A stretch of DNA of 64,000 nt from IMG/VR virus record IMGVR_UViG_3300028920_000055, positions 1 through 64,000 of that record; one strand, 5' to 3'. How positions within the stretch are numbered: the stretch's first letter is position 1; every line of letters starts with the position of its first letter. Made by a program: the position numbers and the translations under genes. Of this stretch, positions 1 through 64,000 are shown one piece after another. The notes below the pieces were generated by a model that saw only the letters and a list, made by a program, of their open reading frames with translations, was not told where the DNA came from and searched no databases. The stretch comes from a virus.

Positions 1-1
1 T

Positions 2-1285
2 TCATTGAAGAGGAAAGTGGCTTCTATTACAGAAAAGGAACAGAAAGAAGCCAGTCAAAAAGAATACATTTCCGATCTTGAAAAGACAAGAGATTCTCTC
101 ATTAAGGAAAAGACTACTGCTGTAAATACTGCCAGCGGATATGAAAATAGGGTTGTAGAATTAAGGGAATTAATCGACAATATCGGAGAGGGTCAGTGTC
201 CAACTTGTGATCAGATTGTGCCAAAATCTCATATTGATAAAATAAAAAAGAACATAAAAATATCAGAGGGATCGATACACAGATGGAAAGTTAAAGCGAA
301 TGAGATTGCTGCTGGTATTAAGGAAGTTACAGAGGAATTGGAGAAGAAAAGAGGTGAGCTTGAAAGATTACAACACACTCTAAGAGTGGCAAAGATAGCT
401 AAGAGAGAATTGGAATCTGCTCTTAAAAGCAAGGATGAAGTAAAAGAATTGGAGAATGATAAGAAACGTCTCAAAAGGAATTTGGATGATAAATTAAAAG
501 CCATAGATGGTTTGGTGGCAGAAGTAAACAAAGTGTTAAGAGGCAGAAAGTCATATTTACCAGGCGATATAAAAACATTGGAACGGGATTTTGAGATTGT
601 AACTAACGATGCTACGATACATTATGGTAATTACAAATCAATCAAAAACGATCTTTCACAATATCGGAGCAATGAGCGAAAATTAAAAGAGTTGAAAGGG
701 GAAAGCAAAGAAAAACAAAATGACCTTGATCTTTATGAATACATTTATATGTCTATTCCTATCATTAAGTTGATGATTATCGATACAGTCAACGTATTGT
801 TAGAAAAGAAATTTAATGAGAAGCTGAAGGAATTTGGAATCACTGTTACAATAGAACTCGATACTGAAATCGATAAAAAATCCAGTGAAGGGAAGATTGA
901 TAAATATGAAATCCTTATTGTTGAAGAGGGCCAAGATCCAAGAGATTATAAATCATACAGTGGTGGAGAGAAGCAACGTCTCGCATTAGCCATTTATACC
1001 GGAATACAAGAAGTTGCTGATTTGATGTTATCAGAGGATCAAATTCCTAACATAGTATTATTTGATGAAGTATTTTCGTCTCTTGATGAAGTGGGTAGGG
1101 CTACATGCCTTGATATATTTCAATCTTTTATTGATAAGTCCAGGCGTAATGTTCATTGTATTACGCACTTGGAAGAAATAGAAAAGACATTCAAAGTCGA
1201 TGAACGTATAATTGTGACTAAAGATGAAGAAGGTGTAAGTAAAATCGTTGGAGGTGGAAATGGAAAACATGGTGAAGAATATTAA
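2..1285 (+). CDS. SbcC/Rad50/T4 gp46-like recombination ATPase, 5' partial
   Basis: Reads in from the left edge, so the N-terminal Walker A half is outside the window. What is visible is a long charged coiled coil interrupted by a zinc hook (CPTC near visible residue 65), a second coiled coil, then the C-terminal ATPase lobe with the ABC signature SGGEKQRL (near 319) and Walker B IVLFDEVFSSLD (near 350). This order is that of Rad50/SbcC and of phage gp46, the ATPase partner of an Mre11/gp47 nuclease that processes DNA ends for recombination-dependent replication. The nuclease partner is presumably upstream. The downstream genes (regulator, RuvC-like resolvase) fit a recombination operon. Family call is strong; the exact subfamily is not resolved. 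Confidence 0.9.
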   Translation, partial: SLKRKVASITEKEQKEASQKEYISDLEKTRDSLIKEKTTAVNTASGYENRVVELRELIDNIGEGQCPTCDQIVPKSHIDKIKKNIKISEGSIHRWKVKANEIAAGIKEVTEELEKKRGELERLQHTLRVAKIAKRELESALKSKDEVKELENDKKRLKRNLDDKLKAIDGLVAEVNKVLRGRKSYLPGDIKTLERDFEIVTNDATIHYGNYKSIKNDLSQYRSNERKLKELKGESKEKQNDLDLYEYIYMSIPIIKLMIIDTVNVLLEKKFNEKLKEFGITVTIELDTEIDKKSSEGKIDKYEILIVEEGQDPRDYKSYSGGEKQRLALAIYTGIQEVADLMLSEDQIPNIVLFDEVFSSLDEVGRATCLDIFQSFIDKSRRNVHCITHLEEIEKTFKVDERIIVTKDEEGVSKIVGGGNGKHGEEY

Positions 1286-1478
1286 AGCAGCCAAGCAGGC
1301 GGTGTTAAGACTTTACGAACAACGGGGATTTTATTATCAACACGAAATCATTGAGGCATTTGGCGTTCCAATGTATGAGGATTTGGAAATTCTTATGATG
1401 GCGATAAAAGAATTGGCGGATGAAGGGATATTGGAGAAAGGAACTAAAGATGGACTCGAATTCTACCGGAAAAAATAA
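1260..1478 (+). CDS. small winged-helix-like protein
   Basis: 72 residues from the ATG that follows GGAGGTG at 1250-1256, overlapping the end of the Rad50-like gene by 26 bases. The sequence is mostly helical with a final pattern (ELADEGILEKG then an aromatic residue) resembling the recognition helix and wing of small winged-helix proteins. No catalytic motif. An upstream in-frame TTG at 1248 is possible but would place the Shine-Dalgarno sequence inside the gene. Function unknown; a DNA-binding role is inferred only from the fold-like pattern. Confidence 0.6.
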   Translation: MENMVKNIKAAKQAVLRLYEQRGFYYQHEIIEAFGVPMYEDLEILMMAIKELADEGILEKGTKDGLEFYRKK

Positions 1479-1890
1479 AAAAAAGATTTTAATTAACACA
1501 ACAAACAAAAGTTGTTTTAATTCCCAGCTGTTCAGAAGATTAAGACTTGAGCGGCCCTATAGTAATGTCTCTGATTCATATCGATTACATATGTCTAAGC
1601 ATCAGGTGGGATTGAAAATTGGTAAGAGTGAGCCGCAAATTACTCGTTATGAATCAGGAGAACAAAATCCCAGTCTCGAAGCGTTAAAAAAAATATGTTT
1701 ACTTTTTCAAATTGATCCAAAAGATTTAATGGGGTTGATTTGGATTTCAGCTACAGCACTAAGAGAGGGTGAGACTATTTCACTTGATGGCGATAATAAA
1801 AATCTCGATGTAAAAATAAAAATTTGTCCCAGGTGTAAGCATTTGGAGTTGGAAGTCAAACCTTACAAGGCGAAAAAACATGGCAAATGA
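1450..1890 (+). CDS. XRE-family helix-turn-helix regulator
   Basis: 146 residues from ATG 1450, which has AAAGGA at a suitable distance; an in-frame ATG at 1420 gives a longer, less likely form. Residues about 44-95 carry a classic Cro/C1-type helix-turn-helix (MSKHQVGLKIG, then QITRYESGEQNPSLEALKKI). The C-terminus ends in a CPRCKH pair that could bind metal. Overlaps the previous gene by 29 bases and the resolvase by 11 bases, so it is co-transcribed with recombination functions. Probably a phage transcription regulator; its operators are not evident. Confidence 0.8.
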   Translation: MDSNSTGKNKKKILINTTNKSCFNSQLFRRLRLERPYSNVSDSYRLHMSKHQVGLKIGKSEPQITRYESGEQNPSLEALKKICLLFQIDPKDLMGLIWISATALREGETISLDGDNKNLDVKIKICPRCKHLELEVKPYKAKKHGK

Positions 1891-2611
1891 AAAGGTTACA
1901 ATAGGAATCGATGCCGACCTTACAAAGGTCGGGATTGTAACTGTAGATCATGCTACAGGTGAATTATTTCGAGCTGTAAGAGTTAGTGCTGGTAAAAGTC
2001 ATTTTGGTCTGAAAAGATCAATAAATATTGTTGACAATGTGATAGAAGAATTGGCTATTTGCAAGGAACAATATGATATTGGTGTGGTGATGATGGAGGA
2101 TTTCGGCGTTAATATAATGATAATGAAACAATCCGAAAAAGCCGCACTGATGGGAATGATATTTTGGTTTCTTATCAAGAACAAATTTCCTTTGTTTAGA
2201 TACTATAGCACTAAGAAATCTAAAAATAGGACAATAACTTCTGAAAGATTCGTGTTGCCTACTCAATTGAAAAAATTTATCTTTGGTAGAGGGAATGTTA
2301 CAACCAAGGGCAAATCATCCACTTTGCTATTGGACATTTATAAAATGACTGGATACGATTTTCCAGATGATGATATAGCGGATGCTTTCATGTTGGCTCA
2401 AGCCGGAAGATTTTTCCTGAGAAATCTTGGTGATCCGGATGGAGTAAGGGCGTTACCAATTATAAGACACGATACGAAAAGTGTGAAGCCTGTAGTAAAA
2501 AGTTTTTATCTCGATGATAAGAGATTTTCAGTAATACAAGAATGGATAAAAAATCAATTACATCCTAAACCCGATATGTTAACAATTGGAGGGCAAGATG
2601 CTCAAGCGTAA
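1880..2611 (+). CDS. RuvC-like Holliday junction resolvase
   Basis: 243 residues. The RNase H-like fold signature of RuvC resolvases is visible: IGIDAD (D11), an acidic strand MMEDF (E73), and the C-terminal FPDDDIADAFMLA (D165, D168). A basic segment before the last motif (GRGNVTTKGKSS) is typical of DNA-contacting residues in phage RuvC-like enzymes. Predicted to cut four-way junctions or branched replicative DNA before packaging. It sits directly after the regulator and two genes after the Rad50/gp46-like ATPase, which supports a recombination and DNA maturation role. The C-terminal 60 residues are an extension without a recognised motif. Confidence 0.8.
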   Translation: MANEKVTIGIDADLTKVGIVTVDHATGELFRAVRVSAGKSHFGLKRSINIVDNVIEELAICKEQYDIGVVMMEDFGVNIMIMKQSEKAALMGMIFWFLIKNKFPLFRYYSTKKSKNRTITSERFVLPTQLKKFIFGRGNVTTKGKSSTLLLDIYKMTGYDFPDDDIADAFMLAQAGRFFLRNLGDPDGVRALPIIRHDTKSVKPVVKSFYLDDKRFSVIQEWIKNQLHPKPDMLTIGGQDAQA

Positions 2612-3089
2612 ACACATTCATGCCGATGAAGTCTTTAATGTCGATCACAAGTTGACTAAAAGACTTGGTATCATGATGAAAAAGGCTTTCGGTGTAAAAG
2701 AGGATGGAGAGCCTAATCTTTCCTTGATAACATTTTGTGTACAAGGGAAAGATGAAAATGGCAAGACCGCTCTTAAATCAATGACTTTTTCTTATACCCA
2801 TCTACAACAGATGTTCGTATCTGATGATCGCAACCTTATTTTTCAACTGGCCCATGACTGTCCAGTGGCTTCTGGCACTTATAATGCTGAGTCATTGAAC
2901 AAGGCGAGAACAGAAAAATTGGGAGCAGAAGAAGATGAAAAAGGGAATGTTGAAGCTAATCGAACCGTGCGCCGCCGATCTGTACGCCAGCAGAAGAAGT
3001 TGGCAAAGAAGAGCAAGAAAAGATCAACGAGCCAACAAAAGAGAGGTGCGTCTGATACAGAATTTAGAACGGGATCGAAAAAAGTTTGA
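2598..3089 (+). CDS. hypothetical protein with basic tail
   Basis: 163 residues from ATG 2598 behind GGAGGG, overlapping the resolvase by 14 bases. The first 100 residues look like an ordinary soluble domain. After an acidic stretch near 115-122 the protein ends in about 40 residues dominated by R and K, a plausible nucleic-acid-binding tail. Not recognised. Because a second frame is also open over the tail region (2935-3300), a frameshift relationship cannot be excluded. Confidence 0.6.
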   Translation: MLKRKHIHADEVFNVDHKLTKRLGIMMKKAFGVKEDGEPNLSLITFCVQGKDENGKTALKSMTFSYTHLQQMFVSDDRNLIFQLAHDCPVASGTYNAESLNKARTEKLGAEEDEKGNVEANRTVRRRSVRQQKKLAKKSKKRSTSQQKRGASDTEFRTGSKKV

Positions 3090-3300
3090 GGAAGCATTAC
3101 AAGGCGTTTTTAATTTAATGCTTGAAGAAAAAGTAGAACAAATGTTATCTGATATATTTCTAATGGAAGGAGAGACAGATTATGTCAGATGTACCAGGCA
3201 GAGGCCCAGGGGGATGGCGCGGAGCAGACGAACTGGATTTCGGGACAGGCAAGGCAAAAGAAACAATGTATTGCCAATGTCCACATTGCGGTTCAGTTAA
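2935..3300 (+). CDS. possible overlapping small ORF (uncertain)
   Basis: An open frame overlapping the 3' end of the previous gene and the 5' end of the next one. Only the middle (3046-3180), read from a GTG at 3046, looks protein-like: LERDRKKFEEALQGVFNLM followed by an acidic helix. The part after 3182 reads as a shadow of the zinc-ribbon gene. It could be a real short gene, or a -1/+1 continuation of the preceding protein. No good ribosome binding site was found. Confidence 0.25.
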   Translation: MKKGMLKLIEPCAADLYASRRSWQRRARKDQRANKREVRLIQNLERDRKKFEEALQGVFNLMLEEKVEQMLSDIFLMEGETDYVRCTRQRPRGMARSRRTGFRDRQGKRNNVLPMSTLRFS

Positions 3301-3577
3301 ATCTTATAACGAACGCACTGTTGGAATTATATGTTCCAATTGTGAAAAATACTTTCGAATAGAGGATGCAAAACCCGCAACAGACGAAGAAATTGCCGGA
3401 AGTACAGCTCCACATTTCGTTACGGAACAAGCTCAAAGGATGTTGAAATTTCGCGGAAAGATGGAGCAAAAGGCCCACAATTGGAAAGATAAGCAATTGG
3501 CCAGAAGAAAGCAACCAGGGTATAAGCCTGTCCACCATGGTCCAATTGATCCTGATACAGGAGAGAGAACAAAGTGA
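3182..3577 (+). CDS. small zinc-ribbon protein
   Basis: 131 residues from ATG 3182 behind GGAGAGA. A clear zinc ribbon (CQCPHCGSVKSY, then IICSNCEKYF) occupies residues about 31-58. It follows a Gly-rich N-terminus and precedes a basic C-terminal half (KDKQLARRKQPGYK). Likely a single-domain nucleic-acid- or protein-binding factor. The following gene overlaps its stop by four bases, so both are translated from one message. No specific family recognised. Confidence 0.7.
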   Translation: MSDVPGRGPGGWRGADELDFGTGKAKETMYCQCPHCGSVKSYNERTVGIICSNCEKYFRIEDAKPATDEEIAGSTAPHFVTEQAQRMLKFRGKMEQKAHNWKDKQLARRKQPGYKPVHHGPIDPDTGERTK

Positions 3578-3789
3578 AATTTAAGAGACCAACAGATGGC
3601 GATACAAGAGTGGTGAAGAAATTTGCTATTATTCCAATAACAATCGATGAAGAAACGATTTGGTTAGAAACAGTTTACATACTCCAAGTGTATGTTTCAA
3701 TATATGCAAGAACATTTCTTAATTGGAATGATACTGAATTTGTATCAAAAGAAGTGTATGAAGCCTCAAAAGAGAAGGAAAATGGATAG
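3574..3789 (+). CDS. hypothetical protein
   Basis: 71 residues, starting at a GTG whose last two bases lie in the TGA stop of the zinc-ribbon gene (GTGA overlap). Contains a hydrophobic middle strand-like stretch (IWLETVYILQVYVSIYA) that is too polar for a confident membrane segment. Translationally coupled to both neighbours. Function not recognised. Confidence 0.55.
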   Translation: MKFKRPTDGDTRVVKKFAIIPITIDEETIWLETVYILQVYVSIYARTFLNWNDTEFVSKEVYEASKEKENG

Positions 3790-4090
3790 AGCAGATCAAT
3801 ATCAACAACTTCAAGATAAAATTGCTCGCTGGTCAAATGAAACATTTGGCCCTGGCGAGAAAAGACTTTTAGGGATGTGCAATCATCTTGTGATGGAAGC
3901 GGCAGAATTGCGTAATCGTCCAGATGGATTATCAGAACTGGCAGATGTACTCATCTTATTACTCAATATCGCCCGTGTTAATGGGTATCATGTTGATTTG
4001 CTATTTTACGCCGCCGCTAAAAAGCACCAAATCAACGTAAATAGGAATTGGAAATTAATGCCGGATGAAACTTATCAACATGTGGAGTGA
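3782..4090 (+). CDS. MazG-like (DUF550-type) nucleotide phosphohydrolase
   Basis: 102 residues from ATG 3782 behind AGAAGGA; a much longer in-frame start at 3692 is rejected because it overlaps the upstream gene. The all-alpha NTP pyrophosphohydrolase pattern is visible: HLVMEAAELRNRPDG (metal-binding acidic helix), then LSELADVLILLLNIA (second acidic helix), then a basic helix AAAKKHQINVNRNW. Small single-domain members of this group hydrolyse dATP/dGTP or related nucleotides to monophosphates. In phages they adjust nucleotide pools or counter alarmones. The substrate here is not determinable; no PurZ-like base-modification gene is in the window. Confidence 0.75.
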   Translation: MDRADQYQQLQDKIARWSNETFGPGEKRLLGMCNHLVMEAAELRNRPDGLSELADVLILLLNIARVNGYHVDLLFYAAAKKHQINVNRNWKLMPDETYQHVE

Positions 4091-4092
4091 TC

Positions 4093-4959
4093 ATGTTACT
4101 CACAGTGGGTATGCCCCTTTATCAAGCTGAAAAAATCGGTTGGTTGGCTTTCGAGGGACTTTGTAGACAAGTATACGCCAAAAGCAAGAAGTATGACTGG
4201 CAAGTAGTTGTCTATGAAGATAGTAATTTAAAATACCAACCAATGGGCAGCAACGCTGTATTCTCCTTTTATGACCGATTGAAACTGGCTGGCTGTAGCA
4301 AATTGGTTTATCTTTCTAATAGCGACAAGAGAATCGCTCCAAGCCAGAAATGGATAGAAATAGCAAATTATGAAAATCCATTACTTGGATATGCAGATTA
4401 TGTTCTCGTACAAGATGCTGATTGCTTTTCTTTTCCAACAAGAATATATGAGACTTGGAATGCTGTAAAATGTACAGTGGGAGATGCTGATCATATACAC
4501 TCTGATATTGATTGGATACACAGCCATCAAGGAGTTTTTTACAATATAAAAACTGAACATACCGCTCTTTTCCGAAAGCATCGACATACCGGATTAAATA
4601 TGGCTTTTAGGGCATCTGCTTTGTTTAATAATCCCCATGAAGTTGAAGTTAAGAATCCAAAGAAATTTAGAGGATTGAATTATTGGCTTTATTATATAGC
4701 AACCAAATGGGCAAAAGGTTCAGACCTTAAACCAGTTATAAAAGAAATTGGTCAAAAGACATGGGAAAGTGGACTCGACACTCATGGCTACAATACTATT
4801 ACGACAGATGGTCGCAGCCAGATGATAGAAAACGCCAATAAAAAGCCTTTTTATCCTTATCATGGTAATATAAACAAGCACATCCCCGCTTTCGTTATGT
4901 CAAGATTAAGAAGTTTAAAACATGACGAAGGTACTTCAAAGAATATACTTACTCTATAA
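4093..4959 (+). CDS. GT-A-like glycosyltransferase family protein
   Basis: 288 residues from ATG 4093 behind GGAGTG. The N-terminus (MLLTVGMPLYQAEKIGWLAFEG) and the central YADYVLVQDADCFSFPTR, with a D-x-D, resemble GT-A glycosyltransferases. The same opening, with SWLGMESLCNQV and a QDD motif, occurs in the gene at 51554 inside the sugar cassette, so the two look paralogous. The reaction is presumably sugar transfer from a nucleotide sugar; donor and acceptor are unknown. It is isolated among nucleotide-metabolism and zinc-protein genes. Confidence 0.6.
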   Translation: MLLTVGMPLYQAEKIGWLAFEGLCRQVYAKSKKYDWQVVVYEDSNLKYQPMGSNAVFSFYDRLKLAGCSKLVYLSNSDKRIAPSQKWIEIANYENPLLGYADYVLVQDADCFSFPTRIYETWNAVKCTVGDADHIHSDIDWIHSHQGVFYNIKTEHTALFRKHRHTGLNMAFRASALFNNPHEVEVKNPKKFRGLNYWLYYIATKWAKGSDLKPVIKEIGQKTWESGLDTHGYNTITTDGRSQMIENANKKPFYPYHGNINKHIPAFVMSRLRSLKHDEGTSKNILTL

Positions 4960-4970
4960 TGGAGGCGAAA

Positions 4971-5228
4971 ATGGATAAGAAAGAACGAAAGAAAAGGGTG
5001 TTAAGTTATCCGCCCGCAGATCCAACGAAGGAGTGCCCTCTTGGTACACTTCATCAAAAGACTTGCGCTCACTGTCGTTTCGCTATTCAACGATACACCC
5101 AAAGAGAGATCGATGAATACAGAAGCAGAGGCAAGTTGGAAATGGCTAATAAACAGTATGCCTGTATTTTTACGGCCATTTTAATAGAGTTAATGAGAAA
5201 CAACCAACTCTTAGAGAGGATAAAATGA
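4971..5228 (+). CDS. small cysteine-containing protein
   Basis: 85 residues from ATG 4971 after TGGAGG. It contains ECPLGTLHQKTCAHCRFAIQ and a later YACIF; the four cysteines could form a zinc site. The N-terminus is highly basic. The next gene overlaps its stop by four bases. Function unknown. Confidence 0.6.
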   Translation: MDKKERKKRVLSYPPADPTKECPLGTLHQKTCAHCRFAIQRYTQREIDEYRSRGKLEMANKQYACIFTAILIELMRNNQLLERIK

Positions 5229-5494
5229 TACTTCTGCTTGTGGCCAAGGAAGGTGTTCCTGTAGATGCGAAACTTGACGCCAGTCAGATTCAAAAGGCAG
5301 TTACAGCCTATAACAAGAATCTAAAAAGGCACAGGGAGCCTTTTATCCTTACAATTCAAGGCTATGATGTATACGCTATTCCCGAAACCATTCGCAAAGT
5401 GGAATCCGAAGGGGATAACATAGTCAAGCTCGATCTTACAGCCATCATGAGATTGGCTGAAGAAGAGGAATTGGATCACTTGGAGTTAACATGA
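5225..5494 (+). CDS. hypothetical protein
   Basis: 89 residues, ATG inside the preceding stop (ATGA). A compact alpha/beta pattern with an acidic C-terminus (RLAEEEELDHLELT). It overlaps the next gene by four bases, so three genes here are translationally coupled. No recognisable family. Confidence 0.6.
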   Translation: MILLLVAKEGVPVDAKLDASQIQKAVTAYNKNLKRHREPFILTIQGYDVYAIPETIRKVESEGDNIVKLDLTAIMRLAEEEELDHLELT

Positions 5495-6096
5495 AGAAAA
5501 AGAGAGATGCAAGAGAGCTTTTAAAGAAAGCCAAGAGAAAAAATGCGAAAGCTCTTTTAAGAAAGGCCAAAGACAGAAAGAAAATTACCAAGGCCAAGCT
5601 CAAACAATCCGTAAATCCCTACAAAAGGATCAGTTGGGCCAATGCTAAAAGATATTACATTTATGGTATTGTCGCTTCTGATAATCCTCATCCAAAGGAT
5701 AATATTGTCTATACGCAAGACCTTATTACTCAATTAGCTCAACGCCATCGATCTGTAGATAGTTTTCCTGTGTACTATAATTTCGATACGGAACGCCTAA
5801 TAGGATCAGCAAGGCTTAATGGAGTAATGAGAGATGGTGGAAGATATTATCTGCTTGGAGCGGTGACGGTTGTTGTACCTCTTAAATTCGCTGAGCGAAT
5901 GGACAAGATGTATTTGGGATTGGGAGTAAGCGCGGAAAAGTCTCAAATCAGAAGAACAACGGATCAAAAGCTCATCACAGGCGGTAAAGTAATATCCATC
6001 TCTCTTATATCGAAAGATAAAGTTTGCGATCCTTTATGTAAGGTGAATCAGATATTGAAGGATGCTGACATAGATCGTCGTCTCGAAGAAGATTAA
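5491..6096 (+). CDS. protein resembling a prohead-protease fold, catalytic His absent
   Basis: 201 residues. A very basic N-terminal 45 residues is followed by a domain whose order of motifs parallels the prohead protease at 40663: YYIYGIVASDN, then SFPVYYNFDTERLIGSARL, then MYLGLGVSAEKSQI, then KVISISLISKDKVCDP. In the protease the equivalent segment is PVFVDHKRDQDHLIGS with a His; here the His is missing. The basic N-terminus would suit nucleic acid or scaffold binding. It could be an inactive relative or an unrelated beta-barrel. It is the last gene before a double terminator. Confidence 0.45.
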   Translation: MKKKRDARELLKKAKRKNAKALLRKAKDRKKITKAKLKQSVNPYKRISWANAKRYYIYGIVASDNPHPKDNIVYTQDLITQLAQRHRSVDSFPVYYNFDTERLIGSARLNGVMRDGGRYYLLGAVTVVVPLKFAERMDKMYLGLGVSAEKSQIRRTTDQKLITGGKVISISLISKDKVCDPLCKVNQILKDADIDRRLEED

Positions 6097-6131
6097 AAGT
6101 CTCAACCGGGAGAAAATCAGTATATTATAGT

Positions 6132-6159
6132 ACAATAAACCCAATCAAATTTGCTCTCT
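6132..6159 (+). repeat. 28-bp dispersed repeat, copy A
   Basis: Matches 25 of 28 positions with 54129-54156, including a shared AATTTGCTCTCT / ATATTTGCTCTCT core. Both copies lie at the end of a gene block. Copy A is followed within 20 bases by a terminator hairpin, and copy B contains its own 9-bp hairpin. Role unknown. Confidence 0.55.
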
Positions 6160-6175
6160 CTCGCATTTTTACCCT

Positions 6176-6206
6176 AAAGCCATATCTCGGTATGGCTTTA
6201 TTTTTT
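6176..6206 (+). terminator. rho-independent terminator
   Basis: Stem AAAGCCATA / TATGGCTTT with loop TCTCGG, followed by ATTTTTT. It ends the recombination and nucleotide gene block, 80 bases after the last stop. Confidence 0.85.
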
Positions 6207-6213
6207 CCACCAT

Positions 6214-6336
6214 AAAAAATTACACCAGCGCATTTTATTAAATTCATTCGGGAACAAAAAAAGGGATGATGAAATTAAATTTTCATCGATCCCTTTTTTT
6301 ATTGTTTTATAGGAAAATGTGATAGCACCGAGGCAT
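6214..6336 (+). repeat. diverged direct repeat flanking the ORFan module, left copy
   Basis: Three blocks, AAAAAATTACACCAG (6214-6228), ATTCGGGA (6247-6254) and CGAGGCAT (6329-6336), recur in the same order at 13990-14112. First-to-last block spacing is identical (115 bases) and each copy starts just after a hairpin. The two copies bracket the 6.8-13.9 kb module in direct orientation. Confidence 0.55.
6257..6300. terminator. bidirectional terminator
   Basis: Near-perfect hairpin, AAAAAAAGGGAT on one arm and ATCCCTTTTTTT on the other, with an inner ATGAAA/TTTCAT stem. It has an A-run before and a T-run after, so it should work in both directions. Together with the hairpin at 6176 it insulates the downstream module. 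Confidence 0.85.
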
Positions 6337-6735
6337 TGGGAATGGGGTTTTGAATGCTGCCAGCCATTGTGGTGTGGATATTGTTGAAATTCAGGAGATT
6401 GGTTGTTGTGGTTTGTTAATTGTTATATTGGATATTGTAGATTGGTGGTCGGGGACTTAGAATTTTTCGGTAAAAATTCTAAAAATTTACATTGTGTGTT
6501 GGGGATTGTGCAAGATAGTTGGATCTTAGGAGAGTTGATTGTTGTTCGGTGACGTTAAATAGAAGATAAAAGATAGGTGTTAGTTGTTGGGGGTTTTTCT
6601 TTAATCTTTAACGCTATAATATAAGAAAAAAAAAGGAGAAATAAAAGAGAAAAATTTACATTGTGTGTAGTAAAATGTTGGCGGGGGACTTAGTACTTTT
6701 TTCGAAAAAAATTTTTTTCCCCGGTTAAAAAAAGT
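6301..6735. other. non-coding G/T-rich stretch with repeated elements
   Basis: No supportable gene. The + strand is unusually rich in TTG/TGTTG/GTGG words. It holds two copies of the 19-mer AAAAATTTACATTGTGTGT (6481-6499, 6650-6668) and two copies of GGGGACTTAG (6451-6460, 6684-6693). Each GGGGACTTAG is followed by a small hairpin; a third copy lies at 9018-9027. It may be an untranslated RNA or a regulatory region ahead of the promoter at 6738. Confidence 0.5.
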
Positions 6736-6737
6736 AT

Positions 6738-6766
6738 TTGACTATTTAATTTATTTTTACTATATT
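6738..6766 (+). promoter_or_regulatory. sigma-70-like promoter of the ORFan module
   Basis: TTGACT (6738-6743), a 17-bp spacer, then TATATT (6761-6766), preceded by TTTAC in the extended -10. Transcription would start near 6773, giving a leader of about 55 bases before the first gene. That gene's ribosome site AAAAGGGGAAAG is shared with the two genes at 14634 and 15447. Confidence 0.75.
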
Positions 6767-6826
6767 CTAACGTAATACCCTATATAAGCGAAAAGCCTAT
6801 AACAACTAACGGAAAAGGGGAAAGAG

Positions 6827-7405
6827 ATGACAACAGACGAATTAGTAAAGATTAAAACGATAGAGTTAGCACAAGTTTTAAAAGACAGGCGACAACAGTT
6901 CGGAGAAGATAAGAGAAGTAAGCTAAAGAAAAACTGGAGACAATTAGCTAAACCCTTTAAAGGGGACAACATGATAAATCCACATCCCAGGAAACACCCA
7001 CACCATTACGAAACACCAGACCCAGACAACATAGAGTTAGGGGATCACTACATACACCGGGGGAATAGAGAAACCTACGAAGTAGTAGACATCACAGATG
7101 ACAACGTTTACTTCTTATCACACAGAGAGGAAACATATTTTATTAACAAGAATGACCTAAACAACTTTCGCAAGACAATTCGCCCTTCACACACAACATG
7201 GTTTATAGAAACAACAGACGAGGAATCGGAAGGGAAAGAAGAAGAACCAGTACACAACGTTAAAAGACGGAAATACGGAACAGTACACAAAACAGAAAAA
7301 AGAGAACAACTAAACGATAGACCTTACAAAAGAAAGGGAACGGGAAGAAGAACAAGACACTATAACAGCATTGACGTAACAGTTCTCGATTTCTTAGGGA
7401 AGTAA
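6827..7405 (+). CDS. first ORFan of the promoter-driven module
   Basis: 192 residues from ATG behind GGGGAAAGAG. Highly charged: a helical basic N-terminus (to about 45), a middle part with His-rich HPRKHPHHYETPDPDN, a beta-rich segment (YEVVDITDDNVYFLSHREE) and a basic C-terminal tail (KRKGTGRRTRHY). Codons favour ACA, AAC and CAA, unlike the flanking regions. As the first gene behind a strong promoter it is probably an early protein. No family recognised. Confidence 0.65.
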   Translation: MTTDELVKIKTIELAQVLKDRRQQFGEDKRSKLKKNWRQLAKPFKGDNMINPHPRKHPHHYETPDPDNIELGDHYIHRGNRETYEVVDITDDNVYFLSHREETYFINKNDLNNFRKTIRPSHTTWFIETTDEESEGKEEEPVHNVKRRKYGTVHKTEKREQLNDRPYKRKGTGRRTRHYNSIDVTVLDFLGK

Positions 7406-7429
7406 ACAACAAACTAAAGGAGAAGAACC

Positions 7430-7921
7430 ATGGAACAACAAAGAAAAGAACGACCCGAATACGCCTTTCGAGGGGAGACACCAATGGACACAATGGACTT
7501 CACCAAACACAGACTCGAAAGCGAAACCGACTTCCAACAAAACGACACACAGTGGCTACTTACAGCTGCCGGATCAACAGACAATTGCCTACCTGACATG
7601 ACAGACGACATCCTACGATACGCCGTAACAGAAATCTTTTCCACCATCCTCTCTATCATGACATTTCACAGAGACAGCTATAACGATCCAGAAGTCTTTG
7701 ACCGAATCCGGGAACACTGTATCAAAGCTCCAAACATCTTTATCAATCCAATAGGAACAACCAACAAAGACATCACACCGGATCAAATCAACGAACACAA
7801 CTGTGACTGGTTTGTAGCTGTGGTTGTTGATCCTCTACGGTTCGCTTTTCTTAGCGAAAAACAACAGAAGGATCTCATCCAATGGGCTTTCGACGCACAA
7901 GACAATTATCGGGACGTTTGA
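7430..7921 (+). CDS. hypothetical early-module protein
   Basis: 163 residues; ATG follows AAGGAGAAG. A soluble protein with a polar N-terminal 50 residues and a helical domain from about 60 (ILRYAVTEIFSTILSIMTFH) to the end (FLSEKQQKDLIQWAFDAQD). Very C-rich third positions. No recognisable family or active-site motif. Confidence 0.65.
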   Translation: MEQQRKERPEYAFRGETPMDTMDFTKHRLESETDFQQNDTQWLLTAAGSTDNCLPDMTDDILRYAVTEIFSTILSIMTFHRDSYNDPEVFDRIREHCIKAPNIFINPIGTTNKDITPDQINEHNCDWFVAVVVDPLRFAFLSEKQQKDLIQWAFDAQDNYRDV

Positions 7922-7945
7922 CAACAAACAAGGAGACCAAACACC

Positions 7946-8284
7946 ATGGCAGAAGAGATCACAGCTTTGACTTACTATATACTTAAACACCATAAAGTAC
8001 CAGTTGAGTCTTACGAGAAAGGAGAACAATTAACAGACGGCGAAATATTCCTTACGGATAAAAAGACATCCATACAGGTGTGTTTCGCGCCAACTGTTAC
8101 GGGGGGACTACAATTCACAGGTTACAGAGTAGTAAAACTAACGGAAGATAACTGTTTCCACTATTCGAGACACTACACAACTATCGAGGAAATAGTAAAA
8201 CATCTCACAATAAACCCGGTATCAGCAAACATCTATGGCAATGGGGAAACAATGAACTTTGATTCACCAAACATCGATAAATAA
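7946..8284 (+). CDS. hypothetical early-module protein
   Basis: 112 residues; ATG follows AAGGAGACC. Alternating strand-like segments (IQVCFAPTVTGGLQFTGYRV) suggest a small alpha/beta domain. No membrane segment, cysteine cluster or catalytic motif. Function unknown. Confidence 0.65.
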   Translation: MAEEITALTYYILKHHKVPVESYEKGEQLTDGEIFLTDKKTSIQVCFAPTVTGGLQFTGYRVVKLTEDNCFHYSRHYTTIEEIVKHLTINPVSANIYGNGETMNFDSPNIDK

Positions 8285-8306
8285 ACTACAAACAAGGAGG
8301 TGTACA

Positions 8307-8504
8307 ATGGTTGATGTAATGAGAAAGTTGTTGGCGGCGGTCTTAGGATTTTTCCGTAAACTTTTTTCGCCCCGGAAGAAAGCCAAGACACCATTCAAGT
8401 TTCGGCCTACATTTACCAGTTACGAAGGCCCAGACAAGAGAGAACATGTGGCAGCTCACAGGCGAGGGAAACTCCCCCGGCCTCGGAAGCCACTTAACTT
8501 CTAA
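8307..8504 (+). CDS. small basic amphipathic protein
   Basis: 65 residues from ATG 8307 behind AAGGAGGTG. The N-terminus (MRKLLAAVLGFFRKLF) is a strongly amphipathic or membrane-seeking helix, followed by a very basic tail. It resembles small membrane-active phage peptides in general character only. An in-frame upstream start at 8259 overlaps the previous gene and is unlikely. Confidence 0.55.
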   Translation: MVDVMRKLLAAVLGFFRKLFSPRKKAKTPFKFRPTFTSYEGPDKREHVAAHRRGKLPRPRKPLNF

Positions 8505-8508
8505 CAAC

Positions 8509-8532
8509 AAGCGGGAGTTTCGGCTCCCGCTT
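8509..8532. other. GC-rich hairpin
   Basis: Perfect 9-bp stem AAGCGGGAG / CTCCCGCTT with loop TTTCGG, five bases after a stop codon and 26 bases before the next start. It lacks a T-tract, so an mRNA-stabilising or attenuating element is more likely than a full terminator. Confidence 0.6.
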
Positions 8533-8557
8533 AACTTCAAACAAAGGAAACCAAACA

Positions 8558-9004
8558 ATGTTAGAATTCGAACAAACATTCGACATACTACAAGCCAAGT
8601 ATCGATGCACAGGAATGGCTGGACACCAACCATCTATCGAGCACCACACAACAGACGTGGTAGCTAACGCTTGTAAGAAGATAACACAAGCTGTTAGATG
8701 GGTTGTGCCTTTCTATTTCGATCCTGACCACAAGAAGGAAAACACAAAAGATAAGGAAGATTTAGTAACTTACATCAAACACAAGTTAGAACTCGGAGTA
8801 AACATACAATTTTGGGTTTCGGCCGGATCGATAGAAAACGATAACATCAACCAAGGATCAATTGAGGCGTTAGAGAAAATTGATAGTTGGGAGTGGATTA
8901 GCATTGCTGAATTGAGAGAAGAAAGTCAGTTAGGTGTTAATGGTGATGTGGATCTTAATATTCCCTATATTATCGAGGAATTGGAACGTCTCAATTGGAT
9001 GTAG
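8558..9004 (+). CDS. hypothetical early-module protein
   Basis: 148 residues; ATG follows AAAGGAAACC. The first two-thirds is C-rich like its neighbours, but from about 8868 the codon use turns G/T-rich, resembling the non-coding 6.3-6.7 kb stretch. The protein has HHTTDVVANACKKITQAVRW and an acidic C-terminus (IIEELERLNWM). Unrecognised. Confidence 0.6.
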   Translation: MLEFEQTFDILQAKYRCTGMAGHQPSIEHHTTDVVANACKKITQAVRWVVPFYFDPDHKKENTKDKEDLVTYIKHKLELGVNIQFWVSAGSIENDNINQGSIEALEKIDSWEWISIAELREESQLGVNGDVDLNIPYIIEELERLNWM

Positions 9005-9014
9005 TAAGTTGTTG

Positions 9015-9053
9015 GGCGGGGACTTAGTATTTCCCCGCCTAAAAATTTTTTTT
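9015..9053 (+). terminator. terminator-like hairpin with GGGGACTTAG
   Basis: Stem GGCGGGGA / TCCCCGCC, with ACTTAG running from the end of the stem into the loop, followed by TAAAAATTTTTTTT. It lies eleven bases after a stop codon and is the third copy of the GGGGACTTAG element. Could be a terminator or attenuator within the module. Confidence 0.6.
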
Positions 9054-9079
9054 CTAACGAAGCAGGGAGAGAACAAACA

Positions 9080-9277
9080 ATGTCGAGTCCCATTCACATC
9101 AATCAACTGGAAAAGAAACTTATCGAGAAAGAGGAAGCCCTAACAGGTCTCATCTATCTACAGTGTACACATGAGTACTTAGATGGGGATACATTCACAG
9201 ACACAATAAAGGAGCTGTTGGAACAAATCTATGTGGCCAGGGATGAGTTATCAGGAGCGAGATCGAAATCACAATAA
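9080..9277 (+). CDS. small helical protein
   Basis: 65 residues; ATG follows AGGGAGAG. Predominantly helical with heptad-like spacing (INQLEKKLIEKEEALTGLIY, then IKELLEQIYVARDEL), so possibly a short coiled coil. Unknown function. Confidence 0.6.
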   Translation: MSSPIHINQLEKKLIEKEEALTGLIYLQCTHEYLDGDTFTDTIKELLEQIYVARDELSGARSKSQ

Positions 9278-9306
9278 CTAATAACAACAGAAGGAGAAAC
9301 ATCATG
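9270..9306 (+). repeat. 37-bp leader repeat, copy 1
   Basis: Exact copy of 9748-9784. Covers the end of one gene, the Shine-Dalgarno AAGGAG and the start codon of the next. Both copies put the same translation-initiation context in front of different genes. Confidence 0.8.
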
Positions 9307-9747
9307 AACTTTACAAGAAACAGAGTCAAGGCTATTAACGCCGATATTAAATCGGCACTAAACAAGATCGGAAAGAAGTACCAATGTACAATTACATTGG
9401 GCAGTACAACATTCACTTCTGCCGATTTTAAAACTCGTATCTTAGGATACGCCACCACAAACGATGGACAGCCATTGTCCAGGGATGATCTCATCAGACA
9501 GGAAGTGACCCGAAACTTGGAACAAGGTTCAGGTATCGCACTTGGATTAACAATTGATCACCAAGGAACAGTATTCACCTATGGTGGACAAGCATACAAG
9601 TTTCTGGGAATCAAGCCAAGCTACAGGAAGTATCCCATCGTTGTTGAAAGAACTTACGACAAAGTACTCTTAAAACTCCCGGTATCGGCTTCATCAAACA
9701 TCATTAACGCTTCAATGACCAAGAGAAAAAAGGTTGCCACCAAATAA
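9304..9747 (+). CDS. conserved phage protein of unknown function
   Basis: 147 residues; ATG at the end of the 37-bp leader repeat. The opening NFTRNRVKAINADIKSALNKI, split by a basic turn from CTITLGSTTFTSADFKTRI, resembles a type of small protein found across many tailed phages (recalled pattern, unnamed family). The C-terminal half contains a strand-rich segment (GTVFTYGGQAYKFLGIKPSY). No catalytic residues evident. Confidence 0.65.
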   Translation: MNFTRNRVKAINADIKSALNKIGKKYQCTITLGSTTFTSADFKTRILGYATTNDGQPLSRDDLIRQEVTRNLEQGSGIALGLTIDHQGTVFTYGGQAYKFLGIKPSYRKYPIVVERTYDKVLLKLPVSASSNIINASMTKRKKVATK

Positions 9748-9784
9748 CACAATAACTAATAACAACAGAAGGAGAAACATCATG
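9748..9784 (+). repeat. 37-bp leader repeat, copy 2
   Basis: Identical to 9270-9306, ending in the ATG of the zinc-finger/unknown-domain gene at 9782. Exact identity 478 bases apart suggests recent duplication or gene conversion of a favourable ribosome-binding leader. Confidence 0.8.
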
Positions 9785-10306
9785 TTACAATCAATTTGCA
9801 GCAGGGAAGGGTGTAACAACAAGCGAGCATCCAATTCCAAGTATTGTGTCCAACACAAAAAAGAAGCAAGACAACACTGGTTGGACATGATCAAGGAACA
9901 AGGAGCGGAAAGAGAAAGACAACAGGCTTTTTTCAAAGAAGTCTTTGACGAAGCACACAGGCTGGGCCAAATAGCAGCAGCCGATCACACACCCACTCCA
10001 ATGGTGGTACAAGAACACACCAACCAATTGGACGATAATTCTCCGGTAAAACAACAATGGATAGTAGGCGGAGGTGTTTGCGGCTTTGCGTGGGTGATTA
10101 TAAAGCCTGGTAATTGTGCAGCCGCTAACTACGCCAAGAAACACTGTGGCGCCAGCAAACACTACTACGGTGGAGTATCCATTTGGGTAGGCGAGTATGG
10201 ACAATCAATGGAACTCAAACAGGCCTATGCAAGAGCTTTCGCAGATCACCTTGCAAAACACCTGGGTGATAAAGTAACAGTTTACGCCGGATCAAGAATG
10301 GACTAA
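9782..10306 (+). CDS. zinc-knuckle plus conserved phage domain protein
   Basis: 174 residues from ATG 9782. N-terminal CSREGCNNKRASNSKYCVQH gives a C-x4-C-x10-C-x2-H zinc knuckle. A charged linker follows, then a C-terminal domain of about 75 residues with CGFAWVIIKPG, YYGGVSIWVGEYGQSMELKQ and a final YAGSRMD. This last domain is one I recall from many phage genomes (aromatic-rich, unknown function), while the zinc knuckle suggests nucleic-acid contact. Longer upstream in-frame start at 9734 is unlikely because it lacks a ribosome site. Confidence 0.65.
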   Translation: MLQSICSREGCNNKRASNSKYCVQHKKEARQHWLDMIKEQGAERERQQAFFKEVFDEAHRLGQIAAADHTPTPMVVQEHTNQLDDNSPVKQQWIVGGGVCGFAWVIIKPGNCAAANYAKKHCGASKHYYGGVSIWVGEYGQSMELKQAYARAFADHLAKHLGDKVTVYAGSRMD

Positions 10307-10321
10307 CAAGGAGAAAGTACA

Positions 10322-10489
10322 ATGGAAGAAAAGGAAGGAAAAAGAGTATACATCGTCCAAGGATGGAACAAGAACAAGGAAAAGGTTTACAGTACAGCAT
10401 CCAATTTTGGTGACGCTCTAATAGTATTGGACAAAGCTATCGGAAGGCTCGATAAACAACAAATCAAATGGGCAACACTCGACATTTAA
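10322..10489 (+). CDS. short hypothetical protein
   Basis: 55 residues, ATG behind AAGGAGAAAG, stop TAA just before the next AAGGAGG. Sequence begins MEEKEGKRVYIVQGWNKNKE and ends KQQIKWATLDI. It fills what would otherwise be an empty 195-base gap and shares the codon bias of its neighbours, which supports it being real. Unrecognised. Confidence 0.65.
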   Translation: MEEKEGKRVYIVQGWNKNKEKVYSTASNFGDALIVLDKAIGRLDKQQIKWATLDI

Positions 10490-10501
10490 GGAGGCCAACA
10501 A

Positions 10502-10843
10502 ATGAAATACGTAATCACGAGACAACTTCAATGGCCAACAGGTGAATTGGTAGTAGAAGTTTCAACAGGCGGAATGGACTACACCAATCCAGATGCCTTG
10601 GCACCAATGTATCCCAACGAGATGGTTGAACTTACATTTAAGGAGGTGGAACAGTCAGCAATAAACATTGTTGAGAAGTGGCAAACAGACATCAACAGTG
10701 GGAAAACAAGATTCAATGGTAAAACAGTCAAGCTCGGATTCGGATCAACATTGGGCTTCACAATGCCATTTCAAGGAGAAGAATTCGACAAAGAAATATT
10801 AAAAGAGTTCAAACAGTGGCTCAGAAACACAAACAAGGAGTAA
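10502..10843 (+). CDS. hypothetical early-module protein
   Basis: 113 residues; ATG follows AAGGAGGCC. Strand-rich N-terminus (YVITRQLQWPTGELVVEV) and a helical, charged C-terminus. No cysteines and no recognised motif. Same A/C-rich codon use as the rest of the module. Confidence 0.65.
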   Translation: MKYVITRQLQWPTGELVVEVSTGGMDYTNPDALAPMYPNEMVELTFKEVEQSAINIVEKWQTDINSGKTRFNGKTVKLGFGSTLGFTMPFQGEEFDKEILKEFKQWLRNTNKE

Positions 10844-10849
10844 CACACA

Positions 10850-11161
10850 ATGATCAAACGATTTTTCGCTAAAATCCGGAGTGACAGGAGTAAGAACACA
10901 CTCACAAGTTGTGGAGACAATTATCTATTTGTCAAAATGACCGGCTGTCACATCGGGGCTACAATTACCATGTGGCCAACAAGGTATGGAGGGGATCACA
11001 TAACAATCACCGTTACACCAGGTTCAGTTGGAGAAACAACAGGAGATGAATCGGAACAGATCATTTTTGAGAAAACAGTGAAAGGCCCACAACCGGGCGA
11101 CTACAAAACAATAAGAAGGCTCAAGAAACATTTGAGAACTTTGGAAGGAGACACACAATGA
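10850..11161 (+). CDS. hypothetical early-module protein
   Basis: 103 residues; ATG follows AAGGAG by eight bases. Basic N-terminus (IKRFFAKIRSDRSKN), then a strand-rich core (HITITVTPGSVGETTGDE) and a basic C-terminal helix. Its stop overlaps the next start by four bases. Unknown function. Confidence 0.6.
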   Translation: MIKRFFAKIRSDRSKNTLTSCGDNYLFVKMTGCHIGATITMWPTRYGGDHITITVTPGSVGETTGDESEQIIFEKTVKGPQPGDYKTIRRLKKHLRTLEGDTQ

Positions 11162-11859
11162 GCAATCATGTGATATCGATTCAATTTACAGGTGAGACCA
11201 AAGAATATCAGGTCTCTTTACAAGACAAAGGAAACATTACTGTATTTACAGAAAAGAATCATGCCAACATAGAGGAAATAGTTGACATCAGAGACCCGGA
11301 TTGTTTGTTGAAAGGGATCGAGAATGATGTGCACAGGGAGGTGGACCATTATCTTAGATATAAAGACACAGTACAAAGAACATTTGCGGAAATAATAAAA
11401 AAATACGCTCCGAGCGATGGTGAGGAAACAATCAATTCACAATTACAAGCCAGAAATTGTGGTGACACCATGCACCAATTAGCAGACATGTTAAAAGAGG
11501 AAGTAACAGAAGTGTTCTTCTTCTCTTTCCTACCAGAATACGAAAATGGAGATCCACGTCTCGCACAAGAGGAACGAGACAAGAAGGTACTCAACAACTG
11601 GATCAGAAATCACGAACCATTCAGAAAAGACAACACAGATAGAATAATTATCTATGCACAAGCCTTTGCCACAGACTGCGCCGCCAGGAATCAAAATCCA
11701 AAAGAATACACAGGAAAGCAACTGGCAGATCATGATCCAACAGACTACAATGAATTGACATTGGTACTTTTCCAAAGCAACGATTGTAGTCTACTCGAAG
11801 CCACAGACATCAACTTTGCGGAGCTATTTCACAAGCTCGAACTTAACAATCCATTTTAG
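11158..11859 (+). CDS. hypothetical early-module protein, largest of the module
   Basis: 233 residues, acidic, no hydrophobic segments. N-terminal strands (VISIQFTGETKEYQVSL) precede a long helical region with HREVDHYLRYKDTVQRTFAE and a C-terminal acidic domain. Nothing identifies a fold or activity. Coupled to the previous gene by an ATGA overlap. Confidence 0.65.
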   Translation: MSNHVISIQFTGETKEYQVSLQDKGNITVFTEKNHANIEEIVDIRDPDCLLKGIENDVHREVDHYLRYKDTVQRTFAEIIKKYAPSDGEETINSQLQARNCGDTMHQLADMLKEEVTEVFFFSFLPEYENGDPRLAQEERDKKVLNNWIRNHEPFRKDNTDRIIIYAQAFATDCAARNQNPKEYTGKQLADHDPTDYNELTLVLFQSNDCSLLEATDINFAELFHKLELNNPF

Positions 11860-11870
11860 GAGGAACAACA

Positions 11871-12317
11871 ATGACACTCAGCGAAGCAAAACTATTAACT
11901 CCTGGTGATATCATCTATCACAAGACACAAACCAATTATAATGGATCGTCACAACAATGGAGGATCAACGGGAAAGTCAAGACTTGGAAAACAAGGCCCA
12001 ACGAGGTACGAGTACCAATCAAGAGAGGGATGTACGAGTATGACTACTTAACACACAGGAACATGGACCAATTTAATACCGAATACGGCTCTTTGGTGAA
12101 AGTTGGGTCAAGAGAGAATGGTGATGGTTGTGGCATCGATTGGTTTGTGTTTAAAGGAAAAGTTTCTCTCGATAGAGCCTTGACAACATTGGGCTGGAGG
12201 GACTATGATCTACTTCCAATTTATAAAGGCCCAGGTAAGATGTTCCGAAACATTCCAATAATCTTTCACAAGGGAACAAGAACAATTGTCTACAGTCGCA
12301 GAGGGCTTGACATCTAA
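11871..12317 (+). CDS. hypothetical protein, opening similar to gene at 19868
   Basis: 148 residues; ATG follows AGGAGGAAC. Starts MTLSEAKLLTPGDIIYHKTQ, comparable to MTLTEMEKLDVGSVIRNKET at 19868, suggesting a shared small beta-barrel-like N-terminal domain (SH3-like pattern, inferred). The remainder contains GCGIDWFVFKGKVSLDRALT. Function unknown. Confidence 0.6.
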   Translation: MTLSEAKLLTPGDIIYHKTQTNYNGSSQQWRINGKVKTWKTRPNEVRVPIKRGMYEYDYLTHRNMDQFNTEYGSLVKVGSRENGDGCGIDWFVFKGKVSLDRALTTLGWRDYDLLPIYKGPGKMFRNIPIIFHKGTRTIVYSRRGLDI

Positions 12318-12332
12318 CAAAGGAGGTGCACA

Positions 12333-12623
12333 ATGGTAATGCAACAACTAACTACAGAAGATGTAAAGTGGCTGTTGAAAAGGGAAATAGACGATAGGGT
12401 AAGTAAGTACGAACAGTTGATGAAGACAACAATCCCTAAAACATCAACCAAAACCTACAAAACAAGAGCTATGTGGTTGATGGCTCGTATCAATCAAGCA
12501 TTGTCTATTCCAATTGGCGACGATCAATCAATTGACAGCTGGCGCAAACAACAGAAAGATTTACAAAAAGTAAAAGAGTACATCGGGTATTTAATCGAAC
12601 AATGTCAACGACACAACATTTAA
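12333..12623 (+). CDS. small helical protein
   Basis: 96 residues; ATG follows AAGGAGGTG. Almost entirely helical and basic (VKWLLKREIDDRVSKYEQLM, then LQKVKEYIGYLIEQCQRHNI). No known family. Position inside the early-like module is the only functional hint. Confidence 0.65.
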   Translation: MVMQQLTTEDVKWLLKREIDDRVSKYEQLMKTTIPKTSTKTYKTRAMWLMARINQALSIPIGDDQSIDSWRKQQKDLQKVKEYIGYLIEQCQRHNI

Positions 12624-12635
12624 GGAGGTGGAACA

Positions 12636-12860
12636 ATGTCAAATACCAGAACTTACATTGACCACGCAAGCTACTACTACCACGTGGACTTTAACAATGG
12701 TAAAAAGGCAATGGTGGAGATACAAGAGGATGAACGCAAATCATTGCGCGTGGAACAGGTATGGCATACACATATCGGAATGAGCTTATCAGAAAAGGAA
12801 ACAAAAAAGGCGGAACATGAGGCTCTTACTCTTCACACCACTCGAATGAAACTATCTTGA
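12636..12860 (+). CDS. small hypothetical protein
   Basis: 74 residues; ATG follows AAGGAGGTG. A short beta-hairpin-like start (YYYHVDFNNGKKAMVEIQED) and a helical C-terminus. Unrecognised. Confidence 0.6.
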   Translation: MSNTRTYIDHASYYYHVDFNNGKKAMVEIQEDERKSLRVEQVWHTHIGMSLSEKETKKAEHEALTLHTTRMKLS

Positions 12861-12874
12861 AAGGAGGCACACCA

Positions 12875-13312
12875 ATGAGAAAGGTAATACATTTCACAAA
12901 TCTCGTCAAACAAGTGGAAAGTCTTGCCGTTCTATTAGCCGAGAAAGACCAAGTACCAAAGTCCAGTGGCTATCTTGTAGGAGCATTTTTCACCTTAATA
13001 TTTCCATTCGATAATTGGGTACACATCGAGGAAATACATCCTACAGGATTTAAAATTAGCAAGCAAGAATGGCTGGACATCGCCAAAATTGGACAGAAGT
13101 GGGACAACGAGCAAAATATAGAATTGGCGAAACAAGGGGAAATGACCTATTTGCCAGGAGGCGGTTGGTTGAACAGCGGGCCATCCAGTGAACAAGTCCA
13201 GGAACTCAACACAGTACTTTACTATACAGAGGACATCACTTGGGAAGACAAAGCAGACACATTCGAGTACAAGGTACTACCGGGCGTTCCATACAATGGA
13301 GACACACCATGA
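12875..13312 (+). CDS. hypothetical early-module protein
   Basis: 145 residues from ATG 12875 behind AAAGGAGGC. Helical N-terminus, then a region with alternating aromatic residues (GAFFTLIFPFDNWVHIEEIH). Overlaps the following start by four bases. No motif that assigns a function. Confidence 0.6.
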   Translation: MRKVIHFTNLVKQVESLAVLLAEKDQVPKSSGYLVGAFFTLIFPFDNWVHIEEIHPTGFKISKQEWLDIAKIGQKWDNEQNIELAKQGEMTYLPGGGWLNSGPSSEQVQELNTVLYYTEDITWEDKADTFEYKVLPGVPYNGDTP

Positions 13313-13713
13313 GCCTATTACAGAGAAACAAACAGGAGGATGTCCATCCATCGATCACTGGAAGGAAAGTCCTTAGAGCCGACATACTACGCGAATGGAT
13401 TAAGATGGAACAAGACGATAGTGACATCTCCACCGTATTCGACACAATGAAGGCTCTACCATCATCCTTCAAAGGATCGAGATTTGGACATGACAGTCTC
13501 CGGATAATGGGATCCAAGAATTTCATTAAATCTATCATGGCTCTATTAACACCATTAACTAAACTGGAAAACGATCACAGGAGACTCGAAATAATAATGA
13601 GAGAGCTGGACAACAATTGTATTCAGCCGCCTTATAACAAGGACAAGTCACATTGGGTACTCTACGTTCGCCTTATAAGGCGGGAAATATCACTTAACAC
13701 CACTCAACTATAG
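13309..13713 (+). CDS. hypothetical early-module protein
   Basis: 134 residues from ATG 13309 (ATGA overlap; GGAG nine bases upstream); the longer open frame from 13240 lies inside the previous gene. Basic and helical, with LEIIMRELDNNCIQPPYNKD near the C-terminus. Function unknown. Confidence 0.6.
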   Translation: MSLLQRNKQEDVHPSITGRKVLRADILREWIKMEQDDSDISTVFDTMKALPSSFKGSRFGHDSLRIMGSKNFIKSIMALLTPLTKLENDHRRLEIIMRELDNNCIQPPYNKDKSHWVLYVRLIRREISLNTTQL

Positions 13714-13724
13714 GGAGATCAGCT

Positions 13725-13946
13725 ATGGAAAGACAATCGGTAGAAAGCTCCAATCTTGGATCAGTAGGCTATGATAAGAAGACACAGACCTTGGAAGTCC
13801 AGTTTAAGAACAATGGACGAGTCTATCAGTACAAAGATGTCCCAAGCAAGGTCGTGAAACAGCTATTGGAAGCCGAATCAATTGGCTCTTATTTCCGAAA
13901 GAATATAGCCTACAGATACAAGTACAAGGAAATGAAACAACAGTGA
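13725..13946 (+). CDS. KTSC-domain protein
   Basis: 73 residues; ATG follows GGGAGATC. The whole protein matches the KTSC domain pattern: SSNLGSVGYDKKTQTLEVQF, then GRVYQYKDVPSKVVKQLL, then SIGSYFRKNI. KTSC domains are small folds related to a C-terminal part of lysyl-tRNA synthetases and are common in phages and mobile elements, with no settled biochemical role. It is the last gene of the ORFan module, followed by a hairpin and the right flanking repeat. Confidence 0.85.
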   Translation: MERQSVESSNLGSVGYDKKTQTLEVQFKNNGRVYQYKDVPSKVVKQLLEAESIGSYFRKNIAYRYKYKEMKQQ

Positions 13947-13952
13947 CCAACA

Positions 13953-13985
13953 GGGATAAGCTGGTCTAACCAACCGGCTTATCCC
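13953..13985 (+). terminator. hairpin closing the ORFan module
   Basis: Stem GGGATAAGC / GCTTATCCC with an inner GGT/ACC pairing, seven bases after the KTSC gene stop. It lacks a T-run (ATCTAAAAAA follows), so termination may be weak or factor-dependent. Confidence 0.6.
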
Positions 13986-13989
13986 ATCT

Positions 13990-14112
13990 AAAAAATTACA
14001 CCAGACCAAAATCAACAATCGATTCGGGACACAGGGGACAAAACACAAAATATTTTTTTACTTTTCTCCGGTTTAAATTTAAAGCCGTCAAATCACAATG
14101 CACACGAGGCAT
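13990..14112 (+). repeat. diverged direct repeat flanking the ORFan module, right copy
   Basis: AAAAAATTACACCAG (13990-14004), ATTCGGGA (14022-14029) and CGAGGCAT (14105-14112), the same blocks as 6214-6336. The intervening bases are not conserved. Confidence 0.55.
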
Positions 14113-14518
14113 GGAAACCAAAAAATTTAGAACTTACAACAAACTATAACCTATTGACTATTAAGGACTTACTAAGTACTTAATTCTATTGACTATAGCT
14201 ATTTTCTATATACTATTATAAATAAAAGGGTTATATATAACTATATAATAGTTAATACTATAACTAAGTTTTAACTATTAACGATTAATTCGTTATTTTT
14301 AACGAAAAAAATAAACAGTGTCAAAAGCCGATTAGCACGTTATAGAACGTTAAAAGCCGGTTGCAAAACCCTATTATCAAAAGCCGGTTGCAAAAAGCCG
14401 ATTAGCACGTTATAGAACGTCAAAACCGGTCAATAGTATATAGTTAGTCGTTAGTTGACCTTTTCCGGCTTTAACGTTTTTTCGCTAAAATCTTTTTTAA
14501 AAAAAAGTAAAAAATAGC
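14113..14518. other. AT-rich non-coding segment with internal repeats
   Basis: No gene supported. After a run of ACTAT/TATAG words it contains two exact 28-bp repeats (14323-14350 and 14393-14420), two copies of AAAAGCCGGTTGCAAAA (14352-14368, 14379-14395) and one AAAACCCTATTATCAA (14365-14380). The 24 bases at 14451-14474 recur at 15280-15303 upstream of the second promoter. Iteron-like arrangement; an origin or regulator-binding region is possible. Confidence 0.55.
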
Positions 14519-14547
14519 TTGACAAAAAGATAATAGTTTATTATATT
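14519..14547 (+). promoter_or_regulatory. strong sigma-70-like promoter, copy 1
   Basis: TTGACA (14519-14524), 17-bp spacer, TATATT (14542-14547) within the extended element TTTATTATATT. Followed by a 42-base leader identical to that at 15363-15404, rich in GTTAG units. Confidence 0.85.
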
Positions 14548-14548
14548 C

Positions 14549-14590
14549 CGTTAGTCGTTAGATTAGCGTTAGACGGTTCTTTGAAAATCG
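14549..14590 (+). repeat. 42-bp duplicated leader, copy 1
   Basis: Exactly repeated at 15363-15404, immediately after the -10 in both cases, so both transcripts begin with the same roughly 35-40 bases. Contains three GTTAG units and could be an operator array or a regulatory 5' UTR. Confidence 0.85.
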
Positions 14591-14633
14591 TTCTATTTCC
14601 GGCTTTAACTCTTTTTTCAAAAAGGGGAAAGTT

Positions 14634-15014
14634 ATGAAAACCGAACCGAAAAAAGCCGAAAAGCCGGTTGCAAAAAGCCGAAAAAAGCCGGTTGCAAAAA
14701 GTCAATATATCGTTAACGTCAAAAAGGGAAATAAAACCCTTAGATTGACGGTTAACGATATTCAAAAAGCCGATTATCACGTTTTAAATTCGATAGCCAA
14801 ACTGGCAAACGTTTATTATCCCGGTTTCCAGTTTTTGCCCCGCGCGGGGAAAATATCCGTTATTATTTCCCCGAATAGCGCGGAATCTAAAAGGTTTCGC
14901 GCGGAAACCGAAAAAAAGGTCAAGGATTCTGCCGAACGTCAAAAAGCCGGTTTGACGGAATATAGAAAAACCCTAAGAGCGGAAAAGGAAAAGATCGACT
15001 CTTTTCTTAGTTGA
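14634..15014 (+). CDS. small basic protein of the repeat region
   Basis: 126 residues; ATG in AAAAGGGGAAAGTTATG. N-terminus carries a repeated KPVAKS unit (EKPVAKSRKKPVAKSQ) encoded by two copies of the 17-mer that also occurs twice in the upstream non-coding DNA. The middle has FQFLPRAGKISVIISPNS and the C-terminus is a charged helix (KVKDSAERQKAGLTEYRKTL). Behind a near-consensus promoter, so strongly expressed, probably early. The ACA trinucleotide is absent from the gene. Nucleic-acid binding is plausible from charge; no family recognised. Confidence 0.7.
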   Translation: MKTEPKKAEKPVAKSRKKPVAKSQYIVNVKKGNKTLRLTVNDIQKADYHVLNSIAKLANVYYPGFQFLPRAGKISVIISPNSAESKRFRAETEKKVKDSAERQKAGLTEYRKTLRAEKEKIDSFLS

Positions 15015-15076
15015 CCGGTCTAAGGGTTAGCACGTCAATTGACTAAAATCGGCCGGAAATAGAACGTAATAACGCT

Positions 15077-15113
15077 AAAAAAGCCCTATAGTTTAACTAT
15101 AGGGCTTTTTTTT
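15077..15113. terminator. strong terminator
   Basis: AAAAAAGCCCTATAGTT / AACTATAGGGCTTTTTTTT, a long near-perfect stem with flanking A and T runs, so potentially bidirectional. Follows the 126-residue gene. Confidence 0.9.
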
Positions 15114-15114
15114 A

Positions 15115-15332
15115 TATTTTAACGTGAAAATCGTAAATATTAGCGTATATAGTTAATAGTTTATTATAAGTTTATATAGGGCTTTTTAAAATGCGCTATA
15201 TAAAGCCCTTAGTTAAAAGTATAGCGTTAATCGTTAATAGGGCTTTATATAGGGCTTTATAATCGTTAATAGTTTATAGTTAGTTGACCTTTTCCGGCTT
15301 TAAAAATAAACGAAAAAAAAGTAAAAAATAGC
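15115..15332. other. AT-rich spacer with AGGGCTTTATA-type repeats
   Basis: No gene seen. Multiple variants of TATAGGGCTTT and GTTAATAG occur on the + strand, resembling broken terminator arms. The copy of the 24-base pre-promoter block lies at 15280-15303. Confidence 0.5.
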
Positions 15333-15361
15333 TTGACAAAAAGGTTTTAATTTATTATATT
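15333..15361 (+). promoter_or_regulatory. strong sigma-70-like promoter, copy 2
   Basis: TTGACA (15333-15338), 17-bp spacer, TATATT (15356-15361) in TTTATTATATT. Near-identical to the promoter at 14519. These two -35 boxes contain the only ACA trinucleotides on the + strand between 14341 and 16130. Confidence 0.85.
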
Positions 15362-15362
15362 A

Positions 15363-15404
15363 CGTTAGTCGTTAGATTAGCGTTAGACGGTTCTTTGAAA
15401 ATCG
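15363..15404 (+). repeat. 42-bp duplicated leader, copy 2
   Basis: Identical to 14549-14590; leads into a unique stretch and then the AAAAGGGGAAAGTTATG initiation site at 15433-15449. Confidence 0.85.
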
Positions 15405-15446
15405 GCTTTTCGGTTTTGCATAACGAAAAAGGAAAAGGGGAAAGTT

Positions 15447-15884
15447 ATGCAAAACCTAAATATTAATCTTTATCGTTTAAACGATTCCCAATTGACCGAT
15501 TATAGAAACCTTTTAGCAAAAGAGATATTAACCTTAGAATTGACGGAATCCTTAGATAAAGCCCTTTTTTCTCTTTTGACCGTTAAACTGGAAACCGTTA
15601 ATACTATGCTAACCCTTAGAAAAAAGGTTAGCACGTTAAATCGTAAAAGGTCAATTGACCGGTCAAAAAGGGTCAAATATTTTCGGGATTTAAAAGAGGC
15701 GGTAAAAGCCCTTAAAAAGGAACCGGCTTTAAATTACGTTATAGTATTTAACCCCTATATAAACGATTTTCGCAGAATAGAACGTTATTTGACCTATAGG
15801 GGAAAAGATTTAAAACCGGTTCTAAAAATCGGCTTTTCTTATTTAATCGGTTCTAACGAAAAAAAAGCGATAGCTTATAAATAA
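15447..15884 (+). CDS. small basic helical protein of the repeat region
   Basis: 145 residues; same ribosome site as the gene at 14634. Helical N-terminal half with Leu-rich spacing (YRNLLAKEILTLELTESLD, then LTVKLETVNTMLTLRKKV), a basic centre (RKRSIDRSKRVKYFRD) and a C-terminal strand-like segment (YVIVFNPYINDF). No similarity to the 126-residue neighbour is evident despite the duplicated promoter. The mRNA contains no ACA. Function unknown; likely an abundant early protein. Confidence 0.7.
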   Translation: MQNLNINLYRLNDSQLTDYRNLLAKEILTLELTESLDKALFSLLTVKLETVNTMLTLRKKVSTLNRKRSIDRSKRVKYFRDLKEAVKALKKEPALNYVIVFNPYINDFRRIERYLTYRGKDLKPVLKIGFSYLIGSNEKKAIAYK

Positions 15885-15929
15885 CTAACTAACGTTATGC
15901 AAAACTGAAAAGCCCTATTAACGCTATAT

Positions 15930-15962
15930 AAAGCCCTATAGTCAAGCTATAGGGCTTTTTTT
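15930..15962. terminator. strong terminator
   Basis: AAAGCCCTATAG / CTATAGGGCTTTTTTT with a short TCAAG loop, 45 bases after the 145-residue gene. It shares its stem sequence with the terminator at 15077. Confidence 0.9.
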
Positions 15963-16015
15963 ATTTCCGGTTGCAAAACCCCGGAAAGTATATACGGGAT
16001 TATTAAACTCTTTGC

Positions 16016-16105
16016 AAAACCCTATTATCAAAACCCTATTATCAATTGACCTTTTCCCTTATTAAATCCCTTTTTGCATAACGATTAGCAAAACCCTATT
16101 ATCAA
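16016..16105 (+). repeat. three copies of AAAACCCTATTATCAA
   Basis: Copies at 16016-16031, 16030-16045 and 16090-16105; a fourth lies at 14365-14380. The first two are contiguous. Embedded in AT-rich non-coding DNA. Confidence 0.75.
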
Positions 16106-16440
16106 AACCCTATAGGGTATAGTATACCCCAACAGCCTATTAGCTATTGACTATTAGCTATTATCAATTGACGGTTTTCAATAGTCAATTGACTATAGAC
16201 TATATACGCTATACTATACCCTATACCCTATACCCTATACCCTATACCCTATAGACTATTAACGTATATACTATTATTAACTAACTACGAATAGTTAGCT
16301 ATTATTAACGACTATAAACTATTAATAAATAGTATTAACTATAAACTATTGACTATTAACGACTTACAACAGGGGGGGTCTATTAACAATGTAGAGCTAA
16401 CGGGAAGCGACTAACAGCATATACCATTTTTACATTGGAG
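16106..16440. other. AT-rich non-coding segment with CCCTATA heptamers
   Basis: No gene supported. It holds five exact tandem CCCTATA heptamers at 16219-16253 and many degenerate ACTATTAACTA words on either side, ending in a GGGGGGG run near 16372. The heptamer array resembles slipped-strand tandem repeats. Confidence 0.7.
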
Positions 16441-16519
16441 TGTTTTCGAATAAAACACAAGTTTTAATGTTACAATATAATGTTTTCGAATAAATGAGAC
16501 TATAATGTTTTCGAATAAA
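16441..16519 (+). repeat. three direct repeats TGTTTTCGAATAAA
   Basis: Copies at 16441-16454, 16481-16494 and 16506-16519, each with the palindrome TTCGAA. Starts are 40 and 25 bases apart. Looks like a multi-site operator or iteron set for a DNA-binding protein. The last copy is 30 bases ahead of a possible small gene and about 200 bases ahead of the tRNA-like gene. Confidence 0.7.
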
Positions 16520-16549
16520 ACAATAAATGAAAAACATAAAAGGTGTTCG

Positions 16550-16690
16550 ATGGTTTCGTTATATATATCTTTTCTATCCCTCTATAGGGGAGATTTTACG
16601 TATTTTATTACATTTTCTTACATAAATATTTATCCGGTCAGATCGATTTTTTTCTTTACTTTTAGCGGGTTTTTCCTTATATTTAGATAA
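16550..16690 (+). CDS. possible small hydrophobic protein
   Basis: 46 residues from ATG 16550, five bases after AAAGGTG. Nearly all hydrophobic and aromatic with two stretches able to span a membrane (MVSLYISFLSLY, then IFFFTFSGFFLIF). An earlier ATG at 16505 lies in the repeat and has no ribosome site. May be a chance frame in T-rich DNA. Confidence 0.3.
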   Translation: MVSLYISFLSLYRGDFTYFITFSYINIYPVRSIFFFTFSGFFLIFR

Positions 16691-16720
16691 CGTTAACGGC
16701 TTAATTAATTACTATAGTAT

Positions 16721-16738
16721 CTCCCAAGTTCCAGGGAG
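16721..16738 (+). other. small hairpin before the tRNA-like gene
   Basis: CTCCC / GGGAG with an 8-base loop, ending three bases before the long leader-trailer stem of the tRNA-like gene. Possibly a processing signal. Confidence 0.4.
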
Positions 16739-16741
16739 AGA

Positions 16742-16880
16742 GTACAATGGACTTGCTTTAGCTCTTGGTAGGGCCGGTAGGTTCATACCCTACTGTAGCG
16801 AATGGTGGTTTTTCCCGTATCGGGTTTTTCCCACCTAACAGGCTATGTGGTTCGATTCCGCGTGAGTGGGTCCATTGTAC
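16742..16880 (+). repeat. inverted repeat closing the tRNA-like gene
   Basis: GTACAATGGAC (16742-16752) is the exact reverse complement of GTCCATTGTAC (16870-16880). With the acceptor pairs this makes a continuous stem of 16-17 bp enclosing the cloverleaf. Confidence 0.85.
16752..16874 (+). tRNA. tRNA-like gene, anticodon CAU, giant variable arm
   Basis: A cloverleaf can be drawn. Acceptor CTTGCTT (16752-16758) pairs with GAGTGGG (16864-16870), then discriminator T and encoded CCA (16872-16874). TA is at positions 8-9. The D arm is GCTC/GGGC with loop TTGGTA, the anticodon stem GTAGG/CCTAC with loop TTCATAC (CAU at 16784-16786), and the T arm TGTGG/CCGCG with loop TTCGATT. The variable region is 52 bases and folds as TAGC/GCTA, GGTGG/CCACC and CCCG/CGGG. 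Odd points: a 2-base D-anticodon linker, one extra base between T stem and acceptor, several G-U pairs, and a leader/trailer that extends the acceptor by a further 10 bp. It could be a functional Met or AUA-Ile type tRNA, an unusual processed RNA, or a tRNA mimic. Confidence 0.6.
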
Positions 16881-16900
16881 TTCTATTGTAAGGAGGGATT

Positions 16901-17086
16901 GTGAAGATTGCGTGGTGCTTTATTAGTTGGGGTATATCTGTTTTTCTTCTTATAGTGGCGGAGTGTCTTGTAAAAAATGAAGCCGCCAGGGACATTCTTA
17001 CCAAATCTTATATACATCTTGCTGTTTATTACATTGTTGCTACATTAATATACTTTATGTGTTTGGAAGGCGGATATATACAATGA
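16901..17086 (+). CDS. small two-helix membrane protein
   Basis: 61 residues from GTG 16901 behind AAGGAGGG. Two predicted membrane segments (AWCFISWGISVFLLIVAECL and LAVYYIVATLIYFMCLEGG) separated by a short charged loop. Starts 26 bases after the tRNA-like gene, so both may share a transcript. Function unknown. Confidence 0.6.
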   Translation: MKIAWCFISWGISVFLLIVAECLVKNEAARDILTKSYIHLAVYYIVATLIYFMCLEGGYIQ

Positions 17087-17310
17087 AGATTGAACTGAAA
17101 TTGGGGGATGGATATATTGCGTTGATGTCTAACATTGACTGTAAAGACACCAACGCCTTTTACTTGTTAATGACTTTTTATAAGAGTCGAACAGGTGGGT
17201 TTAATCATCCGGTGACTAAGAGTAAATTGGATGAACTGTTGAAGAAGAGAAATCCCAATTATTATTACATTGACTATGATAAAGCCTTTGACAAAGGGGA
17301 GATCGAGTGA
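17083..17310 (+). CDS. hypothetical protein
   Basis: 75 residues from ATG 17083, overlapping the previous stop as ATGA. Small alpha/beta-looking protein with an NPNYYYIDYDKAF segment near the C-terminus. Translationally coupled to both sides. Unrecognised. Confidence 0.6.
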   Translation: MKIELKLGDGYIALMSNIDCKDTNAFYLLMTFYKSRTGGFNHPVTKSKLDELLKKRNPNYYYIDYDKAFDKGEIE

Positions 17311-17603
17311 TGAAGTTTAAAATGACTGCCAAATTGAAATTGGGTAGTGCCAGCAGACCTTGGGATGATGCTAACAAAATATTGTGTCCACGTTGTGGGT
17401 GTCAAATGTACACTGCGTCTGGAGAAAGGTATTATCCCAATGAGTCTAATGCTGATCATGTCGCTGTATGTAGGAATGAAGACTGTAGTTTATATGGAAG
17501 GGCGGGTGTAATATCTAATATGGCTAACATTACTTTAACATATGACTATAAAAGGGGAGATATGACCATAAAAGGGGAGATTAGTGATGGACAGCATTTA
17601 TAA
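17310..17603 (+). CDS. zinc-ribbon-like small protein
   Basis: 97 residues from ATG 17310 at a TGATG junction. CPRCGCQMYT (about 26-35) and CRNEDCSLYG (about 54-63) form a likely treble of cysteines for one zinc site, followed by a strand-rich tail. Similar in style to the zinc protein at 19527. Function unknown. Confidence 0.6.
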   Translation: MKFKMTAKLKLGSASRPWDDANKILCPRCGCQMYTASGERYYPNESNADHVAVCRNEDCSLYGRAGVISNMANITLTYDYKRGDMTIKGEISDGQHL

Positions 17604-17799
17604 CATCCTTATGTCAACGTTTGGGCTTGGCTTAATATTGGTATTGGTATATTGGGCCAAGTTAATTTCTTTAGGCAAGGTCAGAGAAGATAATGCTATG
17701 GTGGCAATGACTGTCTACTTGATAGGATCGATGATATTTATTTTCATTACTTCTCTGACAAAGTTGTGGATGGAAATCACAAAAGGATTTACGCCATGA
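17587..17799 (+). CDS. small membrane protein
   Basis: 70 residues from ATG 17587 with GGGGAG eight bases upstream; overlaps the previous gene by 17 bases. Two membrane segments: ILMSTFGLGLILVLVYWAKL and MVAMTVYLIGSMIFIFITSL. Function unknown. Confidence 0.6.
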   Translation: MDSIYNILMSTFGLGLILVLVYWAKLISLGKVREDNAMVAMTVYLIGSMIFIFITSLTKLWMEITKGFTP

Positions 17800-18092
17800 A
17801 GGATTTTGCCATACCTACAGTTTTTATTTTGGCAGTTGTTATTGCCGTTGGGATTGGATATACAAGTAGACCTTTTATAACAATGGAGGACGATACCATG
17901 AAAACTGAATACCATGTAAAGGCGGAGTCTGTTGACGGCACAACAACACTTGAATTTACATTGGTCGCCGAAAACTTAAAAGAAGCCTTTGAACAAGCCC
18001 AATTAGAAGTGAAAAATGTTTTCGGCTATAAAGCAAGCGATCCTGTTTACAATATAAAATATCACATTAAGGAGATACGCCATGACAAATAA
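17796..18092 (+). CDS. membrane-anchored small protein, possible dual start
   Basis: 98 residues from ATG 17796 (ATGA overlap): one N-terminal membrane helix (IPTVFILAVVIAVGIGYTS) then a soluble alpha/beta domain. A second in-frame ATG at 17898 has its own GGAGG at the right spacing and would give only the soluble domain (about 64 residues). That domain (YHVKAESVDGTTTLEFTLVA, then an amphipathic helix) resembles the protein at 19291. Confidence 0.6.
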   Translation: MKDFAIPTVFILAVVIAVGIGYTSRPFITMEDDTMKTEYHVKAESVDGTTTLEFTLVAENLKEAFEQAQLEVKNVFGYKASDPVYNIKYHIKEIRHDK

Positions 18093-18576
18093 AGAGAGAT
18101 ATATTGAAGCTGTAAAAGAATTGATAGAACGTTACAAAAGTCACAATATGGGACAAATTGTTAAATACGGAAGTGCACTTTCATGTCCATTGTGTAAAAT
18201 TGGAAGACATACGGACGGCTATGGAAATCTAAATTGTCTCCCTTGTCCAATGGCTGTTCGTGAAAAAGATGCAACTGGAGAAATAAGATTTTTAGAGGGA
18301 TGTTGCGATTATTTCGATGTAGAAAGTGGAAGAATGATTCATTCATTTATTAGACTACAACGAAACAGCTATTATAACTATATTTATCTTACACCAGAAA
18401 AACAAAAAGAAGCCGAAAAGAATTTACTTTATGCTTCTGATTGTAGGGCGAAAGCCTATCAAGAAGTATTGCGCGTGTTGTTGACTTGGTCTGAATCTCG
18501 TTTTACTCAAAAAGGTTGGAAACAGCACAATTGGAATAATGTTGATGGTAAAAAATTATTGGAGGCTGGAAAATGA
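18082..18576 (+). CDS. cysteine-rich protein, tandem paralogue A
   Basis: 164 residues; ATG behind AAGGAG. Opens MTNKERYIEAVKELIERYKS, then CPLC, then CLPCPM, then a GCCDYFDVESGR segment, and ends with SRFTQKGWKQHNWNNVDGKK and LLEAGK. The neighbour at 18573 repeats this architecture position by position. The four or more conserved cysteines suggest a zinc fold. Function not recognised. Confidence 0.7.
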   Translation: MTNKERYIEAVKELIERYKSHNMGQIVKYGSALSCPLCKIGRHTDGYGNLNCLPCPMAVREKDATGEIRFLEGCCDYFDVESGRMIHSFIRLQRNSYYNYIYLTPEKQKEAEKNLLYASDCRAKAYQEVLRVLLTWSESRFTQKGWKQHNWNNVDGKKLLEAGK

Positions 18577-19025
18577 CCAATAAAGATCGTTTTATTAAAG
18601 CTGTCAAAGCTCTTATTGAGCGTTATGACAGCGAGAATGTCGCTGAAATAAAAAAGATGGGGGATGGCAGCGTATGTCCCCTCTGTGAAGCTGTATTTAG
18701 AATACATCGTAAAGTGAACAACGAATGTTGTCCGTGTCCAATGGCAAAAAAGTCGGCTTTTGCAAATGCCAATAAGAAGCTAAAGAGAAGGGCTTATCCA
18801 CAGTGTGCTGAACATTTTGATTCAGAATCAGCGAGAACAATTGAATATTCATTGTGGTCTATAAAGGAACAGATAATACAAGCGGGACATTGGCGCGCAG
18901 CGGCTTTTCGGGAAGTGCTGAAATGTATTGAGAACTGGCCCAAGTCTCGATTTACCTTACGTGGTTGGTATGAAGTTGACTGGGACTATATCGATGGAAG
19001 AGAATTATTGGAGGCTGGAAAGTGA
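18573..19025 (+). CDS. cysteine-rich protein, tandem paralogue B
   Basis: 150 residues, ATGA overlap with paralogue A. Shares MTNKDRFIKAVKALIERYDS, CPLC, CCPCPM, the CAEHFDSESAR segment, SRFTLRGW and the final LLEAGK. The segment between the cysteine block and the C-terminal motif differs most, so the pair has diverged well past recent duplication. Probably two related zinc proteins with different partners. Confidence 0.7.
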   Translation: MTNKDRFIKAVKALIERYDSENVAEIKKMGDGSVCPLCEAVFRIHRKVNNECCPCPMAKKSAFANANKKLKRRAYPQCAEHFDSESARTIEYSLWSIKEQIIQAGHWRAAAFREVLKCIENWPKSRFTLRGWYEVDWDYIDGRELLEAGK

Positions 19026-19273
19026 AAATCTTGTTAAGAGCATTTGGTGGGAAGTTGGAAGGATATATGGAAATAAAAAATCCAGCTCCAGTGCTTAGAT
19101 TAAGATTGGCTCAACCAACAATTATTTATAAGTTGGGTAAAGATTCAGAAATGCCTTTTGGTCAAACACCTTTCGAATCTGAATGTGTATTCGAAACAAC
19201 CGGTAAAAGAATGGATGATTGGACATTGATATATGAATTAACAAATATAACTAAAACGGCTGTGTCTTATTAA
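19022..19273 (+). CDS. hypothetical protein
   Basis: 83 residues starting at GTG 19022 within the GTGA overlap with the previous stop; GGAGG lies ten bases upstream. Beta-rich (APVLRLRLAQPTIIYKLG, then CVFETTGKRMDDWTLIYEL). No known family. Confidence 0.55.
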   Translation: MKILLRAFGGKLEGYMEIKNPAPVLRLRLAQPTIIYKLGKDSEMPFGQTPFESECVFETTGKRMDDWTLIYELTNITKTAVSY

Positions 19274-19290
19274 TAACAGGGAGAAAGAAA

Positions 19291-19515
19291 ATGACACAAC
19301 TCAAGTATAAAGTGACTATTTGTTATCCTAAGTCTCGACTCTTATTTTATGTCTATGATGTAGACATAAAGAATGTTTATGAATTTGCCTTAAATGAGGC
19401 TAAAAGGATATTTGGCAATTTAATTGATTTGACGGCTGTTCACTTTACTGTAGAGGAATGTTCTTCTCCATTCGCGCAGTTTGGGGATATTGTACAGTCA
19501 GATATACACAAATAA
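19291..19515 (+). CDS. hypothetical small alpha/beta protein
   Basis: 74 residues; ATG behind AGGGAG. Pattern of strand, strand, helix (VTICYPKSRLLFYVYDVDI, then VYEFALNEAKRIFG) and strand. Comparable to the soluble half of the protein at 17796. Unknown function. Confidence 0.55.
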   Translation: MTQLKYKVTICYPKSRLLFYVYDVDIKNVYEFALNEAKRIFGNLIDLTAVHFTVEECSSPFAQFGDIVQSDIHK

Positions 19516-19526
19516 CAGGAGGTGTT

Positions 19527-19808
19527 ATGAAAGCAAAGCGTGACATCAGCATCACAGAAGATGGGTATTTACAGATTAACACTCTTTGTCCCAAGTGTCA
19601 AAGACCCTTGAAAATAGGGGAAAGCAATAAGGGCAAATTGAGATTCATCTGTGAAAATCTGTCTTGTAAACTCGGCGGCAAAGTGTTGAAGCCTTTCATC
19701 AGTATCAAGCTCAAGAGGGCAGCGGATCAGGATGATTTCCTCGTTTACACTCCACCACAGACTGATGAGGAAGCTGTAAAATCTATTTCTGATCCTGTAC
19801 CGGCGTGA
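19527..19808 (+). CDS. zinc-ribbon protein
   Basis: 93 residues from ATG 19527 behind AGGAGGTG. CPKCQRPLKIG (about 21-31) and CENLSCKLGG (about 43-52) form a zinc ribbon of the topoisomerase-finger type. A short C-terminal tail is acidic and Pro-rich. Last gene before a strong hairpin, so it ends this sub-operon. Confidence 0.65.
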   Translation: MKAKRDISITEDGYLQINTLCPKCQRPLKIGESNKGKLRFICENLSCKLGGKVLKPFISIKLKRAADQDDFLVYTPPQTDEEAVKSISDPVPA

Positions 19809-19814
19809 TCATCT

Positions 19815-19844
19815 GTAAGGGGATGGTATTAACCATCCCCTTAC
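19815..19844. terminator. 13-bp perfect hairpin
   Basis: GTAAGGGGATGGT / ACCATCCCCTTAC with loop ATTA, followed by CAATTTAATTTT. A likely intrinsic terminator with an interrupted T-run. Confidence 0.7.
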
Positions 19845-19867
19845 CAATTTAATTTTGGAGGTGTAAA

Positions 19868-20083
19868 ATGACATTAACAGAAATGGAAAAACTCGATGTA
19901 GGTAGTGTAATTCGAAATAAAGAAACTAATCAGTGGTTTATGGTTATAGATATAGATGAAAGAAAGAGACTTACTGTCGCTACATTAATTTACAAATCTC
20001 ATCATAAAAAATATGAGAATGTGATGTTGAGGGGAGAGAATATGTTTGAAAAATATATTTCTATGTGTAGGAGGCTAATGTGA
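19868..20083 (+). CDS. small protein related to the start of the 11871 gene
   Basis: 71 residues; ATG behind TGGAGGTG. MTLTEMEKLDVGSVIRNKET, then WFMVIDIDERKRLTVATLIY, a five-strand-like pattern seen in small SH3-like barrels (inferred). Same opening style as the 148-residue protein at 11871. Unknown role. Confidence 0.55.
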   Translation: MTLTEMEKLDVGSVIRNKETNQWFMVIDIDERKRLTVATLIYKSHHKKYENVMLRGENMFEKYISMCRRLM

Positions 20084-20421
20084 GAATGTGGATGGTTCCA
20101 CCTCAGTATTTATGTCGCAAGCATTTACTTGGCGAACACGTAGAATTACATATGCTTGTGTCTTGTATTAACAAAGGATTTAAACTCGATGGCTTTATTA
20201 AAAAGCGTCTTATTGAAACTCATAGCATTAAATCTCGCCACCAAGCTCTTGTAACTGAAATGTTAACTCGCGGCTATAAGCATAATTCACCTCTTCCATC
20301 TTTTAAAGTGGAAAAGGCAGGAGATGTAAATGTTGTAGACAATATTCGTGAATTGCATAATCGTTGTTCTGATTGTAGGGAAAGAATAGGTACATTATTT
20401 GTAAAAGGAGAAGTAACATGA
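20080..20421 (+). CDS. hypothetical protein
   Basis: 113 residues from GTG 20080 (ATG 20086 also possible; GGAGG at 20070 suits either). Basic; MWMVPPQYLCRKHLLGEHVE opens the protein, with two further cysteines at the C-terminus (RCSDCRERIG). The opening resembles phage proteins with a pyrimidine-dimer-glycosylase-like start (MWLVPPxxLCRxHLxGEHxE, as I recall it), but the catalytic set is not verifiable here. Confidence 0.5.
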   Translation: MRMWMVPPQYLCRKHLLGEHVELHMLVSCINKGFKLDGFIKKRLIETHSIKSRHQALVTEMLTRGYKHNSPLPSFKVEKAGDVNVVDNIRELHNRCSDCRERIGTLFVKGEVT

Positions 20422-20723
20422 ATACAGACGGAATGTTTAAAGTGTATAGGGAGATCGTTGAGGAAAGAATGCGCAGCATACAGGCTTTCGCTAAAGATCA
20501 CGCTATCGATATTGAGAAAGCCAATAAGGAAAACACTATCAATGAATGGTGCGCTTACGCAACTTATTATGCCGGTAGAGCCACCTCTCACCGCATCTAT
20601 AATCATTCTCACAACATCGGAAATTTTCGGAGCAACATGATTAAACTTGCCAACATCGCTATCGCAGCTGTACAAGCAGTTGATAATGGCGATGTTGCAA
20701 GACATGAACTTGGTGTAGAATAA
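20418..20723 (+). CDS. hypothetical helical protein
   Basis: 101 residues, ATGA overlap with the previous gene. Helical throughout, with CAYATYYAGRATSHRIYNHS near the middle and an acidic end. No recognised family. Confidence 0.55.
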   Translation: MNTDGMFKVYREIVEERMRSIQAFAKDHAIDIEKANKENTINEWCAYATYYAGRATSHRIYNHSHNIGNFRSNMIKLANIAIAAVQAVDNGDVARHELGVE

Positions 20724-20764
20724 GAATGGAAGATTGAAAGAGTTTTTAGAAGGGACATATTGAT

Positions 20765-21445
20765 TTGAAAATAAAACAAATCAATCAATTAAGTCTTTTT
20801 AAAAGAGATGCACAGATAACATCTCAAGTAGTGGCAACGATGGTAGGAGATTATTTTGAAACTCTTACATCAGAAATAACAACAGGTACTAAATTGGTTA
20901 GTGCAGGTGTGTCAGATTGTAGGGCTGATTTAGTTGCTAATAATATGTTGATCGAGGTAAAATCAGGAAGTCAAAAAATCATTTTTACAGAGAGACAATG
21001 GAATAATTATAAAGATTATGCCGTTAAATATAACAATGTTAATATTTGGTTTTTTATATATTCATATAAAAAGAAAACACTCACGTCTTTTACGGAACCA
21101 ATAGAGATTTATCAATATTTATCATACAATATAAATCATCTTGTTTGTATAAATTATTCAATTATGTTGAAATGGTTTAATAAGTTAAATCCTAAATGGA
21201 TTGTTTGGAACAGCCCCAAATTCGAATGTTCCAATAAAGTATTTTGTATTCCTCATACTTTTATTAGAAATGAAGTAAACGATTGGAATAAGAAAACTAT
21301 TGGCGATACAATTATTGAAGGAATTAAAGTTTGTTCCTTTGATAGATATTATCTTGATGATATAGGTGTGTTTAATAATAACGAAAAATATAATCAACCC
21401 CCTCCAGAATATATTGAAGATAAAAAAGAACAATTACCGTTTTAA
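20765..21445 (+). CDS. PD-(D/E)XK-like nuclease candidate
   Basis: 226 residues from TTG 20765, with GAAGGGA about nine bases upstream. Residues 29-80 fit a PD-(D/E)XK core: E32 in the first helix, CRADLVANNMLIEVKSG giving D55 and E64-x-K66, and Q78 in the following helix. The C-terminal 120 residues are aromatic-rich and of unknown fold. Could be a restriction-like or host-DNA-degrading nuclease, a resolvase or a homing-type enzyme; no partner methylase is adjacent. Noticeably T-rich codons. Confidence 0.55.
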   Translation: MKIKQINQLSLFKRDAQITSQVVATMVGDYFETLTSEITTGTKLVSAGVSDCRADLVANNMLIEVKSGSQKIIFTERQWNNYKDYAVKYNNVNIWFFIYSYKKKTLTSFTEPIEIYQYLSYNINHLVCINYSIMLKWFNKLNPKWIVWNSPKFECSNKVFCIPHTFIRNEVNDWNKKTIGDTIIEGIKVCSFDRYYLDDIGVFNNNEKYNQPPPEYIEDKKEQLPF

Positions 21446-21469
21446 ATTAATCAAAATTGGAGGTGTAAA

Positions 21470-21652
21470 ATGGCCGTTGAAATTGGTGAGTACAAGGGAA
21501 AGCCTGTAATTTCTTTAACTGAAGAAGGAATGCACGGGCATCATCCATTTTCATTTGGTTTAAGGAAAGCTCAATTAATTCTTGATCACATTGAAGACAT
21601 CGAAGCCTTTGTGACAGAACAGGAGAATCTTAAATCAATGGAGGAAAAATGA
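21470..21652 (+). CDS. small hypothetical protein
   Basis: 60 residues; ATG behind TGGAGGTG. IGEYKGKPVISL, then FSFGLRKAQLILDHIEDIEA, a short sheet-plus-helix protein common in phage genomes in general form. Overlaps the next start by four bases. Confidence 0.6.
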   Translation: MAVEIGEYKGKPVISLTEEGMHGHHPFSFGLRKAQLILDHIEDIEAFVTEQENLKSMEEK

Positions 21653-21867
21653 TGGAAAGATTTGTGGAATCAAAAGCTAAGACCAATAAGTTGTGGTGTT
21701 CCGATTGTGGCAAAGATATAAAAAAAGGAGAAGATGTAATTTTTAAATTGGACTCTGATGAAAAAATGTTAGAAGTATTTTGCTGTAATTGCCTACATCG
21801 TTACATGATAGATGTAATTCACAGCGAAGAACATCCCTTTTCGTCAGAAGCACTTGGACAAGAATAA
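21649..21867 (+). CDS. small zinc-binding protein
   Basis: 72 residues. CSDCGKDIKKGEDVIF and VFCCNCLHRYM provide four cysteines for one zinc site in the style of PARP/LIM-like or treble-clef knuckles. Acidic C-terminus. Function unknown. Confidence 0.6.
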   Translation: MMERFVESKAKTNKLWCSDCGKDIKKGEDVIFKLDSDEKMLEVFCCNCLHRYMIDVIHSEEHPFSSEALGQE

Positions 21868-21883
21868 GAATAGGAGCTAATCA

Positions 21884-22474
21884 ATGAAGTATCTCATCTG
21901 TGGTCACATGCGGAGTGGAACCAAGTATTGTAGCCGGTTGGCTCTTAATCTTGGTGTTGGAATCCTTCATGAAAAAGAGGGAAAGCAGGGAATGTCTTTT
22001 TGGGAGCATGTTGTTTGCCCAAAAAACTGGGCAGTATTAATACACATCGTTAGAAATCCAATAGATGTCATTTCTTCTTCTTATACTTGTATGCCTCGAT
22101 CTTGGAAATATATGAGTGAACATATAGGTATCGACCTCATGTCTTTTCCTATGCCTATAAGGGCAATGATTACTTGGGTGTGGTGGAATCGGGTAATAAG
22201 GAATAATTATCCTTCATTGACCTGTCGGGTTGAGGATTTGACATCTCATACTAAATCATTTGATGATTTCTGCAAATGGCTTAATGTGAGTCCAGATTCC
22301 GATTGGAATAAATTTCCTCCAAGCGATTGGAATACCTGCAAACATCGTAATCGTCCCACCTCTAAAGGCACAATGCCTTACAGAACCGTAACTAAGGGGG
22401 ATTTAATGAAAGCTGATATTCAGCAATATGAGAAGGTTGCAATTGAAGCGGAAAAATATGGGTACGTATTATGA
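21884..22474 (+). CDS. sulfotransferase-family protein
   Basis: 196 residues; ATG behind AGGAGC. The PAPS-dependent sulfotransferase pattern is visible: MKYLICGHMRSGTKYCSRL gives the 5'-phosphosulfate loop (RSGTK near 10-14) and VLIHIVRNPIDVISSSY gives the 3'-phosphate-binding strand and Ser. Short for the family (usually 250-350), so probably a minimal enzyme. Predicted to move sulfate from PAPS to a sugar or other acceptor. With the glycosyltransferases elsewhere in the window, sulfated glycan decoration of virion or cell surface is the simplest idea. Acceptor unknown. Confidence 0.7.
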   Translation: MKYLICGHMRSGTKYCSRLALNLGVGILHEKEGKQGMSFWEHVVCPKNWAVLIHIVRNPIDVISSSYTCMPRSWKYMSEHIGIDLMSFPMPIRAMITWVWWNRVIRNNYPSLTCRVEDLTSHTKSFDDFCKWLNVSPDSDWNKFPPSDWNTCKHRNRPTSKGTMPYRTVTKGDLMKADIQQYEKVAIEAEKYGYVL

Positions 22475-22869
22475 ATATTAATGAATTGAACGAAAAGGTG
22501 ATGAAGGAATTAACCAACTTGGATGTTGACGTTACGAAAGTCAACGAAGAAGAAAAAGAGTTGTATTATCTTTTCAAAGCTATTCTTAGTAATCAATTCG
22601 AATTTAAAACAACAGAAGATTGTAAAGATATGTGGTATCGATCTTCTGTTATTGAAGGTTCAATGACTGAGGCAACCGCATTTGCTGTATTAAAATATTA
22701 TGCTTATTTATCCAGGAAAGGTTATAATCCATTGATTCAAATTGTAGCCAGCTTTCTGGCTTTGATGGCTGGAGAGGGTAAAGTTATTAACTTAGCGGAG
22801 GAAAAGAAAAATGAAGGATTGGGTTCTGAACACAAAAGCGATACAAGGCCAACGATACGAAAAAGGTGA
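22471..22869 (+). CDS. hypothetical helical protein
   Basis: 132 residues, ATGA overlap with the sulfotransferase. All-helical pattern with ATAFAVLKYYAYLSRKGYNP and LIQIVASFLALMAGEGKVI; the C-terminus is basic. The last 59 bases are shared with the next gene in another frame. Unrecognised. Confidence 0.55.
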   Translation: MNINELNEKVMKELTNLDVDVTKVNEEEKELYYLFKAILSNQFEFKTTEDCKDMWYRSSVIEGSMTEATAFAVLKYYAYLSRKGYNPLIQIVASFLALMAGEGKVINLAEEKKNEGLGSEHKSDTRPTIRKR

Positions 22870-23143
22870 TGTCTTTCAAATCGTTAGAACAACAGAAGAT
22901 GGTGAAAGACAAGGGTGGCTTGGCTCATTCGTAATGGCCACCGAAATCAAGGATTTCGGGATCATAGGCTTTGTACACCACATTGAAAGCCATGAGGAAT
23001 CTTCTGCTGCTCCAACGAGACTGGAATGGCGCAACATCGCTTACGTTGGAAAAGCTCGTCTCATTCCAAAATTAGAATTGGAGGCTTATGATGAACAACC
23101 TGATAGAACCAGCGATGGCGGAGTCGATCAAGTCAAGAATTGA
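22811..23143 (+). CDS. hypothetical protein
   Basis: 110 residues; ATG behind GGAGGAAAAG, overlapping the previous gene by 59 bases and the next by 56. Beta-rich with GDVFQIVRTTEDGERQGWLG and FGIIGFVHHIESHEE, and an acidic C-terminus. The clear ribosome site supports the overlap being real. Confidence 0.55.
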   Translation: MKDWVLNTKAIQGQRYEKGDVFQIVRTTEDGERQGWLGSFVMATEIKDFGIIGFVHHIESHEESSAAPTRLEWRNIAYVGKARLIPKLELEAYDEQPDRTSDGGVDQVKN

Positions 23144-23393
23144 TGCTTGGGAAGACAGCATGAAGGAGAAGTTAAAAGGTCATACTCCATTTCCAGCCAA
23201 TTGGACTTATTATCGGCGTGCCCAGCATATGCTCGATTGTTATGTTCAGCTCCGTGATCAAATGGAGAAAAAGGCAGCATCAAAAAAAAGCAATGATCCA
23301 ACAAGAATTGGAGATTTAAGTTATAACACAGTTAATAATCTGATTGCAGTAATACAACGTTGGCTACCAACATTGAAGGAAGCGGGTGTATAA
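23088..23393 (+). CDS. hypothetical helical protein
   Basis: 101 residues; ATG behind GGAGGC. Helical with YRRAQHMLDCYVQLRDQMEK and a C-terminal VNNLIAVIQRWLPTLKEAG. Stop overlaps the following start (TAATG). Unknown. Confidence 0.55.
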   Translation: MMNNLIEPAMAESIKSRIDAWEDSMKEKLKGHTPFPANWTYYRRAQHMLDCYVQLRDQMEKKAASKKSNDPTRIGDLSYNTVNNLIAVIQRWLPTLKEAGV

Positions 23394-23812
23394 TGAATGC
23401 TTTGGGTATATTACAAGCAGCCAAAGAAAGGGGATTGTCAACATACGCTATTGAAAGGATAACAGGCATTCATCATAATACTATACAGAGGTATCTGCGT
23501 GGCAGTAAAATGATTTCTAAAAATATGTTGAAAATTGAGGATAGAAAGGATATTTTACTTGGGACATCCCCTAAAGATCATTATTCGCCTATCAACATAT
23601 TGTTACGTAAAAACAATAGGCTTTTAGAAATCCCAACACTTGAGAGTATTTGTTCAGAATGTATGCACTTTGTATTGGCCGCCTTTGAAGATGATATTGA
23701 GAATGGAGATAGGTGGTGGGAGGATGCAATATTGAATGTTAGAAAAGATGATACTCTAATACGTAAGTTACAGAAGCTGGTAATAAAATGGGGATTGAAA
23801 CATGAGTATTGA
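23393..23812 (+). CDS. helix-turn-helix protein
   Basis: 139 residues from ATG 23393. The N-terminus ILQAAKERGLSTYAIERITG, followed by HHNTIQRYLRGSKM, is a convincing DNA-binding helix-turn-helix of the phage regulator type. The C-terminal 80 residues are helical and acidic, possibly for oligomerisation. A longer reading from 23360 overlaps the upstream gene and lacks a ribosome site. Candidate regulator of this gene run. Confidence 0.65.
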   Translation: MNALGILQAAKERGLSTYAIERITGIHHNTIQRYLRGSKMISKNMLKIEDRKDILLGTSPKDHYSPINILLRKNNRLLEIPTLESICSECMHFVLAAFEDDIENGDRWWEDAILNVRKDDTLIRKLQKLVIKWGLKHEY

Positions 23813-24020
23813 AAAGTATTTTTGGGATGTTCGCCATCGAGTAGAAGGCTGGTTGCAGGATGGCGCAACGAGAGATGTTGTTTTTGATTATCTTGGTGAT
23901 CTTTGTAAAAGGGAATTGGGAAAAGATGAATTGACTGATCAAGAGAGAATCGAGCTGTTTCAATACGGAATAAATGTTTATAGAAAAATAACAGGCGATA
24001 CAGGTGATACAGATGAGTAA
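23802..24020 (+). CDS. hypothetical small protein
   Basis: 72 residues, ATG 11 bases before the previous stop. Helical, with EKYFWDVRHRVEGWLQDGAT and an acidic, Thr/Asp-rich C-terminus. Unrecognised. Confidence 0.55.
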   Translation: MSIEKYFWDVRHRVEGWLQDGATRDVVFDYLGDLCKRELGKDELTDQERIELFQYGINVYRKITGDTGDTDE

Positions 24021-24696
24021 ACCAATCGGAAAATATGGAACATTGGATGAGGATGATGAAATGAATAAATCTATTGAAAAACGAAAGAGAAAAGCTCGTG
24101 ATGCCAAGGAATTGCTTGCTAAAGCAAAGCCTACATCCGTAAGACAAGCAGATTTTGAACTCGATGATGAAAAGAGGCGAGAGGCACAAGCAAGAGCAAA
24201 GCGTCAAAAGCGCAGAGACTATAATCAAGCGGAACGCAAATGGAGAAGATTTACTATTGTATCTTTATTTGTAGCTCCACTTGCTATTAGTGCCGTGAGC
24301 ATTATACACATGTTCGATTGGTTTCTTATCGGAAACAATCAATATTTGTCGTATGCTTTAGGCGTAGCATATGAATGGCTTATTATAGCGGCACTTATAT
24401 CTTTGAGACATTTCGGAGTGTTGTCATTCTTTACAAGAATGTTTACTTGGATATTAATCATATTATTGATTTTTCTCCAGGTGGCCGGTAATGTATATTC
24501 TGTTTATCTTAGAATTACAACAAAGCAAGAGATTGTAACTGTAGTATCTGAATTTATTGGAATGGAAGCTGGAATGGAAGTAATTAGATTGCTCTCTTTT
24601 GCTATCGGAGCTATATTGCCTCTTACCAGCTTGGTTTTTATGAAGATACTTGCTAACTATTGGGTTAAGACTCATGGACGGTGGCGCGATGAATAA
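24013..24696 (+). CDS. four-helix membrane protein with basic cytoplasmic tail
   Basis: 227 residues from ATG 24013 (8-base overlap with the previous gene). The first 78 residues are strongly charged and basic (RKRKARDAKELLAKAKP). Four membrane segments follow: FTIVSLFVAPLAISAVSII, LSYALGVAYEWLIIAALISL, WILIILLIFLQVAGNVYSVY, and IRLLSFAIGAILPLTSLVFM. The topology suits a host-membrane protein such as a superinfection or holin-like factor, but no family is recognised. Confidence 0.6.
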   Translation: MSKPIGKYGTLDEDDEMNKSIEKRKRKARDAKELLAKAKPTSVRQADFELDDEKRREAQARAKRQKRRDYNQAERKWRRFTIVSLFVAPLAISAVSIIHMFDWFLIGNNQYLSYALGVAYEWLIIAALISLRHFGVLSFFTRMFTWILIILLIFLQVAGNVYSVYLRITTKQEIVTVVSEFIGMEAGMEVIRLLSFAIGAILPLTSLVFMKILANYWVKTHGRWRDE

Positions 24697-24731
24697 TCGT
24701 ATAACTTTATACGTTAATCGAAAAATTTTCC

Positions 24732-24760
24732 TTTACTTTTTGAAAAAAGTTTATTATATT
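24732..24760 (+). promoter_or_regulatory. promoter for the structured RNA and downstream genes
   Basis: TTTACT (24732-24737), 17-bp spacer, TATATT (24755-24760) within the extended element TTTATTATATT shared with 14537, 15351 and 55053. Predicted start near 24767. Confidence 0.7.
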
Positions 24761-24789
24761 TATAACGGTTTCCATTTCTTTCCCCTTAA

Positions 24790-24870
24790 AAAGGGCCAAC
24801 ACTCTAAAATAACGGTCGGTGTGCTCAGGCAAGCACCCAGGGCGTAAAAAGGTGTGAGTGTTGGCCCTTT
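24790..24870 (+). ncRNA. structured RNA / 5' UTR element
   Basis: A perfect 15-bp stem, AAAGGGCCAACACTC (24790-24804) with GAGTGTTGGCCCTTT (24856-24870), encloses about 51 bases. The loop contains its own hairpin GTGCT/AGCAC and G-rich segments. It begins about 23 bases after the predicted start of transcription and ends 33 bases before the next ATG, masking no ribosome site. Could be a small phage RNA, a riboswitch-like leader or a transcription attenuator. Not matched to a known class by eye. Confidence 0.6.
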
Positions 24871-24903
24871 CCCTTTATAACAAAAGCAGGAGGATAAAAC
24901 ACA

Positions 24904-25182
24904 ATGAAAAGTGTTAAAAAGTCCAAGAAAGGTGTAAGAAAGTCTCGAAAAGTGTCTAAAAGTGTAGAAGAACCAAAAGTTGATCAGGTAAAGTTCAAAG
25001 TTGTTATGCTTATGGACAACGGAGACATCGAGACCAAGAGTTTTACCAATGTTGCTGAATTACTTTCTTTCGTTTCTGCCCTTAATGTCGGGGTGGAAAT
25101 TCCATCCAAATGGCTCACTGTTATTTTCCCACCCGGTGACAGCTTACTTAATAAAATCAGGAGAAAATTATGGTTACTATAG
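24904..25182 (+). CDS. small basic-tailed protein
   Basis: 92 residues; ATG after AGGAGGATAAAACACA. Basic N-terminus of repeated VKKSKKGVRKSRKVSKS, then a small domain (FKVVMLMDNGDIETKSFTNV, FVSALNVGVEIPSKWLTV). First gene after the structured RNA, so perhaps controlled by it. Unknown function. Confidence 0.6.
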   Translation: MKSVKKSKKGVRKSRKVSKSVEEPKVDQVKFKVVMLMDNGDIETKSFTNVAELLSFVSALNVGVEIPSKWLTVIFPPGDSLLNKIRRKLWLL

Positions 25183-25457
25183 TGTTTGACGATGATTTCC
25201 GACCAGGCATCATTGAAGAGGTTGGAAAAGAGAACATTCGTACCGGTCATTTGCGCCCAGAGGTTGAGGCCAACTTATCTGGCCCACAAACTCCGGTGGT
25301 TTGGATTACGAATGAGGGCAATTGGAGGGCTATTTATGTGGAGCCTCATTCTTTGGCTTCTGAAACATTTCCTTTATCTGAGAGACCAATAACAGAGTTA
25401 AATAGTCTGATCCATGGATACGCTCTCAATTATCATTGGAGGAAACATGTCGGATAA
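25170..25457 (+). CDS. hypothetical protein
   Basis: 95 residues; ATG behind AGGAGA. An N-terminal strand and acidic turn (VTIVFDDDFRPGIIEEVG), a Pro/Gly-rich middle and an aromatic C-terminus. Overlaps the previous gene by 13 bases and the next by 11. Not recognised. Confidence 0.55.
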   Translation: MVTIVFDDDFRPGIIEEVGKENIRTGHLRPEVEANLSGPQTPVVWITNEGNWRAIYVEPHSLASETFPLSERPITELNSLIHGYALNYHWRKHVG

Positions 25458-25893
25458 GTGTAGCTTTAAACAGATGGTGACTGAACAATTGGATAAGTGG
25501 TCTTTATTCCATTTATGGGTGCCACTTTTGCTATTTACCGTATTGACTCAAATTAATGTTTCTTTTTTTCTTTCCGCTTTGATAACTTGCACTATCTCAT
25601 TTATGTGGGAGTTGATGGATGATGCTTGGAGATATGAAAGTTATCTTTTCCCGCCTTTTGTTGAGAGTATTTTTGGAAGATGGGCTTTTGATAAAAGAGG
25701 GTTCAGCATAGTGGATTATTGGCTCGCTTTTGTACCACTCACCCTTATGTTGGCGGGACATTGGGTATTTACTTCTCCATTTACCATATTTGTAGAATTA
25801 ATATGGTGGCTTGTTTTTTCACTTCTTAGTAATTTTTTCGGTATTCGATTGTACAGGGAAGGAGATTGGGAATACAACTGTTTCGGAGACTGA
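25447..25893 (+). CDS. membrane protein with several helices
   Basis: 148 residues from ATG 25447 behind GGAGG. Membrane segments: FHLWVPLLLFTVLTQINVSF, LSALITCTISFMWELM, VDYWLAFVPLTLMLAGHWVF and IFVELIWWLVFSLLSNFFG. Rich in Trp and Phe. No family recognised; probably an inner-membrane accessory protein. Confidence 0.6.
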   Translation: MSDKCSFKQMVTEQLDKWSLFHLWVPLLLFTVLTQINVSFFLSALITCTISFMWELMDDAWRYESYLFPPFVESIFGRWAFDKRGFSIVDYWLAFVPLTLMLAGHWVFTSPFTIFVELIWWLVFSLLSNFFGIRLYREGDWEYNCFGD

Positions 25894-25894
25894 T

Positions 25895-26116
25895 ATGGGC
25901 ATGAAGAACAATAGAAAGATGTATAATAGGCGTCCAAGACCGCCTAACATCCCGGAAGATTTTCTTCATTGTTCTAAATGTAAAACATGGAAGCACGAAA
26001 AAGAATTTCGAAAGTCAAAAGTAAACAAAGCCAACAGATATAGATCATATATCTGCTTGGAGTGTGAGAAGCTCAAGAGTAAATTGTACAGCAGCGGTAG
26101 AAACTATGTATGGTAG
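25895..26116 (+). CDS. zinc-finger protein of phage CxxC-CxxC type
   Basis: 73 residues from ATG 25895. HCSKCKTWKHEKEFRKS, a basic linker and YICLECEKLK form the two-CxxC pattern common in small phage zinc proteins, often near HNH nucleases, though none is adjacent here. Highly basic, so nucleic-acid binding is likely. Confidence 0.7.
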   Translation: MGMKNNRKMYNRRPRPPNIPEDFLHCSKCKTWKHEKEFRKSKVNKANRYRSYICLECEKLKSKLYSSGRNYVW

Positions 26117-26124
26117 GAGGAACA

Positions 26125-26529
26125 ATGCCACACAAAACAGTTGACCAGATGGACAGCAGACTCAGAGAAAGTCGAGTTTGTTTCGGATGCGGGCATCACT
26201 TTAAGGAAGGTGAGCAGGAATGGGCAGCGGAGGATGTAGGAAAGTTGTGTACAGATTGTATCATTGCTCTACTTGTAGAGGTTAATTGCGCTACAAGTAA
26301 AATACTTTCCCACTTAAATGTTCGCATGCACAATGATTCTTTCATCAAGGATTCCATAGCGGATAAGAACAAAGGCTCCGCTATGGATCTGAAAGACATC
26401 ATCAATGTTCTTGTAAGCGCAAGAAACAGCTCAATGACGTTGATCCAGAACGTTTCGTTTCAAGCGGGACTAAAAAGATCCAACATCAAAGGGCCGGAAA
26501 TCCCCGAAGTATCAGAAGAAGATGAATGA
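26125..26529 (+). CDS. zinc-knuckle protein with helical tail
   Basis: 134 residues from ATG 26125 behind AGGAGG. CFGCGHHFKEGEQEWAAED and LCTDCIIALL give a zinc site at about 13-45, followed by a helical region and acidic C-terminus. Function unknown. Confidence 0.6.
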   Translation: MPHKTVDQMDSRLRESRVCFGCGHHFKEGEQEWAAEDVGKLCTDCIIALLVEVNCATSKILSHLNVRMHNDSFIKDSIADKNKGSAMDLKDIINVLVSARNSSMTLIQNVSFQAGLKRSNIKGPEIPEVSEEDE

Positions 26530-26539
26530 GAGGTGAGAA

Positions 26540-27292
26540 ATGGGATGGCCAAGTGCTCCAGTTATAGACAAGAAAGATGTTGTAAAGAAGATGAAACTGC
26601 AGTTTGGACAAAGTAGTATCGATGTGTGTATTAACACTTACAATCGGTTTCCTTATCTTCAAAAATGCATCTGGTCTATTCTGGCGTCAACGACCATCCC
26701 ATTTCGTATCTTTGTGTATGATGATCAATCTACTGATGGTACAGTTGATTGGATTAAAGAAATGATAGGAAGGGGATTAATACACAAACTTATACAAAAA
26801 CCAATAAAGTTAGGTAGCGCCAACAGTCTTAATGAAGTTATTAATTCTTCAAATACACCGTGGTTCGCTTTTGCCAATGACGATATGTGGTTTCATCGTT
26901 GGTGGGATTTACTTTCTATTCAACTTGCTATGAAACATTCCGATTGCGGAATGATTAGTTTATACAATTATACAGCTTTAAAAATTGGAAAAAATTCTAA
27001 ACAGGTAAATGGTCATTTGAAAGTGGGATCAACTGGACTCGGTGCAGCCTTATGTTACCGACCGTCTTTTAAAAAAGCGGGCGGATTCAAATTGAGAACC
27101 AATAAAAAGATGGGATTTTTTGCCAATAAATTTTGTAATACTTTTTCAAGAATAAATGGAAAGCGTAACGGTATATATCATCATATTCCTTATCTTGTTA
27201 CAAATATGGATTTACCAAAATGTAATCTTAATGAAAGAGATTATTGTACGAAAACGGGTTATATCGAATATAGAAAAAGGGAGAAGTTATGA
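26540..27292 (+). CDS. family-2-like GT-A glycosyltransferase
   Basis: 250 residues; ATG behind GAGGTGAG. SSIDVCINTYNRFPYLQKCI (nucleotide-binding N-terminus), IFVYDDQSTDGTVDWIKEMI, and WFAFANDDMWFHRWWD (D-D-x-x-W, metal-binding DxD region) mark a GT2-type enzyme. It resembles the cassette enzymes at 47716 and 49426. Transfers a sugar from a nucleotide donor; acceptor unknown. Lies outside the main cassette among small accessory genes. Confidence 0.8.
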   Translation: MGWPSAPVIDKKDVVKKMKLQFGQSSIDVCINTYNRFPYLQKCIWSILASTTIPFRIFVYDDQSTDGTVDWIKEMIGRGLIHKLIQKPIKLGSANSLNEVINSSNTPWFAFANDDMWFHRWWDLLSIQLAMKHSDCGMISLYNYTALKIGKNSKQVNGHLKVGSTGLGAALCYRPSFKKAGGFKLRTNKKMGFFANKFCNTFSRINGKRNGIYHHIPYLVTNMDLPKCNLNERDYCTKTGYIEYRKREKL

Positions 27293-27726
27293 AATGGTGG
27301 ATGAAGCCTCAAATAAGGATTTGGGGAAGGCATTTCAATGATCCTGATGAGTTAGTAAAAAAAGAAGTTGTAATATTTAAGAATGTAAGGGGATTTTATG
27401 TTCCATTCCAACCGTGGCCACAATCATTTTTTATTACAAGAGATTTAACAGAATATGACATGATGGAATTGAGACCGTTGACATTAACATCCTTTTTCAT
27501 ACACGTATTTAGAAATTTTGTAACAATGAATATAAATCGAATAAAATTGTTATTATATTATATGGGGTTTATGCATATTCAACACTTAGGGTGTAGAGAT
27601 TGGGAGTGGAGATGGAAATTTTGGATAGAATTGAAAGAGAGGAAAAGATCGAATAAAGTGTATGATGCTTATAATAATTTGATGAGAGTGTTTAAGGAAG
27701 AAAAACAAAAAAGGAGTAAACAGTAA
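27289..27726 (+). CDS. hypothetical aromatic-rich protein
   Basis: 145 residues, ATGA overlap with the glycosyltransferase. Rich in Trp, Phe and Arg; segments FIHVFRNFVTMNINRIKLLL and YYMGFMHIQHLGCRDWEWRW are amphipathic. Its coupling suggests it works with the preceding enzyme, but no family is recognised. Confidence 0.55.
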   Translation: MKWWMKPQIRIWGRHFNDPDELVKKEVVIFKNVRGFYVPFQPWPQSFFITRDLTEYDMMELRPLTLTSFFIHVFRNFVTMNINRIKLLLYYMGFMHIQHLGCRDWEWRWKFWIELKERKRSNKVYDAYNNLMRVFKEEKQKRSKQ

Positions 27727-28076
27727 TGAAGAAATCAGAATCTCTTGAGTATTTGCTTGAGTGTAGCAACATCGAGCTAAATTATTTGCTCAAGAAAAAG
27801 GGCTTGTACGGAGATGGCTTTAATTATCTTACTAAGATTCAAAAAGTTGTTCTTTTGTACAAGAATGACATGGATGATCCTGAAGTAAGAATTATTGTGA
27901 AGAAGTTGAAGAGAAAGTTGAGTACTTTTCGTGAAACACAAGTAAATGCTTTGCGCAAAGCGGCGCACGATAAAAAAATGTTGGCTAAAAAAATGAGGGA
28001 GAAATACGGCAATGGGGAAAAGAAAAGTCAAAAGAGTTCCAAGAAAAGAGTCAGAAAGACTACAGGAGATGATTGA
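27726..28076 (+). CDS. basic helical protein
   Basis: 116 residues, TAATG overlap with the previous stop. Helical, with a very basic second half (LKRKLSTFRETQVNALRKAA, then Lys-rich end KSSKKRVRKTTGDD). Possibly nucleic-acid binding. Overlaps the next gene by 65 bases. Confidence 0.55.
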   Translation: MKKSESLEYLLECSNIELNYLLKKKGLYGDGFNYLTKIQKVVLLYKNDMDDPEVRIIVKKLKRKLSTFRETQVNALRKAAHDKKMLAKKMREKYGNGEKKSQKSSKKRVRKTTGDD

Positions 28077-28221
28077 CACAATTGTGAAATATCATCAGTT
28101 GGTCTTGGAAGAGGATGAATTGGAATTCGTGGATCGAATGAATAACATCGATTGTATCGGTGTTACTAAAAAACAAGCTAAAAAGATTCAAACAATTTAT
28201 GACCATTGTGTTGTCTATTAA
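28012..28221 (+). CDS. small helical protein
   Basis: 69 residues; ATG behind GGGAGAAATACGGCA. Basic start then QEMIDTIVKYHQLVLEEDEL and a C-terminal helix TKKQAKKIQTIYDHC. Overlap with the previous gene is large, but the 3' half is unique and reads well. Unrecognised. Confidence 0.5.
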   Translation: MGKRKVKRVPRKESERLQEMIDTIVKYHQLVLEEDELEFVDRMNNIDCIGVTKKQAKKIQTIYDHCVVY

Positions 28222-28245
28222 ACACCTCTAAATAGGAACGCAGAA

Positions 28246-28275
28246 TTGTTTTTTTATTTTAAAATTCCATAATTT
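28246..28275 (+). promoter_or_regulatory. possible promoter for the packaging genes
   Basis: TTGTTT (28246-28251), about 16 bases of T/A, then CATAAT/ATAATT near 28268-28274, in a 84-base gap before the terminase-like gene. Weaker match than the early promoters. Confidence 0.4.
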
Positions 28276-28305
28276 TTAGTACTTTTACTTATAAAAGGTG
28301 GAGTT

Positions 28306-29256
28306 ATGAATCGAAATCCATTGGATTTACCCTTAAAAGCAGCGGATTCAAGATGCAACGCAAGAACACCAACCGGATATTGCAAGAACAAGGCCGGATT
28401 TAATACTACGCATCCAGGAGAAGGTCGCTGTTATTTGCACGGCGGGTTAAGTCCAACTACTGGACAAGACAATGACGCTCTTAAAGAGGCCATCTATAGT
28501 AAGTTTTTACCAACCACACTTGCTATAGAATTAACCGAAGTAAAGCAAGATCCAACTTTTACAACTCTTTTTGAAGAGTTGGCTTTGTTGAAGATAGTGT
28601 TACAAGGTTTCCTGTTTAAGTTACCTGCTGATATTGCTGCATCTTGGGGCAGAAGAGTCTGCCCAATATGTGGCGAAAAGATGAAGAAACAAAAAGGTTG
28701 GAAAGTTTTATTGCCCAGGAATTGGAGAGGTGAACAAGAAAGATTTAAACAACTTCTTAGCACTATTGAAGCGATTGGTAAAACTTTTGAAAGAATATCT
28801 AAACATGAAGAGAGGCAAAGAAGATTTGTAACAATATCCGAAATAGAATCGATTATGACTCGTTGGGGTCAGATTCTTATGGATGTTCTTGGAGACGATC
28901 CAAGAATCAGCATTATCCAACAAAAAATACTAAATGAGGGCTTTACAAGAAGGCCTGGTACACAGGATACAGAAAAATTAAAATTGATTAGAGAGTTCCA
29001 ACGAAGAGTGGAAAATCAAAGACACATTGTAAATAATAAAAGAAGTTTGGGTGATGCTATAAAACGAGTTATTCCAGAATATTTTGAAGATGTGGAGGAT
29101 GTTACAGAGGAAGAAGATGAGCCTGATAGAAAGACAACTCATACCCGTGTCAGTAAACAGAAAAGCCATTCCAGAGATGGTAAGGCAAGAAGGCGGGTCA
29201 AGAGCAAGCGAAAGAATGGAGCAAATAGCAATGATGACGCACTTTCAAGCTCTTGA
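28306..29256 (+). CDS. candidate terminase small subunit, HGG-motif protein
   Basis: 316 residues; ATG behind GGTGGAG. The N-terminus RCNARTPTGYCKNKAGFNTT, then GRCYLHGG, is a cysteine/His motif I associate with phage terminase-small-type and related DNA-binding proteins. A second CPICGEKMKK pair lies near 124. The central part is helical and charged and the C-terminus is a basic low-complexity tail. First gene of the packaging and head region, with the large subunit 8 kb downstream. The role is inferred from motif and position. Confidence 0.55.
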   Translation: MNRNPLDLPLKAADSRCNARTPTGYCKNKAGFNTTHPGEGRCYLHGGLSPTTGQDNDALKEAIYSKFLPTTLAIELTEVKQDPTFTTLFEELALLKIVLQGFLFKLPADIAASWGRRVCPICGEKMKKQKGWKVLLPRNWRGEQERFKQLLSTIEAIGKTFERISKHEERQRRFVTISEIESIMTRWGQILMDVLGDDPRISIIQQKILNEGFTRRPGTQDTEKLKLIREFQRRVENQRHIVNNKRSLGDAIKRVIPEYFEDVEDVTEEEDEPDRKTTHTRVSKQKSHSRDGKARRRVKSKRKNGANSNDDALSSS

Positions 29257-29608
29257 GGATGAAAAGCGTAAAAAGGAATTGGAGGAGCAAGCGGTTGAAA
29301 TAATCAAAGCCGCCTCTATTAAATCCAAATCCAATTTTTGTCCCCTCTGTAAAGGTGAAAATGTCATAAATGAAGTAATCACTCCTGTAGGTGTGCTTGA
29401 TTATTACGAAGTCAAACATATTTGTCTTGATTGCAAAAAGGGTTGGAAGGCATTGGTTGCGATAAATCTTGTTTATGATGAATACATCGAGGTACAAAGA
29501 GCCAATGGTATTCCACAAAGAATGTTGATAGAGCGTTTACTTACGGCTTTATTAAGAGAAGCGCGGAAAAAAATTCTAAAAAATTTAAAGTCGGAATTCG
29601 ACATTTAA
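29231..29608 (+). CDS. zinc-ribbon protein
   Basis: 125 residues from ATG 29231, nine bases after GGAG; in-frame starts as far up as 29084 would overlap the previous gene by up to 170 bases. A helical N-terminus is followed by FCPLCKGENVINEVI and HICLDCKKGW, a zinc ribbon, then a long amphipathic basic helix. Could help the preceding terminase-like protein. Unknown family. Confidence 0.55.
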   Translation: MMTHFQALEDEKRKKELEEQAVEIIKAASIKSKSNFCPLCKGENVINEVITPVGVLDYYEVKHICLDCKKGWKALVAINLVYDEYIEVQRANGIPQRMLIERLLTALLREARKKILKNLKSEFDI

Positions 29609-29702
29609 CTATGGATAATAAAACATTGAATGATTTCGAAAGATCCAAGATACCAATATGTTTGTAAAATAAATTTTCACACTTTAACAGGAGGAAAGGA
29701 AA

Positions 29703-30101
29703 ATGGCTATGCCAAGATTTGATCCTAATGATTGGAAGGAGCGGCTTGAACAGAATCTCAGTCACATGGGAGTTTCTGTTAACGAGCTGTTTACTGGCCC
29801 TTTCAAGTGGACAGAGTTAACTACTTTCTTGCGCGCAGGCATCACTCTCGCAGAGGATGCTTTTCCAGAAGATGGAAATGGCCAGGCAAAGAGCTTGCTT
29901 GTAATGGCTCTTTGGGACTATTACGATAAAAAGTACAATTTGGTCCAACGGATTGATGATCTCGTTGATTTCAGGAAATTCTTGGGCACAATGATCGGCA
30001 CTGTGATTGAACAGTTCGATTCCGCCGCCATTCGTGGAATCATTGAAAGGATCATTATTCCGACAATGGTTGGATTGATCTTTCCAAATCCATCCAAATA
30101 G
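29703..30101 (+). CDS. hypothetical protein, possibly virion or lysis related
   Basis: 132 residues; ATG behind AGGAGGAAAG. Helical, with LTTFLRAGITLAEDAFPEDG and a hydrophobic C-terminal helix (IIERIIIPTMVGLIFPNPSK) that might contact membrane. Followed by a strong terminator. Unrecognised. Confidence 0.55.
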   Translation: MAMPRFDPNDWKERLEQNLSHMGVSVNELFTGPFKWTELTTFLRAGITLAEDAFPEDGNGQAKSLLVMALWDYYDKKYNLVQRIDDLVDFRKFLGTMIGTVIEQFDSAAIRGIIERIIIPTMVGLIFPNPSK

Positions 30102-30127
30102 AATCCCTGCGCTGCTGCGCGCCCTCA

Positions 30128-30172
30128 GAGAGGCGGTAATGTTGCCGGTCATTGCCGTCTCTCACTTTTTTT
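30128..30172 (+). terminator. rho-independent terminator
   Basis: GAGAGGCGGTAATG / CATTGCCGTCTCTC (one G-U pair), 8-base loop, then ACTTTTTTT. Separates the 29703 gene from the spike-region genes. Confidence 0.9.
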
Positions 30173-30203
30173 GTGTTAATTAACTGTTTGTTGGAGGTGT
30201 AAA

Positions 30204-30554
30204 ATGGCTCAGAAAGATACTTTCGTACCCAAGTCAACCGTGATAAACGATACCAATGTGGCTGCTGGAAATCATCAGTATGCTTTTCGCGGTACAGAAT
30301 TCTTACGTTGGCTTATGCAAGTCAACATCAAAAACATCACGGTGAAAATCTATGCTTCATTGTGGGACACACCTGGATCTTATGGATGGATTGATATGAC
30401 ATCCTATTTTACTGGGTCGGCAACTATTACATCCAATTCTATGATCATGAATACTACCTTAGTACACATGCCGTGGTGGAAGGTGGTATATACTCGATCT
30501 AAAGCCACTAATGTGGTAAGAATCGAATTGATGCAATATGATCGGGAGAAATGA
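30204..30554 (+). CDS. hypothetical small beta-rich protein
   Basis: 116 residues; ATG behind TGGAGGTG. Strand-rich throughout (NITVKIYASLWDTPGSYGWI, YFTGSATITSNSMIMNTTLV), no Cys. Style resembles a virion decoration or fibre-associated protein, placed just before the beta-helix gene. No family recognised. Confidence 0.55.
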   Translation: MAQKDTFVPKSTVINDTNVAAGNHQYAFRGTEFLRWLMQVNIKNITVKIYASLWDTPGSYGWIDMTSYFTGSATITSNSMIMNTTLVHMPWWKVVYTRSKATNVVRIELMQYDREK

Positions 30555-30922
30555 TGGAAATCGAAATGAGCTTGTTAGCAGAAATTGAGCTGATTTTAGT
30601 TCTTGCTCTTTCATTCGTTACGGGCCAAATTTTTCATATCATCAAGAAAAACAATCTTGAAGATAAAAAAACATTTAAGTGCTGGTTTGCGGAGAATTGG
30701 ATTTCATTCGTTGTAAACACAGTAATTGGACTTGGAGCACTCGAAGTGCTTATGACTCAGTTAACTAATGCGCCAATCAATATCACCGGTTGGATCGTCA
30801 TTTTTTATACAGGATTAAATGCGGGAATTGCCTCAAATAGTATCGGTACGGATACTAAAGAGGGGCAAGTTCAGTTGAAAAATTATACCCAACAATTGCA
30901 GCAAAGGAGAAATGTAAAATGA
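30551..30922 (+). CDS. membrane protein, holin-like size
   Basis: 123 residues, ATGA overlap. Three hydrophobic segments: IELILVLALSFVTGQIFHII, SFVVNTVIGLGALEVLM and ITGWIVIFYTGLNAGIAS, then a charged tail (YTQQLQQRRNVK). Size, topology and position next to a spike-like gene would fit a holin, but no endolysin is adjacent, so this is tentative. Confidence 0.5.
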   Translation: MMEIEMSLLAEIELILVLALSFVTGQIFHIIKKNNLEDKKTFKCWFAENWISFVVNTVIGLGALEVLMTQLTNAPINITGWIVIFYTGLNAGIASNSIGTDTKEGQVQLKNYTQQLQQRRNVK

Positions 30923-33900
30923 GAGCAATGAAAGTTTTTGGCGCAACAATAATACTCGCAGTCATTATTGTTGGATTAGTTGGATTTATTACAGCCCAAA
31001 CCAATATCTTTGTTCCGCCTGATGAAAGAGCGCGGATACAGAGAGTCATTGAGGAAATGGATTTTGAACCCACCGGAGATTGGACTTTCACAGGTTCGGT
31101 CACAGGTGCTGGAGGTGGTGGAGGTGGATCTTATGATTTGCCATTGAAAGATACTGGAGGAACAGTATCTATTGGTGAAATAAGCGGTTACGGGACGAAG
31201 TACGAAGTTCCAAGGATGAATGTTGTAGCTAACGCTATGGAATGGGAACAAGCCGTTTTTACCAATCAATTTGATGCCCCTCTCCAATACATAGCTCTGG
31301 CAGATGTGGTTAATATTGGCGGGTTGGGATCTTTTGGAGCTGTTGGACAAGTAATGAAAGTAAAAGCTGGAGGTACAGAATTAGAATGGGCTAATGATGA
31401 CAACAGTACTTATACTTTTAGCGATGATTATCTTGATTTGACTGTAGCAGACGTAACTTTTGCCCAGCCAGCTAATATTGTAACTGTTGGGAAAAGTGGT
31501 GGTGTCGATTACAATACTATTCAAGGGGCAATTGATGCTATTACAGATAATGCTACAGATAAAAGATACACAGTTCTTGTTTATCCAGGCACTTATACTG
31601 AAAATATTGCCATGGAAGATTTTGTTTCTCTTCATGGTATAGGCAATAGAACCAATGCAATTATAGACGGAACTGTGACTTTTGCTTCTGACGCCGGAGA
31701 TGAATCTGGTTTATTTAATTTAGGAATTAAGGAGACAGTTTCAGCTGATCTTTCTGGTCTTATTGTCTCTCCAAGTCAAGATCATTACATTCATAACTGT
31801 GTGGTCGTTCTTAATTCCACCACTAATGGTGTTCAAGCTACTATGTTTGATATCGATGCGGGAACTTTTAAAATTATAAATTGTGATATTACTTATAATT
31901 TTACAGGATCAACTGATTCTAATCAAGAATGGCAAAGATTTGCTGATGTTGAAAATAGTACAATAATGGATATTTATAATAATTTAATTGACATCGATAT
32001 TGGAGATGAAGATGATTATGTAGTTGTATTTGACGAAGCTAATACAGCGGCATCAGAAATTCATTTCAGTGGTAATGAGATCCATCTTGATCTAAATCAT
32101 GCCGGTTACGATGGAACCGCTTCAGTCTGTTATCTTCACGGTACAGGTTCGGAACATTCTATTGGATTTAATCATTTTCACATGACTTCTAATGGTGGTG
32201 CTGGGGATACTGGTTATATTTATTATTCCAACGATTTAGCTAATGGTACAATTAACTCTACCAGCAATAGAGCGATTGTGTCAGGATTCGATACAGGTCG
32301 GTTTTATTCTATTGCAGTTGGGGATGTTATAAATAGCCATGGAGACGAGGTCCAAACTTCAGACGCTTCAATTTGTAATGGTAGTTGTAATTACGCATCT
32401 TCATTTTCGGACGGGAATTTCAATGTAAGCGGTATATTAACAGCTGCACAGTATTCTGGTATTATGGGTTCAGGTGGATTGCCTGCTTATGGTGCTGTTG
32501 GTCAAGTAATGAAAGTCAAAGCTGGTGGCTCGCAATTAGAATGGGCCAACGATGACAACGACAATACTGTTTATATGGCCACAAGTCCATTAAATTTAGT
32601 CGGAACATCTTTTAATGTTGGTGGCCTATCTTCATATGGTGCTGTTGGTCAAGTAATGAAAGTTGCTGCGGGCGGATCAAGTCTCGAATGGGGAGCGGTA
32701 AGTGGTGGCCATGTAGCTGTAACAGATAGTTTACGTGGAACCAGTCTTGCTGATAGTTGCACTATTTATGTCCAACCTGGTCAATCTATTGCCAACGCTA
32801 TTGCGGCAATTGATGATGAAGCTACTGATAAAAGATATACTGTAGTTTTAAGGAATGGCCGTCATACTATTTCCAGCGAATTGGTTATGGCTCAATATAT
32901 TTCATTGAGAGGTGAAGATCGTTCTTCCACTTGGATTTATACTTCATCTGCTTTGGATCCAATGATCCGGCTTGCCAACAACACTACAATTTCTAATATG
33001 ACAATTTACCACGATGGTGCAAATGGTGATGACCAAGCTATATTTGATACCAATGGGGCTGGAGTGACCAGTGCTTGGATTATTAATTGTGATTTGCGCC
33101 ATGATAATACCAGTTGGGATGGTCAAATAGTTTCTTGTCAAACTGGTTCCATGACTGATTTTCGAATATTGAATTGTGAATTAAGAGGGGATGATGAAGT
33201 TAATCCTGAAGGAGAGGCGGTTTATATTGGTGTAACAGGAGATCCACAGAATCCGTGGATTATCAAAGATTGCCACTTTCAAGGTTGGGAAATTGGTATA
33301 AGACGATACAATCCTACAATTCAATACGGCTCTATTGTAGATAATTGTACCTTTCATAGATGCGTTAATCAAGCCTATTACACTCGAACAAGTTATAGTA
33401 CCACCTTTTATGATTATATGAGTAATTGTGAATTTCAGGAAAATGGATCTGATATTCACATTTACAATGAATCGGGTGGAACATTCAATATGGAGTGTAA
33501 TGGACTTGGAAATTTTGTTTATACAGAATCTGCCAGTACTAATAATGTCGTATTTCGCAATTATTTCGATAAAAATAGCTGGACTGATGAAAATGGTGTT
33601 ATTAATACAACTGGGCCAGTAGTATACGTTCCTAATGCAGCTTCCAATGCTGGAACTTCTGTTTCCGATGATGGCGCTATTACAGTTACTGCTAAGTTAA
33701 TGAGAGTTGTTGGAGCCGACGCTGATGCATTACTTGATACAGCTCCGGCTATCAATGATGGAGCATATGATGGTCAAATGGTAATTATCCAAGGAACAGC
33801 AGATGGCAATACAGTTACAATAGCAGATAATTGTAATACTGCTCTCGCAGGGGATGCCAGTTGTATACTTGGAGATGGACATGTTATTTGTCTTATCTGG

Positions 33901-33951
33901 GATTCTAATGATAGTAATTGGATTGAACAATATAGAAATACTACAAATTAA
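30919..33951 (+). CDS. beta-helix spike-like protein with N-terminal membrane or signal segment
   Basis: 1010 residues. Begins with a hydrophobic segment (VFGATIILAVIIVGLVGFIT) followed by QTN, which looks like a signal peptide or anchor. Three linker repeats of the form GAVGQVMKVKAGGTELEW (near 138, 525, 575) separate two pectin-lyase-like beta-helix domains. Each helix domain begins with a YTVLVYPGTYTENI / YTVVLRNGRHTISS strand pattern and has repeated N-x-x-I/V rungs. The C-terminal 90 residues form a separate beta domain (VIIQGTADGNTVTIADNC). Beta-helices of this kind occur in tail spikes that bind or cleave host polysaccharide. The hydrophobic N-terminus is unusual for a virion part. Confidence 0.7.
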   Translation: MRAMKVFGATIILAVIIVGLVGFITAQTNIFVPPDERARIQRVIEEMDFEPTGDWTFTGSVTGAGGGGGGSYDLPLKDTGGTVSIGEISGYGTKYEVPRMNVVANAMEWEQAVFTNQFDAPLQYIALADVVNIGGLGSFGAVGQVMKVKAGGTELEWANDDNSTYTFSDDYLDLTVADVTFAQPANIVTVGKSGGVDYNTIQGAIDAITDNATDKRYTVLVYPGTYTENIAMEDFVSLHGIGNRTNAIIDGTVTFASDAGDESGLFNLGIKETVSADLSGLIVSPSQDHYIHNCVVVLNSTTNGVQATMFDIDAGTFKIINCDITYNFTGSTDSNQEWQRFADVENSTIMDIYNNLIDIDIGDEDDYVVVFDEANTAASEIHFSGNEIHLDLNHAGYDGTASVCYLHGTGSEHSIGFNHFHMTSNGGAGDTGYIYYSNDLANGTINSTSNRAIVSGFDTGRFYSIAVGDVINSHGDEVQTSDASICNGSCNYASSFSDGNFNVSGILTAAQYSGIMGSGGLPAYGAVGQVMKVKAGGSQLEWANDDNDNTVYMATSPLNLVGTSFNVGGLSSYGAVGQVMKVAAGGSSLEWGAVSGGHVAVTDSLRGTSLADSCTIYVQPGQSIANAIAAIDDEATDKRYTVVLRNGRHTISSELVMAQYISLRGEDRSSTWIYTSSALDPMIRLANNTTISNMTIYHDGANGDDQAIFDTNGAGVTSAWIINCDLRHDNTSWDGQIVSCQTGSMTDFRILNCELRGDDEVNPEGEAVYIGVTGDPQNPWIIKDCHFQGWEIGIRRYNPTIQYGSIVDNCTFHRCVNQAYYTRTSYSTTFYDYMSNCEFQENGSDIHIYNESGGTFNMECNGLGNFVYTESASTNNVVFRNYFDKNSWTDENGVINTTGPVVYVPNAASNAGTSVSDDGAITVTAKLMRVVGADADALLDTAPAINDGAYDGQMVIIQGTADGNTVTIADNCNTALAGDASCILGDGHVICLIWDSNDSNWIEQYRNTTN

Positions 33952-33963
33952 TGAGGTGATAAA

Positions 33964-35103
33964 ATGACTGTCGGGAATAAAGATCAAGCCTTTCGGCATG
34001 CTAAGACACCTGAACAGTTGCGTGCTGAGTTAGAGCCACCTGAAGAAATACTGGCACTTCGCAAGAATGTAAAAGATTTGCGCGGTAAAATGACGCAAAT
34101 GCGGAGCGAATATGGTAGGGTGAAAGAATTGATCCAAGAAGCCGCTTATGAAATGCCTGTACACAAAGCCGCCGATAGATATTATACACCACCCAAAGGT
34201 GGCCGAAAAGTTGAATCTCCGTGTATGGTTGTACAACATCGTACCGATGATCATTATGGAGCGGTACAATTGCCGGAAGAAATCGAGTTTTTTGGCAATT
34301 ACAGTCCTGACATTTTTAAAGAGCGGATTTTTGGCACTCTTGTACCGAAATTTGTGGATTGGATCGAAAACAAGAGAAAATCCTACATCATTGATGAATG
34401 TGTAATCATCGCAACAGGCGATATGATCTCTGGAGACATCCAGAGATTGTATGTAACCAATGCCTTCCCCTCTCCTGTGCAAGCTGTACAGGCTGGTCAT
34501 TATTTCGGTGAATATGTGGCCAATCTTTCTCCCCATTTCAAAAAAATAAGAGTGGAATGGATCTGTGCTGACAATCATGGTCGCTTGACCACTCTACCTC
34601 AATCTCGTGAGGAAGGCTATAACTCTTGGAATTATGTTGTAGGAGAATTTGCCAAATCTTCTTTGCGTGATCACGATAATGTAGAATTTAACATCTATCC
34701 AATGTATCAAAAAGTGATAGATGTTGTTGGCTGGAAATATCTGTCGATGCACGGCCATCAGATAAAAGGTTGGGCTGGATTTCCTTATTATGGATTGGAA
34801 CGAAAAGCCGCCCGTGAAGCCATTAAACGTATAAAATCAAGACATCAAATGTATAGATGGGAAGATTATCTGTTTGACAAAGTGTTGATAGGTCATTATC
34901 ATGCTCCCCTTAATCATCCTGTTTATATGGTTGGTGGAAGTGTAAGTGGTACAGACGCTTATGATCATAAAGATGGGCGTCATGCCGGAGCCTCTCAAAC
35001 TTCTTGGATGGTACACCCCAAGCACGGCGAGTTTGATTGGTTGGCATTTAATTTGATGGAGAGGGAGGCGCAGGATGTCACAATTCAGACTGAAGCTGCA
35101 TAA
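33964..35103 (+). CDS. calcineurin-like metallophosphoesterase
   Basis: 379 residues; ATG behind GAGGTG. After a coiled-coil N-terminus (about 20-60), five metallophosphoesterase motifs appear in order: DDHYGAVQL, ATGDMISGD, WICADNHGRL, LSMHGHQIKGW and LIGHYHAPL. These are the metal-binding blocks of the calcineurin-like fold. Substrates could be DNA ends, cyclic nucleotides or phosphorylated proteins. Phage versions often sit near packaging genes, as here. Overlaps the next gene by 29 bases. Confidence 0.8.
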   Translation: MTVGNKDQAFRHAKTPEQLRAELEPPEEILALRKNVKDLRGKMTQMRSEYGRVKELIQEAAYEMPVHKAADRYYTPPKGGRKVESPCMVVQHRTDDHYGAVQLPEEIEFFGNYSPDIFKERIFGTLVPKFVDWIENKRKSYIIDECVIIATGDMISGDIQRLYVTNAFPSPVQAVQAGHYFGEYVANLSPHFKKIRVEWICADNHGRLTTLPQSREEGYNSWNYVVGEFAKSSLRDHDNVEFNIYPMYQKVIDVVGWKYLSMHGHQIKGWAGFPYYGLERKAAREAIKRIKSRHQMYRWEDYLFDKVLIGHYHAPLNHPVYMVGGSVSGTDAYDHKDGRHAGASQTSWMVHPKHGEFDWLAFNLMEREAQDVTIQTEAA

Positions 35104-35536
35104 TTACAATCCAGAGAAAGCAGAAAGATTGTTAAAGCTGATTGAGTATATTCAGCAGCATCCAACAATCGGAAGGGATAGACTTATGAATGAGACAGGC
35201 GCGAATCAATCGGAAGCCAAAGCGGCATTGCAGGAATTCAAAGCATCCGCCGAAAAAGAAGACAAGCAAGGCCGATTTCGAAGAGCCATTGATGTTAACA
35301 AATTTCTTGAAGACAATGATCCCAAGCGGATATTAAGAAGGGGATTGAAAGAGATCAATGGCAAAATCATTATCGACAATGATTTTCGAATCGCTCTTGG
35401 TATTTCTTCAGATAATTGGAGATCATTGAGAGAAGCAGAAGAATTTCTCGATTATCAAATTACAATCAAACAGAAGAGGTATTGGGGTTGGCCAGAGGAT
35501 TTGAAACGGCTCCAAGATTCTCTACAGATAATCTAA
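35075..35536 (+). CDS. winged-helix-like DNA-binding protein
   Basis: 153 residues; ATG behind GGGAGGCGCAGG. N-terminal ERLLKLIEYIQQHPTIGRDR, then LMNETGANQSEAKAALQEFK, looks like a helix-turn-helix, followed by charged linker and a C-terminal helix-rich part with YWGWPEDLKRL. It lies close upstream of the large terminase and may be a DNA-recognition partner, an alternative small-subunit candidate. Confidence 0.5.
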   Translation: MSQFRLKLHNYNPEKAERLLKLIEYIQQHPTIGRDRLMNETGANQSEAKAALQEFKASAEKEDKQGRFRRAIDVNKFLEDNDPKRILRRGLKEINGKIIIDNDFRIALGISSDNWRSLREAEEFLDYQITIKQKRYWGWPEDLKRLQDSLQII

Positions 35537-35548
35537 GGGATTGCCAGA

Positions 35549-35941
35549 ATGGACACGGAAAAACGTAGACAAAGGGTCACTCTTTCCACCGAAATTCTCG
35601 ATGTGTTAAGAGAAAGTCGAGATACTTATGTGGAATTCGGTGAACTTCAAGCAAGCAATAATCAAGAGCTTAAAGCCATTAACAATAAGTTAGGAGATAT
35701 TAGAATTCAATTTGATAATGGTTTTAAGAAAGAGATTGTAAATGCTCTCAAAAAACATACACAAGAACATTGCGATATAATGTGTCAATTGATTGAGCAA
35801 AATAGCAAGTTGCTATTTTGGCGAATTATTGGTTCAATAACAGCAGTAGCAATAGTGTTAGCACTTGTCGTTCAACTTATACTTGCACTAAATGGCATAC
35901 CTATTCAAGACTCGCCTGTCAATGTAGGAGGATTACAATGA
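35549..35941 (+). CDS. coiled-coil protein with C-terminal membrane helix
   Basis: 130 residues. Helical, heptad-like region (QELKAINNKLGDIRIQFDNG) followed by a membrane segment (IIGSITAVAIVLALVVQLIL) and a short tail. Overlaps the lipoprotein gene by ATGA. A membrane-associated complex with the lipoprotein is possible. Confidence 0.55.
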   Translation: MDTEKRRQRVTLSTEILDVLRESRDTYVEFGELQASNNQELKAINNKLGDIRIQFDNGFKKEIVNALKKHTQEHCDIMCQLIEQNSKLLFWRIIGSITAVAIVLALVVQLILALNGIPIQDSPVNVGGLQ

Positions 35942-36411
35942 AATATGGGATTCTTATTCTTTTATTGCTAATCAGTAGCTGTTATTGTTACGGCTCTGAA
36001 TGGCAAGTTCCGGCTTTTAATGATTCGAGCCAATGGTTTTTCCCAGCAACCAAAGATACCATCAAGGTGCTTTGGTTGCAACCTATGGAGACTGATATAG
36101 GTAGTTACACCTTGTATTTTACGGAAATACCTGACACATTAGTTGCCGGAGATTCTCTTACATTTGCTCCAAAGTTTTCAGAATCTTGGTATGATTGGGA
36201 GACTGGTGTGTCTCACAATAGCCAATTGTATTGGGCCAAGATTATTGAAATCGAGCTGAATGTAAATAAGTTCATGGCCAATTTAACAGCAATTGATCAT
36301 GATGGTAATGAAAGTCCACCGAGTGATCCTGTGTGGATGAATGTAAAGGCTACACCAGAAGATTATACACCAAGATCACTCACAATCATCATTTACAAAT
36401 ATAAACCGTAA
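35938..36411 (+). CDS. lipoprotein with FN3-like domain
   Basis: 157 residues from ATG 35938 behind AGGAGG. Signal peptide YGILILLLLISSCYCYGS with lipobox ISSC, then a beta-sandwich-like domain (IKVLWLQPMETDIGSYTLYF, MANLTAIDHDGNESPPSDPV, typical of fibronectin type III edges). Predicted to be exported and lipid-anchored in the infected cell. Roles known for phage lipoproteins include superinfection exclusion and outer-membrane spanin; neither is established here. Confidence 0.65.
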   Translation: MKYGILILLLLISSCYCYGSEWQVPAFNDSSQWFFPATKDTIKVLWLQPMETDIGSYTLYFTEIPDTLVAGDSLTFAPKFSESWYDWETGVSHNSQLYWAKIIEIELNVNKFMANLTAIDHDGNESPPSDPVWMNVKATPEDYTPRSLTIIIYKYKP

Positions 36412-36412
36412 A

Positions 36413-38221
36413 ATGCCGCCGAAAAAAGACAATGATGAAAATGCCGAAGTAGCCTATTTAACAGGGCTTTCAAAAGCATTTAATCAGCCTAATGATTACA
36501 GAAAAACGGCTGATGGTGATATTATCACGAGTCATGCTGGTGTTGTGGACGCTGGGCTTGATTCTTATGATGATATTTGGAAAGTAAAGCCGCCATCTGT
36601 CACAACTTTTTTCGGCACATTTGATTCAGATCCAAAGGATGCTTGGTTTTATGAGCCTTTATATCCAATACAACAGGATTTTGTAGAAGAAATGATGGGA
36701 GAAAATCCTCTTGTATGGAATATTAAATATGATGAAGGTCACGCCTTTTGGGGGAAAGGTGGCGGTAAAGATCGAACGATTGCAAAAATGTTAATATATG
36801 TAATTGTGAAATTACTTTGTATGCATAATCCACAAAAGGGGTTGGAAAAATATGTTGGTGAAGGTACATTGGGACATGACTGTCCTATCGATATTGCTAA
36901 TGTATCTAAAGATCAGATACAGGCTAAAGATGTGTTTTTCAAAAATTTTAAGGGAATACTTAAAAATGTACGAAATCCAGAAACAGGAAAAAATTTCTTT
37001 GTAGAGCAAGGTGTGGATATTCGAGAGGGACACGATGTACAAACTACAAATGTACAGTTCCCTCATAATATTGCTTGTCACTCCCTTAATAGTAAACAAT
37101 ACGCCGGAGAGGGTTTGACTTTGTTCCTTGTAGTTGCTGATGAGATTGGAGCATCTCCTACGATAAAGGTGCGGAGTCAATTAACAAGTATCAGAGAAAC
37201 ACTTGACTCTCGTTTTCCAAAAGTTGGGAAATTGATGTTGCTTTCTTTTAAATACGAGCTTAACTGTGCTATGAGTATCGAGTATAAACTTGGCTTGAAA
37301 GATAAAAGAGTGTATTCCTCCAAAGCTGCAACTTGGGAAGTCAATCCTAAGAAGCACAAAAAGAATTACAAGCGTCATTATGAGAGGAATCCAGAAAAAG
37401 CCAAGATGACATTCGAGTGTGAAGATCCAGCTGATGCTGGAGGTGGATATATAAAGCGAACATATATTATTCCGTGGAATTTAACTACCGAACAAAATCC
37501 TTTTATTGGAGAAACAATAACTACCAATTCTATTCTTTCGGTACAATTTAAAGAGTGGTTTTGGAATAAAATCGGAACCACACCTTGCGCTATTCATGTT
37601 GATTTAGCGAAAGGTGCTGTGGAAGAAGGTCAAGATTGTGCCGGGATTGCCATGAGCCATCCGGTACTATTAAACAGACGTATTCATCCCAAGATTTCAA
37701 GTTTTTTGGAATCTATGGGTTTTGAAATATCTGAATCCGATACTAAGGCACTTAAAAAAGGAATTGTGTTTGATTTTTATCTTCAATTAACGGCTCCACA
37801 AGGTGGAGAAATTCCTTTTGCTGATATTATTACATTTATAGCCGGATTGAAAACAAAAGGTGTAAATGTATTTAAGGTGACTTATGATGGTTGGCAAAGT
37901 GTCGGAGAAATTCAACGTATTAACAATCTTGGTATTTTAGCCGATAATCTATCCGTTGACAGAGATACAGGCCCATATGATACTTTAGTAGATTTATTGT
38001 ATTTAGGGCTTGCTCGTGGATATTTTCATCCAATTCTTTTTCGTGAATTAAAAGAATTGGAGAAATTAGAAAATGGTAAGATTGATCACCCTGAAATGTC
38101 TTGGCAAAGATTGGAAGAAGAAGGATATGAACTTGGATCCAAAGACGTTTCAGATTCTGTTGCTGGTTCGTGTTTTACTTCAATAAAAGAAATTCCAATA
38201 ACAAGTGGTATTGTATTCTAA
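36413..38221 (+). CDS. terL: terminase large subunit
   Basis: 602 residues. The packaging ATPase has Walker A WGKGGGKD (113-120) and Walker B LTLFLVVADEIG (to about 244). The C-terminal nuclease has the RNase H-like acidic set AIHVDLAKG (D397), VTYDGWQS (near 492) and PYDTLVDLLYLG (near 523-527). It drives DNA into proheads and cuts the concatemer. The preceding lipoprotein stop is one base upstream; no clear Shine-Dalgarno, so it is probably coupled. Order terL, two small genes, portal, protease is standard. Confidence 0.9.
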   Translation: MPPKKDNDENAEVAYLTGLSKAFNQPNDYRKTADGDIITSHAGVVDAGLDSYDDIWKVKPPSVTTFFGTFDSDPKDAWFYEPLYPIQQDFVEEMMGENPLVWNIKYDEGHAFWGKGGGKDRTIAKMLIYVIVKLLCMHNPQKGLEKYVGEGTLGHDCPIDIANVSKDQIQAKDVFFKNFKGILKNVRNPETGKNFFVEQGVDIREGHDVQTTNVQFPHNIACHSLNSKQYAGEGLTLFLVVADEIGASPTIKVRSQLTSIRETLDSRFPKVGKLMLLSFKYELNCAMSIEYKLGLKDKRVYSSKAATWEVNPKKHKKNYKRHYERNPEKAKMTFECEDPADAGGGYIKRTYIIPWNLTTEQNPFIGETITTNSILSVQFKEWFWNKIGTTPCAIHVDLAKGAVEEGQDCAGIAMSHPVLLNRRIHPKISSFLESMGFEISESDTKALKKGIVFDFYLQLTAPQGGEIPFADIITFIAGLKTKGVNVFKVTYDGWQSVGEIQRINNLGILADNLSVDRDTGPYDTLVDLLYLGLARGYFHPILFRELKELEKLENGKIDHPEMSWQRLEEEGYELGSKDVSDSVAGSCFTSIKEIPITSGIVF

Positions 38222-38231
38222 GGAGGATGTT

Positions 38232-38528
38232 ATGATACTCTCAACAGGAAAGTGTTACAAGTACAAAGATAAGTTGTATCATCTTGTCGGAGTGGATCCT
38301 GGTCCAAGAGATATTGGTTATCTCAAAGATCCAGCCGCCAAAGACAACCGAAAGTGGCATGTAAGGGTAAAGTTATCGCTGTTGGAGCCCATCGATGAAG
38401 ACAAGTTGTCTCTTTATTTGAAAGAAAAACACTTGCGTCCAGTGATTATGGACAAAGAAGATGAGGCGGCTTGGAAGAAATATCTCGCCGAATTGAGAGG
38501 CGACAAGGACATCATAAATGAATTCTAA
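38232..38528 (+). CDS. small hypothetical protein
   Basis: 98 residues from ATG 38232 behind AAGGAGG. Begins with a beta pattern (STGKCYKYKDKLYHLVGVDP) and ends with an acidic, helical part. Lies between large terminase and portal, where small head-assembly or connector genes are common. Unrecognised. Confidence 0.6.
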   Translation: MILSTGKCYKYKDKLYHLVGVDPGPRDIGYLKDPAAKDNRKWHVRVKLSLLEPIDEDKLSLYLKEKHLRPVIMDKEDEAAWKKYLAELRGDKDIINEF

Positions 38529-38541
38529 GGGGGAAATTACA

Positions 38542-38979
38542 ATGAGGGAAAGCGCAATAGCAACTGCCGGAGATGTAATATCCGGGATTGTTGATAGGAT
38601 TGATGCTGAAAAAAAGCATCCGCCCGGATGTCAATGTACAGAGTGCGTTGAAAGTATGTTTACTGGAAACATTGAACGCATCAAAGGCGGTAATGGGGAT
38701 TTGGATGAAAATCAAGAGCTGCTTAAACAAAGCCTTGAAACAGACGAAAAAGAGAGGGAGTTGGCCAATAAAAAGGCAATTGAAGGAGAAGGCAACAATA
38801 AATTGGCCAATTTCTCTCATATTATGAATGTCATTCTTGTCTATTTTACGGCTTCTGGAATTATGATCGCCGGTTTAAGTATGCTCGTAACATTGATTAT
38901 TAATCCAACAATCCAGACCAGTTTAGCTCATGCTGTAACTATGATTGTGTTAGGCATCATCAATGAGAGGATCAAATAA
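38542..38979 (+). CDS. small membrane-associated protein
   Basis: 145 residues from ATG 38542 behind AAGGGGG. A charged helical first 90 residues, with CQCTECVESMF (three Cys), then two hydrophobic segments (MNVILVYFTASGIMIAGLSM and TSLAHAVTMIVLGIINE). Position before the portal is unusual for a membrane protein. Function unknown. Confidence 0.55.
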   Translation: MRESAIATAGDVISGIVDRIDAEKKHPPGCQCTECVESMFTGNIERIKGGNGDLDENQELLKQSLETDEKERELANKKAIEGEGNNKLANFSHIMNVILVYFTASGIMIAGLSMLVTLIINPTIQTSLAHAVTMIVLGIINERIK

Positions 38980-40559
38980 TGAGTTTAGGATTTAACAAAG
39001 CGTTTACAATAGATGTTTCTACTGATCCTGCAACTCGAAAGGGCAAACTGGATAGCTCTGAGTTTTTACAGGGTGGTGCTGGAGTAGGTATTTATGGTGG
39101 TGGAAGAAGATTGGAAGGTGGAGATACTCCCAGCAAAGTGATGGTGACTGAGCTTGATTTTCCCACTATGGAAGCTATGTATCACGGAAACGTATGGGTA
39201 CGTGCTTGCATTGATAAAATAGTGAGAAGAGCCACCGCCGTAAAGCCAATGTTACGTCCCATTCTTAGAAAGCCTACAGAAAAGCCTAATCGTGTACAAA
39301 GAAAGAGAATGGATCAAATCGAACAACTATTGGCTGTTCCAAACGATATGCAGGAATCCCACGAAAGCATCCTAAAGAAGATTTTTACAGATGTATTAAT
39401 TTGGGATGCCGCTGGTTTGGAGCTGGTTGGAGACAATTCCGAAATAGATGAGATATATGCTGTAAGCGGTGATACAATTCGAAAGAATGTGGATGAAAGG
39501 GGGATTTTTCGAAGCCAAAGCAGAGCCTATATCCAAAAAGAGAATTATACGGGCAAAACAGTGGCTTCTTTTGCTGCTGACGAATTGTGTTACTTTATGC
39601 AATATCCAAGAGCAAAACGGGTGTACGGATTTTCTCCACTTGAATCTCTGCGTCAAACTGTAACATCTGAATTGTATGCCGCAGAATTCAATAAAAATCG
39701 ATTCGTCAACGATGCCACGCCAAGATTTGCAATGATGTTCGAGAATCTTGGAATGGGACAAGGTGAACCGGCTATCAAAAGATTACGTCAATGGTGGGAT
39801 CAAGAATTGAAAGGTAAACCCCACCGACCTATTCTTATTGGTTCCGAAAATGGTCAGATTAAATTCGAAAAAATTGGTCTGACCAATGAAGATATGCAAT
39901 TCCAAGAATATTCTCGTTGGCTTCTTTCAAAGATTATGGCCGTTTATCACATGCAAGCCGCCGTTCTTGGAGTAATCGAAATAAATCAAGGTCGCATCAA
40001 TGCATCTTATCAAGAGGAACAATTCAAAAAAGATGCTTTGCGCCCATTGTTACAGATGTATTCTAATCAATTTAACACTCTTCTCATCTGGTCAAATAGT
40101 AATTTAGGATATAACGATATTTATTTGACTTGGGAAGGATTAGATGCTCTGGATAGATTGGCGGAAGCCGAAATACACGAAATATATTTGCGATATGGAG
40201 TGTTTACCATTAATATGGTATTGAAAGAATTGGGTATGGAATCTGTTCCTTGGGGAGATGTTCCATACTTGCTTAATCAAATGCTCCCAATCGAAATGCA
40301 TCCGGAAGAAAAGCGCGAAACAGAGCCGGGACGTAAGCCTGGTGAAAAGCCTGAGCTATCCGAAACAACTTATGTTGACGAGAACGGAAAGCTCAATGTG
40401 GAGAAATGGTTAAGAGCCGGATTGACGAAAGGTGGGCTTATTCCAACAGGTTTGGAACGAGTGGAGAAGAGTGAATTGAAAGAAGCCATTTCTCGAATCA
40501 AACGAAATAGACAACAAATAAGATCGGCTAAAGTCATTGATTTCACGGAGTTGGAATAA
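38979..40559 (+). CDS. portal protein
   Basis: 526 residues, TAATG overlap with the previous stop. Size, position between terminase and prohead protease, and patterns such as GNVWVRACIDKIVRRA, ELCYFMQYPRAKRVYGFSPL and SRWLLSKIMAVYHMQAAVLG followed by a Glu/Lys-rich C-terminus identify the dodecameric portal of HK97-type heads. It forms the DNA channel and anchors the neck. Confidence 0.85.
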   Translation: MSLGFNKAFTIDVSTDPATRKGKLDSSEFLQGGAGVGIYGGGRRLEGGDTPSKVMVTELDFPTMEAMYHGNVWVRACIDKIVRRATAVKPMLRPILRKPTEKPNRVQRKRMDQIEQLLAVPNDMQESHESILKKIFTDVLIWDAAGLELVGDNSEIDEIYAVSGDTIRKNVDERGIFRSQSRAYIQKENYTGKTVASFAADELCYFMQYPRAKRVYGFSPLESLRQTVTSELYAAEFNKNRFVNDATPRFAMMFENLGMGQGEPAIKRLRQWWDQELKGKPHRPILIGSENGQIKFEKIGLTNEDMQFQEYSRWLLSKIMAVYHMQAAVLGVIEINQGRINASYQEEQFKKDALRPLLQMYSNQFNTLLIWSNSNLGYNDIYLTWEGLDALDRLAEAEIHEIYLRYGVFTINMVLKELGMESVPWGDVPYLLNQMLPIEMHPEEKRETEPGRKPGEKPELSETTYVDENGKLNVEKWLRAGLTKGGLIPTGLERVEKSELKEAISRIKRNRQQIRSAKVIDFTELE

Positions 40560-40662
40560 AACAACTCTAATAAGTTTGTAAAGTTGTCTTAGCTCTTTTA
40601 AATGTTATAAATTTTAATTATATTATAATCGTTATAAGTTAACTGCTCATAAGGGAACAAGG
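40560..40662 (+). promoter_or_regulatory. AT-rich gap with possible promoter
   Basis: Contains TTTTAATTATATTATAATCG near 40612-40631, compatible with a -10 (TATTAT or TATAAT) but without a good -35. Possibly a late promoter ahead of the protease and capsid genes. Confidence 0.35.
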
Positions 40663-42360
40663 ATGCCTTACAGTTATCCCAACAATATACCATCTTGGGC
40701 TAAGAATCTGCCAACAGGTGCTCAGAAAAAGGCAATTTCTGCTTTTAATTCTGTTTTAAGGGACAATGGAACAGAAGAAGAAGCAAGAATAGCCGCTTGG
40801 GCAAATGTTAGGCGCGATTATAAAAAGTCTGGTGGTAAATGGGTGAAGAAAACTTTTTCAATCCAGATTGATGACATCGTCACCTTGGACGAGTTGACAG
40901 ATGACATCTTGGAGTTACCTGGTAAGTTACCCGTTGTCTGGATGAAATTGTTTAATGGCCTGGTTGAGAAACAAGTAAGTGTCCCCCTTGCGAGACAGAA
41001 GGTATGGGAAAGCATTAAAAAGTATGTGTATCAAACAAGGGATGGCAGTTGGAAATTCAAAAAACTGTTACCCGCCGAACGAATACTTTTTAATGACACG
41101 AACAAAGAGAGGGTTCCAAAGATGCTGATCTTTAAACAGTCAAATTCCAAAGATGGCCTCTTCAAAATGTTCATTCCTTTCCAAAAGGGTGTACAAACTG
41201 ACCCCACTGGGAAAAAATTCTTGAAGGGCATCGCTTCTGGTAATTGGGTTGATCGAGAATCCGATCAGATCATGCCCACTTTTATCAAGAAAATGCACAG
41301 TGTGGCTATTGGAAAGCCTGTCTTTGTAGATCACAAAAGAGATCAGGATCACTTAATCGGAAGTGTTGTAAAGTCAGATGGTGATGATGACAAGTTCATT
41401 CCCACCACTGAACTTGAAGATGCTTTCGATAAGGAAAACCAAGAGGGCAACATACAAGTATCCACTCTCTTGAAAAGAATGGATAGGGGAATTAAATTTG
41501 CCTATTCCATTGGCGGTAGAATAACCAAAGCCGCAAAAGTTTGGCGCGAAGATTTGAAAAAATTTGTGCGTCAAATTTACGATGGAGAGTTGTACGAAGT
41601 AAGTGTTGTTCCTGTTGGCGCCCTTCCTGGTTCCGATGTAGTCATGTTTTCCAAAAATCTCACTGACGAAATGTTCGAAAAAGATGAGTTGGACGAGGAA
41701 TTCGAACAACTTATGAAGAGTGCTGGTGTGGACATCTCTAAGATCGAAGGAGATGTGGAGGTTCCTGTCATTGGGAGAATGGAAGAAGATGATTACTTTT
41801 GGCTTGATTTTGATAAGGCTGTTGACGCTTTTTCCGATCTAAGTATGGATCAACCCAAAGTCGAGGATGTTGATGTAGATTCCTTGTCAAAAGAGTGTTT
41901 CATACTACAGAAGAGCAAAAGATTCCCTTACAAATTTAATGACAATGAAAGTGGGGAGAATCTGTTACATCTTGGATTGCTTGACAAGTCTTTCCAAGAA
42001 GCTCACGATCAAGCCAAACATGATTCAGAAGCCAAGCTGGCTTATGAGTTAATAAATGGTATCCGCAAGACTCTCGGCATCAAGGACAAATATTACAATT
42101 TCATCGATTTTCGGAAACTGTTGGTTGGCACAATCGGAGAAGCCATTGAGGCTCGTCAAGCAAGACAGAGGCTTTACGATGTGTTTGACGAATTCAACAG
42201 TTCTGTTTATCAAGTCATTTGGTCGGATGCATCTGTAGCCGAAAAGAAATCGGATATTGATGGATTGGCGGATCAATTGAAGAATGAGATTGATGAATTG
42301 TCGGTCGCTATGTCGCAAGAGGTTGTGGTTGCCATGAAATCGCTATCTGTTAAGGAGTAA
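40663..42360 (+). CDS. prohead protease fused to ChaB-like N-terminal domains
   Basis: 565 residues. Two short ChaB-like repeats lead: RIAAWANVRRDYKKSGGKWV (to 62) and VPLARQKVWESIKKYVYQTR (to about 133). The central domain (about 180-350) looks like the XkdF-type or HK97-type serine protease fold: KFLKGIASGNWVDRESDQI, PVFVDHKRD (H224) and FAYSIGGRIT (S282), ending YEVSVVPVGALPGSDVVMF. The C-terminal 210 residues are acidic and helical, possibly scaffold-like. It should cleave scaffold and capsid protein during maturation. The catalytic assignments are inferred by pattern. Confidence 0.75.
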   Translation: MPYSYPNNIPSWAKNLPTGAQKKAISAFNSVLRDNGTEEEARIAAWANVRRDYKKSGGKWVKKTFSIQIDDIVTLDELTDDILELPGKLPVVWMKLFNGLVEKQVSVPLARQKVWESIKKYVYQTRDGSWKFKKLLPAERILFNDTNKERVPKMLIFKQSNSKDGLFKMFIPFQKGVQTDPTGKKFLKGIASGNWVDRESDQIMPTFIKKMHSVAIGKPVFVDHKRDQDHLIGSVVKSDGDDDKFIPTTELEDAFDKENQEGNIQVSTLLKRMDRGIKFAYSIGGRITKAAKVWREDLKKFVRQIYDGELYEVSVVPVGALPGSDVVMFSKNLTDEMFEKDELDEEFEQLMKSAGVDISKIEGDVEVPVIGRMEEDDYFWLDFDKAVDAFSDLSMDQPKVEDVDVDSLSKECFILQKSKRFPYKFNDNESGENLLHLGLLDKSFQEAHDQAKHDSEAKLAYELINGIRKTLGIKDKYYNFIDFRKLLVGTIGEAIEARQARQRLYDVFDEFNSSVYQVIWSDASVAEKKSDIDGLADQLKNEIDELSVAMSQEVVVAMKSLSVKE

Positions 42361-42365
42361 TTACA

Positions 42366-43097
42366 ATGCCGAAGCAAAAGATTGCCGGTAAGAAGATCAC
42401 CAAAACAGCAGACGAAGCCATCAACAAGATGCTGGAAAGTATCGCTGATGAGGCTTTGGGAAAGAGTGCCGATGATGGTGACGATGAGGAATATGTCACC
42501 ATGGATCAGTTGGAAGAGTTCGGCAAGGGTCTGCTGAAACAGGTGCTTGATGGAACAAAAGAGAAATTCGATGGTATCGAAAAGACTCTGAAAGCCATCA
42601 AGGACAGCGTGACCGATCAAACCGATGGTGATGAAGAGGATGATGAAGAGGATGAGAAGATCAACAAGAAAGCCAAGAAGTCCAAGTCCAAGGACAAGAA
42701 GGAGCTGAACAAGTCCAAGGATGAAGACGATGAAGATGAGGATGAAGACGAGGATGATGAGGATTGGGATGAAAAGGACAAGTCCTCCAAGAAGATCAAG
42801 AAGTCCAAGGACAAGAACAAGTCCAAGGATGAGGATGATGAGGATGAAGACACAGCTATCGAAAAGGCTGTGGAGAAAGTTCTTACCAAGGCACTTGGAA
42901 AAGGCGTTTCCGGTCGCAAGAGCCATGTCGTTGTCGATGGAAAGTTGGTGAAGTCTGTTGACGGCGAAGTGCCTGAAAATGCTGTAACAATCGATGTTGA
43001 TAACATCGATATGGAAGATTGGAACGCTCTGCCTGAAGAGACGAGGAACAAGATCGTTGCTCGTGAATTCAAAGAGCGAATGTTTGGTTCCAAATAA
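42366..43097 (+). CDS. scaffold-like protein with acidic/basic low-complexity centre
   Basis: 243 residues; follows the protease by five bases. Helical N-terminus (EAINKMLESIADEALGKSA), a central 80-residue stretch alternating Lys/Ser and Asp/Glu blocks, and a C-terminal domain ending RNKIVAREFKERMFGSK. Position between protease and capsid protein, length and composition fit a scaffolding protein that is removed during maturation. High GC relative to neighbours. Confidence 0.65.
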   Translation: MPKQKIAGKKITKTADEAINKMLESIADEALGKSADDGDDEEYVTMDQLEEFGKGLLKQVLDGTKEKFDGIEKTLKAIKDSVTDQTDGDEEDDEEDEKINKKAKKSKSKDKKELNKSKDEDDEDEDEDEDDEDWDEKDKSSKKIKKSKDKNKSKDEDDEDEDTAIEKAVEKVLTKALGKGVSGRKSHVVVDGKLVKSVDGEVPENAVTIDVDNIDMEDWNALPEETRNKIVAREFKERMFGSK

Positions 43098-43148
43098 TCT
43101 GGCTGCGGCCAGCACGGATATACTCGAACTGTGATGGAGGATGTAGTC

Positions 43149-44153
43149 ATGCCGAAACTCGGAACTCTGACAGATGCTATTCAGAAGGCATTGACCACAA
43201 CCGCTGGTAGTGGTGGTGACTTTCTGCCAACACCACTCGCGGCCACCTACATCGATCTTGTTCGGGATTTGACGGTTTTCCGTCAAGTGTTTCGTGTGAT
43301 ACCGATGCCCGGAAAGACTTTTGACTTTCCGAAAATTTTGAGTGGGCCGTCTGTGTATTACGAAAGCACAGAGCTTACTCAAGAGGCAATCGAAACCACA
43401 ATGACCACAGGTACAGTCAGGCTAACGGCTCGTAAGTTCATGGCCCAATTGAAAGCGTCTGAGGAAATCTTTGAAGATTCCTCGCAAAACATGGACGCTA
43501 TCATTCGGGAGCATTTTGCCCGCGCCATGGCCGAAGCTGAAGAGGAAACCTGCCTTGTTGGTGACAGAAGCCACACTGCGGCTTCTGGAACCGAAGCCGC
43601 AGCCACTGAAGCCAATTGGTACACTAAAGACCATAGGCTCGCGTGGAATGGAATCCTCACCCTCGCTGGGGACATTGTCGGAACACTTTCTGCCGGAAAC
43701 CGCGCCGCCAATCGTGTTGATTCGTCTGGTGCTGGAATGTCCACTGCCCTCATTCGTCAGCTTCTGTACAATCTCGGAAAGTATGGTCGCCGGATGAGCG
43801 ATATAGTGGTCTTTTGCAACCCCTGGTCGGTTAACCAGCTGTTGGACGATTCGAAACTGGTGACTCTTGACAAGTATGGCCCGAAAGCCACCATTTTCAC
43901 CGGTGAGTTTGGGAAGCTGTACGGAAAGATCACGATGATCAACAGCGATTGGTGTACTGACGGCTATGCCGTTGGTACGCACAAATCTAATGTGGTTCTT
44001 GGTGATCGCCGGAAGATCAAGCTCAAGAGCGAGGAAATGATTGAATACGATGCAAGACGTTTCGTCATTTCCCAGCGTGCCGATATGGCATGTGAACACC
44101 AAGACGCATTGTGCCAAATCCACGACCTGGATCAGCCGAGCACATGGAGTTAA
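43149..44153 (+). CDS. major capsid protein, HK97 fold
   Basis: 335 residues from ATG 43149, eight bases after GGAGG (in-frame ATGs at 43131 and 43134 precede the ribosome site). Pattern FLPTPLAATYIDLVRDLTVF, FRVIPMPGKTFDFP, FMAQLKASEEIFEDSSQNMD and a C-terminal ISQRADMACEHQDAL is typical of HK97-type capsid subunits. GC-rich and codon-optimised compared with its neighbours, as expected for the most abundant virion protein. Followed by a terminator. Confidence 0.85.
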   Translation: MPKLGTLTDAIQKALTTTAGSGGDFLPTPLAATYIDLVRDLTVFRQVFRVIPMPGKTFDFPKILSGPSVYYESTELTQEAIETTMTTGTVRLTARKFMAQLKASEEIFEDSSQNMDAIIREHFARAMAEAEEETCLVGDRSHTAASGTEAAATEANWYTKDHRLAWNGILTLAGDIVGTLSAGNRAANRVDSSGAGMSTALIRQLLYNLGKYGRRMSDIVVFCNPWSVNQLLDDSKLVTLDKYGPKATIFTGEFGKLYGKITMINSDWCTDGYAVGTHKSNVVLGDRRKIKLKSEEMIEYDARRFVISQRADMACEHQDALCQIHDLDQPSTWS

Positions 44154-44179
44154 TGTGCTGATGTAGTGATTCTGAAACT

Positions 44180-44213
44180 GATGGGCCTCTGTAAAGGGGC
44201 CCATCTTTCTTTT
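44180..44213 (+). terminator. terminator after the capsid gene
   Basis: GATGGGCC / GGCCCATC with a 10-base loop, then TTTCTTTT. It limits read-through from the capsid gene into the sugar cassette. Confidence 0.85.
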
Positions 44214-44230
44214 AACTGTTGAGGAAAGAC

Positions 44231-46471
44231 ATGAACAGACCAGAAGAAGGTGGTTTTATTTCGGGCAGTAAAAACATTATCAATGTAGGCCCGGAAGGAA
44301 AGAAAAAGGCGTATCCATCAGGAATCATTGATACAAAATCATTGGTGGTTCCGAACGAATCTGCTATTGATGGATCTAATATTTCTATTGGACAAGATGA
44401 CACTCATTTTATGATTAAATTGTCCAAAGATTTTCTTGTGTCAGCCAGCAGAGAAGATGTTTTAAATTTAGTAAAAATGGCCTTATCCCCTATGTTTCTC
44501 TCCTTACCAAAAGATGATGCTATTCAAAAAGATATTGATGAAGAAAAGAAAAAACCAATTTCCGGCAAAGGAATTGCTATTTTTATGGACATGTTGTCAC
44601 ATTATACTGGCGGAAGATATAGTGTGGTACATCAAGGGGTGCTGCTCGCAGAAAATTTTGAAGTAACAATCGTAGCCAATCGAGAAATCCCATTTTTAAA
44701 AGATTTTAGGAACTATCCCGGCTATAACAATTTAAAAGTCGTAGTGGATTCTCAGTGGAGAATGAATGAACCTGAAAATCCTTATTTTCTTGTAATTGGA
44801 TTGCCCGTAGACGCTGCCCAATATGCTTATGTTTATTGTCAAAAATGGAAAATTCCTTTTTTCTGCTATATGTTTGAAAGTCCCAATTATGTATCTGAAT
44901 ATCGATCTGGCCCTGATTCTACAGAGGATTTTTGGGCTAATTTTAAAAAAGTGATAGAGAAAGCAGATGTTCGTCTTTCTCCCAGTGAAATAAGCAGTAA
45001 ATATTTACAAGATTGGATCAAATTGTATGATAATAGCTTTCATGTCGTATATCCTTGTATGAATACTCTCGTGGCAGATAAAGCCGCCGAAAGACCAATC
45101 AAAGAATACGATAAAGACCTTGTGTATGTTTCTCGAATGACTTCTTTTAAAAATCCATTGACTATCATTAAAGAGTTAGATCGAAGAAATTACAGCGGAA
45201 CTTTACATATCATTGGAAAGATTTGGCAAGATAATGCTATTCCAGTCGATGCTTTCAAGAATGTTAAGATAAAAATACATGGTCAATTGGATGATTATGA
45301 AAAGTTTCGCATTATTGCTTCTTGCAAAGCATTGATTTTCCCAAGCAAATTCGAAGGTTTTGGTATGCCACCAATGGAGGCACTGTATTTTAATAAACCT
45401 GTAATTTGTTATCGATTGCCTGTATTGGAAGAGGTGTACGGAGACCACCTTGTTTATGTGGACGGAAATTATCGAACTTTTGTATCAAGAGTGTTCGAAG
45501 TATTAAAGAATTATCAATTATACATTCCAAATTGGAAGCCTCCATTTTCTTCTCCGGATGCTTGTAAGAGAAAATTGCTTAATATAATCCCCAAGCGAAA
45601 AATGCAAAAAGTATCTGTAGGAATTTTGGCTTTTAATTGTAATGATTATTTGCCATACGTTATAAAATCTTGTTATGACGAAGTGGATGAAATAGTCATT
45701 TGTGAAGGGCCAGTAAAAGGATTCGAATATGGTGCTACAGAAGAATATCACAGCTCCGATGGTACTTGGGAGTGGCTCACGGATGATACTGGTCTCGGAA
45801 TTGAAGATCCAAAGAATAAAGTTAGAATTATAGCAAGAAATGATAAAAGAGCTTGGTATGATAAAATAGAAATGCAGAACGCTATTGCGGAACGAGTAAC
45901 AGGAGATATTTATATCAAGATGGATTCCGATGAAGTTTGGGATCCAAGAACAATAAGGTCTGTTGTAGAATATATGATTATGAATAAAAATGTAGATATT
46001 ATTCGAATGCCTTTTCTACATTTTTGGACATCTTTTGATAAAGTCGCTGTGGATGCTGGTGGTAAATGGGGAACTTGTCACCCACGAATATGGAGATGGC
46101 GCAGAAGTTTCCGACATCGTAAAACATTTAATGCTTTTCAAGATACTGCTCACGATAATAGAATGGTAGCAGAACCATTCTTTGTTGAGCATACTTGGGA
46201 GGCTGAAGAGGGTGTAATATTTCATTTTGGTTATGCGAGAAAATTATACTATGTGAATCAAAAATTGAGATATTATGCCGGAAGGCAAATAGAAAAAGTT
46301 GTAAAAACTGGTACATACGAGAATTGGAGAACACTTAAAGATTCTACCCAACCTACACAAAATGTTAGAAGTTGGGCTGTCAAATTTAATAAGGAATTGT
46401 TGCCTCCAATAATGAAGGAGCATCCTTATTACGAGATAGACGACATAAGGAAACTGGAAGATGAAGGATAA
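44231..46471 (+). CDS. two-domain glycosyltransferase (GT-B plus GT-A)
   Basis: 746 residues from ATG 44231 behind GAGGAAAG. After about 110 residues without motif, residues 120-440 are a GT4-type GT-B domain ending FPSKFEGFGMPPMEALYF with its E-x7-E, and DLVYVSRMTSFKNP before it. Residues 460-746 are a GT-A domain: VGILAFNCNDYLPYVIKSC, IVICEGPVKGFEYG and DIYIKMDSDEVWDPRTI (D-x-D). Two transfer activities in one chain suggest stepwise building of an oligosaccharide. First gene of the sugar cassette, immediately after the capsid gene. Confidence 0.8.
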   Translation: MNRPEEGGFISGSKNIINVGPEGKKKAYPSGIIDTKSLVVPNESAIDGSNISIGQDDTHFMIKLSKDFLVSASREDVLNLVKMALSPMFLSLPKDDAIQKDIDEEKKKPISGKGIAIFMDMLSHYTGGRYSVVHQGVLLAENFEVTIVANREIPFLKDFRNYPGYNNLKVVVDSQWRMNEPENPYFLVIGLPVDAAQYAYVYCQKWKIPFFCYMFESPNYVSEYRSGPDSTEDFWANFKKVIEKADVRLSPSEISSKYLQDWIKLYDNSFHVVYPCMNTLVADKAAERPIKEYDKDLVYVSRMTSFKNPLTIIKELDRRNYSGTLHIIGKIWQDNAIPVDAFKNVKIKIHGQLDDYEKFRIIASCKALIFPSKFEGFGMPPMEALYFNKPVICYRLPVLEEVYGDHLVYVDGNYRTFVSRVFEVLKNYQLYIPNWKPPFSSPDACKRKLLNIIPKRKMQKVSVGILAFNCNDYLPYVIKSCYDEVDEIVICEGPVKGFEYGATEEYHSSDGTWEWLTDDTGLGIEDPKNKVRIIARNDKRAWYDKIEMQNAIAERVTGDIYIKMDSDEVWDPRTIRSVVEYMIMNKNVDIIRMPFLHFWTSFDKVAVDAGGKWGTCHPRIWRWRRSFRHRKTFNAFQDTAHDNRMVAEPFFVEHTWEAEEGVIFHFGYARKLYYVNQKLRYYAGRQIEKVVKTGTYENWRTLKDSTQPTQNVRSWAVKFNKELLPPIMKEHPYYEIDDIRKLEDEG

Positions 46472-47726
46472 GATATATTACAACGAAATGAAACCGGATG
46501 GCGACAAAAATTTTGTGGATAAAAATGCCGAACCAGTTAAAAGCAAAATTTTTGTTCAAAACGAATGGGTTGTTTCTCCATCTTCTACAAGGGATGTAAT
46601 TGAAAAATTTCAATCTGTTATGATAGGAACAAAAGTAAAAAGTTTGAGACAAGTAATGGAAGAAAATGATAATCCCGATATGCCCTTTCAGGGATGGAGA
46701 GTAAATGTGGTGACTTGGGCGGATGTCGATAGCCGCACATATATGTGTTGGGGAGATTATTGGGTAAAGAAACAAATGGAAAATCATTTAAAGAAAATGG
46801 GATGTGTACTTAATGTTGGTCTTGAAGAAGCTGATGTATCGATATACCTTTTTGGATCCCCTTTTAATTACCGACCTGTTAGACCCTATCAATACAATCC
46901 TCTTTCCTACAATGTAGTTTGGTTTTATAGCCATCCTGACAAGATGAATGTCACAGAATCTGCTAAATACGATTATTTGTTTTGTCTTTCGGAGCCTTAT
47001 ATCGAAAAAATAAAAAAACAACACTTTAATGTACACCCTGAACCACTGCTTTCTTGTACGGATTTTAAACAGCCAGATGTAATTAAATATGGTGAACATC
47101 GAGATATTGTTATGGTCGCTAATGCTCGTGGAGCCGGTGCTCCTTATGGGCGTCAAATTGTAAAATTGTTAACTAACATTAATTTAAAAGGATTGAAAGT
47201 AAGTGTTTGGGGGCATAAATGGAATGATAGTAAGAAATATCATAAATTTCCATCTAAATGGTATAAAGGTCAATATTGGGACTATAATCAGTTGCCGGAG
47301 CTTTATAGAGGGGCCAAAGCTGTTCTTATAGACGGTCACACTGACATGGAACGTGAAGGCTTTGTTCCTATGAAATTGTTTGATATATTCGCTTCTGGTG
47401 GATTACCTATCATACATAAAAATCCCGGTATAAAAAAGATATTTGGTGATTATGTTCTTCAATATCGTGACGAGGAATCTTTACATCAATGCATTACAAT
47501 TCTTTCCAATAAAGAGAAGTGTTTAAGAATCATTAAAAGGGGGCAAAAGATTGCTTTGCAACATACATTTAAAGATCGAGTAAATACTATTATGAATACA
47601 ATACGAGATAATGTAGTAAAATCTGATGCTCTAAGAGGGGATTCGAGAGCAATGATATTTAGAAGTTCGAAGACAAGTACTGTTAAAAGAACAGGCAAAA
47701 TAGAATGGGTAGGAAATGTCGATTAA
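46461..47726 (+). CDS. GT-B glycosyltransferase, CgeB-like
   Basis: 421 residues, overlapping the previous gene by 11 bases. N-terminal 70 residues are variable. The core has YNVVWFYSHPDKMN, YDYLFCLSEPYIEKI, LKVSVWGHKWND and a C-terminal EGFVPMKLFDIFASGGLPII, followed by the helix-rich end common in CgeB/GT1-like proteins. Likely acts on the same glycan as its neighbours. Donor unknown. Confidence 0.7.
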   Translation: MKDKIYYNEMKPDGDKNFVDKNAEPVKSKIFVQNEWVVSPSSTRDVIEKFQSVMIGTKVKSLRQVMEENDNPDMPFQGWRVNVVTWADVDSRTYMCWGDYWVKKQMENHLKKMGCVLNVGLEEADVSIYLFGSPFNYRPVRPYQYNPLSYNVVWFYSHPDKMNVTESAKYDYLFCLSEPYIEKIKKQHFNVHPEPLLSCTDFKQPDVIKYGEHRDIVMVANARGAGAPYGRQIVKLLTNINLKGLKVSVWGHKWNDSKKYHKFPSKWYKGQYWDYNQLPELYRGAKAVLIDGHTDMEREGFVPMKLFDIFASGGLPIIHKNPGIKKIFGDYVLQYRDEESLHQCITILSNKEKCLRIIKRGQKIALQHTFKDRVNTIMNTIRDNVVKSDALRGDSRAMIFRSSKTSTVKRTGKIEWVGNVD

Positions 47727-48465
47727 GCACGTAAAATATGAAGCCTTGATAATCACTTATAACAGATTGAAATATCTAACACAATGTATCGAATCTCTTA
47801 ATAAACAATCTGTTAGAGTGATGATAAATGTGTGGGATAACGGTTCCGCTGATGGAACGAAAAAGTGGATTAAACAAAATATATCCAAATTGAATGGCGG
47901 AGATTTTTTTGATAATGGGAGAAATGTTGGAACAGCAGACGCGAGAAATATTGGTCTTTCGAGACTTCAATCAGATATTGTATTATTAACAGACGATGAT
48001 ATGTGGTATCCAAGAGATTTTATGGAAGCCGCTTATGGAGTGTTCGAAGTAAAAGACGATGCAGGTGTAGTTACCGCCTACAATCCTCATACAGAGGCTC
48101 GATATAAGAAAAAATTTCTTAAAATGAGAACACACGAAGCTGATATATATATGATTGATTTGATACAATCTTGTCCACCTGGATGTTGGGTTTGTGACAG
48201 AGAATTAATATTAAGTTGTGGAGGATTCTTTTTACCCAAAGGAAAGTTAATGGGTTATTCTTCAAGATTTTTGGTAAGAAGCATATATGGCGAGGGAAAG
48301 AAATTTTATGGTATTTATAAATACAAAGGAAAGCCGATGAAAGTGGAGCATATGGATACTCTTAGCAATAAAAGATCACATTTGTTATATTATAAGGATA
48401 TAGGATATGTAGATTTTAGATTGAGACAGAAGTATGGAAGTAAATACAAAAGTAGAAAGAAATGA
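47716..48465 (+). CDS. family-2 GT-A glycosyltransferase
   Basis: 249 residues. EALIITYNRLKYLTQCIESL, INVWDNGSADGTKKWIKQN, then IVLLTDDDMWYPRDFMEAA (metal-binding Asp cluster) define a GT2 enzyme. About half of these motifs recur almost unchanged in the gene at 49426, so the two are paralogues. Overlaps the preceding gene by 11 bases. Confidence 0.85.
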   Translation: MSIKHVKYEALIITYNRLKYLTQCIESLNKQSVRVMINVWDNGSADGTKKWIKQNISKLNGGDFFDNGRNVGTADARNIGLSRLQSDIVLLTDDDMWYPRDFMEAAYGVFEVKDDAGVVTAYNPHTEARYKKKFLKMRTHEADIYMIDLIQSCPPGCWVCDRELILSCGGFFLPKGKLMGYSSRFLVRSIYGEGKKFYGIYKYKGKPMKVEHMDTLSNKRSHLLYYKDIGYVDFRLRQKYGSKYKSRKK

Positions 48466-48466
48466 T

Positions 48467-49438
48467 ATGAGAATTTTATACGCAGGTACATTTACTGGTT
48501 TTTGGGTTTCAGATCACCATAGAGCAAATTCTTTCAAGAAGTATTTTGATAGAGTTGTTCAATTCGATTATCGCACTGTCGGCAAAGGTGATAATCTAAA
48601 GATGTGTTCTATTTTACACCAATCTATAGGAAGCCTTAATCCTCATGTTTTATTTGTAAACAAAGGTGAACAAATTATACCGAATACTTTACATAGAATT
48701 AAATTGAATTTTCCCAATACCTTTATTGTAGCCTTTAACGGTGATCAAAGGGGAAAGGCTTCAAATATGACCGCAGCATTGGGAAGGGTTGCAGATGGTA
48801 TTCTTATAAACAACCAACACGAGCCTCAATGGAAAGAATATAAAGATATGGGGGTTAGAGCGATATATGAATATCATACAGCTTCTGATCCCTCTGTGTT
48901 TAAACCAATAAGAGGAATCGATAAAAAATTCGATATAGTTTTTGTCGGTGGAAATTATGGAGATAAGTTTCCGCTAAGTAAATTTAGATTAAATTGTATA
49001 AGAGAGTTGGCTAAGGATTTTAAAGTTGCTATTTCCGGCACAACTAATTGGAGAAATGTACCTGGTATTCATTTTCTTGGCCGCAATTATGATGTAAAAT
49101 TTTCAGAAATTGCTGCACAAGCTCGATGTATACTTGGAGTAAATGCTTTCGATAATGTAAATCATTATACAAGCAATCGAACTTGGAATAGTATGGCTTG
49201 TGGAAGGCCATATGTTTGTCATTATTATCAAGGGGCTGAACATTTTTTTGATGATAAGAAAAACATATTGTTTTTTAGGAATATAGATGATTTAAAGCAA
49301 ATTGTAAGTTGGATAAAAGCGAATGAGAAGCAAGCTGACCAGATTGGAGCGGCTGGAAGAAAATTGATTCAAACCCAACATACTTACGATCATAGAACTG
49401 AACAATTATTAAGGATATATGAACAATGGAAAAAATGA
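48467..49438 (+). CDS. GT-B glycosyltransferase, CgeB-like
   Basis: 323 residues from ATG 48467, directly after the previous stop. MRILYAGTFTGFWVSDHHRA opens a Rossmann half; FDIVFVGGNYGDKFPLSKFR begins the second, and YTSNRTWNSMACGRPYVCHY with the following acidic residues is the donor-binding region of CgeB/DUF3880-type glycosyltransferases. Acts presumably on the same glycan. Confidence 0.75.
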   Translation: MRILYAGTFTGFWVSDHHRANSFKKYFDRVVQFDYRTVGKGDNLKMCSILHQSIGSLNPHVLFVNKGEQIIPNTLHRIKLNFPNTFIVAFNGDQRGKASNMTAALGRVADGILINNQHEPQWKEYKDMGVRAIYEYHTASDPSVFKPIRGIDKKFDIVFVGGNYGDKFPLSKFRLNCIRELAKDFKVAISGTTNWRNVPGIHFLGRNYDVKFSEIAAQARCILGVNAFDNVNHYTSNRTWNSMACGRPYVCHYYQGAEHFFDDKKNILFFRNIDDLKQIVSWIKANEKQADQIGAAGRKLIQTQHTYDHRTEQLLRIYEQWKK

Positions 49439-50163
49439 TTGACTTTTTTGTACTTACTTATAATCGATTAAAATATCTTAACCAGTGTGTTCGATCTGTA
49501 GTAGATCAAACAGTTGATATTAGGATTAATGTGTGGAATAATGGGTCTACAGATGAAACTACCGAATGGTTAATTAACCATTCGGAATTGCTAAATAGGG
49601 GACTACTTTTCAACAGTCCCGTTAATTTGGGAGTTGCAGATGCTCGTAATGTCATGATCGATTTAATAGATGCTAATTGGATATTTATTAGTGATGATGA
49701 TATGTGGTATGATACTAATTGTATGAAGTATAATTGGGAAATGTTACAAGCCTATGAAAATAAGTTTGGAAAATCTAAAATTGGTTTTGTTGGCTTGAAC
49801 ATGCCTTGGAGAAGAAGTAAATATGATGATGAAATATTTATTAAAAAAGTAAATGTTGATAAATTCGAAATACACGAAGTTAGAACAACTCCACCCAATG
49901 CTTGGCTTATTAATAAAAAGGCTCTTTTTAAAATGGGCGGGTTTAAATTGCCGCCAAATCGATTGATGGGATATACAGCTTTTCATTTGCCAAATCAGTT
50001 AAGACAAAATGGTTACAAGGTGATTAGACTCGATAAAGTGAATGGAAAATTATACAACGGTTGCGAACATACTGATAATATAGGTCACGAAAAAGGATTT
50101 AGAGATCATTACGAGGAATACAATGAGTGGAGATCCAAAGAAAAAAGATTGCCCACTGCCTGA
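49426..50163 (+). CDS. family-2 GT-A glycosyltransferase
   Basis: 245 residues. FFVLTYNRLKYLNQCVRSVV, INVWNNGSTDETTEWLINHS and WIFISDDDMWYDTNCMKY match the enzyme at 47716 block by block. Overlaps both neighbours (13 and 41 bases). A paralogue pair within one cassette suggests addition of similar sugars at different positions. Confidence 0.85.
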   Translation: MEKMIDFFVLTYNRLKYLNQCVRSVVDQTVDIRINVWNNGSTDETTEWLINHSELLNRGLLFNSPVNLGVADARNVMIDLIDANWIFISDDDMWYDTNCMKYNWEMLQAYENKFGKSKIGFVGLNMPWRRSKYDDEIFIKKVNVDKFEIHEVRTTPPNAWLINKKALFKMGGFKLPPNRLMGYTAFHLPNQLRQNGYKVIRLDKVNGKLYNGCEHTDNIGHEKGFRDHYEEYNEWRSKEKRLPTA

Positions 50164-50842
50164 TGCTGTAGAGTTAAAAAATCTTGCAAAAAGGTATAAA
50201 ACAGATAAAGTCAGGCATGGATTTATACCAATTTATTCCAGTTATTTAAAGTCATTCCGTCAAAAGGCTAAATTTGTAATTGAAATTGGAATAAAATATG
50301 GTGCCTCTTTAAAGATGTGGCACGATTATTTCCCTAAAGCCACTATCGTAGGCATTGATAATATGGTAAAACACGATCCATCTATTTGGGCTAAATCAGA
50401 ATTTGAATCAAGAGTGATTGTTTGGAAAGCAGATCAATCAAATCCAAAAGACTTGAGCCGGTTTATTTATCAATCTCAAGGGATGATGGGAAAGGTTGAT
50501 CTGATTGTTGATGATGGTAGCCACAAGATGTACGATCAACAGCTAACGCTGGCTAAATTGTTTGTAATGCTAAGGCCAGGCGGAATATATGTAATAGAGG
50601 ATTTGGATACATCTTTGGCAGGTGGTCCAAAAAATAAATTTGGGATAATAAAAGATGACCAAGATACCACATTACGTGTACTTGAAAGGGCCAGAATTAA
50701 AAAGAAGATACAAGTTACATCTCGTCACTTGGCTAATTTGGAAGTTAATAGGATTTATCTTTGTAAGCATATTGCTGGTATTGACATTTATCGCTTACAT
50801 GATTGCAGGAATATTATTGCTTTTATTAGGAAAATCAAATGA
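50123..50842 (+). CDS. SAM-dependent sugar O-methyltransferase-like protein
   Basis: 239 residues. YKTDKVRHGFIPIYSSYLKS, KFVIEIGIKYGASLKMWHDY (SAM-binding glycine region), ATIVGIDNMV, and VDLIVDDGSHKMYDQQLTLA, then LRPGGIYVIEDLDTS. This set is typical of the MycE/macrocin-type sugar O-methyltransferases and related cephalosporin-hydroxylase-like proteins. Probably methylates a sugar hydroxyl of the cassette's glycan. Confidence 0.75.
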   Translation: MSGDPKKKDCPLPDAVELKNLAKRYKTDKVRHGFIPIYSSYLKSFRQKAKFVIEIGIKYGASLKMWHDYFPKATIVGIDNMVKHDPSIWAKSEFESRVIVWKADQSNPKDLSRFIYQSQGMMGKVDLIVDDGSHKMYDQQLTLAKLFVMLRPGGIYVIEDLDTSLAGGPKNKFGIIKDDQDTTLRVLERARIKKKIQVTSRHLANLEVNRIYLCKHIAGIDIYRLHDCRNIIAFIRKIK

Positions 50843-51564
50843 ATCTTGAAGAAATTACAACAGCCGTTATTACCTATAACAGACCACTTTGTGTAGGCAA
50901 TTTTTTAAAATCCGCTCGCAAGCATCTTGACGATATGCCAGTGTTGGTAATAGATGGTTCGAGCGAGATAGGTGATGGATGTATTACTTTCGATTCCGCA
51001 ATATTTACACATAATAGACCATTATCAATCAATCTCAATAACGCTATCTTGTTCTCTCGAACAAGATATGTAATGATTTGCAATGACGATATTTATTTCA
51101 AAGATGGAATCATGCCTTTTTTGTTTAAGTTAAACGGGGCAGGATTGCATATCTTGAGCAATTGGAGCTGTTTTGTAATAGATAAAGCAATTATTCCTAC
51201 AGTTGGTTGGTTTGATCCAAGATTAGAGTCAGCAGGATACGATGGGAAAGATTACGGTTCCAGAATGAAAATCTGTGGAATCGAAATGAAAAGGTATGAT
51301 TGTAGAGAGTTTATACATCACGATCAGTATACAAGAAGGAAACATTATAAATCAGTAAGATGGAATTATCGTCAATCTTTTGATTTTTTTAGAAAAAAGT
51401 GGGATGTAGTAAATAGTAAAACTACTGTGAATAGTAAAACTACTGTGAATTTAAAAAAGTTAAGTGGTGCTAAGTTGAAGCAGATGAAGAAAATGGATGA
51501 TCCTGATTGGTATCCTTATTATACAGAATTATACAGGAAAGGTATCTGGTCAGATGAAATCTAA
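50839..51564 (+). CDS. GT-A glycosyltransferase with tandem repeat
   Basis: 241 residues, ATGA overlap. ITTAVITYNRPLCVGNFLKS and TRYVMICNDDIYFKDGIMPF mark a shortened GT2-like enzyme. Near residue 192 an exact 18-bp tandem repeat (51412-51447) encodes NSKTTV twice, in frame, so slippage would change only the linker length. Acceptor unknown. Confidence 0.65.
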   Translation: MNLEEITTAVITYNRPLCVGNFLKSARKHLDDMPVLVIDGSSEIGDGCITFDSAIFTHNRPLSINLNNAILFSRTRYVMICNDDIYFKDGIMPFLFKLNGAGLHILSNWSCFVIDKAIIPTVGWFDPRLESAGYDGKDYGSRMKICGIEMKRYDCREFIHHDQYTRRKHYKSVRWNYRQSFDFFRKKWDVVNSKTTVNSKTTVNLKKLSGAKLKQMKKMDDPDWYPYYTELYRKGIWSDEI

Positions 51565-52357
51565 TGCAGAACTTACAGTTGCACTGGCCTTGTTCAAGGG
51601 AAAAGAGATTTCCTGGCTTGGTATGGAATCTTTATGTAATCAAGTTACAATTCCTGCTTCTTGGGAATTGCTGATAGCAGAAGAACAGTGCTCTGGAAGA
51701 ACAGGAGCTGATGAAATCTTAAAATATCACAAGCGATTAAGGGAAATTGGTTGTGAAAGAATTGAATATTATCCCCTTACGAAAACTATGGGATTGGTAA
51801 ATAAGTTTGTATTTTTAGCCAGTAACGCTGCAGAGACTTCAAAAATGTTTTTACTTTGGGCACAGGATGATTATTATGTGTCTACAAGGATAAGAGAAAC
51901 TTATGATGCTATGATGTCTTATCCTTATCATATGTATACAAGAGATAACAATTTCGATTATAGTTTTGCAACAGGAAATTTAACTTACAGACATTATAAC
52001 AATAGGATTTTCAGACCTTACATTGAATTGGCTTATCGTCCACACGCTTTAAAAAGAATTATTTTAACAGGCGATGCAAGGCGGAGAAGTCATTCAGATA
52101 TGACTCTGTTTAAATTGTATCAAGAAGTCGTCAAGAAGAAAAAGATTACAAGATTTATAAACACATTGCCCAATAATTCTGTTTATACTACAGGATTTAA
52201 TTATTATAACAAGCCAAGAATTAAAAAATTGAAGCCAAGTAAAATGTTTCAATATACAGAAGCTATATTGGAAGATGTTGTACCTGTAGATATAGCTATG
52301 AGACTTAGAGAATTAAAAAAGGTGTATGATGAAAGAACGCAAAAATATCAACACTGA
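51554..52357 (+). CDS. GT-A-like protein, paralogue of the 4093 gene
   Basis: 267 residues from ATG 51554. AELTVALALFKGKEISWLGM, then SLCNQVTIPASWELLIAEEQ, and MFLLWAQDDYYVSTRIRETY (QDD) resemble the protein at 4093 in order and spacing. Classical GT2 motifs are weaker than in the neighbours. Probably a sugar transferase acting on the same glycan. Confidence 0.6.
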   Translation: MKSNAELTVALALFKGKEISWLGMESLCNQVTIPASWELLIAEEQCSGRTGADEILKYHKRLREIGCERIEYYPLTKTMGLVNKFVFLASNAAETSKMFLLWAQDDYYVSTRIRETYDAMMSYPYHMYTRDNNFDYSFATGNLTYRHYNNRIFRPYIELAYRPHALKRIILTGDARRRSHSDMTLFKLYQEVVKKKKITRFINTLPNNSVYTTGFNYYNKPRIKKLKPSKMFQYTEAILEDVVPVDIAMRLRELKKVYDERTQKYQH

Positions 52358-52994
52358 AACTTATTGGGACGGAAAGTATTCCAGAAATTATTGGAGTAAT
52401 CCCAATAATTTGGTAAAAGGTGCACACAAGCCTCTTTATGAAAAAGTTGTAGACATAATATTCGAGGTGCGTCATGATTATATTGTGGACTTGGGGGCCG
52501 GAATTGGTCCAGTCCCATTTTTACTATCAAAACGGGGTTTTGATTTTAATAAAAGAATATACATATGCGTGGATCAGTCAACCGTTGGACTTGATAGGGC
52601 TAAAAAATTCAGTCCCTCAGTGAAAGTATTGCCCGCCAAAGTTGATGAGCCTATTACTCAGCTTGAGAAAAGCAAAGCTGATCTTGTAATATGTTGCGAA
52701 GTGCTTGAACATTTAACCAATCCAATAAATGCTTTAAAAAATGCTTATGAACTTGTGAGCGATACAGGATTGGTTGTAGTTTCTGTTCCTCACGGAATAA
52801 GCAAGCATCAAGAACACGTACACTGGAGCATAAGGCAGGATTTGTTGGAGCGTTTTCATGAAGCGGTTGGGCTCAATGTTTATGGGGTTACAATCGCAGA
52901 TCGCTGGCGAGTTGTAAAAAGCAGAAGAATGTGGAGGAAGAAAAATGTCGAGCATCCAACAGTTCAGAAAGCCGATCTTTGTATTTCAGACTAA
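52326..52994 (+). CDS. class I SAM methyltransferase
   Basis: 222 residues from ATG 52326 (ATG 52329 also possible) behind AAAAAGGTG. YIVDLGAGIGPVPFLLSKRG is motif I, IYICVDQSTVGLDRAKKF motif II, and LVICCEVLEHLTNPINAL with LVSDTGLVVVSVPHG motifs IV-V. A Methyltransf_11/23-type enzyme, likely modifying a sugar of this cassette. Confidence 0.75.
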   Translation: MMKERKNINTETYWDGKYSRNYWSNPNNLVKGAHKPLYEKVVDIIFEVRHDYIVDLGAGIGPVPFLLSKRGFDFNKRIYICVDQSTVGLDRAKKFSPSVKVLPAKVDEPITQLEKSKADLVICCEVLEHLTNPINALKNAYELVSDTGLVVVSVPHGISKHQEHVHWSIRQDLLERFHEAVGLNVYGVTIADRWRVVKSRRMWRKKNVEHPTVQKADLCISD

Positions 52995-54135
52995 GATCGA
53001 AAAAGATAAAGTATTGGCTACAATATCTGATTCAATTGATAAAGGTTGGATTGGACTCGGTAAGGTAACTGAAGCGTTCGAGCGAGAATTTGCTGAATAT
53101 GTTGGAGCAAAGTATGCGGTTGGTTTGAATAGTGCCACAGCTGGACTCCATCTTGCTCTTATTTTAGCCGGAGTAAAAAAACACCAGCAGGTTATAACTA
53201 CACCAATGACTTTTGTTTCAACCAATGCTGCTATTCTTTATGTAGACGCGAATCCCTTTTTTGTAGATGTTGGTGAATATTTACATATAAAAATCGATGA
53301 TATACTTAATCCCGAAATAAGTCCAAACAGTGCTAAAGCTATAATGTTAGTACATTTCGGCGGGATTCCTATTGAAAAGAAAAAAATTATACAGCTTCAG
53401 AATAATTGTCCCCATACAGCTATTATACAAGATTGCGCTCATGCTACAGGGGCGAAATTTGAAGATGGATCGATGGTAGGAAGTTTTGGAGATTATAACA
53501 TCTTTTCGTTCCATGCTGTAAAAAATTTACCATCACCTGATGGCGGAATGTTGGTAACTAACGATGCATCTATTGCCGCAGAAGCAAAAAAGTTGAGGTG
53601 GATGGGTATCGATAAAGATACGGCTTCAAGAACGCACCATCTACACAACGTTGGATATAGCTGGTATTATAATGTTGGGAAGCTCGGATATAAATATCAC
53701 ATGAACGATATAACTGCTGCATTTGGATTAGCTGGACTCGATACAATCAATAGAGATAATGACCGGCGCGGAGAAATTCGACAGGCTTATTATGACAAAA
53801 TAGACAAAAATTATGCCAAGTTGGTAATGGCAGATACTAATGTAAAGTCTGCTAATCATATGGCTACATTAATACTAAGACAAGGTATTGATCGAAATAC
53901 TCTTATCCAACGATTGAAAGATAATTGGAATATTCATCCTGGAGTACATTATACTCCAAATAATTATTTTGAGCCGTTTTCTAATTATCCAGGCGGAACT
54001 ATAATGGCTTGGAACGTATATAAACAGATTGTGACTTTGCCTTGTCATCTCGAAATGACCGATGAAGATGTGGCAAGAGTTATAACGGCGGTAAACTCTG
54101 AGATAGATAGAATATTAGAAAAATCACTACAATGA
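52945..54135 (+). CDS. DegT/DnrJ/EryC1/StrS-type sugar aminotransferase
   Basis: 396 residues. PLP-dependent nucleotide-sugar aminotransferase: VGLNSATAGLHLALILAGV, VITTPMTFVSTNAAILYVDA, IIQDCAHATGAKFEDGSMVG, and NIFSFHAVKNLPSPDGGM with the PLP lysine at K193. Members convert keto sugars to amino sugars such as those found in O-antigen and flagellin glycans. Overlaps the methyltransferase by 50 bases. Its presence means the cassette can make, not merely transfer, an unusual sugar, provided a keto-sugar precursor comes from the host. Confidence 0.9.
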   Translation: MSSIQQFRKPIFVFQTKIEKDKVLATISDSIDKGWIGLGKVTEAFEREFAEYVGAKYAVGLNSATAGLHLALILAGVKKHQQVITTPMTFVSTNAAILYVDANPFFVDVGEYLHIKIDDILNPEISPNSAKAIMLVHFGGIPIEKKKIIQLQNNCPHTAIIQDCAHATGAKFEDGSMVGSFGDYNIFSFHAVKNLPSPDGGMLVTNDASIAAEAKKLRWMGIDKDTASRTHHLHNVGYSWYYNVGKLGYKYHMNDITAAFGLAGLDTINRDNDRRGEIRQAYYDKIDKNYAKLVMADTNVKSANHMATLILRQGIDRNTLIQRLKDNWNIHPGVHYTPNNYFEPFSNYPGGTIMAWNVYKQIVTLPCHLEMTDEDVARVITAVNSEIDRILEKSLQ

Positions 54136-54166
54136 AACCAATCATATTTGCTCTCTAAGAGCAAAT
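54129..54166 (+). repeat. 28-bp dispersed repeat copy B with hairpin
   Basis: 54129-54156 matches 6132-6159 at 25 of 28 positions. The hairpin ATTTGCTCT / AGAGCAAAT at 54146-54166 extends it. It begins within the last codons of the aminotransferase gene. Confidence 0.55.
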
Positions 54167-54201
54167 TACCTTAAATTCATAGTAGGATACAGGAGGAAAA
54201 T

Positions 54202-54489
54202 ATGTCTACAATAAGAGGATTTTCGTTGGTGGAGCCGCCGAAGGCGGAGAGCTTCATAAAATATGTACACCACGGCATTAATATGTGGGTACGTAATGCC
54301 TTGAAAGGAAAGCATCGGTTGGTGTGTTGTTGCTATCATTGTGATAAATTTCATCCAGGCAAGGAGAACAATTGTCCAATAGCTCAAGCTCTTTATGAGT
54401 TTGATGTGGATAATAGTGTAACAACTCCTGTTTGGGAGTGCGAAGGTTTCGAATTTACCGATACGCCTGATGTGGAGGAAACAAAATGA
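54202..54489 (+). CDS. small cysteine-rich protein
   Basis: 95 residues; ATG behind AGGAGG. LVCCCYHCDKFHPGKENNCP gives a cluster of five cysteines likely to bind metal, followed by an acidic C-terminus with WECEGFEF. Sits between the aminotransferase and the acetyltransferase. Function unknown. Confidence 0.6.
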   Translation: MSTIRGFSLVEPPKAESFIKYVHHGINMWVRNALKGKHRLVCCCYHCDKFHPGKENNCPIAQALYEFDVDNSVTTPVWECEGFEFTDTPDVEETK

Positions 54490-55013
54490 GTAATTGTAAA
54501 TACGACATCGTTCTGGTTCCTGTAAACAAAGATGTAGCTGGAGATTCTCAGTTTATTTACAACGTCAGGAACCATCCGGCCATCCGGAAAAATCTCATCA
54601 ACGAAAGTGAAATTCCAATCTCGAAACACAATCAGTATTGGAGTAAACTCATTCTCTCCAATGACGTTGTGCTCTATAAAATCGAAATGATGGATCCGAT
54701 TACTCATCAATTCATCTCGGTTGGATATTGTGATACTAAAGTAATCGGTGATGAGATGGAATTCGGTTGGAAGATTTTACCGGATTATCAAGGTCTTGGA
54801 CTTGGCCGGAAAGCCGTTGAAGCTCTGCTCAACGCCAATGAAGGCTATATTCAGATCAAAGGCTTAACACCATCTTTGACAGTATTCGATGATAATTTTC
54901 CAGCCATTAAGTTATATCAATCTTTTGGTTTTGAAACAGTAGATCAAAAGAAATTGAAGAGACTTGATGGTACAATTCGTGTCCTTTTGAAGATGAAACT
55001 CACCTCTAATTAG
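54486..55013 (+). CDS. GNAT-family N-acetyltransferase
   Basis: 175 residues, ATGA overlap. The acetyl-CoA loop DYQGLGLGRKAVEALL and the following LTVFDDNFPAIKLYQSFGFE (C-terminal GNAT strands) are clear. Position two genes after a sugar aminotransferase suggests it N-acetylates the amino sugar, as in N-acylated 4-amino-4-deoxy sugar pathways. Codon use differs slightly from the glycosyltransferases (more GC). Confidence 0.8.
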   Translation: MSNCKYDIVLVPVNKDVAGDSQFIYNVRNHPAIRKNLINESEIPISKHNQYWSKLILSNDVVLYKIEMMDPITHQFISVGYCDTKVIGDEMEFGWKILPDYQGLGLGRKAVEALLNANEGYIQIKGLTPSLTVFDDNFPAIKLYQSFGFETVDQKKLKRLDGTIRVLLKMKLTSN

Positions 55014-55091
55014 AAAAGGATATTGGATATAATATAGTAAATTTGTAAAATATTTATTATATTATTCTTAGAGTAAACTTGAGGAACAAAA
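55014..55091 (+). promoter_or_regulatory. AT-rich gap with TTTATTATATT
   Basis: TTTATTATATT at 55053-55063 is identical to the extended -10 of the strong promoters at 14537, 15351 and 24750. The expected -35 position (TAGTAA, 55035-55040) is poor, so a weak or activated promoter for the tail genes is possible. Confidence 0.5.
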
Positions 55092-55784
55092 ATGGCAACT
55101 GGAGAATTAACAGCTTCTTATATCGATTGGGAAGATGCTTGTTATATGGTCGGGGCCGATCCTACGGCCATAGACAATATTAAGGATCCAATCATTCAAT
55201 GGGTTGAAACGCTCGGTATTGAGTTGGAGCTTGGAAGAGACATCTCTACGGCATTTCAGGAAAATACTGTTAGCTCAAGTGATCCAGAGCTTCACAGTAT
55301 TGAGCGCGATGATCAGGATACCCTTATAGCCAAGCATTTTCCTATCATAAGTGTAACTCGCCTGCGAGATAATATTCAAGCAAGCAATTCCAACAACATA
55401 TTAACTCTAACGGAACATACTAATTTCGAGATCGAAAAAGAAACTGGACTCATAAGGCTCACAGGCGAGTTACAAGACAGCAACCTGATGAAGAAAATCG
55501 AGTTCTTCACACAGGGTTATAATACAGTGGATCTGTGTTACGTGTGGGGATTTACTTCAATTCCAAACGATGTAAAGGCTTTCGCTAATTTGATGGCTGC
55601 TGCTTTGTTGAGACAATACGATAAAATGGTAGCCAGTGGAGAATCTGCTGGATTGAAGCGATTACAGATGGGCGATTATGAAGAAGAAGTGGGAGATATG
55701 TACAAGAACGCACAGAACGAGTTTATGGCATCTGTAAAGTTGTCTTCATATCGGTTAAAGAGTAAATACGGAAATTATGTTTGA
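55092..55784 (+). CDS. head-tail connector (adaptor) protein
   Basis: 230 residues; ATG behind TTGAGGAAC. Helical start (WEDACYMVGADPTAIDN), a central beta region and SIPNDVKAFANLMAAALLRQ near the C-terminus, in the order seen in gp6/gp15-type adaptors. Its place after the head genes and before a short head-closure candidate supports the assignment. Family inferred, no catalytic motif expected. Confidence 0.65.
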   Translation: MATGELTASYIDWEDACYMVGADPTAIDNIKDPIIQWVETLGIELELGRDISTAFQENTVSSSDPELHSIERDDQDTLIAKHFPIISVTRLRDNIQASNSNNILTLTEHTNFEIEKETGLIRLTGELQDSNLMKKIEFFTQGYNTVDLCYVWGFTSIPNDVKAFANLMAAALLRQYDKMVASGESAGLKRLQMGDYEEEVGDMYKNAQNEFMASVKLSSYRLKSKYGNYV

Positions 55785-56143
55785 TGTCGATAGATGAATC
55801 AAAACTGCCTCAATCGGTGACTATATCTGAACCATCATCTTCACTCGATGCTTATGGTAATCCAGATGGAACGCTGGCTGTTATTAATTCGAGCGTTCCT
55901 TGTCGGATAACAAGAAATAAACATTACAATGCAGAAGCGGGAAGTGAAGCGGGATTTTTGAGTCGATCAACGCATTTGATTTTTATGAATCATACTTATA
56001 ACAGCATTACTAATACTGTAAAGACTGGTTTTCAAATATCTACTGGATCTGACATCTATATAGTTCAATTTGTAGACGATGCTCCCGGTGGAGTTGAAGA
56101 TCATCATCAACAAATATATTGTACTAAGCAGGTAAAAGATTAA
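55784..56143 (+). CDS. head-closure protein
   Basis: 119 residues from ATG 55784, which begins on the last base of the previous stop. Beta-barrel pattern (TVISEPSS-like start, PCRITRN, RSTHLIFMNHTYNSITNTVK, IYIVQFVDDAPGG) typical of SPP1 gp16-like stopper proteins. Overlaps the next gene by one base (TAATG). Confidence 0.65.
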   Translation: MSIDESKLPQSVTISEPSSSLDAYGNPDGTLAVINSSVPCRITRNKHYNAEAGSEAGFLSRSTHLIFMNHTYNSITNTVKTGFQISTGSDIYIVQFVDDAPGGVEDHHQQIYCTKQVKD

Positions 56144-56721
56144 TGCCAAGACCAGTAAGGATAACAGGAGCAAAAGGGCGGAGAGCCACTGGGGCATTGG
56201 TAAAAGCTCCTGGTCGAGCACCTGCGGCTTTCAGAGGAAAGAAACTTACACCTCCGAAAATACAAATAGTTGTACACGGAGCGAAACAAGCAGAAAAAGT
56301 TTTTAAATTAATCAATAAAGCCTCTAAATCCTGGACACAAAAAGGTGTAGAGGCGACCCTGAAGATGTTCCTTAAACAAGCTCAAGCGAATGTACTTTCT
56401 AATCCTCAATTAAGAGCTTATGACAAGGGCAATCTTTACAAGGATTTAAAGTATAAAATTGAAGTTGTAAAAGATGGATTTGTACAAGGTTCTGCTGGAA
56501 ACTGGGGTGAACAAGCAACGGGCGGTACAAATCCAGCTTATGTGACTTATCATATATATGTACACGAAGGCACAAGAAAAATGCCTAAAAGACCTTATCT
56601 ACATTATGCCTATTTATGGAAAGTAAATCTTGCAATAAAACATCTGGAGAAAAGCATTCAAAAGGATGCTATCGAAGGATCAGCACCAAGAATTGGAATA
56701 GCGAATAGGCTCGCAAGATGA
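56143..56721 (+). CDS. HK97 gp10-like neck/tail completion protein
   Basis: 192 residues. Basic Pro/Ala-rich N-terminus, then a helical part and the diagnostic strand YHIYVHEGTRKMPKRPYLHY, followed by a final helix. This YxxYVHEGT...RPxL pattern is characteristic of HK97 gp10-type proteins. Overlaps the next gene by four bases. Confidence 0.75.
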   Translation: MPRPVRITGAKGRRATGALVKAPGRAPAAFRGKKLTPPKIQIVVHGAKQAEKVFKLINKASKSWTQKGVEATLKMFLKQAQANVLSNPQLRAYDKGNLYKDLKYKIEVVKDGFVQGSAGNWGEQATGGTNPAYVTYHIYVHEGTRKMPKRPYLHYAYLWKVNLAIKHLEKSIQKDAIEGSAPRIGIANRLAR

Positions 56722-57185
56722 GTGTATCATACGATTTAGAATTAGTCAAAGCGATTAAGGCTTTATTTGTTGCCGATAATGTTGATCCAGACGCATCAAA
56801 TAATGAGCTATGTATACACTCATTTGTTGCTGATAGAATCGTCCAAGGTGATGTGCCGCTTCAAGATGTCGATCTGCCGCAAATTTCTATATCTGTTACA
56901 GTTGGACCAGGTGTAGAAGAAGGTTTACCGGCAGAGCACGCAATGATGGACATCAAAGCTTGGTATCCACGTACCACTGCTGGTGCTTCTTTATCTGTTT
57001 CAAGATGCGGAGCAAGAATAAGAGGATTGTTGGATCACAAGCCTCAAGTGGTTTTTCAATACAATTCTGCTTTGCATTGCTATTTACTTGATCGGATAGA
57101 TGGAAGTAAGTACTTGGGTGAGGAAGAAGAGTGTTACGTGTACCAAAATCTCTTTGATGTCGTCATGGAAAGGTCATTCTCTTAA
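56718..57185 (+). CDS. tail terminator-like protein
   Basis: 155 residues. ELVKAIKALFVADNVDPDAS, PQISISVTVGPGVEEGLP and a helical middle (SVSRCGARIRGLLDHK) follow the alpha/beta pattern of gpU/gp17-like tail terminators. Position between the gp10-like gene and the tube candidate agrees. Confidence 0.6.
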   Translation: MSVSYDLELVKAIKALFVADNVDPDASNNELCIHSFVADRIVQGDVPLQDVDLPQISISVTVGPGVEEGLPAEHAMMDIKAWYPRTTAGASLSVSRCGARIRGLLDHKPQVVFQYNSALHCYLLDRIDGSKYLGEEEECYVYQNLFDVVMERSFS

Positions 57186-57206
57186 TCATGATCATAGGAG
57201 AATAAC

Positions 57207-57662
57207 ATGTCAGTCCAATTCGGATTGGCCATCATGCGCTTGGATTCTGTGACTCTGGGTTATATGCAGGGTGTGTCGCTCGATTTTAATTTCGAGCAAG
57301 CACTGTTGTATAGCGGGTCTCAGATTTTCCCTGTAGACGTTCGAGTTCACACTGGAAGCATTGCTGGTAATGCTGAATTTGCGGATTTGAACGCCTTGGG
57401 AATTCACAAGCTAATTGGCGGCACAAGATCCAGCTATGGCGTTATCACTCTGACATCCACTTCATATCCCGGCACGTGGGAATGTTTGTTACACATGACC
57501 ACGGATAACAAGACGTTCCGTATCGTGTTGGAGAAATGCAGGAGTACCAAGTTGAGTTTCGCTTGGGCAAGGGATGCTCACATTATTCCCAACTTCGATT
57601 TTCAAGCGTTCGATGATGGCTCCGGTAACATTGGAACCATCACGCTTGAGGATGTTTCGTGA
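57207..57662 (+). CDS. major tail tube protein candidate
   Basis: 151 residues; ATG behind AGGAGAATAAC. Beta-rich with SVTLGYMQGVSLDFNFEQAL, a small-residue middle (AGNAEFADLNALGIHKLIGG) and FDFQAFDDGSGNIGTITLED at the end, the usual finish of tail tube subunits. GC-rich and codon-optimised like the capsid gene, which fits high expression. Followed by a terminator. No sheath gene lies nearby, so a non-contractile tail is implied. Confidence 0.7.
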   Translation: MSVQFGLAIMRLDSVTLGYMQGVSLDFNFEQALLYSGSQIFPVDVRVHTGSIAGNAEFADLNALGIHKLIGGTRSSYGVITLTSTSYPGTWECLLHMTTDNKTFRIVLEKCRSTKLSFAWARDAHIIPNFDFQAFDDGSGNIGTITLEDVS

Positions 57663-57685
57663 TGATTGCCTCCTGCTAAGGTGAG

Positions 57686-57742
57686 GATGGGCGATGAAGC
57701 TCGGTTAATGGTCTGGCCTTGTGGATTCGCCCATCTTATTTT
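57686..57742 (+). terminator. terminator after the tail tube gene
   Basis: GATGGGCGA / TCGCCCATC enclosing 32 bases, followed by TTATTTTAT. Placement mirrors the capsid gene terminator at 44180. Confidence 0.75.
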
Positions 57743-57777
57743 ATCTCGTCAAATCAGACCACGTTGAGAGGGACATT

Positions 57778-58236
57778 ATGTTAAAGAAAGATGATTTTGA
57801 AGAGTTGGAAGCCATTGTTGGCGAAACCAAAAAAGTCAAAGTAAGAGGGAAAATTTGGAAGATCACGGCATGTCCACTGTCTGATATTCCGACATTACAG
57901 AAATTGATCCGGCAATTTGAAAGTCTCAACAATGAAGAAGTCATTATGGAAAGGGGACGTGTTCTAATGGCGGAAATCATTTGGCATGGTATAAAAGAGG
58001 AACACTCCAAGGAAGTTGAGAAAGAAAAGGTAATGGATCATTTCACATTAGGAGCTTTTCCAGTAATTCTTAACATTATGCTGGATCTGAATGATTTTTT
58101 ATCAGGCATGCGGGAAGTGAGGAATCTGGGCCAAGCCGGAGCGAATCTCGCCGCTCCAAGCGGAAGTTTGGAATCAATGTTGCCGATGGAAAAATCAAGG
58201 GCCAACCGTGGCGCGAACTCAAAGAAGAAGAAATAA
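57778..58236 (+). CDS. tail assembly chaperone, short form
   Basis: 152 residues from ATG 57778 behind GAGAGGGAC. Helical after a small N-terminal beta domain; LIRQFESLNNEEVIMERGRV and VILNIMLDLNDFLSGMREV. After the slip site at 58095 the frame continues as a Ser/Lys-rich tail ending KKKK. It matches the G-type chaperone that binds the tape measure during tail assembly. The same region is also open in the -1 frame. Confidence 0.75.
   Translation: MLKKDDFEELEAIVGETKKVKVRGKIWKITACPLSDIPTLQKLIRQFESLNNEEVIMERGRVLMAEIIWHGIKEEHSKEVEKEKVMDHFTLGAFPVILNIMLDLNDFLSGMREVRNLGQAGANLAAPSGSLESMLPMEKSRANRGANSKKKK
58095..58101 (+). promoter_or_regulatory. -1 ribosomal frameshift site T TTT TTA
   Basis: The heptamer lies in frame as GAT TTT TTA, the canonical X-XXY-YYZ slippery form. 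After slipping, the -1 frame is open from 58101 to 58664 and reads as coherent protein, so expression of a G-T-type fusion is expected. Confidence 0.75.
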
Positions 58237-58664
58237 GAAATCTAACAGAGCGCCAACAGATAAAGTATGAGGTGTTAAGAGCACAACATCGAGCAAGTGA
58301 AGTAAGAAAGGCGATACCAAGCAGTGAAAGAATAAGTTACAAACGATTGTTTTATGTTCTGGCTACCGAATGTGGCTGGACCATTGATTATATAGCAGGT
58401 CTTAAATCTAAACAAATAAGATTGTTTTGGGAAGGAAGGAAAGATCATTTTGAATCGTTGGAGAAGTCCAAAGGTGAAGTAGAAACAAGGAAATCTAATT
58501 TAAGCAACCAACTACAGTCGGCTTCTGGTGGAAAATTTAAAAAACCATTTCCGAAGTCACGGGCCATGGCTGTACCGCCAACTCCTGATATAACAGATAC
58601 GAAAGATATGTTAAGATCGGGAATGTTTAAGGTCGGTGACATGAGGAAGAAGAAAAATGGCTAA
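58101..58664 (+). CDS. tail assembly chaperone, frameshifted extension
   Basis: The -1 frame downstream of the slip site adds 187 residues to the first 108 of the short form, giving a fusion of about 295. Clear coding begins KFGINVADGKIKGQPWRELK, then LTERQQIKYEVLRAQHRASE, and RLFYVLATECGWTIDYIAGL. Independent initiation (58272 onward) has no good ribosome site. Corresponds to the T extension in lambda-like tail assembly. Its stop overlaps the tape measure start by eight bases. Confidence 0.7.
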   Translation: MRHAGSEESGPSRSESRRSKRKFGINVADGKIKGQPWRELKEEEIRNLTERQQIKYEVLRAQHRASEVRKAIPSSERISYKRLFYVLATECGWTIDYIAGLKSKQIRLFWEGRKDHFESLEKSKGEVETRKSNLSNQLQSASGGKFKKPFPKSRAMAVPPTPDITDTKDMLRSGMFKVGDMRKKKNG

Positions 58665-61600
58665 GAAACGATACACAGTTGCCGAATTAGTTGTAACAGT
58701 CAAAGGCGATGTAACAAGCCTTGTCAATGAACTTGACAAGGGTGTCTCCGATATAAAGAAATTTTCAGGAGACATGACCCGCGTTAATCGTGATTTGGTT
58801 AAGGTTGGTGCGGGAATGACAGTTGCTGCCGGAGCTATTATCGGGGCCGGAGCCGCAGCTGTTAAAGTGTTTGCTGATTTGGAACAATCGATAGCGAACA
58901 CTGCCTCAGTTACCGGCGATACATCAAGAGGTCTGAAGGAACTTGAAGCCTTTGCTCGTAAGATGGGCCGTACAACTATTTATACGGCTACACAAGCGGG
59001 CGAGGCTATGTATTATCTTGCCTCTGCTGGTTATAATGCTCAACAGATTTTTGATGGTTTAGAGGGCATCCTTGCTCTTGCCGCCGCTACACAATTCGAT
59101 CTTGCCGAAACGACCGCCACAGTAGTTTCTACATTACGTGCTTTTAATATGGAGGCTTCAGAAGCCTCAAGGGTGGCCAACGTATTTGCCGCCGCTATAT
59201 CTTCATCTCAGGCGACAATGTTTAAATTGTCGGAGTCTATGAAATACGTGGCTCCAGTTTTCGCCAGCTTAGATTGGAATATCGAATCTACAGTTGCTGC
59301 CTTATCTAAATTGTATGACAGTGGTCTCGAAGCCTCTATGTCAGGTACACAATTGCGTATGGCCATGACAAGGCTTCAAAAGCCTACCAGAGCCGCCCGT
59401 CAAGCCATTTCCGATCTTGGTGTAAAATTTAATGATTTGGATCCAGCCGCCAATAGTCTTGTTGACATTATATGGGCACTGGAAGAAGCCAACGCCGGAG
59501 CCGCCGAAAAAGGAAGGCTCATGTCAGAGATTTTCGGTGTTCGTTCTAAGAACGCAATGACTATCCTTGTAAGGACTGGAAGTTCTGCGCTTGCCGAAAT
59601 GGTAGACAATATTACAAATACTACCAAAGCCGCTGATATGCAGCAACGTCAGATTGATACGTTGAAAGGTACTTGGAGGCTGATGACATCAGCATTACAA
59701 GAAACATCTATTATTATCGGAACCAATTTGGAACCGGCTCTTAAAGCCATAATGGAGTCGATACGTCAATTGAATCTTTCGTTCAGTGCTTTACCCGATT
59801 TTGTTAAAACGATAATTGTAGGATTTACAGCACTTTCGGCTGTATTTTTAGCTGTGGGCGGGGCAGTTACTATGATTGTTGGTAACTTACCAAGATTAAT
59901 TGAAGGGTTGACTTTATTGAGAGCTGTGGCCGCAGGATTAGGATGGCAAATATCAGCGGTAACTGTTGGTATTATGGCATTGTTGGCTGCTTTCGGATAT
60001 TTGGCTTCTGCTCAAGAGAGGCAAAAGCGGCTGTTTGAAGAGAACATTTTGGAAATGAAGAATGCTATCAATTTGCGGAGAAAAGAAGAAAAAGCTATTG
60101 TTAATTCTGTAAAACAGTTAGAAAAATTGGTAGATGTACAAGAGGATAATAAAACGCTCTATGGACAGCAACAAAGAGCTATCAATAGGCTTAACAGTGT
60201 CGTACCTGGTCTTGTAGATAAAAATAAAAGTCTTGCGGAACAAATGGACAAGCTAAAAGACGCAGCAAATGAAGCCGAAAAAGAAGTTGAGGAATTGGGA
60301 GATCAATTGGAACGTGTGGAGGGTATTAAATTAAAGCGCACACTTTCTGAAAACAGAGAAGAAATAAAGAAATTGGAAGAGGATTTAAGAACTGGTGCAG
60401 GGTTGAAAGATTGGGTAAATGATGCTAAAGAATTCAAGTTAGAATCTTCTATGGTTCCGAAGGATTGGGATCATTTACAGAAAACAATGAATGGCGTATC
60501 CAAAGGTGCTTTCAAGAACATATTGGAAAATTCGAAATCTATATCTATACTTAATAGAGGTATTGGTGTAGACGTATCGAAATACAGAGATAATATGGAA
60601 AAAATTGCTTATGACGGTACAACTTATACTAATTTATTGGAGTATCAAGATCGGCTTTCAGATACAAGATTGGATGCTCAACAGAAATTTTTTGAACTCC
60701 AAGATAAACTTAACAATAGAAGCGAAAGCATGACATCTTATGAAGCCGAGCAACTTGTGCTTCTACAAAGAGAATATGCGATATTAAAAATGATGGACGA
60801 TGTTACTGCTGAAACTGTAAATAAAGTCGATACAATAAGGCAATTGAGACAAGAAAACAAAGAAATAGAAGAAGGAACAAAACCAACTGAAGAAGTTGAT
60901 GGTGAAGGTGGAGAGGATGAAAAATTGGCGAGACAACGAGAAGCATTGGAATTGGAGATTGCTGCTTATGGAGCCAAGAACAGGAGAGAAGTCAGAGAAA
61001 AGGAGCTTAAAAAATGGGAAAATACAATGAGGAATCGTCTTCATGAGCTTCAAATGGACGAAACTGAACTGAATAGAGTGGTGGCTATTAAAAAGAAAGA
61101 AATTGAAAGAGAAGCGGCTATTGATATAGCCACATACGAAAAAATGGTAATGATGAAAACCAGCAAAGATATATTTCAATCAAAGATAGCTGAATTAGAT
61201 ATATGGGTGGAACAAGCTGTTGAAAGAGGAAGGGAAGTTGGTTTAAGCGAGGCGGAATCTCGTATCAATGCTGAAAAAGCCTATGCTGCTGAAAAATTAA
61301 GAATTGAAAGAGATATTAATCAAGCAATCGAAAAAATGTCAAAAGATGTAAGTCTCGAATTACAAGAGGCAAGACTTGACAGTATTCGTAATACACAAGA
61401 GAGAGCTATAGCAGAGGAACAGTTAAAATATAATCAGGAAATAGCCAGTGCTAAATATGCTCTCAATGAAGAAACAAAAGCTGTTGAACAAGGATTAATA
61501 ACCAAAGAGCAAGTCCAACAGAATTATAGAAGTAGGATGGAGGCGGCTGAAGCGTCTCATACGGAAAGATTGAGACAATTGAATTATGATTATACAATGC

Positions 61601-62790
61601 AAGTGGAAAATGATCGTGCTACTTTGGCGGCGAGAATTAAAGAGATACAAGCCAAAACAGATACAAGCTCTCTTTACCAAAGAGACATCGAAATGTTAAG
61701 AGCCGCTAATATTGAAAAACTTAACAGTGTAGATCAATATTATGCTCAATTAATGGAGAAATATGTTGGAGACGAAGAAACAATAATTGATCTTGAAAAG
61801 AAACACAATGCTGAAAGAGAAGCCGCCAAAGATGAACTTAATGATAACATATTAGCTTTGCAAGTTGAATATGAAGTAAGGCGGCTTGAGATCGAGCTTG
61901 CTGGATTGGATAAAGACGATAGGATGTACAAAAAGAGATTGGAGCAACATAAAGAATTTTTAGAAAATAAATTGGAACAAATGAAAACTTACGGTGAAGG
62001 TAGAGAGGAAGTGGAAGAGGAATTAAATGCCACAGAAGAAGATTTGGAAGATCAAAGGAAAAGACGTGAAAAGAGAATCGAAAAACACGCCGCAAAGACA
62101 TTTGAGCTTATTGAAAAGGCGGCTGTAGCTTCTTCTGTTGGTCAAGCGGATGCTTGGAGAGAAGCGGCAAAAGAATATATCGCCCTACAGGCAGCATCAC
62201 TCAAAGGTGAGATTATATTAAAACTTGCCAAAGATACTGCTTCTTTTAATTGGTTTGGCGTAGCTAAGTGGACAGCTGCTTACGCCGCTGTAACTGCTGC
62301 TGAACATGCTGCTTATGCTTTATTGGGTAAAAGACAAAGACCAACTGCAGCTTATGGTGGAGAAATAGAAAGTGGTGGAGAGGCTTGGGTACACCCTGGA
62401 GAATGGATATTTCCAAGAGGTGTTGTAAATGAATTGAAGGGGGCAAATATAACAAGAAAGCCATGGCATGAATATCGCAATACTATGGCTGAAGGATTGA
62501 ATTTACCAATATCTTCTAATCCTATGGCTAATGCAGGAGCAGTTGGTGGAACAAATGAAGTTATAAAACAACAAGAAAGAACTGTTAATATTAAATTCGA
62601 AATAGACGCCAATGGTGCCATAATAACTCCTGCTAATGTGGATGAACAAGATGCTTTTTATGAGAGAATAATAAAGCCAGCAGAAGAAAGATTTAAAGAA
62701 GCCATTGGTGAAATGGAAGATAATTCTCAACACGGCGATCCTATTGGTTATTTGGATAGTTTTCACAGTCTTATAGTTAAAAAACTTTGA
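58657..62790 (+). CDS. tape measure protein
   Basis: 1377 residues; ATG behind GAGGAAGAAG. TP901-type core at about 65-320 (LEQSIANTASVTGDTSRGLK, GEAMYYLASAGYNAQQIFDG, SGTQLRMAMTRLQKPTRAAR). Hydrophobic segments occur at about 385-455 (IIVGFTALSAVFLAVGGAVT, ISAVTVGIMALLAAFGYLAS). A very long coiled coil follows from about 455 to 1180, and a C-terminal part with GGEAWVHPGEWIFPRGV. It sets tail length and helps DNA pass the membrane. At about 1.5 angstrom per residue it predicts a tail near 200 nm. Confidence 0.9.
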   Translation: MAKKRYTVAELVVTVKGDVTSLVNELDKGVSDIKKFSGDMTRVNRDLVKVGAGMTVAAGAIIGAGAAAVKVFADLEQSIANTASVTGDTSRGLKELEAFARKMGRTTIYTATQAGEAMYYLASAGYNAQQIFDGLEGILALAAATQFDLAETTATVVSTLRAFNMEASEASRVANVFAAAISSSQATMFKLSESMKYVAPVFASLDWNIESTVAALSKLYDSGLEASMSGTQLRMAMTRLQKPTRAARQAISDLGVKFNDLDPAANSLVDIIWALEEANAGAAEKGRLMSEIFGVRSKNAMTILVRTGSSALAEMVDNITNTTKAADMQQRQIDTLKGTWRLMTSALQETSIIIGTNLEPALKAIMESIRQLNLSFSALPDFVKTIIVGFTALSAVFLAVGGAVTMIVGNLPRLIEGLTLLRAVAAGLGWQISAVTVGIMALLAAFGYLASAQERQKRLFEENILEMKNAINLRRKEEKAIVNSVKQLEKLVDVQEDNKTLYGQQQRAINRLNSVVPGLVDKNKSLAEQMDKLKDAANEAEKEVEELGDQLERVEGIKLKRTLSENREEIKKLEEDLRTGAGLKDWVNDAKEFKLESSMVPKDWDHLQKTMNGVSKGAFKNILENSKSISILNRGIGVDVSKYRDNMEKIAYDGTTYTNLLEYQDRLSDTRLDAQQKFFELQDKLNNRSESMTSYEAEQLVLLQREYAILKMMDDVTAETVNKVDTIRQLRQENKEIEEGTKPTEEVDGEGGEDEKLARQREALELEIAAYGAKNRREVREKELKKWENTMRNRLHELQMDETELNRVVAIKKKEIEREAAIDIATYEKMVMMKTSKDIFQSKIAELDIWVEQAVERGREVGLSEAESRINAEKAYAAEKLRIERDINQAIEKMSKDVSLELQEARLDSIRNTQERAIAEEQLKYNQEIASAKYALNEETKAVEQGLITKEQVQQNYRSRMEAAEASHTERLRQLNYDYTMQVENDRATLAARIKEIQAKTDTSSLYQRDIEMLRAANIEKLNSVDQYYAQLMEKYVGDEETIIDLEKKHNAEREAAKDELNDNILALQVEYEVRRLEIELAGLDKDDRMYKKRLEQHKEFLENKLEQMKTYGEGREEVEEELNATEEDLEDQRKRREKRIEKHAAKTFELIEKAAVASSVGQADAWREAAKEYIALQAASLKGEIILKLAKDTASFNWFGVAKWTAAYAAVTAAEHAAYALLGKRQRPTAAYGGEIESGGEAWVHPGEWIFPRGVVNELKGANITRKPWHEYRNTMAEGLNLPISSNPMANAGAVGGTNEVIKQQERTVNIKFEIDANGAIITPANVDEQDAFYERIIKPAEERFKEAIGEMEDNSQHGDPIGYLDSFHSLIVKKL

Positions 62791-62797
62791 GGAAATA

Positions 62798-64000
62798 ATG
62801 CAAACAGTAAGCGATGAATCATTAGTCCAACAAGAGAATCAAGTAACTCCTGTTCACCACGCAGATTGTTACGCTTATAAGCAATGGGTTGGATATATTA
62901 CGGATACAGCTGCCGGATCAATAACTGTGCTCGGTGATGCTACCAGTTTTGTATCAACAGGAGATGAAATTATAATAAGTAGTTCCAATCTTAACATAGA
63001 TTATGAAGTTGAATCTGTATCTTATAATGAGACCACAGGTGAGACTACAATTACTTGTGATGGATTGGGAGATTTAGGTGTTAATATTCCGAATGGTGAC
63101 TATTTTTATTTAAAAAAAGATTTAACAGAATATTTAATCAACGATGGAATAGGTGATATTCGAAAAGAATTTGAATCAAAAACATTTGGTACATTAAGAC
63201 CCTGGCAAGTAAATCTTCAGTTTATTGATGATGGATATGATTATCTTTTGACTGGAACGAGATTAAGTCCACAATTCTTTTTTAAAGACGTATATACATC
63301 AACTGTAATTAGTGCTACTGATGTCGGGAATTTTACCCAAATCGATCTTAACGAACATACTTATGAATTGTTTAATACAAATCTATTAAAACAATATGAA
63401 ATAAGGATATTGAATGGTAAGGCTCGTAATCAAAAAGCAAAAATATGTAAAGTGTCTGCAATATTTAAGAGAATTTGGGTATATGGTAATTTTGGAGATA
63501 CTATCAAGGAAGGTGATAGTATCTCTATCAATATGCAAAATAAATTTATGTTTAAAATTAGATTTGGTATGAAAGGATTTCCATCAGATCGATTAAACAT
63601 ATTTTTTGGTATGGCTTATCCAAAAACCATTACAAGAGCGAATAGAAGAGTTGATGTAATAGCATATAGTTTCGTGAAAGATTGGGAAGCCAGATATGCT
63701 TGGCAAGTATCACGTGAAACCAATAGATTTGCTAAAATTCCTGGAATTAAAGTATATTCTTACGATACCAATTTAAAATCTTATGGAGAAGAAAGACTTG
63801 TTAAAGTGAAATATAAATTTCCAGATGGATCATTGCAAGGTGTTACAGGGGTAAGTATTAAAGAGGCTTCTGTTGACGTTGGAACGAAAGCAAGATTGTT
63901 AAGGTTCAAAAGGCCAAATTATTTACAATGGGATGGTGGAAGTTGGACACAAAAGGCATCTGAAGCAGATGCTCAAACTCTTACAGCATCTGATAGTTCT
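62798..64000 (+). CDS. distal tail-type protein, 3' partial
   Basis: Open from ATG 62798 (behind TTGAGGAA, seven bases after the tape measure stop) through the right edge, at least 401 residues. Begins MQTVSDESLVQQENQVTPVH and continues with beta-rich segments (LRPWQVNLQFIDDGYDYLLT, VIAYSFVKDWEARYAW). Position directly after the tape measure suggests a distal tail or baseplate-hub component. Family not resolved because the C-terminus is missing. Confidence 0.65.
   Translation, partial: MQTVSDESLVQQENQVTPVHHADCYAYKQWVGYITDTAAGSITVLGDATSFVSTGDEIIISSSNLNIDYEVESVSYNETTGETTITCDGLGDLGVNIPNGDYFYLKKDLTEYLINDGIGDIRKEFESKTFGTLRPWQVNLQFIDDGYDYLLTGTRLSPQFFFKDVYTSTVISATDVGNFTQIDLNEHTYELFNTNLLKQYEIRILNGKARNQKAKICKVSAIFKRIWVYGNFGDTIKEGDSISINMQNKFMFKIRFGMKGFPSDRLNIFFGMAYPKTITRANRRVDVIAYSFVKDWEARYAWQVSRETNRFAKIPGIKVYSYDTNLKSYGEERLVKVKYKFPDGSLQGVTGVSIKEASVDVGTKARLLRFKRPNYLQWDGGSWTQKASEADAQTLTASDSS

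Follow-up and report, generated by a model that had tools for sequence, protein, structure and literature searches.

The window analyzed here, a 64,000-nucleotide stretch of DNA, comes from an uncultivated virus, the record of which (G000) is 90,051 bases long. The record is that of a tailed phage, with matches to portal, major head, and tape-measure proteins, and it also matches a DnaB-like helicase, the CHC2 zinc finger of primases, and a 5′-3′ exonuclease. Relatives were reached through terminase and capsid protein searches. Those linked by the capsid are G001 (49 kb), G005 (73 kb), G010 (93 kb), G011 (91 kb), and a 59.6-kb contig with an 80% identical capsid protein, found in a MAG labelled Chloroherpeton thalassium. 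The MAG points to a host of the Chlorobi/Bacteroidota lineage without proving it. The two closest relatives, G001 and the MAG contig, begin at the equivalent of about 24 kb of the window, and the locus described below lies outside them.

The feature under study is a tRNA-like fold on the plus strand, at positions 16742 to 16880, between a promoter-like motif and the Shine-Dalgarno (SD) sequence of a small-gene operon. The promoter-like motif, recognized from its sequence, is CTTTACTTTT-N14-TATATT (TTTACT-17-TATATT; 16654 to 16683, plus strand), which ends 58 nt upstream of the tRNA-like domain. Sites of the form CTTTACTTTT-N14-TATMTT, with the same 14-nt spacing, are present within the record at 16654, 24731, ∼74705, and ∼80624. 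They also occur in G001 and G005, one of the G001 copies differing by a single change. A small leader hairpin, TCTCCC-AAGTTCCA-GGGAGA, is predicted between promoter and domain (16720 to 16739, plus strand). The SD sequence, AAGGAGG (16890 to 16896, plus strand), starts 10 nt past the end of the domain and is followed by the first gene of the operon (16901 to 17086, plus strand), which has a GTG start and encodes a hydrophobic protein of 61 amino acids with no family match. A run of small genes, almost all of them without family matches, continues downstream, in agreement with the sequence-only reading, which had placed a small-gene operon immediately after the element.

The SD sequence and the start of the first gene are predicted to be covered by a 16-bp hairpin (16883 to 16958, plus strand; 16883-16898 paired with 16943-16958), which could represent a regulated off state. 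Its z score changes with the choice of ends, being either −3.1 or in the range of −1.1 to −1.7, so that stability argues only weakly for it. Because this hairpin is predicted with or without the tRNA-like domain, no switching between the two is visible, and a domain/SD switch was rejected. A coding role for the stretch was likewise rejected, the only open reading frame being one of 53 amino acids with a TTG start. A four-codon frame at 16747 (ATG GAC TTG CTT TAG) was given little weight, since its SD-like GGGAGA sits in a hairpin.

Further upstream, two near-identical operon starts (14519-14590 and 15333-15404) carry TTGACA/TATATT and GTTCTTTGAAAATCG, a sequence that we take to resemble an rRNA-type boxA, and the G005 leader contains GTTCTTTGAAATCG. 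Such boxA-like elements may recruit host antitermination factors. An AT-rich noncoding block (15885-16520), with direct and inverted repeats of the ACCCTATTATCA type and three copies of a TGTTTTCGAATAAA-type unit, could be a replication origin. In this block, at 16101, the minus strand gives the most stable GC-corrected fold on either strand.

In its sequence context, the full cloverleaf is both the predicted minimum-free-energy structure and the centroid structure of plus-strand positions 16742 to 16880, and all coordinates of its parts refer to that strand. The domain is closed by a leader-trailer sealing helix of 10 perfect Watson-Crick pairs (16742-16751 with 16871-16880; P 0.96 to 1.0), the same 10 that had been claimed as an extension of the acceptor. 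The helix passes directly into an acceptor-like stem of seven pairs, four of them G·U (16752-16758 with 16864-16870; P 0.79 to 1.0), giving 17 contiguous pairs, or 19 if two looser outer pairs are counted, where a closed stem of 16 to 17 bp had been proposed. Within this stem lie a D-like arm (16761-16774; 5 bp, 4-nt loop UGGU, P 0.86 to 0.91), an anticodon-like arm (16775-16795; 7 bp, loop UUCAUAC, P 0.75 to 0.92) that presents a CAU anticodon at 16784-16786, an extended variable arm (16796-16844), and a T-like arm (16845-16863; 6 bp, loop UUCGAUU) that is also recovered in the Rfam tRNA-Sec alignment. The four inner pairs of the T-stem have a P of 0.93 and the two outer pairs 0.45 to 0.64.

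The variable region forms blocks of 3, 5, and 4 bp in the minimum-energy structure; the 3-bp base block of that structure is AGC/GCU, and the 5- and 4-bp blocks have P values of 0.87 to 1.0. The three paired blocks and the CAU anticodon of the sequence-only reading are therefore present, and its 52-base variable arm corresponds to 49 nt when the long flanking stems are counted or ∼52 nt when canonical 5-bp stems are assumed. An intrinsic terminator in the variable arm was rejected: the stem in question has 4 bp, and the terminator scan was negative. The tip of the arm (16818-16831, TATCGGGTTTTTCC) is identical in 13 of 14 bases to the promoter spacer (16663-16676, TAGCGGGTTTTTCC). The claimed cloverleaf with an encoded CCA has all of its arms, but the CCA (16872-16874) is buried, being base paired, as is U73, within the 3′ strand of the sealing helix. 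The sequence is canonical at the elbow positions G18, G19, T54, T55, C56, and A58; position 14 is U rather than A, and position 15 is U rather than a purine. The 6-bp T-stem, the 4-nt D-loop, and the 7-bp anticodon stem are Sec-like.

The fold is considerably more stable than expected by chance. For positions 16742 to 16880 the z score is −4.91, and none of 1,000 dinucleotide shuffles was as stable; among 140-nt segments of the plus strand, corrected for GC content, the one at 16741 is the most stable in the 90-kb record. When the combination of a tRNA T-loop on a stem of at least 5 pairs with a contiguous outer helix was scored, none of 200 shuffles reached the 19-bp helix of the element, the shuffle maximum being 11. 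The best Rfam match is tRNA-Sec, at 27.9 bits (E value of 7.7e-5 for the record; gathering cutoff, 47). The shuffle, genome-scan, and Rfam statistics thus indicate that, at the level of sequence, the structure is genuine and its resemblance to tRNA is specific.

A resemblance of this kind could reflect a true non-canonical phage tRNA, Sec-like or allo-tRNA-like with a CAU anticodon and used in translation, for which the leader-trailer helix would hold first and RNase III or RNase P cutting and trimming would follow. The complete cloverleaf, the encoded CCA, and the Rfam match would all fit, and the 13-bp T/acceptor domain, the 4-nt D-loop, and the long anticodon stem are like those of selC-type tRNAs (PMC7609411). 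The tRNA search programs give a different picture: ARAGORN calls no tRNA at the element or anywhere in the 90-kb record, RF00005 has no match in the record at E values up to 10, and the score against the bacterial tRNA-Sec covariance model remains below the gathering cutoff. To our knowledge, moreover, the variable arm is about twice as long as any class II arm, and the discriminator of a Met or Ile tRNA is not U73.

The stability of the element as a free-standing molecule also bears on this reading. Trimmed to the extent of a tRNA (16752-16874), the sequence still had the cloverleaf as its minimum-energy fold, with a P of 0.27 for the acceptor and ∼0.5 for the D and T arms and a z score of −1.07. 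As a yardstick we used 22 tRNAs of the Chloroherpeton MAG, an organism that may not be the phage host: these have 0 to 2 G·U acceptor pairs (mean, 0.41) against 4 in the element, and acceptor P values of 0.81 to 1.0 against 0.27. The free-standing acceptor stability of functional tRNA genes was therefore not found. An encoded CCA ends only 5/22 of the tRNA calls in this MAG and is thus a weak sign of a tRNA in the lineage. With a free acceptor that is largely unpaired in prediction and rich in G·U, a paired CCA and U73, U14 and U15, and a record devoid of called tRNAs, we regard the phage tRNA reading as unlikely. The sequence-only reading had proposed a processing signal for a phage tRNA, a tRNA with an insertion, a mimic, or a new RNA class; it was right about the tRNA-like anatomy and about the operon that follows at once, and a functional phage tRNA is disfavored.

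The same degenerate acceptor, a single occurrence, and the failure of every tRNA caller to accept the element would be expected of a decaying tRNA gene that carries an insertion in its variable loop and has been retained by chance. The perfect pairing of leader with trailer over 10 bp and the good pairing of the variable arm would not result from decay, and the z score of −4.91 also argues against it, which makes this explanation quite improbable. Since the long extra stem locks the tRNA-like fold, the element, as modeled, is probably not a working tRNA and probably a control element of the message.

Homologues were sought in viral contigs, in the related phages, and in 396 genomes of the phylum of the MAG, and across these the clear examples of the element number one, in one genome. 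The exact D-arm pattern gave only chance matches in viral contigs, all without a T-arm, and a search for D-arm, CAU, and T-arm with a long gap returned 14 loci, none related to the element. Searches with the operon proteins found no relatives and almost no families. Neither G010 nor G011 has a tRNA-Sec or tRNA match or a T-arm with an acceptor helix; in the 80 loci listed by a scan with the promoter motif, no other leader was tRNA-like; and the 396 genomes gave only short partial matches of about 15 to 40 bases. As no true homologue was found, the claim about function made below is kept correspondingly restrained.

Among the related virus records searched, the tRNA-Sec model matched only one element, in G005 (70829-70892; 18.2 bits), with an 8+5-bp acceptor/T structure and a TGGT D-loop. 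It lies between a promoter of the same type (70449) and a small gene and is not syntenic with the element of the window. Helices as long as that of the G005 element occur in ∼2% of shuffled genomes, so the resemblance is suggestive only. Adjoining it is a second T-loop-like hairpin (L036:10776-10825; GAAG-TTCGATG-CTTC), the arms of which are extended by TTCCCATG/CATGGGAA, and for this reason there may be a tandem of two such elements; in the minimum-energy fold of L036:10776-10825, the outer stem is kept and the T-loop hairpin is lost.

Other unusual tRNA-like genes were encountered. Three IMG/VR contigs (L009:360-490, L010:2227-2357, and L020:14436-14566 [minus]) carry a nearly identical gene with a 9-bp acceptor, a 5-bp T-stem, an 11-bp anticodon stem with a 22-nt loop, and a variable arm of ∼33 nt; ARAGORN makes no call for this gene, and a called tRNA-Met lies directly upstream in two of the three contigs. 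Another (L015:12858-12985, minus) has an 8-bp acceptor, normal D and T arms, and an intron-like insertion of ∼48 nt in the anticodon loop.

The phage has a second operon leader with a long closing stem. At 24790-24870, between the 24731 promoter of the shared type and the SD sequence of ORF 24904, a perfect 15-bp stem (24790-24804 with 24856-24870; AAAGGGCCAACACTC/GAGTGTTGGCCCTTT) encloses a leader with no tRNA features and no meaningful Rfam match. Such a stem would suit a processing or stability signal, in which RNase III would cut the long helix or the T/acceptor part would guide RNase P, leaving the operon mRNA with a defined, protected 5′ end. The acceptor/T part of a tRNA is the minimal RNase P substrate; in the element, 17 to 19 contiguous pairs stack on the 6-bp T-stem, and it is mainly this part that is kept in G005. 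A processing signal would leave the kept anticodon and D arms unexplained, and RNase P should make weaker contacts when the CCA is paired. We consider this role unlikely.

Another reading is that the element acts as a tRNA decoy and ties up a host factor that binds tRNA, such as a defense-system anticodon nuclease that recognizes the CAU stem-loop. The CAU loop is stable and exposed and the group-type promoter is strong, and a role as competitive inhibitor has been proposed for the tRNA-like YrlA RNA (PMC7790460). The domain belongs to an mRNA leader, though, and a decoy seems very unlikely.

We favor instead the view that a small-gene phage operon carries, in its 5′ untranslated leader, a tRNA-like domain that acts in cis, and we assign this a probability of roughly 0.45. 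The position in the leader, the kept elbow, and a helix that stabilizes the fold while hiding its 3′ end make this the first choice, which is also favored by the second leader of the phage, closed by its 15-bp stem, and by the G005 element with its like placement between promoter and operon. What computation shows is the fold, how it depends on the sealing helix, and where it lies, between the group-specific promoter motif and the SD sequence. The transcript would start at about 16690 and fold into the tRNA-shaped domain. As the 10-bp leader-trailer helix seals the "acceptor," the domain would stay in the mRNA, neither matured nor charged. From its place just upstream of the SD sequence, it would most likely raise or control translation of the operon, its T-loop/D-loop elbow binding the ribosome or some other host factor that recognizes tRNA.

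The path that leads from the fold through ribosome binding to translation is inferred by analogy with the yjdF riboswitch and with tRNAs placed in cis. The yjdF riboswitch, an mRNA leader resembling tRNA-Lys, lacks a free 3′ end and binds ribosomes through its aptamer, and tRNAs in cis upstream of an SD sequence raised translation 2- to 6.3-fold in vitro, an effect that is uncorrelated with variable-loop length and little altered by mutation of the ACCA end (PMC9142559). The phage element shares with yjdF a tRNA-like domain next to the SD sequence in an mRNA leader, a kept elbow, and the lack of a free 3′ end. Unlike yjdF, it has an acceptor that continues into the sealing helix, a variable arm of ∼50 nt, and no identified ligand pocket; the Rfam covariance model of the yjdF family gave no match at E values up to 10.

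Comparison with free tRNAs and other tRNA-like RNAs reveals partial likenesses. Bacterial tRNA-Sec (RF01852) has the 13-bp acceptor/T domain, the 4-nt D-loop, the long anticodon stem, and the paired variable arm, whereas the phage element divides the domain as 7/6 rather than 8/5, has CAU rather than UCA and a 5-bp rather than a 6-bp D-stem, and differs in its ∼50-nt variable arm and buried CCA. YrlA Y RNAs carry their tRNA-like domain on a stem formed by both RNA ends, as the phage element does, although the closing helix of the latter has no bulge; the Rfam Y RNA families gave no match to the element. The tRNA-like domain of YrlA RNAs is noted in PMC7790460. Allo-tRNAs and selC-type tRNA-Cys combine, like the element, a Sec-like cloverleaf with an unusual anticodon, but they are defined by 12-bp acceptor/T domains of 8/4 or 9/3 (PMC7609411), so that the element, which has 13 bp (7/6), is sealed by a further helix, and lies in an mRNA leader, falls outside that class.

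Known cis-acting tRNA-like mRNA leaders in bacteria are mainly the yjdF riboswitch and artificial constructs. Were the element a real tRNA instead, its variable arm, far beyond class II, would test the size limits of tRNAs. The cis-acting leader is simple to test, since mutations can be made in the sealing helix and in the elbow independently. Tentatively, and with less confidence than for the element itself, we propose that this uncultivated phage group may head small-gene operons with tRNA-like domains as translation or control elements, an extra helix sealing them so that they remain in the mRNA; they would then form a class of cis-tRNA leaders encoded by phages and without sequence relationship to yjdF. 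A natural phage case in which the acceptor is sealed would suggest that the binding of ribosomes or tRNA factors is exploited in cis by viruses.
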